IMG/VR virus record: IMGVR_UViG_3300030380_004858
Location: 1-36,363 of that record
Direction: 5' to 3' (one strand)
Length of the DNA: 36,363 nt
Source: a virus
In this document: piece after piece, positions 1 to 36,363 of the stretch
Layout of the letters: every line of letters begins with the position of its first letter
Position numbering within the stretch: the stretch's first letter is position 1
The notes under the pieces: generated by a model
Databases searched by the model: none
Seen by the model: only the letters and a program-made list of their open reading frames with translations
Told to the model about the DNA's origin: nothing
Program-made: the position numbers and the translations under genes

Positions 1-1110
1 ACTAAGTTGGCTATTGCTAACAACTTAAGCGATTTGGACAACGCTACAACAGCACGAACGAATCTTGGACTTGGCAACGTAGCAACACTTACAACAGGTG
101 TGGCAAATGGAAACGTGATTGTAGCGGACTCTACTGGACTTCCTGCGATAGATGGTAGTCAATTGACAGGAGTGACAGCCAATGATTCGACTCGATTAGC
201 TAAAACTCAAAACCTTGGTGATTTAACTAATGTAGCGACAGCGAGGACTAACTTAGGCCTTGGCAATGTTGCAACGCTGACAACAGGTGTGGCAAATGGA
301 AACGTGATTGTAGCGGACTCTACTGGACTTCCTGCGATAGATGGTAGTCAATTGACAGGAGTGACAGCGACCGACTCAACCAAGCTTGCTATTGCAAACA
401 ACTTAAGCGATCTAAACAACGCAGGGACAGCGAGGACTAATTTAGGTCTTGGCACAGCGTCAACAAGTGCAAGCAGTGACTTTTTAAGTGCAACAGGAGC
501 GGACTCGCTTGGTGGAAATATAGATGTCAACGGTCATGATATCATTTCATCTTCCAACGGTGATATTGAGATTGCTCCTGATGGAAACGGATCATTCATC
601 ATCAAGGGCAATGCAACAAGTGGAAGTGGGCGAATTGTTCTAAACTGTGAGCAAAACTCACATGGGATCACTTTAAAAGGCCCTCCGCATTCTGCAGGTG
701 CTAGTTATACTTTGACACTTCCAAATGATGACGGTGACGCAGGTGAAGTTTTAAAAACTGATGGAAATGGAAATCTTGATTGGGTTGCTCAGAGTGGTGG
801 TAATCTTCCGACTGTAACAAGTGCTTCGACTACTACAACATATCCATCGAGCGGAGATTTAGCATCAAGCGGATTAGAACAGATTTATTTATTAACTCCC
901 ACAAATAACACTACTGTAAATCTAGCTCCTGCCGCCAGTTGTGGAAGTGGATTTAAGTATCAAATTAAAAATCTTGGATCTCATACAATTACTCTCGATC
1001 CAAATGGGTCTGAGTATATTGATCATAGTAGTCAGACTACGTTCGCAATATCAGATCAATACACAAGTATTACTCTCGTCTCTGATGGGTCAAATTGGTT
1101 CATTATTTAG
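1..1110 (+). CDS. Tail fibre, 3' part (continues from 35536-36363 across the circular junction)
   Basis: This is the C-terminal part of the fibre that starts at 35536. Position 1 is in frame (T-K-L-A-I-A) and repeats the last six codons of the window, so the real continuation begins at 19. Two full 63-residue repeats (19-207 and 208-396) and a partial one (from 397) carry the fibre motif NLSDL..A.TARTNLGLG, known from repeats in many phage tail fibres. After the repeats comes a beta-rich C-terminal region, including a segment of the type LPNDDGDAGEVLKTDGNG (about 725-775) that is common in phage fibres, ending at TAG 1108-1110. The joined protein would be 639 aa. It probably trimerises and touches the host receptor. 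The next gene follows after 9 bases. A TTG at 7 could be mistaken for a start, but the frame is open upstream of it. Confidence 0.85.
   Translation, partial: TKLAIANNLSDLDNATTARTNLGLGNVATLTTGVANGNVIVADSTGLPAIDGSQLTGVTANDSTRLAKTQNLGDLTNVATARTNLGLGNVATLTTGVANGNVIVADSTGLPAIDGSQLTGVTATDSTKLAIANNLSDLNNAGTARTNLGLGTASTSASSDFLSATGADSLGGNIDVNGHDIISSSNGDIEIAPDGNGSFIIKGNATSGSGRIVLNCEQNSHGITLKGPPHSAGASYTLTLPNDDGDAGEVLKTDGNGNLDWVAQSGGNLPTVTSASTTTTYPSSGDLASSGLEQIYLLTPTNNTTVNLAPAASCGSGFKYQIKNLGSHTITLDPNGSEYIDHSSQTTFAISDQYTSITLVSDGSNWFII
19..465 (+). repeat. 189-bp in-frame tandem repeats of the fibre (units 3-5)
   Basis: Full units at 19-207 and 208-396 and a truncated unit from 397 to about 465. About 88 bases within units 3 and 4 (starting 91 and 280) are identical, evidence of recent duplication or gene conversion, while the NLSDL segments have diverged. 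Confidence 0.9.
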
Positions 1111-1119
1111 GAGCATAAA

Positions 1120-1530
1120 ATGACCTACAATACAAAAAATCAGAATACTTTGTATGCTGTGCATTTATTGAGTAGCGCTACAAGTTTAAACAGTGGAGAT
1201 GCTGTACCTTATATTATTTCAACATCAACAAGCGGTCATGGAATCACTGTGTCTGGTGGAGTTATAACGTTAAGTAAAGGCGATTGGTTGATTTCATTTA
1301 CAGCTGAATCACAAAATACAGCAGCTTATACAGCAGACATTTATATAGATAGCGTAATTGATAGCACATTTCCTCAAATTAAAAATAAGAGTTCGACATC
1401 AGAGAGCAATTTAGAGAGTACAGCAATCCCCATTTTGAGTGATGGCAGTACAACTATTGAAATAAGAGTAAACAGTGCTGTCTCTATTAGTGAAAACTCA
1501 GACTGTCTGATCTATGGATTTAAATTATGA
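1120..1530 (+). CDS. Small beta-rich fibre-associated protein
   Basis: A 136-aa protein I cannot assign to a named family. It is rich in Ser, Thr and Ile with alternating hydrophobic residues. A central stretch (GITVSGGVITLSKGDW, about residues 43-58) resembles the strand pattern of C1q/TNF-like jelly-roll heads found on phage fibre tips; this is an impression, not proof. An AGGAG at 1109-1113 sits 6 bases before the ATG. The stop (1528-1530) overlaps the next start in an ATGA, so the genes are likely translationally coupled. Its position directly after the fibre suggests a fibre tip, adhesin or fibre chaperone. No signal peptide or TM segment is visible. Confidence 0.65.
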   Translation: MTYNTKNQNTLYAVHLLSSATSLNSGDAVPYIISTSTSGHGITVSGGVITLSKGDWLISFTAESQNTAAYTADIYIDSVIDSTFPQIKNKSSTSESNLESTAIPILSDGSTTIEIRVNSAVSISENSDCLIYGFKL

Positions 1531-1913
1531 CATATCAACCAAAAAAAGGTTTTTTCATTGTTGGTTTTACAACATCTTTGCAAGGGAAATCTGGCACATC
1601 AGGAACTATTGATCTAGATGAGTTTTACACGTCAGCAGGTCAACTCACAGGCACTCCGAAAACAAACGGACTTGCTATATCCGAGACTCAGGCAGACAGC
1701 ATAAGTGGTTATGGCCCTTATTTTTCACAGTCGCCAAGTTCTTCAGGGGGATTCGGTGCTGATGTGCCGGAAACTCTAGGAGCGAGAGGTCAAAGCGGTG
1801 GCTTAGGCTGTGGAATTATATCTAGTGCTGATGTTCAGATTTATTTTAGAGCGCTTGACAGTGATAGAGTCTTAGCAGAGAGCTATATAGCGTGTTACGG
1901 AGGCATAGTATGA
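1527..1913 (+). CDS. Small Gly/Ser-rich fibre-cassette protein
   Basis: A 128-aa protein of unknown function. It begins MTYQPKKGFFIVGF and carries a glycine/serine-rich middle (about residues 64-95: repeated GG, SSSGG, GQSGGLGCG), a composition typical of exposed virion loops or polyglycine tips. It shares the opening MTY with the upstream gene, starts inside that gene's stop codon and ends inside the next start (ATGA at 1910-1913). The three genes 1120-2368 therefore behave as one coupled cassette. A receptor-tip or fibre accessory role is inferred only from position and composition. Confidence 0.6.
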   Translation: MTYQPKKGFFIVGFTTSLQGKSGTSGTIDLDEFYTSAGQLTGTPKTNGLAISETQADSISGYGPYFSQSPSSSGGFGADVPETLGARGQSGGLGCGIISSADVQIYFRALDSDRVLAESYIACYGGIV

Positions 1914-2368
1914 CATTTATAATGAGTCAAATAGCGGAGAGCTCTAATCACAGTCAGTCAGCATTATTAAGTCCGACTAGTGTAGCAGCCGACGAGCGGA
2001 TGCCCTGTGCTTCAATAACTCATAGTGGGCTAACAGTAAATGCTAATGGTCAACTTGTTCTAAACACTGGACATACGTTTTTATTGATGGCTAGTCATTA
2101 TATTGAAAGAGCGAGCGGATATGGTCAAATTGAAAGCCAGTGGTATGATGTGACAAACTCAACTTTTGTCGGTCGTTCAGTTAAAAGCTGGCTTAACACT
2201 ACAAACACAGGAGGGAAGAGAACAGCGGTAGCACGTTGTTTAATTGTGCCTACAGTTCAGACAACTTTAGAGATGAGGATTGTTTCTGTGACAGCTGGAA
2301 CTGTAGTAAATAATAATTCGCTCTTTGATTACGTCGGAACACCTTGGTATAGCGTCATTTCATTTTAG
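1910..2368 (+). CDS. Small fibre-cassette protein, unknown function
   Basis: A 152-aa protein starting at ATG 1910. A longer in-frame start at 1892 is possible, but the ATG at 1910 has GGAGG at 1899-1903 with 6-base spacing and an ATGA overlap with the previous stop. The sequence is beta-prone. It contains a stretch (HSGLTVNANGQLVLNTGHTF, about residues 38-57) that parallels the GITVSGGVITLSKGDW segment of the protein at 1120, so these neighbours may share a fold. It is the last gene of the fibre cassette; after it codon style returns to that of the main genome. Confidence 0.6.
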   Translation: MTFIMSQIAESSNHSQSALLSPTSVAADERMPCASITHSGLTVNANGQLVLNTGHTFLLMASHYIERASGYGQIESQWYDVTNSTFVGRSVKSWLNTTNTGGKRTAVARCLIVPTVQTTLEMRIVSVTAGTVVNNNSLFDYVGTPWYSVISF

Positions 2369-2379
2369 AGAGGTAAATC

Positions 2380-2676
2380 ATGATTGATCAATTATTATCA
2401 AATAAAGATACAATTCCCTATGCTCTAGCATGTTTTTGCATCGTGCTCGCCATGGTTATTGGTTACATCTTCGGCTATCAAGAGCCATCTGCAGTATGTG
2501 CAGAATACATTATTACAGCAGATGAGCAGACTAAAAAAGCTCAGGAGCTAAATACAAAGCTAACTGAATGTGAGAGTAAAAAAGCAGGTGGCTGTGTGCT
2601 TAAGTGTAGCTCGATATGTGATAAGCAAGTTTTAAAAGCTTTAGAAAATCACAAAGCTATTTTATGTGAGGATTAG
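2380..2676 (+). CDS. Small Cys-rich protein with one N-terminal membrane segment
   Basis: A 98-aa protein. Residues about 13-33 (YALACFCIVLAMVIGYIFGY) form one TM helix with few preceding residues, predicting a signal-anchor with the C-terminal part outside the cytoplasm. The remainder is charged and helical, with Cys residues around 40, 64, 72, 76, 80 and 96. One N-terminal TM followed by a helical periplasmic domain is the layout of an inner-membrane spanin, and the next gene also encodes a membrane/coiled-coil protein. No sequence signature confirms this. GAGAGG just before the ATG serves as ribosome-binding site. Confidence 0.6.
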   Translation: MIDQLLSNKDTIPYALACFCIVLAMVIGYIFGYQEPSAVCAEYIITADEQTKKAQELNTKLTECESKKAGGCVLKCSSICDKQVLKALENHKAILCED

Positions 2677-2677
2677 C

Positions 2678-3121
2678 ATGATTACCCCATTTACTTTGCT
2701 GTTTATATTTACATCACTGTTACCTGCAAACATACCCCCAAATCTAATCTATATGGGGCCACATGTTGAGCCCATTCATAGTATTAAGGTAAGGCGAGGC
2801 CATGTAGTAGATGGTACATCTATGCTACTAACGCCATCTAACTTTATTAGGTTAAAAAGCGTTGTAGAAAACTCACCTGACCTTTGCACTCTGGCTGTAG
2901 ATGAATCTGTAAAAAAGTGCTTAGAGGGCTTAGAGAGAGAGAAGAGAATCATGCATGAGAGAGAGCTTGATGATCAGCTATTGATTAAAAGCTATGAATC
3001 AAGGTTGCTTAAAGTAGAGTCTGAGCTTGATGCTAGTTTACAAAAGCAACGTGTGCTATTATTTACAGCAGTAAGCTTAGCTTTAGTAGCTACAGCAGGT
3101 GTTACATTAGCAGTCAGGTGA
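2678..3121 (+). CDS. Spanin-like protein: N-terminal signal, coiled coil, C-terminal TM
   Basis: A 147-aa protein from ATG 2678, the first base after the previous stop plus one; an earlier in-frame start at 2666 overlaps the upstream gene. It opens with a hydrophobic signal-like stretch (residues about 4-16). Residues about 76-120 are a highly charged helix of coiled-coil type, and residues about 122-146 form a C-terminal TM helix ending in a basic residue. Signal at one end and TM at the other resembles single-gene (u-)spanins that join outer and inner membranes at lysis. However, no lipobox cysteine is visible near the signal, so outer-membrane attachment is unproven. Confidence 0.55.
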   Translation: MITPFTLLFIFTSLLPANIPPNLIYMGPHVEPIHSIKVRRGHVVDGTSMLLTPSNFIRLKSVVENSPDLCTLAVDESVKKCLEGLEREKRIMHERELDDQLLIKSYESRLLKVESELDASLQKQRVLLFTAVSLALVATAGVTLAVR

Positions 3122-3125
3122 TAAG

Positions 3126-3374
3126 ATGGAAACTATGAGCCCTATTAATATAGGCACGCTATTAGCATTAGTAGCATTTTGGTTTAGCACTACTAAAGAG
3201 AAAGCCCAGCAGGCTGAGGAACTTGGTAGGATGAAGCAGCAAATCAAAAGTCTTGAGACTAGGGCAGCTAATGTAGATGGGCAATTAATTGAGATTAACT
3301 CTAAACTAAATCAGCTAGTAGAATCTAATGCCAGATTAGAGACCCAACTTAGCTTGCTCGTAAGTCAGCAGTGA
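3126..3374 (+). CDS. Small N-TM/coiled-coil membrane protein (holin-accessory-like)
   Basis: An 82-aa protein. One hydrophobic segment near the N-terminus (residues about 8-21, IGTLLALVAFWFST) is followed by a long uninterrupted heptad-like helix rich in Glu, Gln, Leu and Lys to the end. This layout is seen in holin-associated and other phage membrane proteins, but I do not recognise the family. It forms a block of three consecutive small membrane genes with 2380 and 2678. Its stop overlaps the GTG start of the deaminase (GTGA at 3371-3374). Confidence 0.55.
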   Translation: METMSPINIGTLLALVAFWFSTTKEKAQQAEELGRMKQQIKSLETRAANVDGQLIEINSKLNQLVESNARLETQLSLLVSQQ

Positions 3375-3811
3375 AGTCTAAGCATTTAGAGTTTAGAATT
3401 GCTCAATGTGATCTAATAGCAAGCCTCTCACCTTGCCCAAGGCGCAAGGTAGGTGCACTCATAGTAGATCCGCTTACTAATAGCATAATCAGTGAGGGCT
3501 ATAACGGCACGCCTCGAGGCTCAAAGCACAAGCTATGTGGAGGACATACCTGCAAAAGGTCTGAGCTTAATATAGTTAGTGGTACTCAGAATGATGTAGG
3601 CTGTCATCATGCAGAGGGTAACGCTATATTAAATGCAGTTAGGGTAGGCACGTCTACACTAAACAAATGGCTATTTGTTAACAGTGAGCCTTGTTTAATG
3701 TGTGCTAAAGCTATTCATCATGCAGGTATATCTGTTATATATTGCCCTAATCATAATGGCTCTGGCATCAAGTATCTATTAGAGAATAATGTAGAGATTA
3801 AGCAGTTTTAG
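3371..3811 (+). CDS. dCMP deaminase (ComE/CDA family)
   Basis: A 146-aa cytidine/deoxycytidylate deaminase. The zinc and catalytic signature is complete: HAE at residues 80-82 (within CHHAEGNA) and PCxxC at 107-111 (EPCLMC). The RRKVGALIVDP segment and the YNGTPRG substrate loop are typical of dCMP deaminases. The enzyme converts dCMP to dUMP in the cytoplasm, feeding thymidylate synthesis; the ThyX gene at 10082 is the matching next step. Translation starts at GTG 3371, overlapping the previous stop. The 3' end overlaps the convergent minus-strand gene by 14 bases (3798-3811). Length is normal for the family. Confidence 0.92.
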   Translation: MKSKHLEFRIAQCDLIASLSPCPRRKVGALIVDPLTNSIISEGYNGTPRGSKHKLCGGHTCKRSELNIVSGTQNDVGCHHAEGNAILNAVRVGTSTLNKWLFVNSEPCLMCAKAIHHAGISVIYCPNHNGSGIKYLLENNVEIKQF

Positions 3812-4907
3812 ACTCGAAGCTGTTCACATAATCGTAAGCACTCCAATCATCAGGACTCATCTGTCTAAGTACATCTACACCCTTTACCATTAGCTCATCA
3901 GTAGTTAATGCACATACTGCTCTTAGTGTCTCGACAAAAGCAGGCACTTTTAAGCGTGGCCCATACCAAGCAGGCTTAAACATGCTTAGGGCTTTATATT
4001 GACTTTTAAACACTGCATGAGCTTTAGGTGACTCCTTTGTATTAAACCAATCGTCTTTCATCTCTGGCATTAATCTAGTAGCTGAGTGCATAACATGAGA
4101 GTAGAAAAAGTCTAGCATCTGATCACCTGTCAGCTCTGAGAGCTTGATGCCTTTAGCCTTAAGAAGCTTCTTTACTTCTGACTCATTGAGATTGTGTGAC
4201 TCACACACTGCATAGAAATCATCTACAGTATCAACAGTGTGCATGTGCCTCTCTACAGGTGCAGGCTGTGCAGGCTTAGGCTGAGGTGGATTAGATGGCT
4301 GAGGTGCAGGCATAGGCTGTGGCTGTGCAGATGGCGCATACTTAACATCATCCTCCCCCAGTGATCGAGTAGTGATTTCAAATCTCTCTTTATCAGTTAA
4401 GGGCATATTATCTGCAATCTCATCAGATGAGTAGATACCAGCAACGGCATCAGGCCACACAGCCCTGCATGCTGCAGTAATGCATCTGGCTCTCAGCATC
4501 TGCAAGGGCATACGCTTCCAATTAGAGTTATTTGTAAGGCCCATCTGATGAGCTTGTTGCATAGTAAAAACTTGCTTGTGTATTGTTTTGCTCGCATCAT
4601 CTGATCTAACACACTCGATAACACAAGCCTCTGCATCATGATGTACAATTTGTATGCGCTCTACAAGTCCTGAGTTATATGCAATCCCTGCAATAGCATC
4701 AGCTCTCATAGTGGGCTTGCCCTTGATAGATGCAGTATTTACCATGACTTGACCCATGTCATAGTTCCAATGATGGCCAAATGAGGCATGACATTTAAGC
4801 AGATCCATAGCATCACGATTATTGTTATTAGACAGCATCAAGGCAATATCCCAAGCATCTTGTCTAGTCTCTGGCACCCATATAGATTTAGTGTTTTGTG
4901 TACTCAT
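3798..4907 (-). CDS. RecT-like single-strand annealing protein
   Basis: A 369-aa protein on the minus strand. The N-terminal half matches the pattern of phage RecT-type annealing proteins: KPTMRADAIAGIAYNSG (about residues 64-80), the FTMQQAHQMGL segment (114-124), and a WKRMPLQMLRAR... PDAVAGIYSSDEIAD block (130-166). A proline-rich linker (about 192-218) leads to a C-terminal domain I do not recognise. RecT proteins coat and anneal ssDNA during phage recombination or replication; the usual partner exonuclease is not visible in this window. A promoter-like element lies at 4939-4971. Transcription converges on the deaminase. Confidence 0.75.
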   Translation of the reverse strand: MSTQNTKSIWVPETRQDAWDIALMLSNNNNRDAMDLLKCHASFGHHWNYDMGQVMVNTASIKGKPTMRADAIAGIAYNSGLVERIQIVHHDAEACVIECVRSDDASKTIHKQVFTMQQAHQMGLTNNSNWKRMPLQMLRARCITAACRAVWPDAVAGIYSSDEIADNMPLTDKERFEITTRSLGEDDVKYAPSAQPQPMPAPQPSNPPQPKPAQPAPVERHMHTVDTVDDFYAVCESHNLNESEVKKLLKAKGIKLSELTGDQMLDFFYSHVMHSATRLMPEMKDDWFNTKESPKAHAVFKSQYKALSMFKPAWYGPRLKVPAFVETLRAVCALTTDELMVKGVDVLRQMSPDDWSAYDYVNSFESKTA

Positions 4908-4938
4908 TTGAAGCTCCTGAGTAATAAGTTGAACATGT

Positions 4939-4990
4939 ATTATAGTTAGATTGTTTTTTACATCTTGTCAAATAAAAGTTTAACGAATAA
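4939..4990 (-). promoter_or_regulatory. Promoter of the RecT-like gene, within a repeated control element
   Basis: On the minus strand, TTGACA (4966-4971) is followed 17 bases later by TAACTA (4943-4948); an overlapping TATAAT lies at 4939-4944 with a 21-base gap. The surrounding 36 bases (4955-4990) closely match 5596-5631, the equivalent region upstream of the repressor gene, including the shared core GTCAAATAAAAGT. The start codon of the RecT-like gene is about 30 bases downstream. The repetition of the -35 and upstream region suggests binding by a common regulator. Confidence 0.55.
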
Positions 4991-4995
4991 TAAAA

Positions 4996-5319
4996 CTAGT
5001 AACGATTATTAAGGTCAAGATACATATCATCTGTGGGCTCCTCTTCAAGGTTCTCTACAGCATTCATTATTTCATGCTCATAATCTGCAGTGTGTGACTC
5101 ACACCATGTTCTGACATGATTATATTTAGCGGGCATATCATCTGCTTTAGTAACAAGTACGACACGCCAAGGGCTCAGTCTGTTTATTAGATCGTTAGCA
5201 CACTCATCAGCAGGGGCCATGCCAAAGGGTAACAAAAACAGGATTGAGATGCTAAGCGCCATTAGCAGCACATAAGCTAGAATAGTTGAATCGGATTTAA
5301 ATTGGTTATCTGGGTGCAT
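4996..5319 (-). CDS. Small membrane protein, unknown function
   Basis: A 107-aa minus-strand protein with one clear TM helix at residues about 13-33 (ILAYVLLMALSISILFLLPF) and an acidic, soluble C-terminal part (about 36-107). It lies between the repressor gene and the RecT-like gene and probably shares the repressor's promoter (21-base gap). The stretch upstream of its start (GGAGC on the minus strand) provides a ribosome-binding site. No family recognised. A membrane protein expressed from the early leftward operon could act in superinfection exclusion; this is inference only. Confidence 0.55.
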   Translation of the reverse strand: MHPDNQFKSDSTILAYVLLMALSISILFLLPFGMAPADECANDLINRLSPWRVVLVTKADDMPAKYNHVRTWCESHTADYEHEIMNAVENLEEEPTDDMYLDLNNRY

Positions 5320-5340
5320 TGTTCATTTGCTCCTTAGTGT

Positions 5341-5550
5341 TTAATTGTTTCTCATAAAGTCAAGAGGTGAAAAAGTAATCTCAAGCTGTAATAGATTTGC
5401 TGAGGTGGCGAGCTTCTCAGCTAGATTTAAACTGCATGAGCGATGATTATTAATAATGAGTGATAGGTAATTAATGCTAGTGCCTGATAAGTGAGCTAAG
5501 GCCTGCAATTTAACTGAGCGTTTTAGCTGCTCTCGCTTCTCTGCTGTCAT
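5341..5550 (-). CDS. Cro-like helix-turn-helix repressor
   Basis: A 69-aa basic protein. Residues about 13-50 (VKLQALAHLSGTSINYLS, then a recognition-type helix and SLNLAEKLA) follow the XRE/Cro HTH pattern. Size and position, divergent from the replication initiator across a 142-bp control region with promoters on both strands, fit a Cro-type regulator. It probably binds within 5551-5692 and perhaps at the similar element 4955-4990. No second, CI-like repressor and no integrase are visible, so this alone does not show a temperate lifestyle. Confidence 0.65.
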   Translation of the reverse strand: MTAEKREQLKRSVKLQALAHLSGTSINYLSLIINNHRSCSLNLAEKLATSANLLQLEITFSPLDFMRNN

Positions 5551-5583
5551 TCTCTGACTCCTAAAGTGAATAATGATGTAAGA

Positions 5584-5631
5584 TTGTTAAACTACTTTTT
5601 ACACACTGTCAAATAAAAGTCTAACAAATAA
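5584..5631 (-). promoter_or_regulatory. Leftward promoter of the repressor operon
   Basis: On the minus strand, TTGACA (5607-5612) and TAACAA (5584-5589) are separated by 17 bases, and the repressor start codon is 34 bases further on. The -35 is consensus, the -10 weak, which suits a regulated promoter. Positions 5596-5631 are a near-copy of 4955-4990. Confidence 0.6.
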
Positions 5632-5643
5632 ATAAAAAAAGTT

Positions 5644-5685
5644 TTGACCATGTGTAAAAGCTCATATATGTATAAGCTGAGGAGG
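5644..5685 (+). promoter_or_regulatory. Rightward promoter and ribosome-binding site of the replication operon
   Basis: TTGACC (5644-5649), a 17-base spacer, then TATGTA (5667-5672) with overlapping TATATG and TATAAG alternatives. A strong GGAGG (5681-5685) precedes ATG 5693 by 7 bases. Downstream of the -35 it shares TGTGTAAAA with the leftward promoter at 5607, hinting at a common operator word. Confidence 0.6.
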
Positions 5686-5692
5686 TAATCAA

Positions 5693-6343
5693 ATGAACAA
5701 ATTAAATGAGTGTGATTTAAGGCGCTCGATAATGAAAAGCACAAGCTTTACACCTGCCACTAAACTTACACTACTCGCCATCCTGCTTAAGGTTGATTGG
5801 GAATCATGGCAGGGCCCTTGCACTATCTCAGAGCTTGAGACACTGGCAGGGCTAAGCAAGCGAACTGTGCAGACTGCTATTAAAAGCTTAACTGATGCAG
5901 GCATTATTTATAGGGCTTGGACTGTGATGAGTGGGCGCAAGCTCCCTGTTATTATTTTATACACTCATAAGATCATGGGGGTGCAAAATCTGCAGGGTGC
6001 AAAATCTTCAGGGTGCAATTCTCACACCTATAGGGGTGCAGGATCTGCGCATAGGGGTGCAAATCCTGCGCAAAAGGGTGCGAAATCTGCACCCTTACAA
6101 TATAACAATATTAACAATACTATTTTACAACCTTATGAACAGCCACAGACTTTAGCTTATAAAGCTATTAATGATGTGGCTCATAACTCATCTCTACCTA
6201 AAGCCCAGCACAAGTTAACTGCTGAGATGATTAAAACCATTGAGAGCCATGCTCAATACTCTGGGCATGATGAGAGAGTAACGGTAGCTCGAGAGCATCT
6301 AAACATTAAACTATTAAAAGGGGGTTTTTATGAACAGCTCTAA
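5693..6343 (+). CDS. Replication initiator, lambda O-like, carrying the origin in its coding sequence
   Basis: A 216-aa protein. The N-terminal part (about residues 19-75, SFTPATKLTLLAILLKVD... TISELETLAGLSKRTVQTAIKSLTDAGII) is a winged-helix domain of the HTH_36/initiator type. Residues about 96-134 are low-complexity (GAKSS, GAGSA, GANPA, GAKSA) because they are encoded by six iterons at 5979-6091. The C-terminal part would contact the helicase loader, by analogy with lambda O. The next gene, a DnaC-like ATPase, overlaps by 14 bases, giving the O/P arrangement. Initiator binding to DNA inside its own gene would melt the AT-rich stretch at 6095-6135 and recruit the host DnaB helicase. Confidence 0.75.
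   Translation: MNKLNECDLRRSIMKSTSFTPATKLTLLAILLKVDWESWQGPCTISELETLAGLSKRTVQTAIKSLTDAGIIYRAWTVMSGRKLPVIILYTHKIMGVQNLQGAKSSGCNSHTYRGAGSAHRGANPAQKGAKSAPLQYNNINNTILQPYEQPQTLAYKAINDVAHNSSLPKAQHKLTAEMIKTIESHAQYSGHDERVTVAREHLNIKLLKGGFYEQL
5979..6135 (+). other. Putative replication origin: six iterons plus AT-rich stretch
   Basis: Six direct repeats of about 16 bp, consensus GGGTGCAAAATCTGCA, start at 5979, 5995, 6011, 6034, 6055 and 6076. The first three abut exactly; the last three are spaced 21 bp, about two helical turns. The array ends in an inverted TGCACCC (6089-6094). It is followed at once by an AT-rich stretch (6095-6135, repeated ACAATA words), the expected unwinding element. The layout mirrors lambda ori inside gene O. 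Confidence 0.75.
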
Positions 6344-7250
6344 TCATGGCATGCAAAAGCTCATTACACCTGAGATTATAAATCAGATCAACAGACTTAA
6401 AGCAATGCGAGCGCAACAGCTAGTCAAGCCTGCCAAACCTAAGCTATCATTCAAACATCTAAACCCATCTAATTTAGAGGCTGAGGGTTTTGTGCATCTA
6501 ACATCATCACGATTTAGCACTAAGCATGTGCCTTATTGTGGGCATTGCAATGATGGATGGGCAGATGCAGGCATAGAGAGAACTGTTAAGCTCTGCTCAG
6601 ATTGTGAGATACCTAGACGCAAGCTTAAACGCCTCAATGATTTAAGCTTACCCTCTGATGCTAATGGTGCTCATCTTGGTATGTATGAATGGGATAGTTT
6701 ACAGCAAAAAGAGAGAATACAGAATCTTTTAGGGTGGCTGATGTATGGGCGTGCTCACTCTCCAAACTCACCTTCTGTTTTAATGTATGGCTCACCTGGC
6801 AACGGTAAAACTACCTTGCATTATGCACTAGCTAAAGAGGCTGTATTCAATGATCATAGAGTTAAGTTTACCACTCACACTGCTTTGCTTGAATCTGTTA
6901 AAAGCACCTTCGGAAGCTCAGAGAAAAACCCTTTATCTGATGGCAAATGGCTTAAGGGTGTAGACCTGCTTTTATTTGATGAGCTAGGTGGGATAGGTGG
7001 AAAGTCAGAGATGAGTAATTGGGCTTACACTCAGTCAGTAGACATCATAGGCCATATTTATGAGAGATGGGCATCAGGCTCACTCTCTGTAGTTATGACT
7101 AGTAACCTCACACCTAAGCAGATTGCTAAATACTTTCAGTATAACAAAGCAGTAGGTTCTAGATTAATTGATATGTTTGGTGAGCCCATACACATGAGCG
7201 GGCCAGATAGGCGAACTAATAAACATCTCAGCAATGTATATGGGTTTTAA
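6330..7250 (+). CDS. DnaC-like helicase loader (AAA+ ATPase) with a zinc motif
   Basis: A 306-aa protein. Walker A is GSPGNGKT (residues 154-161) and Walker B LLLFDE (213-218); later SVVMTSNLTP gives the sensor-1 type asparagine, and SRLIDMFGEPI with a following arginine pair matches the DnaC/IstB class. Upstream there is a four-cysteine motif, CGHC (70-73) and CSDC (89-92), a likely zinc-binding N-terminal element. It probably loads host DnaB at the origin in the preceding gene, as lambda P or DnaC does. The start at 6330 has GGGGG 5-9 bases upstream and lies inside the initiator gene. Confidence 0.82.
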   Translation: MNSSNHGMQKLITPEIINQINRLKAMRAQQLVKPAKPKLSFKHLNPSNLEAEGFVHLTSSRFSTKHVPYCGHCNDGWADAGIERTVKLCSDCEIPRRKLKRLNDLSLPSDANGAHLGMYEWDSLQQKERIQNLLGWLMYGRAHSPNSPSVLMYGSPGNGKTTLHYALAKEAVFNDHRVKFTTHTALLESVKSTFGSSEKNPLSDGKWLKGVDLLLFDELGGIGGKSEMSNWAYTQSVDIIGHIYERWASGSLSVVMTSNLTPKQIAKYFQYNKAVGSRLIDMFGEPIHMSGPDRRTNKHLSNVYGF

Positions 7251-7251
7251 T

Positions 7252-7554
7252 ATGTTTTATTCACATGCTGCTAATGATGACAGATCAAGATACCTAAACC
7301 CTCGAAACATGTTTGATCATGCTATTATTAGTGATGATGGCGAGCGGTGCATATATGATGAGAAGCGAGTATTACAAGCATTAACTGATGATTATAAGCA
7401 GGGCATAGATCAGCAATGTAGATGGGCATCTGATAGAGCTAGATTAATCATGGCTAGACGTGATGCTATTAGGTTTTTACGCTTCTTACAACTGGGCTGT
7501 TATTGGTGCCATGGCCCTTTAATCATAAATCTATCGACAAAGATACAGTTTTAG
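7252..7554 (+). CDS. Hypothetical protein in the replication operon
   Basis: A 100-aa basic protein from ATG 7252, two bases after the loader's stop; an in-frame ATG at 7234 would overlap that gene by 17 bases and is also possible. The middle (about residues 36-80, LTDDYKQGIDQQCRWASDRARL...) looks helical and basic, and the end carries CYWCHGP, a possible single Cys-pair metal site. No family recognised. It closes the first replication block; a control region follows (7555-7733). Confidence 0.55.
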   Translation: MFYSHAANDDRSRYLNPRNMFDHAIISDDGERCIYDEKRVLQALTDDYKQGIDQQCRWASDRARLIMARRDAIRFLRFLQLGCYWCHGPLIINLSTKIQF

Positions 7555-7733
7555 TGCACGCTACATCTCCTTTTAGTGAGGTCACTTTTTAACACATTTA
7601 TTAAAAATAACTTTTTGATAGGGATGTTAACAAGTCTTAAGTTGGTACCTTTTGACCTCACTTTTTTATTGCATGCTGACTGTTAACAGTGTTAACCTGC
7701 TTTTATAAATCGTTATATAAGCGAGGTGATTTT
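7555..7733. promoter_or_regulatory. Control region before the RHH/SSB block
   Basis: There are 179 bases without a gene. They contain a 9-bp inverted repeat, GTGAGGTCA (7576-7584) and TGACCTCAC (7653-7661), each followed by a T-run (TCACTTTTT). The perfect palindrome GTTAACAGTGTTAAC is at 7682-7696. A -10-like TATAAA lies at 7704-7709, placing the palindrome over the -35/spacer. GAGGTG (7723-7728) is the ribosome-binding site for ATG 7734. This looks like a regulated promoter, with repression by the palindrome-binding protein likely. Confidence 0.5.
7682..7696. promoter_or_regulatory. 15-bp palindromic operator, copy 1
   Basis: GTTAACAGTGTTAAC: two perfect 7-base half-sites around one central base. 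The same palindrome, on the other strand, occurs at 16175-16189 upstream of the late promoter. The adjacent gene encodes a ribbon-helix-helix protein, a natural candidate to bind it. Confidence 0.6.
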
Positions 7734-7979
7734 ATGTCAGACAATCAAACAACAGTAGTAGGCATCAGGCTTACAGATGCTGAGATTAAGGCTCTAGATA
7801 TTTTATCTAGTCAATATGATCAAACTAGGTCTAAGATAGCTCGATACTTTTTTGAAGCAGGTAAGCGAGACTATGTTAACAGAGCTAGAAAAACTAAAGA
7901 TGAGTCTAACTCAGTGCCAAGTTTATTACAATTTTTGGAACTCTCAGAGGCATCTACCCAGAGCGGCGGAAAGTGCTAA
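7734..7979 (+). CDS. Ribbon-helix-helix (CopG/Arc-type) DNA-binding protein
   Basis: An 81-aa protein. The segment TTVVGIRLTDAEIKALDILSSQYDQTRSKIARYFFEAG (about residues 6-43) has the short beta strand followed by two helices of RHH regulators, with the strand residues V, G, R, L facing DNA. ATG 7734 has a GAGGTG ribosome-binding site; an in-frame start at 7689 would lie in the promoter region. Autoregulation through the palindrome 38 bases upstream, and control of the late promoter through the second copy at 16175, are inferences. RHH dimers often bind palindromes of this size. Confidence 0.65.
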   Translation: MSDNQTTVVGIRLTDAEIKALDILSSQYDQTRSKIARYFFEAGKRDYVNRARKTKDESNSVPSLLQFLELSEASTQSGGKC

Positions 7980-8097
7980 TCATTTCGCTCAACGCATATT
8001 AGACATTAAAAGGCGCATAAGAGAACATGATAAACAAGATCACACTGATAGGCAATGTGGGCAAAGATGCAGAGCTAAAACAGACTCAGAGCAGTAA
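7873..8097 (+). CDS. Possible small helical protein overlapping RHH and SSB genes
   Basis: An open frame of 74 codons from ATG 7873 (or 7852) bridges the 47-base gap between the RHH and SSB genes and overlaps both. The part unique to the gap encodes a plausible amphipathic helix (QRILDIKRRIREHDK), and the first half (LTELEKLKMSLTQCQVYYNFW) also looks protein-like. However, much of its length overlaps other coding frames and the ribosome-binding site is weak. I list it as uncertain. Confidence 0.3.
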   Translation: MLTELEKLKMSLTQCQVYYNFWNSQRHLPRAAESANHFAQRILDIKRRIREHDKQDHTDRQCGQRCRAKTDSEQ

Positions 8098-8467
8098 GTT
8101 TGCACGCTTTACATTAGCTACATCTAGCAATTATAAAAACAATGCAGGTGAGTGGGTTAAAGAGACTGAATGGCATAACATCAAAGTTTGGGGGCTCACT
8201 GCTGAGAGAGCTATAGAAAGATGCAGAAAAGGTCAGCTAGTTTTTGTTGAGGGTAAGCTTGTCTCTTATGAACATGAGGGGCGTAGATTATGGGAAGTCA
8301 AGGCAGATGTATTTAGAGTGCTGACTAAAGATCAGGCACAGACTATGCACCCATCATCCGAGCCCATAGCACCTGATCAAACTACTGTAGAGCCCTCTAA
8401 CCCTTGGAGTTACCCAATCCCTAAAAACAGGCCAGACAGAAGAGCTGGCTGGCCGATAAAGGTATAA
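8027..8467 (+). CDS. ssb: Single-stranded DNA-binding protein
   Basis: A 146-aa SSB. The OB fold spans about residues 1-105, with the family's opening INKITLIGNVGKDAELKQT, then FTLATSSNYKNNAGEWVKETEWHNIKVWG and GQLVFVEGKLVSYEHEGRRLWEVKADVF. It would protect ssDNA during phage replication and work with the RecT-like protein. The C-terminus is unusual: it ends basic (RRAGWPIKV) and lacks the acidic DDxIPF-type tip through which cellular SSBs recruit partners. The upstream sequence has only a weak AAGAGA ribosome-binding site. Confidence 0.9.
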   Translation: MINKITLIGNVGKDAELKQTQSSKFARFTLATSSNYKNNAGEWVKETEWHNIKVWGLTAERAIERCRKGQLVFVEGKLVSYEHEGRRLWEVKADVFRVLTKDQAQTMHPSSEPIAPDQTTVEPSNPWSYPIPKNRPDRRAGWPIKV

Positions 8468-8469
8468 TT

Positions 8470-8796
8470 ATGAGCGCATTAAATGAGATAAAACAGTGTT
8501 TATCACAGACTACCGAGTATGGAAAAGGCTCACCATCTAAATATTTGATAGAGCAGCTTTTAAACATATCTCAGATAGATAAAAAGGCAAAATTTGATAA
8601 ATATAGAAATGATAATATTCCACATAATGAAATTAGCCTAAGAAAAAGTGTAATCAGTTTTACTAAATATTATCTAGATGAGCTTATAGAGGCTAAAGAT
8701 GATGATGCTGTATTTAATCACTACATAGAAACCGTAAGATGGATAATCCGATTAGGTCGAGTTTTGACCACAAAAAACGAACAAAAACCCAAATAA
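8470..8796 (+). CDS. Hypothetical protein following SSB
   Basis: A 108-aa protein, predicted largely helical, rich in Lys, Asp, Ile and Tyr, with no TM segment and no motif I recognise. It starts 2 bases after the SSB stop, so it is probably co-translated, and it lies in the DNA-metabolism operon. An AT-rich gap of 84 bases follows before the next start. Confidence 0.6.
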   Translation: MSALNEIKQCLSQTTEYGKGSPSKYLIEQLLNISQIDKKAKFDKYRNDNIPHNEISLRKSVISFTKYYLDELIEAKDDDAVFNHYIETVRWIIRLGRVLTTKNEQKPK

Positions 8797-8880
8797 AAAC
8801 AATTTGGTAAACGATTTTAAACAACTAAAGGCCTGCCCATGCAACGCCTTACACAGACAGACCCTTAGGAGCAAATGAAC

Positions 8881-9594
8881 ATGAGTAAACTAACACGTAA
8901 ACCCTTTAACATTCAAACTTTAATTTTCAAGGCTGGAGATAAGCTAAAAGATATACCTAATCTAAGTGATTGGCTGATAGAGCACAGAGCCGAATACACC
9001 ACTGGGGAAATAGCAGAGTATTTAAAAAAGAGTGGTGTACATTTTAAAAGAGTCCAATATGTATCTGAGTTATCAGGTTATTTACCACCTAAAAGAAGCT
9101 TATTTCTATCTCTTGAACCATATATCGAGCGCCTCCGTGTGCTCTATCTTGAGAACTATAGAAAAGTTAAGCCAAAGCCAGACAGTTTATATTATCAGCC
9201 TACATCTACTCTAGATATGCAAGTCTTGACTCAATGGGTGCAAGAAATTAAACCGTTACGAGGTTTAAAATATACATCACTAAGGGGCCTTGCTCTGTAT
9301 CATCTTGACAGAAAGCTTATTCAGCAAGCTAGGCAAGATGCTTTTTCAACAGTGCAAGCTGAGATTGAAGCAGGTGTAGAATATAATGATTTAGGTTTAT
9401 TCTCTATAATGCCAACTCATCAAAGTACACTCTCAACTCATGAATCTAAAAACAGTGATGCAGAGGCTTTAGTGGTCTTGCTTGATGTAGTAGAAAAGCA
9501 AAAAGAGGACATTGCTAAATTAAAGAATAGGATTGAGCAGATTGAAACCCTACTAGATATAAAAGTTCAAGATCTACTAAGGGCAGTTAAATGA
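8881..9594 (+). CDS. Hypothetical protein with C-terminal coiled coil
   Basis: A 237-aa protein. ATG 8881 is preferred to ATG 8875 because AGGAG (8867-8871) is then 9 bases upstream instead of 3. The N-terminal part contains DWLIEHRAEYTTGEIAEYLKKSGVHFKRVQYVSEL (about residues 30-65), which reads like an HTH. The C-terminal about 45 residues form a charged heptad-like helix (VVEKQKEDIAKLKNRIEQIE), suggesting oligomerisation. It is possibly a DNA-binding regulator, but no family is recognised. The stop overlaps the next start by ATGA. Confidence 0.6.
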   Translation: MSKLTRKPFNIQTLIFKAGDKLKDIPNLSDWLIEHRAEYTTGEIAEYLKKSGVHFKRVQYVSELSGYLPPKRSLFLSLEPYIERLRVLYLENYRKVKPKPDSLYYQPTSTLDMQVLTQWVQEIKPLRGLKYTSLRGLALYHLDRKLIQQARQDAFSTVQAEIEAGVEYNDLGLFSIMPTHQSTLSTHESKNSDAEALVVLLDVVEKQKEDIAKLKNRIEQIETLLDIKVQDLLRAVK

Positions 9595-10085
9595 AAAGTA
9601 AAGGTATAACTCAAATCAAAATTTTAAATGATTTATATGATCCTGTAGATTATGAATTAGACTGGCTTAACGTTGCTGCAATCTCAGAAAGTAAGATAAA
9701 TAATCATACTAATATAGTTTTAATAAGTGGTGAGCAGTTAACTGCTCTTTTGCCCATAACTTACTATACTCTTACTTGGGTGTTAAATGATACTAACGTA
9801 TTATTCAATTTACAAAATGACGTTATATTTAATCGTGAGTGTGTTTATAATCTAGCTTTAATGCATAAAGGTTTATATTATTTAGGTTGTTCAAGTTCTA
9901 TAGCTCATCATGATATAGCATACATAAATTATAATAATATAGATCACTTTAACACTAAGGATAGAGGCGTTATAAGTATTACTCTTAAAAATGGCACAGA
10001 GCATGATGTAAATGCTGAGATTGATATATTATTTCGACATGCTGATTTTGATCTTTTATTTGTTTTAGGTAGGGCTATCAAATGA
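9591..10085 (+). CDS. Hypothetical protein, coupled to ThyX gene
   Basis: A 164-aa protein with no recognised family. It looks like a mixed alpha/beta soluble domain with strand-like stretches (ITQIKILNDLYD, HTNIVLISGEQLTALLP, GVISITLKNGTEHDV) and no signal peptide. It overlaps the upstream and downstream genes by 4 bases each (ATGA), so it is tightly coupled to ThyX. It is noticeably more AT-rich than its neighbours (many TTA, ATA and AAT codons), which may mark a recent acquisition. Confidence 0.6.
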   Translation: MKSKGITQIKILNDLYDPVDYELDWLNVAAISESKINNHTNIVLISGEQLTALLPITYYTLTWVLNDTNVLFNLQNDVIFNRECVYNLALMHKGLYYLGCSSSIAHHDIAYINYNNIDHFNTKDRGVISITLKNGTEHDVNAEIDILFRHADFDLLFVLGRAIK

Positions 10086-10726
10086 TGTTTACAGATACTA
10101 AATGCGAGCTTATTGATTCTATGGGCACAGATCTCTCAGTAGTTAATGCTGCCAGAGTATCATTTAATAAGCTATCTGATGAGCCACAGGTAACAGAGAG
10201 AGATATAAAGCTTTTAAACTTTCTAGCTGATCATGGGCATACCTCACCCTTTGAGCATTGCACAGCTACATTTATGATTAAGTGCCCTTTGTTTATTGCA
10301 AGGCAGATCATGAGGCATCGAACATTCAGCTATAATGAAATAAGCAGGCGCTATACATCATCAGATTTAGAGTTCTGGGCACCTACCCAATTTAGAGCGC
10401 AGGCTAAGAAAAACCTGCAGTGTTCTGATGGTGTGCTAGATTACTCAGATGAGCTAATACAGATCTATGAGAATATGGTTTCTGAGGCTCATGCGCTTTA
10501 TCAAGAGCTTTTAGATGAAGGTGTATCAAGGGAGCAAGCAAGGGCAGTACTACCTCAGTGCATGCACACCTCTTTTTATATGACCGGTAATCTTTTAAAT
10601 TGGATTAAGTTTATTAAGCTTAGAGACTCAGAGCATGCACAGCCTGAGGTTAATGTTATAGCGCAATATATAAAGGCTGAGCTAGTTGAGCTATATCCTC
10701 ACTCTATGGAGGCATGGTTCAAATGA
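10082..10726 (+). CDS. thyX: Flavin-dependent thymidylate synthase ThyX
   Basis: A 214-aa ThyX. The family signature RHRTFSYNEISRRY (RHRxxSxNExSxRY) is present at about residues 79-92, preceded by HTSPFEHCTATFMIKCP, and the C-terminal part has the REQARAVLPQCMHTSFYMTGN and LRDSEHAQPEV segments that carry substrate-binding residues. It methylates dUMP to dTMP using FAD and methylene-tetrahydrofolate. With the dCMP deaminase at 3371 it forms a two-step route from dCMP to dTMP for phage DNA synthesis. It starts ATGATG at 10082, overlapping the previous stop. Length is typical. Confidence 0.95.
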   Translation: MMFTDTKCELIDSMGTDLSVVNAARVSFNKLSDEPQVTERDIKLLNFLADHGHTSPFEHCTATFMIKCPLFIARQIMRHRTFSYNEISRRYTSSDLEFWAPTQFRAQAKKNLQCSDGVLDYSDELIQIYENMVSEAHALYQELLDEGVSREQARAVLPQCMHTSFYMTGNLLNWIKFIKLRDSEHAQPEVNVIAQYIKAELVELYPHSMEAWFK

Positions 10727-11223
10727 ATACAAGCAAAGCAGATGCAATTAGAAAAGCTATCGAGCTAAAGCAGATAGGCTACACTAACAAGAGCATAGTT
10801 AAACAGCTTGCAGATTTAGGTTACTATAACCCTACTACTCTTAAGCCATGGACTGCAGGCATGATACAGCATAGACTACATGATCTAAATGCTGAGAGTC
10901 AGAATGACAGTAAAGCCAGGTTAGAGGCTATTAAGCTGAGAGAGCAGGGCTATAGAATAAAGCATATAGTTTTAGCATTAAAGTCTGATGGATATATAAA
11001 CCTCAGAACAGGTAACCCATTTGGGCTCTATTCAGTAAATCAATGGTTAAAGGGCATCGAGCCTGTAGCACTTGCTAAAGCTAAAATACTAGCTAGAGAG
11101 CTTGCAGACTGTGGCCTATATCCTGCTAAAATCTCGAGGTCATTAGCAGAGATGGGCTATACTAATTTAGATACAGGTAAGCCTTACTCTAAATCCGGCA
11201 TAGAGAATTGGATTAACAAGTGA
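10723..11223 (+). CDS. Protein of three tandem HTH-like repeats
   Basis: A 166-aa protein. ATG 10723 is chosen because GGAGG (10708-10712) is 10 bases upstream and the start forms an ATGA with the ThyX stop; ATG 10714 would be too close. Three repeats of about 47 residues (about 6-52, 64-110, 117-165) share the pattern A..L...GY....I...L...GY.N..TG.P......I..WL. This is the helix-turn-helix layout of the recombinase domain next to serine recombinase catalytic domains, but no catalytic domain is present. Likely a DNA-binding protein, perhaps recognising a repeated site; the function is unknown. Confidence 0.65.
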   Translation: MNTSKADAIRKAIELKQIGYTNKSIVKQLADLGYYNPTTLKPWTAGMIQHRLHDLNAESQNDSKARLEAIKLREQGYRIKHIVLALKSDGYINLRTGNPFGLYSVNQWLKGIEPVALAKAKILARELADCGLYPAKISRSLAEMGYTNLDTGKPYSKSGIENWINK

Positions 11224-12446
11224 ATAAGGCAATTAGTGAACCATATTATGCGCATGAGGGCTCAATAGTTATTCATGGTGATAGTCTTGATGAGCTTAAG
11301 CAGTTACCTGATAACTCAGTAGACTCTGTAGTAACAGACCCGCCTTATGGTCTAGGCAATACCTCAGCAGCTAATGTGGCAGATTGCCTAAAGGCATGGG
11401 CTAATGGTGATGAGTGGATGCCTAAAGGCTCCGGCTTTATGGGTAAGGCTTGGGATGCTTGGGTGCCTCCACCTGCTCTATGGTCTGAGGTGCTTAGAGT
11501 ATTAAAGCCAGGTGGGCATGCTTTAGTATTTGCAGGCTCACGCACTCAAGACCTCATGAGCATTAGCATGAGGCTTGCAGGCTTTGAGTTAAGGGATGTG
11601 CTTATGTGGCTCTATGGCTCCGGCTTTCCAAAAAGTCATGATGTGAGCAAGGCCATAGATAAAAAGCTAGGTGCTGAGAGAGAGGTAGTAGGTAAAAAAT
11701 CAGATACAATATTAAAATCATTTCAAAAGTTTAAAGAGCAAGATGGGAGAAAGAAAAAAACAGACTTTAGTACTATTGGTTATATAACAGCCCCTGCCAC
11801 AGAACAGGCCAAGGCATGGGATGGATGGGGCACAGCCCTTAAGCCCGCTTATGAGCCAATCATCTTAGCTCGAAAGCCATTAGCAGGCACTGTGGCTGAT
11901 AACGTGCTTACTCATGGCGTGGGGGGGCTTAATATAGATGGGTGTAGGGTAGAGACTAATAGAACTAGGGTTCAAGGTTCACAAGTAGTAACAGGTGTAA
12001 CAGGTATGCAGGCTAAGCCTAGAGCAGGTGGTAAGATATATGATAAAGGTTTATGGCCTGCTAACATACTATTAGACAATGCTCTACAGGATCCACTGAT
12101 TAAACGCTACTTTTATTGTGCTAAGCCATCACCTGCAGAGAGGCAAGCAGGCGTAAAAGATACAGAGCTACAAAAAAACATACATCCCACCGTTAAGCCA
12201 ATTACCTTAATGAGATACTTATGCAGGCTGATCACTCCTAAAGGTGGCACAATCTTAGAGCCCTTTGCAGGCTCTGGCACTACACTTATAGCCTCTCATC
12301 TTGAGGGCTTTAAACATATCGGTATAGAGAGAGAGGCTGATTATGTCAGAATCATTAGAGCAAGGCTCAGACATTGGGCAGGGGTTAGAGATCCTAGCGA
12401 GACTCAGAAAACATCTAATCAAAGACAGCTCAGCCTGTTTAGCTAA
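11220..12446 (+). CDS. DNA methyltransferase (N6-adenine/N4-cytosine, beta class)
   Basis: A 408-aa protein. Catalytic motif DPPYG is at residues 40-44, preceded by IVIHGDSLDELKQLPDNSVDSVVT. SAM-binding motif FAGSGTT is at 349-355, preceded by HPTVKPITLMRYL. Catalytic motif before SAM motif defines the beta class of amino-methyltransferases. The central part (about 150-300, with ALKPAYEPIILARKP) is likely to include target recognition. No restriction endonuclease is adjacent, so it is an orphan enzyme that may protect phage DNA from host restriction or mark it for regulation. Starts at GTG 11220 inside the previous stop (GTGA). Confidence 0.92.
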   Translation: MNKAISEPYYAHEGSIVIHGDSLDELKQLPDNSVDSVVTDPPYGLGNTSAANVADCLKAWANGDEWMPKGSGFMGKAWDAWVPPPALWSEVLRVLKPGGHALVFAGSRTQDLMSISMRLAGFELRDVLMWLYGSGFPKSHDVSKAIDKKLGAEREVVGKKSDTILKSFQKFKEQDGRKKKTDFSTIGYITAPATEQAKAWDGWGTALKPAYEPIILARKPLAGTVADNVLTHGVGGLNIDGCRVETNRTRVQGSQVVTGVTGMQAKPRAGGKIYDKGLWPANILLDNALQDPLIKRYFYCAKPSPAERQAGVKDTELQKNIHPTVKPITLMRYLCRLITPKGGTILEPFAGSGTTLIASHLEGFKHIGIEREADYVRIIRARLRHWAGVRDPSETQKTSNQRQLSLFS

Positions 12447-12543
12447 AGAGTCTGCAGATCTATATTATCACATAGAGAAAACACTTTTATCTGAATTGAG
12501 AGAGCACTATGAAAAGCAAAGGCAAGTCAGGGCGCAAAACTAA
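12343..12543 (+). CDS. Possible small protein bridging methyltransferase and terminase genes
   Basis: A 66-aa open frame from ATG 12343, with GAGAGAGAGG just upstream. It overlaps the methyltransferase 3' end by 104 bases and the small terminase 5' end by 35 bases. The part unique to the gap (residues about 36-55, AKESADLYYHIEKTLLSELR) is a plausible helix. It fills an otherwise empty 62-base interval in a genome with almost no gaps, which favours a real gene, but the large overlaps argue for caution. Confidence 0.42.
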   Translation: MSESLEQGSDIGQGLEILARLRKHLIKDSSACLAKESADLYYHIEKTLLSELREHYEKQRQVRAQN

Positions 12544-12925
12544 AAAAACACCTGAGAGAGTAGAGAGGCTACTTAGCAATCTGAGAGAGGGCTTGAGTCA
12601 AGCAGCATCTATTAGTCAAGCCGGCATAGCAAAAACTACCTTCTATAATTGGCTTAAAGATGATGAGCAATTTAAAGCAGATGTAGAAGCTGCTGAGGAC
12701 TTTGCAGAGGCTGTGCAGATAGCTCAGATAAAAGCATTAGGTGAGGCTAAATTAGATTGGCGAGCTTATGCATGGTTATTAGAGCGCAGGTTCCCAGATA
12801 GATGGTCTGCTAAACGTGAGACTGAGGTAACTATAAATCAATCTAATGGGCATGCTGAGGTATTAAGCATGATCAAGCAGGCCCAAGGCCTTAACGCTGA
12901 TGATGAGCAGTCTGATGAGGACTAA
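12509..12925 (+). CDS. terS: Terminase small subunit
   Basis: A 138-aa protein. The N-terminal basic region and an HTH (LSNLREGLSQAASISQAGIAKTTFYNWLKDDEQFKADVEAA, about residues 21-61) are typical of small terminases that recognise the packaging site. FPDRWSAKRE (about 95-104) matches the conserved end of the central helical domain. It is directly followed by the large subunit, which starts on the next base after its stop. It would form a ring that binds the pac/cos site and activates the large subunit. Confidence 0.85.
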   Translation: MKSKGKSGRKTKKTPERVERLLSNLREGLSQAASISQAGIAKTTFYNWLKDDEQFKADVEAAEDFAEAVQIAQIKALGEAKLDWRAYAWLLERRFPDRWSAKRETEVTINQSNGHAEVLSMIKQAQGLNADDEQSDED

Positions 12926-14308
12926 ATGCATATTCAGCTTAATACATTGCAGAGATCAATTATCAGCAGAATCATTAATCAAGATGAGATTATATCTGCT
13001 AGGTGTGGATGGGGCTCAGGTAAGACCTCTGCATTAGTATTTAGCTTACTTACTGTGAGCAAGTGGCGTGCAGGGTGTAGCTCTCTGCTCATAACTGACA
13101 CTAACTCTAGATATAATTCAGTACTCATGCCTGAAATAGCAAAATGGCTAGAGCCTTTAGGATGGGTATATAATCACACTTTGAGGCTTTGGACAGATAC
13201 ACATACAGGCTCGACTGTGTGGTGCAGATCATACTTTAGGCCGGGCACTCGAGAAGCTACCCATAATCCTTTAGAGGGTCTAAATATAACTAGTGGCGTG
13301 TGCTTAATAGATGAGTGTCAAACATTAACAGCTGAGGTAGCCCATAAAGCTTTAGGGCGTTTAAGAAGTGGCCCTAGTCCTATCATGATCTTAGTTGGCT
13401 TGCCTGTGGCAGATGCTTGGTGGTGCAACATGGCAGAGGAGGCAGGCTTTGAGCCTCTGCTTTTTACTAGCTATGTTAATCAAGCTAATCTCTCAGATGC
13501 ATGGTTTGAGGCTACCAAGATGCTGCCGGAGGCAGAGCGTGAGGCTATGGTGATGAACAAGCCTGCACCACCTACAGGCCTTATCTATAATGAGTTTAAT
13601 CATAATCACATCATAGAGGGGTGGCAGTATCAAGAGAACATGACAGGGCGGATAGCTATAGACTGGGGTTTTAGAAAGCCTAGTGTATTAATTATGGCCT
13701 ATGATGATGAGTTACAAGCCTCTGTAATCTGCTATGAGATCAATCCGGCAGAGGTCACAACAGCCCAATTAGCTGAGATGATACTCAAGGTGGCGTGGCC
13801 TAGATCGCTTAAGGCTCAAGCCAATGGGCCTAAGGTATGGCTTGATGATGGTGTGGCAGATAAGGCCGGCAAGGCTCGCAATGATCAAACCGGCCAAAGT
13901 GCTTTTAGAGCAATGCGCAAACCACCTGAGCAAGGTGGGTTAGGTATGCACCTTAGGAATACATCAGACCCTATTAGGGTAGATATACTTAATGGCATAC
14001 AGAGGCTTAAGAGAGCCTTTAACTCTAAGCGTTATCTCATCACTAAAGAGGTATGGGATAGGGGCGAGCGAGCCAGAGGCAACAGCATTAGAAAAGCCCT
14101 GCTTAGCTACTCATGGGATAATAAAGAACAGCCTAAAAAAGATGGGCGAGAAGACCCACTAGATGCTCTGCGCTATGATTGCATTATGTTTAATTGGCAT
14201 GAGCTACAAGTAGACTCTAGACAATATACACCTAGAGCAAGGGGTGCAGGTTCTGTTAATAATAAACGTAAGGTCAGAGTAGGTAGAGCAAGTAGACAAA
14301 CTTTTTAG
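12926..14308 (+). CDS. terL: Terminase large subunit
   Basis: A 460-aa packaging ATPase/nuclease. Walker A is GWGSGKT (residues 28-34). Walker B is VCLIDE (125-130) with the catalytic Glu at 130. The C-terminal nuclease has RNase H-like acidic sites: D246 in AIDWG, the D307/D308 pair in VWLDDG, and D410/D413 in REDPLDALRYD. It cuts the concatemer and pumps DNA into the prohead through the portal. It is unusual that the portal gene does not follow; four other features (14318-16282) intervene. Packaging strategy (headful or cos) cannot be read directly. Confidence 0.93.
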   Translation: MHIQLNTLQRSIISRIINQDEIISARCGWGSGKTSALVFSLLTVSKWRAGCSSLLITDTNSRYNSVLMPEIAKWLEPLGWVYNHTLRLWTDTHTGSTVWCRSYFRPGTREATHNPLEGLNITSGVCLIDECQTLTAEVAHKALGRLRSGPSPIMILVGLPVADAWWCNMAEEAGFEPLLFTSYVNQANLSDAWFEATKMLPEAEREAMVMNKPAPPTGLIYNEFNHNHIIEGWQYQENMTGRIAIDWGFRKPSVLIMAYDDELQASVICYEINPAEVTTAQLAEMILKVAWPRSLKAQANGPKVWLDDGVADKAGKARNDQTGQSAFRAMRKPPEQGGLGMHLRNTSDPIRVDILNGIQRLKRAFNSKRYLITKEVWDRGERARGNSIRKALLSYSWDNKEQPKKDGREDPLDALRYDCIMFNWHELQVDSRQYTPRARGAGSVNNKRKVRVGRASRQTF

Positions 14309-14317
14309 GGCATACTA

Positions 14318-15145
14318 ATGGAATACACTGAGAGATACTTAGCTATAGTTTTATTAGACCTTATAGGCAGTACTGCATTTATTCAGAGCATGGGGGCTAT
14401 GAGGGGCGCAAGGTGGCTACAGTATCATGATAAGCTTGCTAGGTCTTTAGTGTATCGTTTCGAGGGCAGAGAGATAGATAGGTCTGATGGCTTCCTACTC
14501 AGCTTTGATAGGCCCATAGATGCTGTTAACTTTGCTTTACATTATCAGCAGAGCATACCTAATAAAACTAAGCTAGGTGCTCGAATAGGTGTACACTGGG
14601 GTAAGGTGGTAGAGGTCAAGCAAGATGAGCTACACACCATGATAGGTGCTAAATCAGTAGAGCTTGAGGGCATCTCTAAAAACATAGCAGCAAGAACCAT
14701 GAGCTTATGCCAAGCAGGGCAAGTGCTATTAACTGTAGAGGCTATGCAAGCAGTTAAAAGGCGTACTAATACATTTACACCCAAGGGCACCCGCTATGCT
14801 TTAGCAGGTGAGTATAGATTTAAAGGGGTTAGAAAGCCTCAACTCATCTATACAGTGGGCGCTACTATTGAGAGTCTACAGCCTCCCCCATCATCAGACA
14901 AAGCTAAAAAGATTGCAGGGCCTAGCAAGATCAAGAGCAAAGCTAGAGATAGGAAATTAATAGAATGGCTGTTCTGGGCTCTCTATCGTTTTGCCTTTGC
15001 TATGCTCCTATGGTTCTGTTTTGTAGCTATGCCCATCTTGAGCAATAGGCGCTATAGACTTATGAATGAGCTAGATGATTACTTCTATTGGATAGATTAT
15101 ATTATGCTATTTATAACTCGATTAAGGGAGGTGCTTAGTGTCTGA
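14318..15145 (+). CDS. Class III nucleotide cyclase with hydrophobic C-terminal anchor
   Basis: A 275-aa protein. Residues about 6-180 are an adenylate/guanylate cyclase (CHD) domain. Metal-binding Asp D14 is in LLDLIGST, and the second Asp D57 in EIDRSDGFLLSF. The transition-state pair N122 and R126 is in KNIAARTMSL, and GVHWGKV (91-97) and the closing RFKGVRKPQLIYTVG are also typical. All four catalytic positions look intact, so it may make a cyclic mononucleotide. A basic linker (about 194-213) precedes a strongly hydrophobic segment (215-241) and a second aromatic one (255-268), predicting membrane attachment. The substrate base cannot be decided: the usual adenine-specifying Lys position is altered. 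It sits in an operon between terminase and the membrane protein at 15138. Confidence 0.82.
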   Translation: MEYTERYLAIVLLDLIGSTAFIQSMGAMRGARWLQYHDKLARSLVYRFEGREIDRSDGFLLSFDRPIDAVNFALHYQQSIPNKTKLGARIGVHWGKVVEVKQDELHTMIGAKSVELEGISKNIAARTMSLCQAGQVLLTVEAMQAVKRRTNTFTPKGTRYALAGEYRFKGVRKPQLIYTVGATIESLQPPPSSDKAKKIAGPSKIKSKARDRKLIEWLFWALYRFAFAMLLWFCFVAMPILSNRRYRLMNELDDYFYWIDYIMLFITRLREVLSV

Positions 15146-15587
15146 TAATAAAACAGATAGAGAGCTAACAAGAGATGAGAAAGCTAAAAGAGGATGGTGG
15201 TTTAGTGTAGTATTCTTATTGATCGTTGTAGGCCTCATCCTATTTCTAACTTATGTAAAAATAGTTGATGAGAATAGGGATGTATTAGTAGGCATCCTAG
15301 GTATGGTCACAGGCTCGATAAGCAGCATGATGGCTATAGCCTCAGGGCGTGACCCCTCAGAAGTTGAGGAGCTTAAAGATAAGCTTAGTTCAGCCAATGC
15401 AGATAGAGAGGCGCTTATTGCTAGGCTAAGAGATGCCCAGATACAGATGCAGTTAAAGAATGATCAATTACTTGAGCTACAAACAGCAATCATTAACAAG
15501 CTCAGCCTCTTCAGTGATAAGCCCCCCATCACTACTAAATCAGAGCAAGATGTAGTTTTACATCCTGATGTTCAAAGGTGGCTATAA
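15138..15587 (+). CDS. Two-TM coiled-coil membrane protein coupled to the cyclase
   Basis: A 149-aa protein from GTG 15138, overlapping the cyclase by 8 bases, with GGGAGG (15126-15131) 6 bases upstream. TM1 is at residues about 21-40 and TM2 at 49-69, glycine- and serine-rich (GILGMVTGSISSMMAIASG). They form a hairpin with both ends in the cytoplasm, followed by a charged coiled coil (about 74-122). No cyclic-nucleotide-binding domain is recognisable. The tight coupling suggests it works with the cyclase, as effector or regulator, but a phage holin- or exclusion-type membrane protein is also compatible with the architecture. Confidence 0.6.
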   Translation: MSDNKTDRELTRDEKAKRGWWFSVVFLLIVVGLILFLTYVKIVDENRDVLVGILGMVTGSISSMMAIASGRDPSEVEELKDKLSSANADREALIARLRDAQIQMQLKNDQLLELQTAIINKLSLFSDKPPITTKSEQDVVLHPDVQRWL

Positions 15588-15628
15588 AAAACCCACACCC
15601 TAGGAGAGTCTAATTCTTAAGGTGCGGG
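15585..15628 (-). terminator. Intrinsic terminator for the minus-strand gene
   Basis: Read on the minus strand, CCCGCACC (15628-15621) pairs with GGTGTGGG (15599-15592) as an 8-bp stem with one G-U wobble, followed directly by six T (15591-15586). On the plus strand the same arms have an A-C mismatch and a weaker T-run (CTGTTTGTT), so termination of the cyclase operon is possible but poorer. The loop is about 21 bases. Confidence 0.6.
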
Positions 15629-15668
15629 CTGTTTGTTCAACTCTGGCACCTTACACTCTTAAGCTTTT

Positions 15669-15992
15669 TTATGACATAAAATCTTTGTTTGGATCATATA
15701 CAGATTCATTTTTTCTTGGGGGGGGTAGGGTAATGAATATATATTCATCTGAATCTTCTTTAAATTGTTCTTCAATTTGTTCCTCAATATAATTAACTAA
15801 ATCACTTACATGACCCCAGCTTTGATGTATAAAAATTAAAAACTCAGCACCGTTTGAAGCAGTAAGCTTAAAGTATTGTTGACCGTACAAGCCTAAAGTT
15901 ACTAAGTGTTTATATTTTAGGAACTCATAAAAGCCATCTGATTTTTGGTTTTGTATTTGTAGCCATACTCTATCTAATTGTTTATTGTTCAT
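15669..15992 (-). CDS. Minus-strand orphan gene between terminase and portal
   Basis: A 107-aa protein, soluble, with an alpha/beta look: an N-terminal helix (NKQLDRVWLQIQNQ), strands (FKLTASNGAEFLIFIHQS) and an acidic helix (VNYIEEQIEEQFKEDSDEY), then a proline- and charge-rich tail. No family recognised. It is the only minus-strand gene between 5550 and the window end. It has its own terminator (15585-15628) and AT-rich, A-ending codons unlike the flanking genes, all signs of an independently acquired moron. The start has no good ribosome-binding site (AAGTAAAAAATA upstream), so the start is less certain. Confidence 0.55.
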   Translation of the reverse strand: MNNKQLDRVWLQIQNQKSDGFYEFLKYKHLVTLGLYGQQYFKLTASNGAEFLIFIHQSWGHVSDLVNYIEEQIEEQFKEDSDEYIFITLPPPRKNESVYDPNKDFMS

Positions 15993-16072
15993 TATTTTTT
16001 ACTTCACTGTTCTCTCTGTAAATCTTACCCATGATTCTTATTTTCCTCTCAAGCGAGTAAATAAAAGCTTAA

Positions 16073-16127
16073 CCACCTTACCTAGCCTCAAGCTTTTTTA
16101 AGCTCGTGGACAGACTAGGCAAGGTGG
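16073..16127. other. Nested inverted repeat upstream of the late promoter
   Basis: CCACCTTACCTAG (16073-16085) and CTAGGCAAGGTGG (16115-16127) pair over 12 of 13 positions. Between them lies a second small hairpin, AGCTT (16091-16095) with AAGCT (16100-16104) around four T. No T-run follows the outer stem on either strand, so it is not a standard terminator. It could be a protein-binding site, a packaging site or an RNA structure in an upstream transcript. Confidence 0.5.
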
Positions 16128-16174
16128 GTAAACCTACTTAAAACACGCCAATCCCAAAAAGAAAGACTTATCAC

Positions 16175-16189
16175 GTTAACACTGTTAAC
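16175..16189. promoter_or_regulatory. 15-bp palindromic operator, copy 2
   Basis: GTTAACACTGTTAAC, the reverse complement of the palindrome at 7682-7696, with perfect 7-base half-sites. It ends 30 bases upstream of the late -35 box at 16220. A position upstream of -35 would suit an activator or a looping repressor. Confidence 0.6.
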
Positions 16190-16219
16190 ACTTCAAAGTC
16201 AAGCAAAAAAATAGATATA

Positions 16220-16248
16220 TTGCTAAAAACTTTATTTGTGCTTATAAT
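16220..16248 (+). promoter_or_regulatory. Strong promoter for the structural genes
   Basis: TTGCTA (16220-16225), a 17-base spacer and a perfect TATAAT (16243-16248). Transcripts would start near 16255, 28 bases before the portal ATG at 16283. This shows that the in-frame TTG at 16220 is part of the promoter and not the portal start. No other promoter of this quality is evident downstream until the fibre genes. Confidence 0.7.
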
Positions 16249-16282
16249 GCTCTTAGAGCCCATTAAATTTAATAGGGGTACT

Positions 16283-17689
16283 ATGAGCAAAGCAGAGAGA
16301 AACCCTAAGCACATGAGAGCCCTTGCGCCTCAGTTTAGAACTAGGGGCATTACAGGCACACAGCTCAATGGTGGCACCATTGCAGGTAAAGAGCAAAACC
16401 CTCGACTTAGTGGCCTTAACTGGGTTCAAGAGGCAGAGGAGATGCTTAGAACTGACCCTATCGTTAGGCGATCATGGCACATGCTAAGGCAGACCTTGCT
16501 AAGTGCTACATGGCGTTTTGAATCAGGCTTAGAGGGTGATGCAGTAGCTGATGAGCTTGCACGTTTTGCAAATGAGGCTTTTGGTTTCGATGGTTACTCT
16601 GGGCAGATGAGCCTAAGCTTTGAAGATCAGCTCGCTTATTTATTCGAGTTTGTCCCATTGGGCTATAGATATGCAGAGGAACTGTATAAGGTAGCCCCAG
16701 ACAGCACAGGGCAGGTTAGAGTGTGGCTAGATCAGTATGCAGATCGTGAGCCATCAGCGCATAACAAGTGGCTCTCTCGTGACTCACAGCAATTAGATGG
16801 TGTGGTGCAAAATGTAGTAGGTACTACTTACACACCTGAGCCTATACCTGCTCATAAATTATTACTGCTCACCCTAAATAAAACAGGTTCAAACTTTGAG
16901 GGCGTGGGCATGTTACGCCCTGTATGGTGGTGGTGGCGTACCAAGCAGAGAGCAAGCAATCTAATGTGTGTAGGCTTGGATAGATGGGCTGTGCCTACTC
17001 CTAAAGTGGTAGTAGATAGATCTCAAGCAGAGATGGCAGGCCTCACAGATGCAGATGTTAACTCTATGATAGATGATGCAGAGGCTCAAGCTCAAGCTTT
17101 CTTAGCTACTGAGCAGAGCTATCTAGTAGAGAATAATGTAGTTAAGTTTGAGAGCTATGCAGAACAGCCTAACTTATATGCACAAGGCCCGCTTGATATA
17201 ATCACTAAATGCAATGCAGAGATTAGTGCTAGCTTTTTAGCTCAGTTTGCTGATCTAGGCAATACTGAAACAGGCGCTAGGTCAGTAGGTGAGATACACC
17301 TTAGCATCTTTAGGCGTGCTGCTATTAATCTATGTGATATAGTGGCCTCTGCTATCAGTGGCATAGACAGAAGAGGCGGCGGTACCATTGGCAGATTGAT
17401 TCGATGGAACTATGGCGCAATAGATGCAAGCAAGTTACCTAAACTCACTCACACTGGGCTTGATACTGATGACCTTGCAGAGAGCATGGGCATGTTACCA
17501 CAGCTAGTACAAGCAGGTATCTTAACACCTGATGATGAATTAGAGAGAGCTATTAGAGAGAGACTAGGTGCAGGTGACTTGCCAGAGGAGGCGAGCAGAT
17601 CAGCACTAGAAAGAACAGCCTCTGCAAAGGGTGGCAGTAGTCTAAGTGCTTTCACTGAAAAGCTCATTAGGAGTAAGCGCAATGGCTAA
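16283..17689 (+). CDS. Portal protein (Mu gp29/DUF935-like)
   Basis: A 468-aa protein from ATG 16283, with AGGGG at 16273-16277 upstream. NWVQEAEEMLRTDPIVRRSWHMLRQTLLSATWRFE (about residues 49-83) is the opening pattern of DUF935-type portals. The central segment GVGMLRPVWWWWRTKQRASNLMCVGLDRWAVPTPKVVV (about 206-243) is the wing/stem region of the same family. It forms the dodecameric ring at the capsid vertex through which terminase packages DNA. The end overlaps the protease gene by 8 bases. Length fits the family. Confidence 0.85.
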   Translation: MSKAERNPKHMRALAPQFRTRGITGTQLNGGTIAGKEQNPRLSGLNWVQEAEEMLRTDPIVRRSWHMLRQTLLSATWRFESGLEGDAVADELARFANEAFGFDGYSGQMSLSFEDQLAYLFEFVPLGYRYAEELYKVAPDSTGQVRVWLDQYADREPSAHNKWLSRDSQQLDGVVQNVVGTTYTPEPIPAHKLLLLTLNKTGSNFEGVGMLRPVWWWWRTKQRASNLMCVGLDRWAVPTPKVVVDRSQAEMAGLTDADVNSMIDDAEAQAQAFLATEQSYLVENNVVKFESYAEQPNLYAQGPLDIITKCNAEISASFLAQFADLGNTETGARSVGEIHLSIFRRAAINLCDIVASAISGIDRRGGGTIGRLIRWNYGAIDASKLPKLTHTGLDTDDLAESMGMLPQLVQAGILTPDDELERAIRERLGAGDLPEEASRSALERTASAKGGSSLSAFTEKLIRSKRNG

Positions 17690-19628
17690 GACTCAAGCCC
17701 AAACCCCTGCCCCTAAAAAAGATAGAATTAAGGGCAGTGCTAAAAACCCTAAAGGCTCAGCCTCAGGCAGTAGGGGTGGCATAGACATTAGCAAACAGGC
17801 TGAGACTGCTATAAAAAACTTACTCGATAAGCATAATGATAGATATAATGCTAAGAGTAAAAAAGTAGATATGGGCATGCTTAAGGCTGTTTTTAGGAGA
17901 GGTGCAGGGGCTTTCTCTGTATCTCATAGGCCCGGTATGAATAGAACTCAATGGGCATTAGCTAGAGTCAAGGCTTTCTTGAAACTTGTAGGCACAGGTG
18001 AGAGAAAAAAATCATATAACACAGATCTAGACTTATTACCAAAGGGGCACCCACAAAGGACTGAGAAAAAAGCTGAGATGCTTGCACCTGCTAAATACTC
18101 TCATATAGACTTTAAACCACCTCAAGGCGCTCAAGATAATGCTAAGAGAGCATTAGAAGTAAGAGCAAGCAAGCCCCCATCTCAAAGGGGTATGACTGAT
18201 GTAGGCATAGCTCGAGCACGTGACTTAGCCAACGGTAAAACATTAAGCCCAGATACTGTTAAGCGTATGCTTGCATATTTCGATAGACACGAAGTAGATA
18301 AAAAAGGTTCCACGTGGAACATACAGGGCAAAGGGTGGCAAGCTTGGCATGGGTGGGGCGGTGATGCAGGTTATGCCTTTGCTAGAAAAGTAGTTAAACA
18401 GATGAAAACTGCAGATGAGAAAACTAAATCACTTAGGGCATATGGTGAGGCTTTGCAATTAGCAGAGCCTGTGCCTACTTATGATGTGCCAGATGGGCTC
18501 ATTATTGGTAAGCCCTTTAAGACGCTTGCTCTAGGTCAAGTAAGCTCTAGGCTTAATGGCTCAGCTATTGGCTCAGAAATTGATACAAAGATGCTCTCTG
18601 AGATGGTGAGAGTATTTAAGTCTAGACGTGATGCAGACCCTGTAATCATTGATTGGCAGCACGCTACATCACCATTTAATGGGGGCTCACCTGCCCCCCC
18701 AGAGTCAGGAAATGCTCTAGGTCTTATAGTAGATGTAGAGCTTAGATCAGATGGCCTTTATGCTATTCCTGCTTATAATGAGCGTGGCTTAGAGGTCGTA
18801 AAAAATGCAGGTGGTGTGCTTTGGTCAAGCCCTGAGTTTATTGCAGGTGATGTATACACTAGAGATGGTGGTGACAAGATAGGCACAGCACAATTATTAG
18901 CAATTACTTTAACCCCACGCCCTGCACAGTCTAATGATAAGATTAGCAGGGTCACACTTTCAGAGGAGCTAGCTGAGATGGATAATCTTGAAGAGCTATC
19001 AAATGAGGCCTTACGTGATATGGTGCGTGAGCTTCAAGATGTAATTAAAAACATGAAGGCAGATTCTGAGGCTAAGCTTACAGAAGTTAAAAAAGATGAT
19101 GATGAGCCTAAGAAAATGGCTGAGCCTAAAGATAATGATTCTGAAAAAATGACAGAAATTAAAAAAGATGATGATGAGCCTAAGAAAATGGCTGAGTCTA
19201 AAGATGAAAAAAAGAGCTATAATATGAGTGAAAATTATAATGTTATGCTCTCAGAAGTGACTGCACTGCGTGAGCAAGTAGCTAAGCTTACTGCTGATAA
19301 AGAAGCAGTAGAGATGAGAGAAGCTGTAAGCACTTTATTAAGAGAGGGCCGTATTACCCCTAATGAACAAAAGACAGCAAATGATGCATGGGCAGTAAGA
19401 GACACACACCCTGCTTTCTGGCAGATGTTTAGCGAACGCCCAGTTAATAGCTCAGTGCCACTTAATCAAGTTGGACATGGTGCAAGTGGTGAGGAGATCT
19501 CAAAGGCTACTTTAGATGCTGAGATTAACAAGCTAAAAAAAGAAAAAGGCATCACTTACTCAGAGGCCCTAAATGAATTTAGAGCTAATAACGTTGAATA
19601 TTATAATAAAGCATATGGAGTAAACTAA
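17682..19628 (+). CDS. Head protease/scaffold (Mu I-like) with extra N-terminal domains
   Basis: A 648-aa protein from ATG 17682 (earlier in-frame start 17646 lies within the portal gene). Residues about 265-425 match the Mu-like protein I protease: IDWQHA with H327, then LGLIVDVELRSDGLYAIPAYNERG, WSSPEF with S382/S383, and a closing LLAITLTPRPA. The C-terminal part (about 430-648) is charged, includes a 24-residue repeat (KKDDDEPKKMAE) and probably acts as scaffold. The N-terminal 240 residues add two segments also seen in other phages near portal genes, FRRGAGAFSVSHRPGMNRTQWALARV and ARDLANGKTLSPDTVKRM... WHGWGGDAGYAFARK. Such a fusion is unusual. Confidence 0.78.
   Translation: MAKTQAQTPAPKKDRIKGSAKNPKGSASGSRGGIDISKQAETAIKNLLDKHNDRYNAKSKKVDMGMLKAVFRRGAGAFSVSHRPGMNRTQWALARVKAFLKLVGTGERKKSYNTDLDLLPKGHPQRTEKKAEMLAPAKYSHIDFKPPQGAQDNAKRALEVRASKPPSQRGMTDVGIARARDLANGKTLSPDTVKRMLAYFDRHEVDKKGSTWNIQGKGWQAWHGWGGDAGYAFARKVVKQMKTADEKTKSLRAYGEALQLAEPVPTYDVPDGLIIGKPFKTLALGQVSSRLNGSAIGSEIDTKMLSEMVRVFKSRRDADPVIIDWQHATSPFNGGSPAPPESGNALGLIVDVELRSDGLYAIPAYNERGLEVVKNAGGVLWSSPEFIAGDVYTRDGGDKIGTAQLLAITLTPRPAQSNDKISRVTLSEELAEMDNLEELSNEALRDMVRELQDVIKNMKADSEAKLTEVKKDDDEPKKMAEPKDNDSEKMTEIKKDDDEPKKMAESKDEKKSYNMSENYNVMLSEVTALREQVAKLTADKEAVEMREAVSTLLREGRITPNEQKTANDAWAVRDTHPAFWQMFSERPVNSSVPLNQVGHGASGEEISKATLDAEINKLKKEKGITYSEALNEFRANNVEYYNKAYGVN
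19087..19196 (+). repeat. 72-bp-period direct repeat in the scaffold region
   Basis: A 38-base sequence beginning TTAAAAAAGATGATGATGAG occurs at 19087-19124 and again at 19159-19196. It encodes two copies of the charged KKDDDEPKKMAE motif. The repeat keeps the frame and lies in the predicted scaffold linker of the protease gene. Confidence 0.8.
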
Positions 19629-20014
19629 TGAATAATCAAACTATTCAAACTTTTGTTGCAAGTGGTGCTATTACTGAGTTTGCTTTAGTATCACTTGATG
19701 CTGCAGGTAAAGTTAAAATTACAGAAAATGGCACTGAAAAAGCTTGCGTTGGTATTGCTCAGAGAGCAGCCGCAGCAGGTGAAGCTGTAGAAGTAGTTAC
19801 AGCAGGATTAAGTAGAGCTATTGCAGGTGGCAATATCACAGCTTCAGCTGACCCTAGATTAAAAGCAGTAACAGGCACTACAGGTAAAGTCGAGACCGTA
19901 GCAAGCGGTGACTTTGCAGTATGTCGCATGATTCCTAACATTAACCAAACTACAGCAGCAGACAATGATCAAATCTTGGTTATGTTTGTAGGCCCAGTAG
20001 TAGTAGAACCTTAA
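19628..20014 (+). CDS. Head decoration (cement) protein, DUF2190-like
   Basis: A 128-aa protein, small, Ala/Gly/Thr/Val-rich and beta-prone. The pattern FVASGAITEFALVSLDAAGKV... CVGIAQRAAAAGEAVEVVTAGLSRAIAGG is that of DUF2190/cement-type decoration proteins, which sit on the capsid surface as trimers and stabilise the expanded head. The gene lies immediately before the major capsid gene, the usual order for lambda D-type proteins. Its start overlaps the protease stop by one base (TAATG). Confidence 0.78.
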   Translation: MNNQTIQTFVASGAITEFALVSLDAAGKVKITENGTEKACVGIAQRAAAAGEAVEVVTAGLSRAIAGGNITASADPRLKAVTGTTGKVETVASGDFAVCRMIPNINQTTAADNDQILVMFVGPVVVEP

Positions 20015-20026
20015 GGAGCCTAAAAA

Positions 20027-21019
20027 ATGGCATCATCATATTCAAATTTACATCCTGTAGACCAAATCCTTACAGGCCTTGTAGCTGAGGTAATCCCTAG
20101 TGATGCTCAGCTTATTGCTGATAAGGCGCTTGAGACTATTAGCATACCTGAAAGAAGCGGAACTCTACTAGTAGAGGAAACAAGAAACTTTATGGGCGCA
20201 GGCGCAGGCCTAGATCTAGAACGTGCTGCAGGTGCCTCTCGTGCTATGATTGGCTCATTTGACCGCACTAGCCAAACATTTAAAGCTAAGATCTTCTCAG
20301 CCTCTGATAGCATTGCTATGGAGGATATCTTTGATAGTCAATATCCCGGATCTGAAGAGGCCCGCATTGCTCGTAAGGTAAGCAGAGTGCTTAAGCTTGA
20401 CCGTGAGAAGCGCCTTGCAGATCTGCTTTTTAATACAGCTAACTTTAACAATTCTGCAGCAGCTAGCACTTTCGATGCAGCAGGTGCTGAGCCTCTTAGT
20501 GAGTTGTTTGATCTTAAAGATACAATCTTCTCAGCAGCACATGGCATTAACCCAGATACTTTAATTTTCGGACGTAAGGCCTTTAGAGCCCTAGCTAAAA
20601 ACCCAGAAGTTAGAGGGTATGTAGGTGATTCTACAAAGGGTATTGCAAGTGGTAACAAGATCTTAAATGATGAGGCTGTTTTAGCCTGCTTAAGAGATGT
20701 ACTAGGGATTACTAACATCTATGTAGGACAAGCTTTAAGAGAAACTGCAGTAGCAGGCGCAACAAGCTCAGAGGCAGCTATCTGGGATGGTAAAAAAGTC
20801 TTTATGGGTATCTTGCGTGGCTCTGATGCAGTAGTGCAAAAATCAGGAAATGTAAAGGGTATGCCTGTGGCTGCTCTTAATCTTCAATTCTCTAACATGG
20901 TAGCAGGCCAATATGATGCGCTTGATAAAACTAGACGCTATGTATGGGGTGAGGAAGTCAATACTTTCCATAAAGTTGATAGCACCTTAGGCCATGTTCT
21001 TACAGGCTGTCACTCTTAA
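20027..21019 (+). CDS. Major capsid protein
   Basis: A 330-aa protein preceded by AAGGAG with good spacing. Position after protease and decoration genes, length, and sequence features (IPSDAQLIADKALETISIPERSG, the long KVSRVLKLDREKRLADLLFNTANF helix, NPDTLIFGRKAFRALAKNPEVRGYVGDSTKG, and the C-terminal RRYVWGEEVNTFHKVDSTLGHVLTG) fit HK97-fold major capsid proteins of the Mu-like or capsid-E-like type. It would assemble the icosahedral head around the scaffold encoded upstream. There is no N-terminal delta domain in the protein itself, consistent with a separate scaffold. Confidence 0.82.
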   Translation: MASSYSNLHPVDQILTGLVAEVIPSDAQLIADKALETISIPERSGTLLVEETRNFMGAGAGLDLERAAGASRAMIGSFDRTSQTFKAKIFSASDSIAMEDIFDSQYPGSEEARIARKVSRVLKLDREKRLADLLFNTANFNNSAAASTFDAAGAEPLSELFDLKDTIFSAAHGINPDTLIFGRKAFRALAKNPEVRGYVGDSTKGIASGNKILNDEAVLACLRDVLGITNIYVGQALRETAVAGATSSEAAIWDGKKVFMGILRGSDAVVQKSGNVKGMPVAALNLQFSNMVAGQYDALDKTRRYVWGEEVNTFHKVDSTLGHVLTGCHS

Positions 21020-21030
21020 GGTTTTGATCT

Positions 21031-21948
21031 GTGCTCTATTGCTCATGTGGACAGCCTACTATTACCCTGATGAGTGAGGATGCTGATAAGCGTGCTATAG
21101 ATGATTTATCTAAGCAAGCTCAAGAGGCATCATCTGCCACTATGGCTACACTCATTAGGGCAAGGCGTGATCAAATTAGAGCAGAGATAACAGCAGAGCA
21201 AGAAATAGAGAAAGCCTTAAAAAAGTCTATGGCCTCTCTACTCGACACTATAGAGCAGGCTGTGCAGGCCACAGGCCCTGCCTCTATTATTAATGCCTCA
21301 GATGATGAGCTCTTGAACTTGCTGATAGCAGGTGGCTTAGGTGAGGCCATAGATGATTTAACTACTCAACAGAGTAAGATACAATCATCAGTAAACAAAG
21401 TGCTTACAGCTATTGAACCTAATTTAGATTTAAGTAGCCTAGCACTCTCAGTAGATGAGCTGAGTGCCCAGAATGTAGAGGATATATTTGAGGGCGTAAT
21501 TGTGCCATCTATTAAACAAAATATAAGAGATAGCTTGAGAGACCTACAGGTTAATGTTCCTCTTAACACTGTTATGAGCAATCTACAACTTAAGATGAAT
21601 AAAGCGCAGGGTAGACAGCTCACAGAGATTAAAACTAAGATTAGTCAATATGGGCGCGGGCTCACTGCCATGGCATCGGCAGTAGCTGAGCTTGATCATT
21701 ATTTATATACAGGGCCTAGAGATGGTATTACTAGGCCATTCTGTAAAGCTTTAGTAAATCTAGTGGTAGATGAGAAGCAGATGACTAAGCTAAATAATGG
21801 GCAAGGCTTAGCAGTTAAAACATCAGGCGGAGGGTATAACTGTAGACATAGTTGGAGCCCTGTAACAGAATCATTTATTGAGGCTGCTAAGCTTACAAAG
21901 GCCACATCCTCAGATATATCAGATGCTAATAAAGGTGGTAAAAAATGA
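21031..21948 (+). CDS. Minor head protein (Mu F-like C-terminus)
   Basis: A 305-aa protein from GTG 21031, with AAGG 10 bases upstream; ATG 21070 is possible but lacks a ribosome-binding site. The GTG start adds a CSCG motif at residues 4-7. The middle is long and helical. The C-terminal segment YTGPRDGITRPFCKALV... GGGYNCRHSWSPV (about residues 233-280) resembles the conserved C-terminal domain of Mu gpF-type head morphogenesis proteins, which end in a C-x-H pattern. It probably helps head assembly or serves as an ejected or internal protein. Its stop overlaps the next start (ATGA). Confidence 0.62.
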   Translation: MLYCSCGQPTITLMSEDADKRAIDDLSKQAQEASSATMATLIRARRDQIRAEITAEQEIEKALKKSMASLLDTIEQAVQATGPASIINASDDELLNLLIAGGLGEAIDDLTTQQSKIQSSVNKVLTAIEPNLDLSSLALSVDELSAQNVEDIFEGVIVPSIKQNIRDSLRDLQVNVPLNTVMSNLQLKMNKAQGRQLTEIKTKISQYGRGLTAMASAVAELDHYLYTGPRDGITRPFCKALVNLVVDEKQMTKLNNGQGLAVKTSGGGYNCRHSWSPVTESFIEAAKLTKATSSDISDANKGGKK

Positions 21949-22904
21949 TTAAGGTAGCTCGAGGCTCTGACTACATGTTCAAGTGGACAGCGCCACAGCC
22001 TGTAACAGGCACAGTAACATTTAATTTATTCAATGGCCCCTCTGGCAATGTAACTGCAAGCATGACTCAAGGGCGTGCAGATGTTACTATTAATGCTATT
22101 GCTAATGATAGACGTACACTGACTTTAAGTGCATCAGCATCATCATTATTAGCTGATCAGCAGAGAGCATTTATTATTACTAATGGTGATACCTATTTTA
22201 GTGTAACACTATCTAGAATAGTAGGCACCACAGCTATATTAGCAGAGTCATTGCCTCGAGAAATTGACTTAAGCACTAATGCTACTCTACATGTGCCCAT
22301 GTATTATCATAACATCACGAGTGCTAACCTTAGCAGTAAAGATGGCTATTATAGTTACTCAGTAGTTTATACAGCAGACCTAGGCTCTCAGAATCAAGAG
22401 CTAACTGAAAAAGGCATGATCAAAGTAGCTCTAAGACCGTTTGACACTGGGCTTGATCATGCTTCATTACTTCGAACTTTTGCACAGCTTGCAGGTATGA
22501 TACCTAGAAGACAATCTGACTTTACACCTCAGATTAACTCTGCACTTGATGAGTTATCTATGAATGTTAGATCACATCTCTCAGCAGATAATCTAACAGA
22601 AGATGAGGTCTTTAATGCTGAGAGCTTTAAGCTTGCCCATGCTTACTGTGCTGCTGCTATGATTTATGAGCAAAATGCACAGCTTGATTTAGCAGAGGCA
22701 TTTAGAGCTAGATGTGCTGAGCTTATGGCCTCTGCATTAGATAGTGTAGCATTAGATATAGATGGTGATGGTGTAATAGATGATGGTGAAGAGAATTTAT
22801 CTAAATCAGGTGGCTCAGCTACTGACTTTAGAGCCTCTTGGAGTAACTACACTAAAAAAGATAATGATCTAACATTTATACCTGCCAGAGGTATGAGACA
22901 TTAA
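21945..22904 (+). CDS. Head-tail connector region protein with an EF-hand-type loop
   Basis: A 319-aa protein. The N-terminal 130 residues are beta-rich (TVTFNLFNGPSGNV, RRTLTLSASASSLL, YFSVTLSRIVGTTAIL) and the middle is helical (LRTFAQLAGMIPRRQSDFTPQINSALDELS; FKLAHAYCAAAMIYEQN), the latter resembling adaptor proteins that bind under the portal. Near the C-terminus a complete calcium-loop pattern DIDGDGVIDDGE occurs at residues 271-282. Position between head and tail genes fits a connector. The exact family is not certain. It overlaps its upstream neighbour by ATGA. Confidence 0.55.
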   Translation: MIKVARGSDYMFKWTAPQPVTGTVTFNLFNGPSGNVTASMTQGRADVTINAIANDRRTLTLSASASSLLADQQRAFIITNGDTYFSVTLSRIVGTTAILAESLPREIDLSTNATLHVPMYYHNITSANLSSKDGYYSYSVVYTADLGSQNQELTEKGMIKVALRPFDTGLDHASLLRTFAQLAGMIPRRQSDFTPQINSALDELSMNVRSHLSADNLTEDEVFNAESFKLAHAYCAAAMIYEQNAQLDLAEAFRARCAELMASALDSVALDIDGDGVIDDGEENLSKSGGSATDFRASWSNYTKKDNDLTFIPARGMRH

Positions 22905-22906
22905 TC

Positions 22907-23428
22907 ATGCCTACTAAGATCAATATAAAAGTACCTCGCACTTTATGGACTGCACAAGATAGCATGAGGCTAGCAAGTAACACGCTAGCGACTATCAAGC
23001 TAAGAACATCAGAGGGCATAGATGCTAATGGTGTTAAGTTTGATGATTACTCTCAAGAGCCTATTTATGTAGCTAAAAAAGGTGCAAGGTTAGCCCCTAA
23101 GGGTGGCAGGCCATCTAGAACAGGCCAGAGTGTTTATTATGCAGGGGGCTATGAGCAGTATAAAGAGGACAGCAGGCGCAGAGGGCGCAAGGGTAATAAT
23201 GACTCAGCTCAAGTAGATCTAGTGCTTAGTGGTCAACTCATGAATAATCTAGTTATTAAAGAGGCCACAGCTACGGGCTTTACCATAGGGCTTACTAAAC
23301 ATGTGCAGAGCTACGGCTATCATGTTAATGAGAAGAGAGAGTTTTTAGGCCTCACTGAAAAAGATGTAGATATTTTAAGTGAGGCTGTAGGTATCGAGGT
23401 TAGAAAAAAGTTAGGAGTAGCTAAATGA
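22907..23428 (+). CDS. Tail completion/virion morphogenesis protein (Mu G-like)
   Basis: A 173-aa basic protein. The segment TSEGIDANGVKFDDYS (about residues 35-50) with following KKGARLAP, and the later LVLSGQLMNNLVIKEATATGFTIGLT (about 104-129), are characteristic of phage virion morphogenesis/tail completion proteins (gpG/gpS type), which join head and tail. A late segment (about 138-165) ends in a helix IEVRKKLGV. It lies between the connector and the terminator-like gene. The stop overlaps the next start in an ATGA. Confidence 0.7.
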   Translation: MPTKINIKVPRTLWTAQDSMRLASNTLATIKLRTSEGIDANGVKFDDYSQEPIYVAKKGARLAPKGGRPSRTGQSVYYAGGYEQYKEDSRRRGRKGNNDSAQVDLVLSGQLMNNLVIKEATATGFTIGLTKHVQSYGYHVNEKREFLGLTEKDVDILSEAVGIEVRKKLGVAK

Positions 23429-23889
23429 CTCAAGGCATATTCTCAGCCCTCGATTATATAGAGAACTTTATAGAGGGCATTACTCCTAAATCTGATGTGC
23501 ATCATGGTTTTGTGGCTGTTAATAGAGGTGATGGGCTCACAGCCTCATTAGAAAATAGACCACACTCAAATAGATATTTTGAGTTAGAGCTTGATGGGCT
23601 AGCTCAGGATGATGGCCAAGCAGGCATAAGCGGTCGCAAGCGGAGCAGAGTAAATCTTAGAGTTAGATATGACCTGCCCACTGATAAGGGCTACTTAATG
23701 AGGCTGATTAATGAAGATACAGCTTTTTTAATTGATACCCTCAAGGGCCCTAATTATGACACTATTAATACAGGTATTGTTTCTATAATACCCTTAACCC
23801 CATTGCTAGAGCCTGTGCTAGATACACAGGGTGATGCATTAGCTTTTATGCTATCTCTAGCTTTTGATTTATTATATTTGGAGGCATAA
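23425..23889 (+). CDS. Tail terminator-like protein
   Basis: A 154-aa protein. The pattern of an N-terminal helix (GIFSALDYIENFIEGI), a central strand-rich region (HHGFVAVNRGDG, RYFELELDGLA, SRVNLRVRYDLP), the loop DTLKGPNYDTINTGIVSI and a closing strand is that of tail terminator proteins, which cap the tail tube. Position directly before the tail-tube gene and after the completion protein agrees. No strict motif exists for this family, so the call rests on order and fold impression. It ends 2 bases before the next ATG. Confidence 0.55.
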   Translation: MTQGIFSALDYIENFIEGITPKSDVHHGFVAVNRGDGLTASLENRPHSNRYFELELDGLAQDDGQAGISGRKRSRVNLRVRYDLPTDKGYLMRLINEDTAFLIDTLKGPNYDTINTGIVSIIPLTPLLEPVLDTQGDALAFMLSLAFDLLYLEA

Positions 23890-23891
23890 CC

Positions 23892-25220
23892 ATGGCATCT
23901 ACAGTAAGAAGCTTAAGTGTAGCCCTTGAGGGCTCAGGTGATTTCGGTTCATTGGGCACTGATGGTATACCCAATGCATCATCACTAAACTTTATCTCAG
24001 TTCCCTGTGAACGTGACCCAATCGTTATCAGTGGTGAGCCTGTAATCAGTGAGCGCAATGATGCTAAAGATGGGCCGTACTTTGTGCCTTCTGAGACTGA
24101 CACTGTATTTAATAGTGCTGGCAATCGAGTGCATAGACGTACAGGTCAAGTAGTAGTGAGAGTTGATCTTACCACTATTGGCAGTGCACCTGCAGACTAC
24201 TCAGCAAACTACTTAGGCCATTTATTAGGGGCGGGCTTTCAAACTCAAATACCCTCTGCTAATGCTAAAGGCGATGCAGTAAGCTCTGTTACAGATGTAA
24301 ATACATTTACCCCATCAGCAGCATTTAATGAAGCTGATATAGGTGTTCTACTTAGCACCACTATTGCTGGGCGTGCAGAATACAGTGCTATAACAGATCA
24401 TGACTTTGGTGGTAATACTGATGTAATTAAGATGAGCCCTGCTTTGAGCTCTACTTCATTCACTACAGTAAGAGGCCTGCAAACTTGGTATGTACCAAGC
24501 CGAACAGCAACAGGCACCTTTGCTAGATCAGTAGCATTTAGAATCGATGGTGTAAACTTTAGAAGCTTTGCTTTTGGCTGTGTACTCGAGAGCCTCTCTA
24601 TCACTCTCGATAATGGGCGCTTGATGGGTGAGTTTACTTATCAATCTGCTTATATTGTGGATGATCATGATAATGCAGTAGGCCCTATCGAGCCTGTATA
24701 TAATGGAGGTCAAGCCCCATTCTTCAGGGGTGCTTATGCTGTTATTAGTAATGGCTCACCTGCTAGCCTCACTAATGGCACAGCCCCAGAGGCTCAAGGG
24801 CGTATTGCTCTAGATGCTGAGGACTTCTCTCTTACTGTAACTAATACACTAACCACATTAGGACATAGCAATAGTATTTTAGCTATGAGTGGTATGGAAA
24901 TTTCAGATGTAAATGTAGAGCTTACTTTAAATCTAAGCACTGTTAATACTACTATTGTAAATGATCGTTTAAATAGAGTAGTTCGGCAGGTGCTTATAGG
25001 CACAGGCCCTGTAGGCAATGGCCTAGGCTGTGCTATTATGCTGCCTGCAGGCATGCTAACTGTAGAGCCTGGAAAATATGAGGTGAGTGGAAATGATATA
25101 GTTAGACAGACTCTGACTTATCAGCAGTCACGCTATGCAGGTGATTACTCAGGAGAGAGCACAGGTATTTATGAGAGTAATGCAGGGTGCTCACCATTCA
25201 GATTAGGATTAGGTGTATAA
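23892..25220 (+). CDS. Major tail (tube) protein
   Basis: A 442-aa protein, beta-rich, large for a tube protein. Repeated strands with Ser/Thr/Asn, an N-terminal MASTVRSLSVALEGSGDFGS and LDAEDFSLTVTNTLTTLGHSNSILAMSGMEISDVNVELTLNLST in the C-terminal half support a tube role. Its length suggests an extra surface domain (perhaps within residues 100-260). It lies between terminator-like and tail chaperone genes, the canonical place of the tube gene. A tail-associated sheath is unlikely because no second tube-like gene follows. Confidence 0.68.
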   Translation: MASTVRSLSVALEGSGDFGSLGTDGIPNASSLNFISVPCERDPIVISGEPVISERNDAKDGPYFVPSETDTVFNSAGNRVHRRTGQVVVRVDLTTIGSAPADYSANYLGHLLGAGFQTQIPSANAKGDAVSSVTDVNTFTPSAAFNEADIGVLLSTTIAGRAEYSAITDHDFGGNTDVIKMSPALSSTSFTTVRGLQTWYVPSRTATGTFARSVAFRIDGVNFRSFAFGCVLESLSITLDNGRLMGEFTYQSAYIVDDHDNAVGPIEPVYNGGQAPFFRGAYAVISNGSPASLTNGTAPEAQGRIALDAEDFSLTVTNTLTTLGHSNSILAMSGMEISDVNVELTLNLSTVNTTIVNDRLNRVVRQVLIGTGPVGNGLGCAIMLPAGMLTVEPGKYEVSGNDIVRQTLTYQQSRYAGDYSGESTGIYESNAGCSPFRLGLGV

Positions 25221-25221
25221 G

Positions 25222-25731
25222 ATGGCTTTAAGATTTCTTACTAATGCACATCATACCATAGATGTAGTAGTTACCTGTGATGATGCAGTTACATGCACAG
25301 AAGAGCAAAGGGCTTTATATCTAAGTGATGCTAACCAAGAGCATTTAACAGTAGGGAATCAAGCCACTATCTTTACACTCAAAGCACTCAGCCCATCAGA
25401 CAGAGAAGATGCAGAGCAAAGGGCAGGGGCTTTCTCACGTTCTGAGCTTGGCAGACTGCTCTGGGTAGAGGCACCATCTGAAAAGCTCGAGCGTGCTAAG
25501 TGGCACCATGCTCTCAGTGTAGATGAGCGTGAGGCCATGGCAGACTATCAAGCATATATCAGTAGAGTATATATCGAGATGGTAAGAGCTTCTCTTACTC
25601 ATATAGATGGCGAGCCTGCTTCTATTGATCAGGTGCAATTAATAAGGCCTGATGATGCTAGATCATCTACCATTAGTGAGCTTGTTATTCATATCCAAAG
25701 GATAAGCTTGCTAGGTGATGAGGGAAAATAG
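25222..25731 (+). CDS. Tail assembly chaperone, G-like (zero-frame product)
   Basis: A 169-aa helical acidic protein starting at ATG 25222 with AGGT (25211-25214) upstream; GTG 25213 is an alternative. Features include KALSPSDREDAEQRAGAF (about 54-71) and a series of helices ending LLGDEGK. It precedes the tape-measure gene by one further open frame, exactly as gpG does in lambda-like phages. The last codons, GGA AAA TAG, form the slippery site (25722-25728), so a fraction of ribosomes would shift to the -1 frame and make the longer fusion. Confidence 0.75.
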   Translation: MALRFLTNAHHTIDVVVTCDDAVTCTEEQRALYLSDANQEHLTVGNQATIFTLKALSPSDREDAEQRAGAFSRSELGRLLWVEAPSEKLERAKWHHALSVDEREAMADYQAYISRVYIEMVRASLTHIDGEPASIDQVQLIRPDDARSSTISELVIHIQRISLLGDEGK

Positions 25732-26156
25732 CACTCGCCTCTGCTATATGGTTAAACCATAGCAGGGGCAGAGCATGGGATTGCTCGCAATGTAAAGCAA
25801 GTGCAGGCCTAAGGTCTAAGCGTGGTAATTGCGGTGGCCCATTTAAACAAGGTCTACCTCAATCTCAATCTGATGATGGTGGTTTATATGTTATGGGGTA
25901 TCGAGTAGCCCCTGACTGTGGTGAGGACTATGCAGACCTAAAAATAAGGTCATGCCCTGTAGCCTCATCTAATCAACTTGCATCAGTTATTCAAGCTTAT
26001 CAGCGCAATAAAAGTGGGCTGTTATCGTTAAGAGAGAGTTACCCTAATCCAACATGTGCAGTTATTGAAGCTTTAGAGGTATTACATTATAATGCAAATG
26101 ATGCAGAGCACAGAGCCCATGAGAGGGAAATGAGAGAGGCTAAACAGAATGGCTAA
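25222..26156 (+). CDS. Tail assembly chaperone fusion (GT-like) by -1 frameshift
   Basis: The zero frame runs to 25728; after slipping back one base the reading continues from 25728 in the frame that ends at 26156. The fusion is 311 aa (169 + 142). The T part has no usable start codon near its beginning (first ATG at 25893), yet the frame is open and protein-like throughout. It has a Cys cluster (CSQCKASAGLRSKRGNCGG, about residues 187-205) and a second pair in APDCGEDYADLKIRSCPV. These could bind zinc. The heptamer is GGGAAAA. A hairpin follows at 25737-25769. The end overlaps the tape measure by 8 bases. Confidence 0.82.
25722..25769 (+). promoter_or_regulatory. Programmed -1 frameshift signal (slippery heptamer and hairpin)
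   Basis: G GGA AAA (25722-25728) has the X XXY YYZ form in the zero frame. An 8-base spacer precedes a hairpin: GCCTCTGCTATATGGTT (25737-25753) pairs with AACCATAGCAGGGGC (25755-25769) with one wobble and a two-base bulge; loop about 3-5 bases. The zero-frame stop TAG overlaps the spacer. Confidence 0.85.
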
Positions 26157-28269
26157 TCAAGTAGAGATAGATGTAGTTCTAACAGGTGCTGAGGAAGCAA
26201 GCAGGGGCCTTAGTGGAATTGGTGAGACTGCAGGTAAGATGGCAGACCGCTTTAATGATGAGAATAGTAAACTGGGTGAGGGGCTTACAGAGATTACAGG
26301 GGGTGTAGAGGAGCTAGTAGGCTCTGTTAAAGAGTTTGGGCAAGTAGCTCAGACAGTGGGCAAGGGTAATAAGATGAGCTTCTTAGCCCTAGTGCCTGCA
26401 GTAGGTGCGGTGGCAGGGGCATTATATGGGCTATATGAGGTATTCTTAAATATAAGTGGTGCTGCTGAGGAGGCTGAGAAACAAACTGAGGCTATGGCAG
26501 CCGCAGCAGGTGACTTAGAAAGCAAGCTTGAGAGCCTAGCAGAAAATGGTGTAGTGCCTACTACTGATGCCCTTGATAAGTTTATTAGAACTAATGTTCA
26601 AGCCCAGTTAGCTAAAGAAGCTCTTCAAGTTAAAGTTGAAAAGCTTAAGGATGAGTTTACAGCCCTACAGGAGGCAGAGGAAAACTTAGAACAAGCTAGA
26701 AAAGGTAAAGAGAGCTTTTCATTAATACTAAGAGCACAGGTTCAAGGCGTACATGTTTTAAAACTAGCACAGCAGGATTTAAATGAGGCTACTGCAGTCT
26801 ATAGAAAAAAAATATCTGAGGTGGCTAAAGCTCACGCTGATGGCTTACCTAAATTAAAAGCAGCAGCAAAAGAAGAAGAGGCTTTAGGTGAAACATCTGC
26901 AAAAGCTACTCTAGCAAGAGTTAGAGAAAATATAGCGCTACTTAATACCCTTAAATTAAGAGAAGCTGAGATAGAGACTACAGGCACTGCACTTAAGGTA
27001 AAACAGATAGAAATAGGCGCTTTAAAAGAGGCTTCATTACTTAGAGCTAAAGAAAATGAAGAGGATGCAAAAAAGCTTAGTGATATGGAGGCTGATCTTA
27101 AAAAGCAGATAGCTAAATTTAACAAGCTAGATCAGTTAGAGAAGCTTAAACAAGTGCAAATAGATCGCACTGAGGCTGAGGCTAAAAAAACTACTAAGCA
27201 AGCTATTAGGCGTATTGATACTAGACGCATTAAAGAGCTAGCACTAGAACGTCAAAAGCAAGCAGATCTAAAAGTGCTTAGACAATTAGAGCTACAGGAG
27301 ATGGAACAAAATGGCGCAAGTGCTCTAAGGCTACTAGCAGAGAGATTTAATGATGAGATTGCTTTAGCAGGTGATAATCAAAATAAAGTTTTAATAGCGT
27401 CAAAAAGATTTGAGTTAGCTGTAACTAAATTAGAAAAAGATGCACAAGCTAAGCGAGAGGCCCAGAAAGATGAGCAAGCTAAGCGAGATGCTGAGAGAAT
27501 TAAACAAGCTCAGATAATGGCACTTGATAGCCTAGAGTTTGATCTACAGATGCAGACTAAGAGCCAAACTTTAGCAGGTCAGTTACCTATTGCATCTAAC
27601 TTTGAGCAATTAAACCTTGAGACTGCTAAAGAGCTAGACCTTTTAAAGATTCGCTATGATAAAGAGAGAGCTTTAGCAGAGGAATCACAAAAACAGATTA
27701 CAGAAATTGATAGGCGTGAGGCATTAGAACGTCTAAAAATAAATGTAGACAGTTCTGAGAAAATAATAGAGCTAGTAGGTGAAGTCACTAGGCAATATGG
27801 GGCAGGCCTTGCTGAGGCTGTTTATACATCTGCACTTATGGGAGAATCATTAAGTAAGTCTATTGGTGATATTTTATTCGCCTTAGGCAAGCAGGCCTCT
27901 GTTGAGTCTTTAGTGCAAATAGCTAAAGGTACTGCAGCCTTATTTGTTGCACCTAAATTAGCAGGTAATCATTTTGCGGCGGCGGGCTTGTTTGCAGGTG
28001 CTGCCACTGCTGCAGGTATAGCTGGCAAGTCGCTAGGTGGGGGAGGCAGTGCAAGTGCAGGCGGAGGCGGTGGTGCTAGTCCATCAGGTGCACCTACTAC
28101 AGCACCACCGCCACAGAGAGAGCAGGCAGAGCAGACATCGATGGTGTTTAATGTTAACTTTGGTGGTGCTGTAATATATGATACTAAAAAGTCTGCAGAG
28201 CAAGCCTTAGCAGATAGAATAACCACACTGCAAAACACTCGCAGGCGTGGTGCCCCTAGGAGATTCTAA
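26149..28269 (+). CDS. Tail tape measure protein
   Basis: A 706-aa protein, the second longest in the window. It is long, helical and charged, with an N-terminal hydrophobic segment (about residues 77-100, SFLALVPAVGAVAGALYGLYEVFL), coiled-coil stretches (about 155-460), a hydrophobic C-terminal region (about 580-625, including LFVAPKLAGNHFAAAGLFAGAATAAGIAG) and a Gly/Pro/Ala-rich tail. This is the usual build of tape measure proteins, which set tail length and are ejected into the cell. It follows the chaperones and precedes the distal tail genes. At roughly 0.15 nm per residue the tail would be near 100 nm long. Confidence 0.87.
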   Translation: MANQVEIDVVLTGAEEASRGLSGIGETAGKMADRFNDENSKLGEGLTEITGGVEELVGSVKEFGQVAQTVGKGNKMSFLALVPAVGAVAGALYGLYEVFLNISGAAEEAEKQTEAMAAAAGDLESKLESLAENGVVPTTDALDKFIRTNVQAQLAKEALQVKVEKLKDEFTALQEAEENLEQARKGKESFSLILRAQVQGVHVLKLAQQDLNEATAVYRKKISEVAKAHADGLPKLKAAAKEEEALGETSAKATLARVRENIALLNTLKLREAEIETTGTALKVKQIEIGALKEASLLRAKENEEDAKKLSDMEADLKKQIAKFNKLDQLEKLKQVQIDRTEAEAKKTTKQAIRRIDTRRIKELALERQKQADLKVLRQLELQEMEQNGASALRLLAERFNDEIALAGDNQNKVLIASKRFELAVTKLEKDAQAKREAQKDEQAKRDAERIKQAQIMALDSLEFDLQMQTKSQTLAGQLPIASNFEQLNLETAKELDLLKIRYDKERALAEESQKQITEIDRREALERLKINVDSSEKIIELVGEVTRQYGAGLAEAVYTSALMGESLSKSIGDILFALGKQASVESLVQIAKGTAALFVAPKLAGNHFAAAGLFAGAATAAGIAGKSLGGGGSASAGGGGGASPSGAPTTAPPPQREQAEQTSMVFNVNFGGAVIYDTKKSAEQALADRITTLQNTRRRGAPRRF

Positions 28270-29483
28270 TGCCCTTAAATAATCCTGCGCCTAACTTTGC
28301 TCTGCTTGCCTCTTTTGATATGAGGGGTCAATCTGGGCAGATTGTATTTACTCGCAACGGAAATGCTGTAACCTTGCCTACCTATGCATCAGACAGCGGT
28401 GTATTTGAAGACGTGATCTTTTTTTTAAATGGTCGGATTAGCTCAGCTACTGTTAATGCTACATCTAATACTAATAACGCTAAGACTTTTGGCACAGGGT
28501 GGACTGTATCTATTAACTCATCTGATAAAGTCCAAATAAGTGCAAGTGTTGAGTTTACTGTAACACACACAGGCACTACAGATGCGCTAGGTTTTGGCTC
28601 ATCTACTGTAAGCTCTATTTATGATGTAACTAATAATGTGTATAGAGCCATAGCCCCTAATGATTGGCTGAGAGGCGTGGTGATTCTAGATAATCTCACT
28701 TATAGAATAGATGAGGTAGGAGGGAGCTCTAGCACATTTAATACACCTGCAGTAACAAGTGATGTTCAAGATGTGAGTGTGTGGCTAAGAAGCTCGAGCA
28801 CATCTGATGTAGATAGCTTTGGGCTTACTTCTCTGCAAGCTTTAGATAATACAGCCACAGGCACAGCTACAACAGATATAACATGGCTGATTAATAATGA
28901 TGGTTTTACTCAGTGTTATTATAGATCATCACTAGGCGATATCACTTGGAATAATATAGCCATTAGAGATGCATTAGGGTTTAGGGGTGATGAGTCACCT
29001 GTAGTAGATGGCACGATAAAAAGGCTCACAGCTACATATAAACCACACAGTCTACTACTACCTAGCAGACCTTACCAAGGGCACCATTTGAGAGCAGAGA
29101 ATGTAAGCCAGAGTAGGCGCAAAATAGGTGGGGGATATGTGAGCAATTACATAGGCACTTATATAACATCTGTTTTAAGATTTGATTTAGATGCTTTACT
29201 AGACAGTCAAGATGACTATCGGCACTTTACAGATAAGTTTTTATCACAATGCTCAGAGGGTGAGAGAATCAACTTTTATCAGTCATGGGGTGATAGTAGA
29301 CGTTCATTAATTACAGCTAATGTTAATGCAGAACAGCCTGCATATGATGAGCTATACACATCAGAAGATAATGGAGAGCTAGGCAGAATTAGAGGCACTT
29401 TAATAACTGCTCAATTTGATTTATCTTATCCATCAAGATTAAAGCGTAGGGTTCCTGTAAATATGGAGATAGAGCACTTATGA
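28269..29483 (+). CDS. Distal tail protein
   Basis: A 404-aa beta-rich protein. It opens with a single stop-start overlap after the tape measure (TAATG). The C-terminal half (about residues 245-404, GTIKRLTATYKPHSLLLPSRPY, YGQ-like elements and FDLSYPSRLKRRVP) contains long strands as in distal tail (Dit) proteins. The N-terminal half (residues 1-150) has a Thr/Ser-rich jelly-roll look. Position immediately after the tape measure fits the hub ring at the tail tip. The exact family is not recognised. It ends with an ATGA overlap. Confidence 0.6.
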   Translation: MPLNNPAPNFALLASFDMRGQSGQIVFTRNGNAVTLPTYASDSGVFEDVIFFLNGRISSATVNATSNTNNAKTFGTGWTVSINSSDKVQISASVEFTVTHTGTTDALGFGSSTVSSIYDVTNNVYRAIAPNDWLRGVVILDNLTYRIDEVGGSSSTFNTPAVTSDVQDVSVWLRSSSTSDVDSFGLTSLQALDNTATGTATTDITWLINNDGFTQCYYRSSLGDITWNNIAIRDALGFRGDESPVVDGTIKRLTATYKPHSLLLPSRPYQGHHLRAENVSQSRRKIGGGYVSNYIGTYITSVLRFDLDALLDSQDDYRHFTDKFLSQCSEGERINFYQSWGDSRRSLITANVNAEQPAYDELYTSEDNGELGRIRGTLITAQFDLSYPSRLKRRVPVNMEIEHL

Positions 29484-30556
29484 GTAATAGCTTTACATCA
29501 GACCCTACTTTAGTAGACCCGGGCAGGCTTACAGCATCTCAAACAATACGCACAACAGAGATAGCTAGACTCAGTGATTTAGCAAACTATTGTTTTGCCA
29601 CAGGTGGCGCTTATAATGTGATCTCTCAGCTTTATGATGATAACTCTTTTTGCACTAATAGTAATACATTCATATCAATGGCTGAGTGGCGTATACCCAG
29701 AATAAGTAATCTACATAATACATTAGTTATTAATCTGCAGGCGTTTTGCCCAACGGCAGCCAATGCCACAGCAGAAATAGATTTAGACTTTGGCAGTGTA
29801 AAATATACTACTCAAATTAGCCTAACTGATGAGGGTAGATATAATGCATCTTTTAGCTCTGGCACAATTACAGCTACAGGCGTACATGCAGATGAAACTG
29901 CTATAGTAAAACTAAGCCTTAAAGCCCCTACAGGTCAAGAGGTGGTTTTGTTAGGAATACAAGCTAATTGGCAAGCTCTGACATCACCACTAACTACAGG
30001 TGAGCTAGGTCAACATAATAATACATTTACTCCGCAAGGCCAAACAAGGCAGGGCACAGATAAACCTTTATCTAGTAGATGGGGTGTAGAGATGCTTAAT
30101 AACCTGAACACTTTAAGGCGTAGGCCTAGAGTTTTGTTTAATTGGTCAGGTGTGCATAATACCTCATCAAGCTCACCAATTAATGTAAGAGGCGCAGCAC
30201 CTAAAGCAATAGGCAGAGGTGATCTAAGCTCATTTTATAGTGAAGTGGCTTTATTTGCAGGTACATCAGAGGATGATAATTTATATTTAAGAGTTTGGAC
30301 TAAGTTAAGAAACTATTCATCAGGTGATTTGTTTTTAGATGTGATGGGTAATACACTCACTCTTAATTCATCAGATTGGCAGTCTCATGATATAGAGTTC
30401 ACAGTAGATGAGGTGGCAAGGTCTAATCAGTTTGGCCTTAGCATGTATCGAGCAGGCTTAGATGATACAAGAGCCCAGATTAATACTGTAAGCTCTACAC
30501 TTAAGCCCCCATCTGCAAATCCTCATATATCAGGCCTCTGCATTATAGGAGTGTAA
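29480..30556 (+). CDS. Tail tip protein, unknown family
   Basis: A 358-aa beta-rich protein with many Ser, Thr and Asn residues. Segments such as VFTAD-like strands, HNTFTPQGQTRQGTDKPLSSRWG (about residues 176-198) and repeated strands LYLRVWTKLRNYSSGDLFLDVMGNTLTL suggest carbohydrate-binding-module-like folds. Position in the distal tail block implies a virion tip or baseplate component. Coupled by ATGA to the upstream gene; 3 bases separate it from the next start. No enzymatic motif visible. Confidence 0.5.
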   Translation: MSNSFTSDPTLVDPGRLTASQTIRTTEIARLSDLANYCFATGGAYNVISQLYDDNSFCTNSNTFISMAEWRIPRISNLHNTLVINLQAFCPTAANATAEIDLDFGSVKYTTQISLTDEGRYNASFSSGTITATGVHADETAIVKLSLKAPTGQEVVLLGIQANWQALTSPLTTGELGQHNNTFTPQGQTRQGTDKPLSSRWGVEMLNNLNTLRRRPRVLFNWSGVHNTSSSSPINVRGAAPKAIGRGDLSSFYSEVALFAGTSEDDNLYLRVWTKLRNYSSGDLFLDVMGNTLTLNSSDWQSHDIEFTVDEVARSNQFGLSMYRAGLDDTRAQINTVSSTLKPPSANPHISGLCIIGV

Positions 30557-30559
30557 ACT

Positions 30560-31213
30560 ATGCTCATACCATCAGCATTTAGAAAGCTGTCTAATGAAGC
30601 AGGCTGTCATAATGGGCAGTTAGTGATGGGGGGCAATGTTTCACAGATGGCCTCTGCACTGGCTCAGTTATCTCACTGCAAGTTTTTAGGTGAGGCACAT
30701 TATCAAGTAAGCCACAGCACCTACTCTACAGAATGGGGATCAGAGCAGTATGGTGCTAGACTGCACACAGCTACAAGAGTTTTAAAAAGTTACTCAGGGC
30801 AAGATTATCATTTTCTATATCAGAGCACTGCATTAAGTGAGAGGCTTGCTATTATCTTAGTTTATGGCGCTGATGCTTTAGCAGGCACACCTAGTATCAT
30901 AGCAGAGCTTAGAGCTACAGGCTCAAATAGTTACAGTGGCACAGTGCTAGACTATGGGATAAAATGGAGCGCACCCAATCATTTAGAATCTGTAAATGTG
31001 CCCTTTGGTGATGCCCTACCACCTGACTCATGGGCGTTTAGTGGTACTCGAAAGATCAGCGCCCCATCTAACACAAGCCCAGATAGCCCACGCCCTTTAT
31101 ATGTACCCTCTGCTAATAGAGGTGATTTATTAAATATAAAAATCACTATTTCTAGTGTATCATTAACTGCAGTGCACATTTATGATTTATATGAGCTTGA
31201 GGTAACCCCATGA
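30560..31213 (+). CDS. Tail tip protein, unknown family
   Basis: A 217-aa protein. Strand-rich C-terminal half (LAIILVYGADALAGTPSIIAELRATG, LLNIKITISSVSLTAVHIYDLYELEV), Cys residues at about 15, 38; no TM or signal. It shares a general jelly-roll look with the previous protein and lies just before the 1016-aa hub protein, whose start overlaps its stop (ATGA). A tail-tip structural role is inferred from position only. Confidence 0.5.
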   Translation: MLIPSAFRKLSNEAGCHNGQLVMGGNVSQMASALAQLSHCKFLGEAHYQVSHSTYSTEWGSEQYGARLHTATRVLKSYSGQDYHFLYQSTALSERLAIILVYGADALAGTPSIIAELRATGSNSYSGTVLDYGIKWSAPNHLESVNVPFGDALPPDSWAFSGTRKISAPSNTSPDSPRPLYVPSANRGDLLNIKITISSVSLTAVHIYDLYELEVTP

Positions 31214-34200
31214 GTTTTACATCTGATCAAGGGCGCAGAGTTTTTGCTTTAGAGATTGGTGGGCTCATTTATCGTTATCATAGTGGTGCAGGGTGCACAG
31301 GGCTTAACACGCTGATAGCTACAGGTATTAATTATGTAGATGTTAAGGGCATCACAGCAGTAAGCGCCTTTGGTGCATCTATAGATCCATCAGGGGGTAT
31401 AGGTGAGTATGAGCCTATTAATGTGACACTTAGCATTAATAAGCGAGGCGGAGTATCTGATGCAGGTGTAGTATTTGGCAGATGTGGCGCAAGATCTGCA
31501 GGCACTAGAGCAAGGCTTACAGCTAGTGCAGATAGAGATGACTCTACTATATTTATTAATACAGATCTAACAGGGCTTAGTTATCCTAGATTATTGCAGC
31601 TAGGTGCTGAGTCAATTAGAGTTTCTAGTGCAACAAGTACTACACTTACTGTAACAGGTGGCAGGGGCTCTGCTAATACACCTCAGCAAAATCACTCTAT
31701 AGATTTAGAGGGCGTGTCTGTGCCAGAGGTCACCACTGAGATTACTACATTTAGAGGCAGGCGCGCTAAATTGCACTGTGCTCATCAGTATCCTGATGGC
31801 TCATTAAGTGCATGGCTTGAGGTGTGTAATGGTTTTATAGAGAGCACACCTGTCATAGAACTTGGTGATAGCATTAACTTATCTATTGTGCCTATGGTCG
31901 CACTGATAGACACAGTGGTAACTGATAAAGGACTTAATCAAACTAAGCTACTGCATAATTATCATCACTTTGGAAATAGAGGTAATCTATTAGAATATGG
32001 CATGCAGATTAATGCAGAGCCCTATGGATTTAATAGATATGATCTAGATCATAGTTCAACAGTAACAGCATCTACTATAACTGTTTTTGAGGAGAGTACT
32101 ACAATAGAGCTAGACTATGATGTATCATTACCAACAGGCCTAGATAGTAATGATGAGTTTATATTGCCAAGGCCTCACCCACGCTATCCATTTATTCAAA
32201 TAAATCAAGGCAATGGGCCTGCATGTTTTCCAACTGCAATTACTAGCACTACTAACTCAGATGGGCGGGCTGTTTACAGTATAGCTCTTAACTCATTTGC
32301 TAACTCAGCTAATGCTACTCAGCTAGCCTTAAGCTATTATATTAGTGTGCATGCTAATGTTGAGCTAAAACAGCATGTAATTAGTGGTCTAAAAGAATGG
32401 CCTACTGTAATTAATGATACACTAGAATCCGATGGCCCATCATCTACAGCAGGCATATCAGGGGGCTTGATAAGTTGGCGACTCACAGAAGATAATCAAG
32501 TTATAGCAAGCAAGCTGAGTCAGAGTGGCGTGCCTTGTAATCTGTATCTTTGGACTAATCAAGATGCATTTATTAATAATAATGAGCCTTGGCCCTTTGC
32601 TAGAGCTTTTGATGGTAATCAGTCGAGCCTAGCAGCATCTTCACAAAATAGAGTGTGGTACCCAATAGATTTATCTAAAGAAGATCAAGCGCCATTTGAA
32701 GACTACAGAGGCACAGCAAATAGAGAATCAGGCTATTATGTTACTATCAAAGTTGGTGGCACACAAACTACTAAAACACATCAGCTAAAAGATGTGGCTT
32801 TAGCCTATTATCAAATAGATGAAGATAGAATCCTAACAGAGGGTAGCTTAGGTTTACCTAGCACAGCCACAGGTGAGCTATTTGATGTAGTAGTGAGTTA
32901 TTATCACAGAGAGTCAGAGGGCATTAGAGAGCAAACCTTTAAAGCTACTCATGAGAGTGTAGCAACGTTCAATGGTGTAAATGTAGGTTACTATATACAC
33001 ATCAACAGATCATTCTTAACAGACTGTGTGAGCTTTGGTGATTGGGCCACAGGTGAGAGAGCACTAATTACAAGAGGTGGCCGGTTTCAAAATGAGCGCA
33101 TAGGTACAGCACTTTTACAGCTTCTTAGCAGTGGAGGTGGGGGCACTGTTAATAGCACTTATGATGTATTTAATGTGGGCTGTAATCTTGATCTAGATCA
33201 TATAGATGAAGACAGCTTTTTAAGCATAGATGCTGCAAGCCCATTTACAGTATCTGGGCAATTTTCAGGCGTGGGTGCTAATGTAAGAAACATTATCAAT
33301 AGCCTGCTTAAGCTCATTGGTGCTGTGATGATCATGAAAAGATCTGAGACCGGTGCTAGTCAGATAGCATTAGTGCCCATAGGGGCTGAGAGGTCTGCAG
33401 ATGTAGCATTAGAAATTAGTGCTGGTGATTGGCTTACAGAGCCTGCGCCCACTTGGGATAATTATGAGGATGTAGTCACACAGATTAAATATATGTATGA
33501 CTATGATGTTCAAGAGGATAAATATAAATCTGAGGTTTTCTTCAATAATCAAGAGGCCATCTCTCGCTATGGAGGCGAACGGTCACAGATTACTTTAGAG
33601 CTTGCAGGCATAAGCTCTGATCAATTTGGGCGAGGTGCAGGCAATGTATATGCAGAGTTTTTACCCACCTCGGCCCGCATCTTTAATCTACTATCTAACC
33701 CCTTGAGGATGTGGCGTGGCTCTATAGGCACAGGTCAAAGCTCACTATTAGACTTAGGTGCATATGTAAAATGCTCATCACCTCACCTCAGAGACTATTC
33801 TGATAATTATGGGGTTACTGATGGCATTGCAATGGTTCGCTCTATTAGACAGGAGCTAATGAGTGAGGGCTGTGAGCTTGAGCTTATTACCACTGGCTTA
33901 ACTGCAGTGGCTTGGAATAGCTCCGCTACAGTAGCCACAATGCCTACTACTACTACAGTTACTGTTAATGCTAATGACTTTAGCTCAAGCTCTATATCAG
34001 ATGTGAGCTTTTTTGCAGTGGGTGATGTAGTAGACTATGTGCCAAAGGGTGCACAGGACACTGCTATAACTGGCCTAACTATTAGCGATATAACAAGCAA
34101 TACTATCACCTTTACAAGTGCTCACACTATATCAGTGGCAGGTGGTACACTCGAGCCTACTACCTATGCTAATGCAAGTGATACCCATAAATCTGATGCT

Positions 34201-34260
34201 TATTTAGCATCAAGCTCAGACTTACTTAACTCTACAGATGATGCAAAGGAATACAACTAA
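31210..34260 (+). CDS. Large tail tip/hub protein (host-specificity candidate)
   Basis: A 1016-aa protein, the longest in the window. Near the N-terminus is an AGVVFGRCGARSAGTRARLTAS-type region with a nearby GAESIRVSSATSTTLTVTGGRG fold (about residues 130-155), and the C-terminal about 110 residues hold a second such module: FFAVGDVVDYVPKG... ISDITSNTITFTSAHTI. The GDVV...I..NTIT pattern recurs at the ends of phage tail hub or fibre-attachment proteins. Many aromatic residues lie in the middle, suited to host contact. It probably closes the tail tube and attaches the fibre made from 35536. No endopeptidase motif was found. Confidence 0.65.
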   Translation: MSFTSDQGRRVFALEIGGLIYRYHSGAGCTGLNTLIATGINYVDVKGITAVSAFGASIDPSGGIGEYEPINVTLSINKRGGVSDAGVVFGRCGARSAGTRARLTASADRDDSTIFINTDLTGLSYPRLLQLGAESIRVSSATSTTLTVTGGRGSANTPQQNHSIDLEGVSVPEVTTEITTFRGRRAKLHCAHQYPDGSLSAWLEVCNGFIESTPVIELGDSINLSIVPMVALIDTVVTDKGLNQTKLLHNYHHFGNRGNLLEYGMQINAEPYGFNRYDLDHSSTVTASTITVFEESTTIELDYDVSLPTGLDSNDEFILPRPHPRYPFIQINQGNGPACFPTAITSTTNSDGRAVYSIALNSFANSANATQLALSYYISVHANVELKQHVISGLKEWPTVINDTLESDGPSSTAGISGGLISWRLTEDNQVIASKLSQSGVPCNLYLWTNQDAFINNNEPWPFARAFDGNQSSLAASSQNRVWYPIDLSKEDQAPFEDYRGTANRESGYYVTIKVGGTQTTKTHQLKDVALAYYQIDEDRILTEGSLGLPSTATGELFDVVVSYYHRESEGIREQTFKATHESVATFNGVNVGYYIHINRSFLTDCVSFGDWATGERALITRGGRFQNERIGTALLQLLSSGGGGTVNSTYDVFNVGCNLDLDHIDEDSFLSIDAASPFTVSGQFSGVGANVRNIINSLLKLIGAVMIMKRSETGASQIALVPIGAERSADVALEISAGDWLTEPAPTWDNYEDVVTQIKYMYDYDVQEDKYKSEVFFNNQEAISRYGGERSQITLELAGISSDQFGRGAGNVYAEFLPTSARIFNLLSNPLRMWRGSIGTGQSSLLDLGAYVKCSSPHLRDYSDNYGVTDGIAMVRSIRQELMSEGCELELITTGLTAVAWNSSATVATMPTTTTVTVNANDFSSSSISDVSFFAVGDVVDYVPKGAQDTAITGLTISDITSNTITFTSAHTISVAGGTLEPTTYANASDTHKSDAYLASSSDLLNSTDDAKEYN

Positions 34261-34941
34261 ATGCCAACTAAAGCAGAATTAGAAAAGCAGATTCAAGCTC
34301 TTGTGCTAAGGGCTGAGAGCCTTGAGGGCGACATTAGGCGTACTAAGCGTGCTCTAGGTCAAGCTCATTTAGACATGAATGTTACAGTAAATGAGGGGCA
34401 TAATCATTTAACCCCTCACGTTTCAGAGCATGCCCGCAATGCTATCGCCAGAGCTAAGGCAGAGCTTGACTCTGTAGTCATAGACCCATGCTCTAGAATA
34501 GATATTTATATTAAATCTACTCAGGGCATTGGTTGGAGCTGGGTTGAGCCATACACTAAAAATGGACAATTTGCGTGGTGTGGTGCCTTTGCTGCATTTT
34601 GTTATACTAATGTAAATATGCAAACTAAAAAGAAGATCTTTCCAAGCTGTTATAGGATGTATTCTAACTGGGCTAAAACATCTCGCAAAGTCTCTATTGA
34701 GACTATAGAAGCAGGTGATATTGTCGTCGTGTATACATCAAAAAGAAGTGTTCAGGGTGATCACATAACACTATGTGTAGATGCATCAACTGCTAATGAT
34801 GGTTACATAACTACTATTGAGGGCAATGCTCATGGCACCTTAGGCAATGGCCAAAAGGGTGAGGGCGTTATTACTCGACAGCGTGAGCTACACGAGGTGG
34901 CACATGTATATAGATTGCTTGGTCTAGACTTTGATGAGTGA
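34261..34941 (+). CDS. CHAP/NlpC-type lysin
   Basis: A 226-aa protein. The N-terminal about 60 residues form a charged helix. Residues about 98-190 are a CHAP-like amidase/endopeptidase domain with the catalytic triad visible: Cys107 in WCGAF, His168 in GDHITL and Asn189 in EGNAHG. VSIETIEAGDIVVV (144-157) precedes the His, as in the family. It would cleave peptidoglycan, either as endolysin for host lysis or as a virion-bound hydrolase. The neighbouring 73-aa two-TM protein suggests the lysis role. No signal peptide is visible, so a holin would be needed for export. The gene begins on the base after the previous stop. Confidence 0.8.
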   Translation: MPTKAELEKQIQALVLRAESLEGDIRRTKRALGQAHLDMNVTVNEGHNHLTPHVSEHARNAIARAKAELDSVVIDPCSRIDIYIKSTQGIGWSWVEPYTKNGQFAWCGAFAAFCYTNVNMQTKKKIFPSCYRMYSNWAKTSRKVSIETIEAGDIVVVYTSKRSVQGDHITLCVDASTANDGYITTIEGNAHGTLGNGQKGEGVITRQRELHEVAHVYRLLGLDFDE

Positions 34942-35152
34942 TCAGCAAGCGACATTGACAAAAAAAGCAGGCGGTCGAAAGGCATTAGCTTTTTATAGTG
35001 CCCTTGCCTGCTGTTTTATTTTAGCTCTATTAGACAAAGCACATGCAGAGGTTTTAGGATTGATTGACACATTATTCTTTATTTATGCCGGTGCGAATGT
35101 CATGGCAAAGCGACAACTACAACCACAAACAAAGGACAGATCAAATGAGTAA
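34934..35152 (+). CDS. Holin candidate, two-TM protein
   Basis: A 72-aa protein from ATG 34934 (TTG 34931 is possible) overlapping the lysin by 8 bases. Two hydrophobic segments, about residues 19-34 (LAFYSALACCFILALL) and 39-57 (AEVLGLIDTLFFIYAGANVM), form a hairpin, and a short charged C-terminus follows. Size, topology and position next to the lysin fit a class II-like holin. Compare the separate membrane-protein cluster 2380-3374, which could hold further lysis genes. The next start overlaps its end (8 bases). Confidence 0.68.
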   Translation: MSDQQATLTKKAGGRKALAFYSALACCFILALLDKAHAEVLGLIDTLFFIYAGANVMAKRQLQPQTKDRSNE

Positions 35153-35522
35153 ACTCGGAGTTCAAAACCCAATTACAGCCGGTCAAGTGGTCGGCGCTTA
35201 CAACGCTTCAGCAGTAAACGACACTGACTGGCACACTTTAACGAGCAACAGTTTTTATGATATTGCTACAGGTACACAATTTACCGATGGTCTACAGTTT
35301 GCCTATGTTGCGATTATGTCTGATGCCTCAGACCTAAGCTTTTTTAAACTGAGAGCAGCAGACAGCTCAAGCGATGGAAAAACAAATACAGACGGTGTTA
35401 TTCCTGTTTTTGGTGGGTTCGACATTGATACACAAGCAATTCAAAATGTGATCACTTCAATCGCATATGCTAAAGCCTCAGCTAGTGACAAAGCTGTCAT
35501 TTATGCTGGATTCAATAAATAA
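35145..35522 (+). CDS. Small virion protein upstream of the fibre
   Basis: A 125-aa protein from ATG 35145 with AAAGGA (35131-35136) upstream; an earlier in-frame start at 35064 lies in the holin gene. It is Ser/Ala/Asp-rich and beta-prone (SDASDLSFFKLRAADSSSDG, VIPVFGGFDIDTQAIQNVI), with no TM or signal. It resembles small proteins encoded before fibre genes that join the fibre to the tail, but I do not recognise a family. AAGGAG (35521-35526) after its stop leads to the fibre start. Confidence 0.6.
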   Translation: MSKLGVQNPITAGQVVGAYNASAVNDTDWHTLTSNSFYDIATGTQFTDGLQFAYVAIMSDASDLSFFKLRAADSSSDGKTNTDGVIPVFGGFDIDTQAIQNVITSIAYAKASASDKAVIYAGFNK

Positions 35523-35535
35523 GGAGAAAATAATT

Positions 35536-36363
35536 ATGGCTATTTCATTAGGTGGATTTTCAGGTGGTGGTGGTGGAGCAGGCTCAGACACTCTTGATGA
35601 TGTTACAGGCAGAGGAGCAACAACAACAAATGCAATCACCGTTGGTGGTGTCTCCATCGGTTCAGCTTTTAGTCTGCCTACTTCCGATGGTTTAGCAAAT
35701 CAAGTTCTTCAAACAAATGGAAGTGGCTCTTTAAGCTTTGCAACTTTGGACTTCACTGGAGGCCTTGAATACAAAGGCTCATTCAATGCAACAGCAGGTA
35801 CTCCAAGTCTAGCAACTGCTCAAAAGGGCGACTATTACAAGATTGATACAGCCGGAACAATTTATGGACAAACATGGGCCGTTAATGATTCACTGATTAT
35901 AAATGCAGATATGGGCGGTTCAATCACAAATAGCAAGATTGATAAGATCGACAACACCGAGCCGACAAATGTTCTGATCACTACTAATAATTTAAGCGAT
36001 TTGGACAACGCTACAACAGCACGAACGAATCTTGGACTTGGCAACGCAGCAACGCTGACCACAGGTGTGGCGAATGGAAACGTGATTGTAGCGGACTCTA
36101 CTGGACTTCCTGCGATTGATGGTAGTCAATTGACAGGCATAACAGCGACCGATTCAACTAAGTTGGCTATTGCTAACAACTTAAGCGATTTGGACAACGC
36201 TACAACAGCACGAACGAATCTTGGACTTGGCAATGTTGCAACGCTGACAACAGGTGTGGCAAATGGAAACGTAATTGTAGCTGACTCTACTGGACTTCCT
36301 GCGATTGATGGTAGTCAGTTGACAGGGATCACAGCGACCGATTCAACTAAGTTGGCTATTGCT
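35536..36363 (+). CDS. Tail fibre, 5' part (continues at position 19)
   Basis: 276 codons from ATG 35536 to the window end with no stop; AAGGAG sits 9 bases before the ATG. The N-terminal part (residues 1-40) has GGFSGGGGGAGSDTLDDVTGRGATTT, an attachment-type element. A middle domain (about 75-140) contains LEYKGSFNATAG... KGDYYKIDTAGTI, a pattern seen in fibres of other phages. Two complete 63-residue repeats start at 35986 and 36175, the second ending exactly at base 36363. Reading on from position 19 gives two more repeats, a partial one and the C-terminal domain. Confidence 0.88.
   Translation, partial: MAISLGGFSGGGGGAGSDTLDDVTGRGATTTNAITVGGVSIGSAFSLPTSDGLANQVLQTNGSGSLSFATLDFTGGLEYKGSFNATAGTPSLATAQKGDYYKIDTAGTIYGQTWAVNDSLIINADMGGSITNSKIDKIDNTEPTNVLITTNNLSDLDNATTARTNLGLGNAATLTTGVANGNVIVADSTGLPAIDGSQLTGITATDSTKLAIANNLSDLDNATTARTNLGLGNVATLTTGVANGNVIVADSTGLPAIDGSQLTGITATDSTKLAIA
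35986..36363 (+). repeat. 189-bp in-frame tandem repeats of the fibre (units 1-2)
   Basis: Units begin at 35986 and 36175, each 189 bp (63 codons) with the NLSDLDNATTARTNLGLG opening and a VIVADSTGLPAIDGSQLTG core. The same units continue at 19, 208 and, partially, 397. Because the window ends inside the array, the true copy number could be larger than five. Confidence 0.9.
36346..36363 (+). repeat. 18-bp terminal direct repeat (circular overlap)
   Basis: ACTAAGTTGGCTATTGCT at the window end is identical to 1-18. Merging the two keeps both the fibre reading frame and the 189-bp repeat spacing (36185 + 189 corresponds to 29). Confidence 0.9.

Follow-up and report, generated by a model that had tools for sequence, protein, structure and literature searches.

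In phage lambda, iterons and an AT-rich region within the O gene form the replication origin (PMC7466680). The lambda origin (gene O, loader gene P; NC_001416; for the Stx phages P27 and 933W, see PMC7466680) comprises palindromes with arms of about 6 bp and a 5-bp spacer that succeed one another at steps of 20 to 24 bp, with an AT-rich element beside the array and the helicase loader gene next. Among iteron plasmid origins and RepA_N initiators, PLE RepA likewise binds semi-palindromic repeats, but these are situated in non-coding DNA and the initiator family differs from that of the protein described here (PMC7145576).

The locus analyzed here belongs to a 36,363-bp virus record, the whole of which is referred to below as the window. 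As in lambda, palindromic iterons with 6-bp arms and a 5-bp spacer lie inside the coding sequence of the initiator, an AT-rich element adjoins them, and a helicase loader gene is found immediately downstream. In contrast to lambda, the arms are GGTGCA/TGCACC instead of TCCCTC/GAGGGA, steps of 16 to 17 bp come first, the initiator is an HTH_36 protein without a match to Pfam Phage_rep_O, and the loader is an AAA+ DnaC-like protein where lambda has P. A winged-helix initiator followed by TGCA-type arrays with steps of 17 and 21 to 24 bp is likewise present in SfV, Pseudomonas phi2, and Aeromonas vB_AsaM-56 (annotated replication or O-like proteins); these initiators are distant in sequence from the window protein, and the three records have no origin annotated at the array. 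The best reading of the window array is that of a lambda-type intragenic iteron origin belonging to a widespread TGCA iteron class, to which the initiator would bind and from which replication would start. Positions 5979 to 6139 very probably serve as the phage's theta-type replication origin within the initiator gene.

Iteron array, AT-rich element, and neighboring genes

The features of the region are as follows (window coordinates).

3798-4907, strand opposite to the initiator gene: RecT-like gene, upstream of the initiator gene
5341-5550, minus strand: small HTH_3 gene, divergent from the initiator gene
5693-6343, plus strand: initiator gene, 216 aa (winged helix, residues 6-98; iteron-encoded linker, residues 97-169; C-terminal domain, residues 170-216)
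5979-5994, no strand assigned: iteron 1, GGGTGCAAAATCTGCA, peptide GVQNLQ, frame 1
5995-6010, no strand assigned: iteron 2, GGGTGCAAAATCTTCA, peptide GAKSS, frame 2
6011-6029, no strand assigned: iteron 3, GGGTGCAATTCTCACACCT, peptide GCNSHT, frame 0; weakest core, partly lost in relatives L123 to L125
6034-6049, no strand assigned: iteron 4, GGGTGCAGGATCTGCG, peptide GAGSA, frame 2
6055-6070, no strand assigned: iteron 5, GGGTGCAAATCCTGCG, peptide GANPA, frame 2
6076-6094, no strand assigned: iteron 6, GGGTGCGAAATCTGCACCC, near-complete palindrome (13/14), adjoining the AT-rich element
6095-6139, no strand assigned: AT-rich element (82% AT) with repeats of about 9 bp, ACAATATTA; predicted unwinding element
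6330-7250, plus strand: DnaC-like AAA+ helicase loader (phrog_50, E = 9.5e-25; IstB_IS21, E = 4.4e-8), overlapping the initiator gene by 14 bp
8027-8467, plus strand: single-strand DNA-binding protein (SSB) of the same module (Pfam SSB, E = 3.7e-24)

An earlier, sequence-only reading of this DNA had described six repeats, three abutting and three at 21 bp, followed by an AT-rich element within the initiator coding sequence and by a downstream DnaC-like loader. The six copies were confirmed at 5979 to 6094, where they start at the positions listed above and succeed one another at steps of 16, 16, 23, 21, and 21 bp, the first three copies abutting and the 23-bp step joining the two groups. An imperfect palindrome is the more accurate description of the unit: aligned on copy 6, it reads GGGTGCA-N5-TGCACCC, with 13 of the 14 specified bases matched by copy 6, 11 by each of four other copies, and 10 by copy 2 (copies 2 and 3 are themselves imperfect palindromes). 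Sites matching at least 11 of the 14 bases number eight across the whole 36 kb, five of them inside the 116-bp array. The array is placed just past the DNA-binding domain of the initiator-like open reading frame, about 290 to 400 nt into the gene.

The AT-rich element and the loader were found as described. Positions 6095 to 6139 are the most AT-rich 45-mer between 5600 and 7300, and the loader gene (PHROG phrog_50, Pfam IstB) is directly next. The GC skew, which had been proposed as a check of the site, gave it no support, with a detrended whole-window minimum at 10,893 (10.9 kb), away from the array, and was therefore not used as proof of an origin; a sign change of the skew at fourfold-degenerate sites near 5.6 kb is a weak hint at most. 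Between the divergent HTH_3 gene and the initiator gene there is also a 17-bp inverted repeat (5597 to 5659; 88%, 29-nt gap), a candidate operator. At the contig ends, 189-bp repeats (10 to 454 and 35984 to 36363) are accompanied by an 18-bp identical terminal overlap; these repeats are probably part of a tail-fiber-like gene, and the record is possibly circular, or else interrupted within the 189-bp repeat.

The best Pfam match of the initiator is HTH_36, a winged helix (E = 1.5e-5), and its matches to the PHROG "replication initiation O-like" families are weak (phrog_678, 1.4e-5; phrog_391, 1.2e-4). Phage_rep_O, the lambda O family, was not among its Pfam hits up to E = 0.1. AlphaFold predicts a winged helix at residues 6 to 98 (pLDDT about 90), a disordered iteron-encoded stretch (pLDDT below 50 at residues 97 to 124 and 128 to 169), and a small C-terminal domain at residues 170 to 216 (pLDDT about 73). 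Among PDB structures, the closest folds belong to generic winged-helix regulators rather than to proteins that initiate replication. The lambda O/P logic proposed for the locus is supported at the sequence level by the winged helix, the intragenic palindromes, the AT-rich element, and the loader, but not by the protein family of the initiator.

DNA signal and encoded peptide

With a 16-bp step between them, each of the three abutting copies falls into a different reading frame. Synonymous-codon shuffles of the initiator gene yielded a mean of 0.5 sites matching at least 11 of the 14 bases, against the 5 observed, and none of 5,000 shuffles reached 5; recoding by the phage's own codon usage had the same outcome. 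Four relatives (L122 to L125; 73 to 85% identity) keep the arrangement of the array, so that the repeats are retained where the protein is, with some decay of copy 3 in L123 to L125 and of the GG of copies 5 and 6 in L124 and L125. It is the DNA, not the protein, that is conserved in the array. The iteron-encoded peptide would form a disordered linker joining the DNA-binding and C-terminal domains, and the coding sequence of such a linker can be set by a DNA signal. The suggestion that the low-complexity peptide is dictated by the DNA is thus strongly supported by the three frames within the gene and the synonymous-codon tests, together with the frames and spacings in other initiators presented below.

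Recurrence of the TGCA palindrome in other initiators

An exact scan of IMG/VR for GGGTGCANNNNNTGCACCC returned at least 120 stretches; among the matches listed, 96 of the 119 encoded open reading frames formed one similarity group, the initiators. A two-iteron pattern was then scanned against genomes and IMG/VR, and initiators were picked with a profile of the N-terminal domain. In this motif-ascertained set, the palindrome is present in 200 winged-helix initiators falling into 61 clusters below 50% identity. Many two-iteron genome matches were collagen-like or REP-like repeats rather than origins, and matches were kept only with the initiator profile. Those retained include Morganella, Photorhabdus, Pasteurellaceae, Enterobacter, Burkholderia, Azospirillum, Streptomyces, and Ammoniphilus, as well as Ruminococcus, Synergistaceae, and Chloroflexi among metagenome-assembled genomes, whose assignments can be wrong. 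The view that this phage has its own iteron sequence was wrong: the palindrome is common to many unrelated phages (61 clusters, several bacterial phyla).

With the exact retrieval sites masked, the cluster representatives held 147 sites matching at least 11 of the 14 bases, whereas synonymous shuffles predicted 42 and gave at most 54 in 300 runs (masking corrects only partly the ascertainment of initiators chosen by motif); 45 of 57 representatives were individually above 95% of their shuffles, again with exact sites masked. Two or more frames are used in 42 of the 61 representatives, the commonest reading being frame 2 (GAxxAP; 119/197 sites). Distances between neighboring sites cluster sharply around 17 bp and around 22 to 23 bp, and of the 130 spacings no longer than 24 bp, 106 are not divisible by three. 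Examples of the layout are 17, 17, 22, 23, 22, 23 (L271); 17, 17, 22, 23, 22 (L274); 17, 17, 23, 22, 23 (L327); and 17, 17, 22, 23 (L161). The short steps all come first in 13 of 15 two-regime arrays; the remaining two have a separate pair of sites, at 23 to 24 bp, upstream of the array. The two spacing regimes are therefore a recurrent design.

In 51 representatives, the roughly 50 nt past the last iteron exceed the gene mean in AT content by 15 points (about 9 standard errors), after which AT content falls back to that mean. The element has a 12-bp periodicity (match of 0.368 ± 0.017 versus 0.288 in a control stretch) and is made of words such as GAACCATCAAT. In individual cases (e.g., L274, L310, and L342), the AT-rich elements contain 11- to 12-bp repeats around AACCATCAATAG, which in some phages are read in shifting frames. 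Downstream of the scanned representatives, the genes encode, among others, DnaC-like loaders, a DnaB helicase, and short proteins to which no function is assigned.

We defined the TGCA iteron class in this analysis by at least two TGCA-N5-TGCA palindromes after a winged helix, with steps of 16 to 17 and then 21 to 24 bp, and the window array has this form. No description of the TGCA iteron was found in open-access papers; a paper on plasmid RA3 matched through a primer only. Dispersed GGGTGCA-type palindromic pairs resembling REP/BIME elements also occur outside initiator genes in Thiobacillus, Gallionellales, and Isosphaeraceae genomes (L132 to L134, L136 to L139, L143, L144, L162 to L164, L186, L194, and L195). 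The complete palindrome is also present in three Bro-N antirepressor-like genes (L015, L035, and L048), where it falls on a conserved GVQxLHPI peptide, either by chance or because the motif has a second use.

Homologues were also fetched by the DNA-binding domain alone, using as query the N-terminal approximately 100 residues of one initiator (L300); an alignment of diverse domains had too few conserved stretches to serve as a retrieval query. Of the 218 phage records matched, 17 were read alongside lambda with a de novo array finder (6-bp arms, 5-bp spacer), which as a control recovered the annotated lambda iterons (TCCCTC..GAGGGA; steps of 20, 24, and 23 bp). Arrays were found in SfV (GGTGCA-like; 24, 21, 21, 24), Pseudomonas phi2 (17, 17, 17, 21, 23, 22), Aeromonas vB_AsaM-56 (22, 23, 22), mEp554 (AGTGTC..GACACC; 23, 22, 23), S1249 (ATGCCA..TAGCAC; 21, 21, 24), BUCT708 (24, 21, 24), and SfIV/YeP2 (CGTCA..TGACG; 15-bp steps). 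Since other spacers score about equally in several arrays, confidence in the 5-bp spacer is high for lambda and the TGCA class but lower for the other arrays. The same finder gave no clear array in the N-terminal homologues of SF6, PPF1, C. difficile AR1074-1, and Phab24, and the array is thus not universal to the fold. Loaders or DnaB adjoin several of the N-terminal homologues. Position and step length are thus recurrent, whereas the arm sequences vary, a pattern to be expected of initiators that each recognize their own iteron.

An arginine at the position of R57 in the recognition helix was considered as a specificity determinant. Among 69 distinct domains, 18 had the arginine and a TGCA array, 12 the arginine without the array, none the array without the arginine, and 39 neither. 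The association gave P values of 0.003, 0.06, and 0.12 after clustering at 90, 80, and 70% identity, respectively, and since support falls in this way, Arg57 is a suggestive lead and not proof. Arginine at this position is probably common in the fold.

Origin model and alternative explanations

In the mechanism we envisage, initiator dimers would bind each GGGTGCA-N5-TGCACCC palindrome through the winged helix (residues 6 to 98), and the close 5' copies (16 to 17 bp) and wider 3' copies (21 to 23 bp) would together build up a nucleoprotein array. Opening would then follow in the AT-rich element directly 3' of the last iteron, and the DnaC-like loader (6330 to 7250) would deliver the host replicative helicase, as in lambda.

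The palindromes might instead be operators through which the winged-helix protein, as a regulator and not an initiator, represses or activates transcription from sites in its own gene. The best PDB relatives of the domain are indeed transcriptional regulators, and iteron initiators often autoregulate; yet the sites lie hundreds of nucleotides inside the gene and not at a promoter, the AT-rich element adjoins them, the helicase-loader gene follows, and the layout matches the known O-gene iterons of lambda, so that we regard this reading as improbable. Recognition of the array by a host protein rather than the phage initiator would fit the recurrence of one iteron sequence in phages of several host phyla. 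However, the arms differ between homologous initiators in related hosts, and no TGCA array accompanied a domain lacking Arg57 among the 69 N-terminally fetched domains (an association weak after clustering), which makes host recognition very improbable.

That the repeats are only a low-complexity GAxxAP linker spread by in-frame duplication might be suggested by the predominance of frame 2, but it has almost no likelihood given the three frames within one gene, the short spacings, most of which are not multiples of three, the synonymous-codon tests, and the palindromic symmetry; as the sole explanation, in-frame duplication is refuted by frame use, spacings, and codon tests. The preferred reading remains that of an intragenic replication origin bound by the phage initiator. 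Its architecture is of the lambda type, and the TGCA iteron is a member of a widespread class, not unique to this phage.

To our knowledge, most temperate phages have no mapped origin. A palindrome marking the origin in the initiator genes of many families would permit direct origin prediction from sequence, and proteins annotated as "helix-turn-helix" or "hypothetical" would become readable as initiators. The array further provides a clear instance in which a DNA signal is superimposed, in each of the three frames, on sequence coding for a disordered linker. We lean slightly toward the broader view that one iteron code (TGCA-N5-TGCA with GGG/CCC flanks, 17- and then 22/23-bp steps, and a 12-bp-periodic AT-rich element), overlaid on coding in any frame, is common to winged-helix initiators that otherwise differ widely, from phages and prophages of several bacterial phyla. 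The initiators of unrelated co-resident prophages could then recognize each other's origins. Because iterons normally set replicon specificity, yet this one is shared across distant phages, such cross-recognition between prophages is directly testable.

What the first reader, a model, noticed from the sequence alone, without database searches (positions are those of the whole stretch)
14318..15587. Phage-borne class III nucleotide cyclase coupled to a two-TM coiled-coil membrane protein
Seen: intact cyclase motifs (D14, D57, N122, R126), hydrophobic C-terminus, an 8-bp overlap with a two-TM/coiled-coil gene, and insertion between terL and portal, which normally adjoin. Established knowledge: class III cyclases are widespread in bacteria, and uridylate/cytidylate cyclases of this fold pair with membrane or TIR effectors in the Pycsar antiphage system. 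Inference: the phage could carry a cyclase-effector pair for superinfection exclusion, for timing of lysis, or for changing host signalling. The partner lacks a recognisable nucleotide-binding domain, so a Pycsar identity is not claimed. The cyclase being itself membrane-bound, next to a membrane partner, is an unusual design.
Basis: partly seen in the sequence, partly recalled or inferred. Interest (0 to 1): 0.88.

Follow-up and report, generated by a model that had tools for sequence, protein, structure and literature searches.

The report
Phage nucleotide-cyclase and membrane-protein pair
Many uncultured bacterial viruses, small and giant, carry two genes that turn up together, an enzyme that should make a cyclic-nucleotide signal and a well-conserved small membrane protein, which looks like a virus-owned signalling switch of unknown purpose.

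Summary
The cyclase gene (14318-15145) has an intact class III active site, a confidently modelled class III fold and a hydrophobic C-terminus; an 8-bp overlap leads into a 149-aa protein with two TM segments (15138-15587), both between terL and a Mu-type portal gene. The pair also sits in large phages of other gene order, sometimes 0.7-4 kb apart or reversed, so synteny alone does not explain it. The partner is usually the better conserved half and matches no known family above its cut-off. Searches of GenBank phages, PLSDB plasmids and GTDB genomes gave no partner relative, within their limits. Best reading: a phage-owned second-messenger module in which the cyclase's product gates the two-TM effector during lytic infection. 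That mechanism is inferred; product, ligand and purpose are untested. It works like cyclase-to-membrane-effector systems (Pycsar, Csx23) but fails Pycsar membership: no cyclic-nucleotide-binding domain, and the cyclase lies nearer TIGR04510 and LipJ than PycC.

The parts
14318..15145 (+). cyclase gene, 275 aa, starts 9 bases after the terL stop
   Evidence: TIGR04510 5.1e-45; PF00211 21.1 bits, cut-off 21.9, 22.7 with its neighbours in the frame
14318..14872 (+). class III catalytic domain (residues 1-185)
   Evidence: AF2 model pLDDT 84.9; VIA Z 22.9 to 5d0h and 1ybt
14357..14359 (+). D14, first metal aspartate
   Evidence: 121 of 121 distinct cyclases
14477..14479 (+). D54, invariant residue at the position that defines the base in other class III cyclases
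   Evidence: 121 of 121; register from the LipJ alignment
14486..14488 (+). D57, second metal aspartate
   Evidence: 121 of 121
14681..14695 (+). N122 to R126, transition-state residues
   Evidence: N 118 of 121 (A in 3), R 121 of 121
14990..15046 (+). hydrophobic C-terminal segment of the cyclase, residues 225-243, likely membrane anchor
   Evidence: KD 1.91; helix 210-242 in model; 116 of 128 distinct cyclases examined have a C-terminal KD19 of at least 1.6
15138..15145 (+). 8-bp overlap of the two genes
15138..15587 (+). partner gene, 149 aa, two hydrophobic segments plus a long helix, no known family
15201..15257 (+). partner TM1, residues 22-40
   Evidence: KD 2.85
15282..15338 (+). partner TM2, residues 49-67, Gly/Ser/Thr-rich with many invariant residues
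   Evidence: KD 1.94; invariant G52 G55 T58 G59 S62 M64 I67 in the 29 sequences of A3
15354..15512 (+). partner long helix, residues 73-125, coiled-coil-like by eye
   Evidence: AF2 helix 73-125; invariant D89 R90 L93 I94 R96 L97 R98 D99 I102 Q105 in A3
12509..12925 (+). terminase small subunit (context)
   Evidence: phrog_4102 7.5e-24
12926..14308 (+). terminase large subunit (context)
   Evidence: phrog_5653 1.6e-6
16220..17689 (+). portal protein, Mu type (context)
   Evidence: PF06074 4.2e-25

Best explanation
A phage-owned two-gene second-messenger module. The cyclase, anchored in the inner membrane by its C-terminal hydrophobic segment, makes a 3',5'-cyclic mononucleotide from an NTP. 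The small partner, an oligomer of two-TM chains with N- and C-termini in the cytoplasm, is the dedicated effector: the product, or the product-forming cyclase itself, acts on its conserved cytoplasmic helix, and the Gly/Ser/Thr-rich second TM helix rearranges to change membrane permeability or energisation of the infected cell. It acts during lytic infection, most likely to exclude or abort competing phages or to alter the host membrane on schedule. Shown: gene linkage, intact active site, cyclase fold (model), hydrophobic segments, strong conservation of the partner, no canonical cyclic-nucleotide receptor found in the phage records examined. Inferred: catalysis, product, gating, oligomer, topology, permeability effect, biological purpose.
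For: Co-occurrence: 258 of 262 loci have both genes, 4 end with the contig at the cyclase, 0 partner-only. Of 154 distinct pair regions 144 are adjacent, 8 separated and 2 in reversed order, in terL/portal phages of about 36 kb and in phages of other gene order; carrier contigs reach 376 kb. Cyclase and partner identities correlate across 124 pairs (Spearman 0.73, 0 of 200 Mantel permutations reach it). The partner is usually the more constrained half: identity higher in 20 of 20 comparisons and dN lower in 19 of 20 (the exception is window-L013); window against L073 partner 75%, dN 0.20, with only 15 of 41 fourfold sites the same, cyclase 39%, dN 0.69. It also exceeds ThyX in 14 of 14 loci that have both. 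D14, D54, D57, K112, K121 and R126 are invariant in 121 of 121. PF00027 was found in 0 of 43 virus records, so the partner is the only linked receptor candidate. Precedents: Csx23, a tetrameric membrane effector whose cytoplasmic domain binds cA4 by a novel fold (PMC11014256, passages), and SLATT, predicted nucleotide-responsive 2TM pores (PMC7159879, passages); the partner resembles SLATT_fungal weakly in 17 of 29 members (best 3.5e-4; window protein 16.6 bits against a cut-off of 26.5).
Against: No activity is known. The partner has no recognisable ligand-binding domain; its model is of moderate quality (pLDDT 69.8), shows one long helix where two TM segments are expected, and has no PDB match. 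AbrB, a probable composition hit, matches more members (19 of 29) and better (9.7e-5) than SLATT. Base-specifying residues are non-canonical, so the substrate cannot be predicted. Within the small phages the partner is not exceptional: in L011, for instance, terL (81%) and portal (83%) are better conserved than the partner (73%). The cyclase identities include its variable C-terminal tail. Phages that already kill the cell have no obvious need of a self-damaging effector. The cyclase could act through a host receptor instead.
Confidence: 0.42

Rival explanations
1. The partner is a membrane sensor or scaffold that controls the cyclase (its helix docks on the cyclase dimer), and the product acts on a host receptor such as a CRP-type protein to reprogramme host metabolism.
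For: The cyclase itself has a hydrophobic C-terminal segment; genes often overlap (by 4 bp in 66 of 130 distinct regions); no phage receptor found in 43 records; PF00027 occurs in 10 of 14 control genomes.
Against: A mere regulator would be expected to vary with its enzyme, yet the partner is usually better conserved than the cyclase. The genes tolerate separation by up to 4 kb and reversal.
Confidence: 0.25
2. Lysis-timing device: the partner is a holin-like or anti-holin protein whose action is timed by the cyclase.
For: Small protein with two hydrophobic segments; in the window it lies in the packaging/head gene run. Another small two-TM family (here called HOL2) lies in the locus in 18 of 45 representative loci, and in L073 a transglycosylase (SLT 1.3e-13) and an amidase (1.5e-13) lie in the same locus.
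Against: The window has an endolysin gene (34261-34941, phrog_21357 2.7e-11) followed by a 73-aa gene with two hydrophobic segments (34931-35152; no PHROG match), so the holin slot may be filled. No lysis family among the partner's matches. Holins are usually fast-evolving (recalled); this protein is not.
Confidence: 0.13
3. Counter-defence: the cyclase floods or mis-signals host cyclic-nucleotide immunity and the partner is an accessory that blocks host membrane effectors.
For: Pycsar systems use cyclases with class III motifs and cyclic mononucleotides (PMC11224242, passages); phages attack this signal with Apyc1 (PMC9117128, passages); 16 of 30 phage cyclases match a PycC profile (best 7.3e-6), the window's not.
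Against: Flooding an abortive-infection signal would activate, not block, its effectors unless the product is a non-activating analogue; closest cyclases are not PycC.
Confidence: 0.08
4. Shared ancestry only: two unrelated genes that happen to be neighbours in a phage core genome.
For: In the small phages the pair is part of a conserved terS-terL-cyclase-partner-portal order, so linkage there is partly synteny.
Against: Linkage persists in large phages with other gene orders, and through separation (8) and reversal (2) among 154 regions.
Confidence: 0.04

Closest known systems
Pycsar (PycC cyclase plus PycTM or PycTIR)
   Same: Two-gene design: cyclase with class III motifs and, in PycTM, a membrane effector (PMC11224242, passages)
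   Different: No cyclic-nucleotide-binding domain in the partner; cyclase profile matches LipJ far better (3.4e-15) than the one PDB entry named uridylate cyclase, 8jsz (0.068); virus-borne; cyclase with hydrophobic C-terminus
TIGR04510 mod_pep_cyc (putative peptide modification system cyclase)
   Same: Best cyclase match, 30 of 30 members, best 1.3e-48
   Different: For the window protein the match covers positions 7-204 of 814 and scores 154 bits against a cut-off of 400
Mycobacterial LipJ/Rv1900c and Ma1120 cyclases
   Same: Closest solved structures by sequence and fold
   Different: One residue fewer before the second metal Asp, Asp at the base-defining position, hydrophobic C-terminus, no lipase domain
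Csx23 (type III CRISPR membrane effector)
   Same: Tetrameric membrane protein with a small cytoplasmic domain of novel fold that binds a cyclic nucleotide (PMC11014256, passages)
   Different: No sequence or structure match found; its ligand cA4 comes from a CRISPR system, not a class III cyclase
SLATT two-TM effectors
   Same: Weak Pfam match in 17 of 29 members; two TM segments
   Different: Window protein 16.6 bits against a cut-off of 26.5; AbrB matches more members

Membership tests
Class III nucleotide cyclase | Two metal-binding aspartates | tested here: met
   D14 and D57, 121 of 121
Class III nucleotide cyclase | Transition-state Asn and Arg | tested here: met
   N122 118 of 121, R126 121 of 121
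Class III nucleotide cyclase | Cyclase homology domain fold | tested here: met
   AF2 pLDDT 84.9; VIA Z 22.9, rmsd 1.9, 160 aligned
Class III nucleotide cyclase | Catalytic activity on an NTP | not testable with these tools
   needs biochemistry
Adenylate or guanylate cyclase with canonical base recognition (determinants recalled) | Lys-Asp (ATP) or Glu-Cys (GTP) pair | tested here: not met
   D54 (121 of 121) and E115 (E 108, N 10, S 3) at these positions by alignment; the register of D54 rests on a one-residue gap
Pycsar | PycC-type cyclase | tested here: inconclusive
   window 0 PADLOC matches at E 1; 16 of 30 aligned cyclases match a PycC model, best 7.3e-6; TIGR04510 far stronger
Pycsar | Effector with cyclic-nucleotide-binding domain | tested here: not met
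   no such match for the partner; PF00027 in 0 of 43 virus records, many possibly fragments
Pycsar | Antiphage activity | not testable with these tools
   needs infection assays
TIGR04510 mod_pep_cyc | Full-length match over curated cut-off | tested here: not met
   154 bits against 400; positions 7-204 of 814
SLATT | Pfam match over gathering score | tested here: not met
   window protein 16.6 bits against 26.5; bit scores of the other 28 members not shown, best E 3.5e-4
Phage holin | Match to a holin family | tested here: inconclusive
   six PHROGs at E up to 1, none labelled lysis, best phrog_9990 of unknown function, 2.7e-4; no holin among the 25 of 28 Pfam families shown
Csx23 | Csx23-type cyclic-nucleotide-binding domain | tested here: inconclusive
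   best PDB sequence matches E 0.47, unrelated; Foldseek found no chain for a pLDDT 69.8 model

The most novel reading that the evidence does not exclude
A virus-exclusive second-messenger system: phages from about 36 kb to over 300 kb carry their own cyclase, with an unusual base-recognition residue (invariant Asp) and possibly a non-canonical cyclic nucleotide, together with a dedicated two-TM receptor/channel of a new family whose cytoplasmic helix, not a CNB domain, senses the signal. It is used in lytic infection for phage-phage conflict or control of the host membrane.
Probability: 0.3. Interest if true: 0.92.

Novelty: new variant of a known kind. Interest (0 to 1): 0.77.

Why it matters
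Cyclic-nucleotide signalling in phage biology has mostly been seen as a host defence that phages disarm. Here, over 150 distinct viral pair regions point to phages that run their own cyclase with a dedicated membrane partner, kept together across phages of different gene order. If confirmed it would add a signalling layer to lytic infection, a new class of two-TM effector, and perhaps a new messenger. The pair is small enough to test directly in E. coli.

Tried and rejected
Pycsar membership was considered and not accepted (no CNB domain; PycC profile matches weak). SLATT membership: below cut-off, and AbrB scores better. Holin: no family match, endolysin plus a two-TM gene elsewhere. KwaA profiles hit 1 of 30 cyclases (0.0012); taken as a TM-composition hit and not pursued. 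Common origin of the partner and the HOL2 family: hhalign probability 5.7 and no hit over the inclusion threshold, rejected; no HOL2 relative in the window (best E 0.37). Recent DNA exchange as the cause of the partner's identity: rejected, since fourfold sites have largely diverged (NG86 dS was not computable for most pairs). Terminator after the partner: hairpin no better than shuffles (z -0.5); promoter scan below the shuffle mean. Host identification failed: terL and major capsid have no match in the GenBank phage set, and no relative of the pair was confirmed in GTDB contigs. The VIA second look with the partner model returned nothing. PycC structures are not among the 50 rows shown by Foldseek or VIA; no conclusion drawn. 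Nine paper searches listed no paper whose title or abstract start describes a phage cyclase with a membrane partner; most listings were read no further, and subscription papers are absent.

Limits of the counts: each collection scan keeps only the best 80 loci (243, 231, 100, 285 and 314 relatives were found), so orphans among lower-ranked relatives are not excluded, and the sample leans to well-conserved members. Several of the 262 loci share a contig and one (L001) is the window itself, hence the 154 distinct regions; 'adjacent' there means HMM matches from -100 to 300 bp apart. Rows dropped: 106 distinct pairs gave 104 full cyclases and 105 partners; TM statistics used 128 cyclases and 126 partners of 130 regions; one search used 124 pairs and 121 distinct full cyclases. 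The 45 representative loci include near-identical ones. The genome-contig scans rest on two short peptide patterns each, taken from alignments without the giant-phage variants found later. Only PF00589 was used to look for integrases.

Full report
WHAT IS THERE. The window is a 36,363-base virus record. At 14318-15145 it encodes a 275-aa protein and at 15138-15587 a 149-aa protein; the genes overlap by 8 bp. Upstream lie terS (phrog_4102, 7.5e-24) and a divergent terL (phrog_5653, 1.6e-6), downstream a Mu-type portal (PF06074, 4.2e-25).

THE CYCLASE. Pfam PF00211 is borderline (21.1 bits against 21.9; over the cut-off with its neighbours), but NCBIfam TIGR04510 matches at 5.1e-45 over residues 9-198 and LipJ at 8.3e-15; 30 of 30 aligned cyclases match both. 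The AlphaFold2 model (15-sequence alignment, mean pLDDT 84.9, pTM 0.71) is a class III domain followed by a helix 210-242 and a helix 253-274. VIA-align gives Z 22.9 to Ma1120 (5d0h, rmsd 1.9, 160 aligned) and Rv1900c (1ybt, rmsd 2.1, 171 aligned), within model residues 3-189. In 121 distinct full-length cyclases (window included) D14, D54, D57, K112, K121 and R126 are invariant and N122 is kept in 118, Ala in 3. In the alignment to Rv1900c the phage family has one residue fewer just before the second metal Asp. D54 therefore falls where ACs have Lys and GCs Glu (recalled; Rv1900c has Asn there), and E115 (E 108, N 10, S 3) faces an Asp. Reported PycC pocket residues differ between clades (BcPycC Y50/D94/R97, AnPycC F60/K104/F109, EaPycC F100/R142/Q144; PMC11224242, passages), so the substrate cannot be read from these residues. 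The hydrophobic C-terminal segment (225-243) is conserved in kind but not in sequence: 116 of 128 distinct cyclases examined have a C-terminal KD19 of at least 1.6.

THE PARTNER. Two hydrophobic segments (22-40, 49-67) are followed by a predicted helix 73-125. In 126 of 130 distinct regions (the rest incomplete or without the landmark used) both segments score above 1.77. The model is of moderate quality (pLDDT 69.8), draws residues 7-68 as one helix, and Foldseek finds no PDB chain for it. The window protein matches no Pfam or NCBIfam family above its cut-off. Among 29 partners SLATT_fungal appears in 17 (best 3.5e-4) and AbrB in 19 (best 9.7e-5). Invariant residues crowd into TM1, the short loop (N46 R47 D48), TM2 (G52 G55 T58 G59 S62 M64 I67) and the helix (D89 R90 L93 I94 R96 L97 R98 D99 I102 Q105) (29 sequences).

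CO-OCCURRENCE. Eight viral-contig scans and the window's own L001 make 262 loci. HMMs of both proteins find both genes in 258; the other 4 (L028, L029, L184, L186) end with their contig within 12 bases of the cyclase match; none has the partner alone. After removal of identical pairs 154 regions remain, all with both genes on one strand: 144 adjacent, 8 separated, 2 reversed. In the earlier set of 130 regions 103 overlap, most often by 4 bp (66). Separated pairs are 727-3984 bp apart, with other genes between in the 7 of 8 mapped. The small phages share one gene order, so linkage there is partly synteny. Carriers such as L097 (162 kb), L104 (240 kb), L112 (297 kb) and L149 (275 kb) show several different neighbourhoods; the largest carrier contig is 376 kb (L209, neighbourhood not examined). 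L043 (97 kb, reversed order) shares neighbouring gene families with L073 and L088, yet its cyclase is 60% identical to the window's and 40% to L073's, which suggests that the module or its cyclase moves between phages. In 36 of 36 virus records searched the cyclase is single-copy.

SELECTION. Between the window and L073 the partner is 75% identical (dN 0.20) but only 15 of 41 fourfold sites agree; the cyclase is 39% identical (dN 0.69) with 10 of 37. In the 20 comparisons the partner has the higher identity in 20 and the lower dN in 19 (the exception is window-L013); dS was mostly not computable, and the cyclase figures include its variable tail. The partner also exceeds ThyX in 14 of 14 loci that have both (ThyX 37-62%, partner 64-77%). 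Within the small phages it is not exceptional: in L011 terL is 81%, portal 83% and partner 73% identical; in L014 72%, 78% and 77%. Across 124 pairs the median identity is 61% for the cyclase and 69% for the partner, and the two correlate (Spearman 0.73; 0 of 200 Mantel permutations reach it). I read this as constraint on the partner, not recent exchange; the sample is biased upward because scans keep the best 80.

WHERE ELSE. tblastn finds no relative of the partner in 50,697 GenBank phage records or 72,556 plasmids and none of the cyclase in the phages, and none of terL or major capsid in the phages. The two genome-contig scans found pattern matches (21 and 97) but no confirmed relative; their patterns do not cover the giant-phage variants found later. 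Other phage proteins with cyclase folds exist (uncultured Caudovirales entries in BFVD; an adenylate cyclase in pelagiphage curli clusters, PMC9599517, passages), so a phage cyclase alone is not new; I found no report of this pair in nine paper searches (mostly listings).

HOW IT MAY WORK. PF00027, the usual cyclic-nucleotide receptor domain, was found in 0 of 43 virus records, some of them fragments. A tyrosine integrase was found in 1 of 36 records (other recombinases not sought), which fits, but does not prove, a mainly lytic life. In the window the pair starts 9 bases after terL, inside the packaging/head gene run, which suggests late expression. I therefore favour cyclase product (or active cyclase) acting on the partner as membrane effector (0.42), over partner-as-regulator with a host receptor (0.25), lysis timing (0.13) and counter-defence (0.08). 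Csx23 shows that a membrane protein without a previously known nucleotide-binding fold can be a cyclic-nucleotide-gated effector (PMC11014256, passages), and SLATT proteins are predicted nucleotide-responsive 2TM pores (PMC7159879, passages). These are precedents, not evidence of kinship.

AGAINST MY READING. No activity is demonstrated; the partner's ligand site is unknown; its model does not show a TM hairpin; a lytic phage's need for a self-damaging effector is unclear; the SLATT clue is sub-threshold and outscored by AbrB. A virion or host-membrane function of the partner is not excluded.

COMPARISON AND VERDICT. It works like the cyclase-plus-membrane-effector kind of system (Pycsar with PycTM, Csx23), but it is not a Pycsar member: no CNB effector, cyclase nearest to TIGR04510 and LipJ (LipJ 3.4e-15 against 0.068 for the uridylate cyclase 8jsz in the PDB sequence search), though 16 of 30 cyclases match a PycC profile weakly. 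I rate it a new variant of a known kind, with a real chance of being a new kind.

Noticed in passing
L073:8188-8448, L088:6079-6345, L099:7297-7548, L112:6863-7117 and 14 further loci: A second conserved small two-TM family (83-116 aa, 'KSKKF.AYLIAD.GWK') lies in the locus in 18 of 45 representative loci, directly after the partner in L088 and L099; no Pfam match for L112's copy, a weak holin PHROG hit (0.077) for L088's.
   Followed up: partly
L112:4913-5125, L134:4913-5122, L151:4901-5116 and others: A short lipoprotein-like family with conserved cysteines in 14 of 45 representative loci, immediately upstream of the cyclase in 9 of them, some near-identical.
   Followed up: partly
L097:118-1233, L043:1630-2697: Large carrier phages encode an adenylosuccinate-synthetase-like (PurA/PurZ-like by eye) gene together with ThyX; might point to modified adenine in the phage DNA (recalled idea, not tested).
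   Followed up: no
window:34261-35152: Endolysin gene (phrog_21357) directly followed by a 73-aa gene with two hydrophobic segments and no PHROG match, a likely lysis cassette.
   Followed up: partly
window:2380-3374: Three small genes, two with TM segments, the last with a weak Rz-like spanin match (phrog_739, 1.5e-4), next to a dCMP deaminase gene.
   Followed up: partly
window:15588-16219: 632-base gap between partner and portal holding a 107-aa minus-strand ORF (15669-15992) that I did not search; the partner-portal distance varies among the small phages.
   Followed up: no
L047, L053, L077 between terL and cyclase: ThyX (L047, L077) or DNA methyltransferase (L053) genes lie between terL and the cyclase, so this spot is a site of gene turnover while the pair stays.
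   Followed up: partly
L106:4321-5199, L107:5087-5977, L124:5145-5948: These cyclases have Ala instead of the transition-state Asn (alignment A4; 3 of 121 distinct ones); possible lower activity or another mechanism.
   Followed up: no
window:1-18 and 36346-36363: The last 18 bases equal the first 18, and the first 60 recur inside the window, within repetitive tail-fibre genes; the record may be a nearly complete genome opened there.
   Followed up: no
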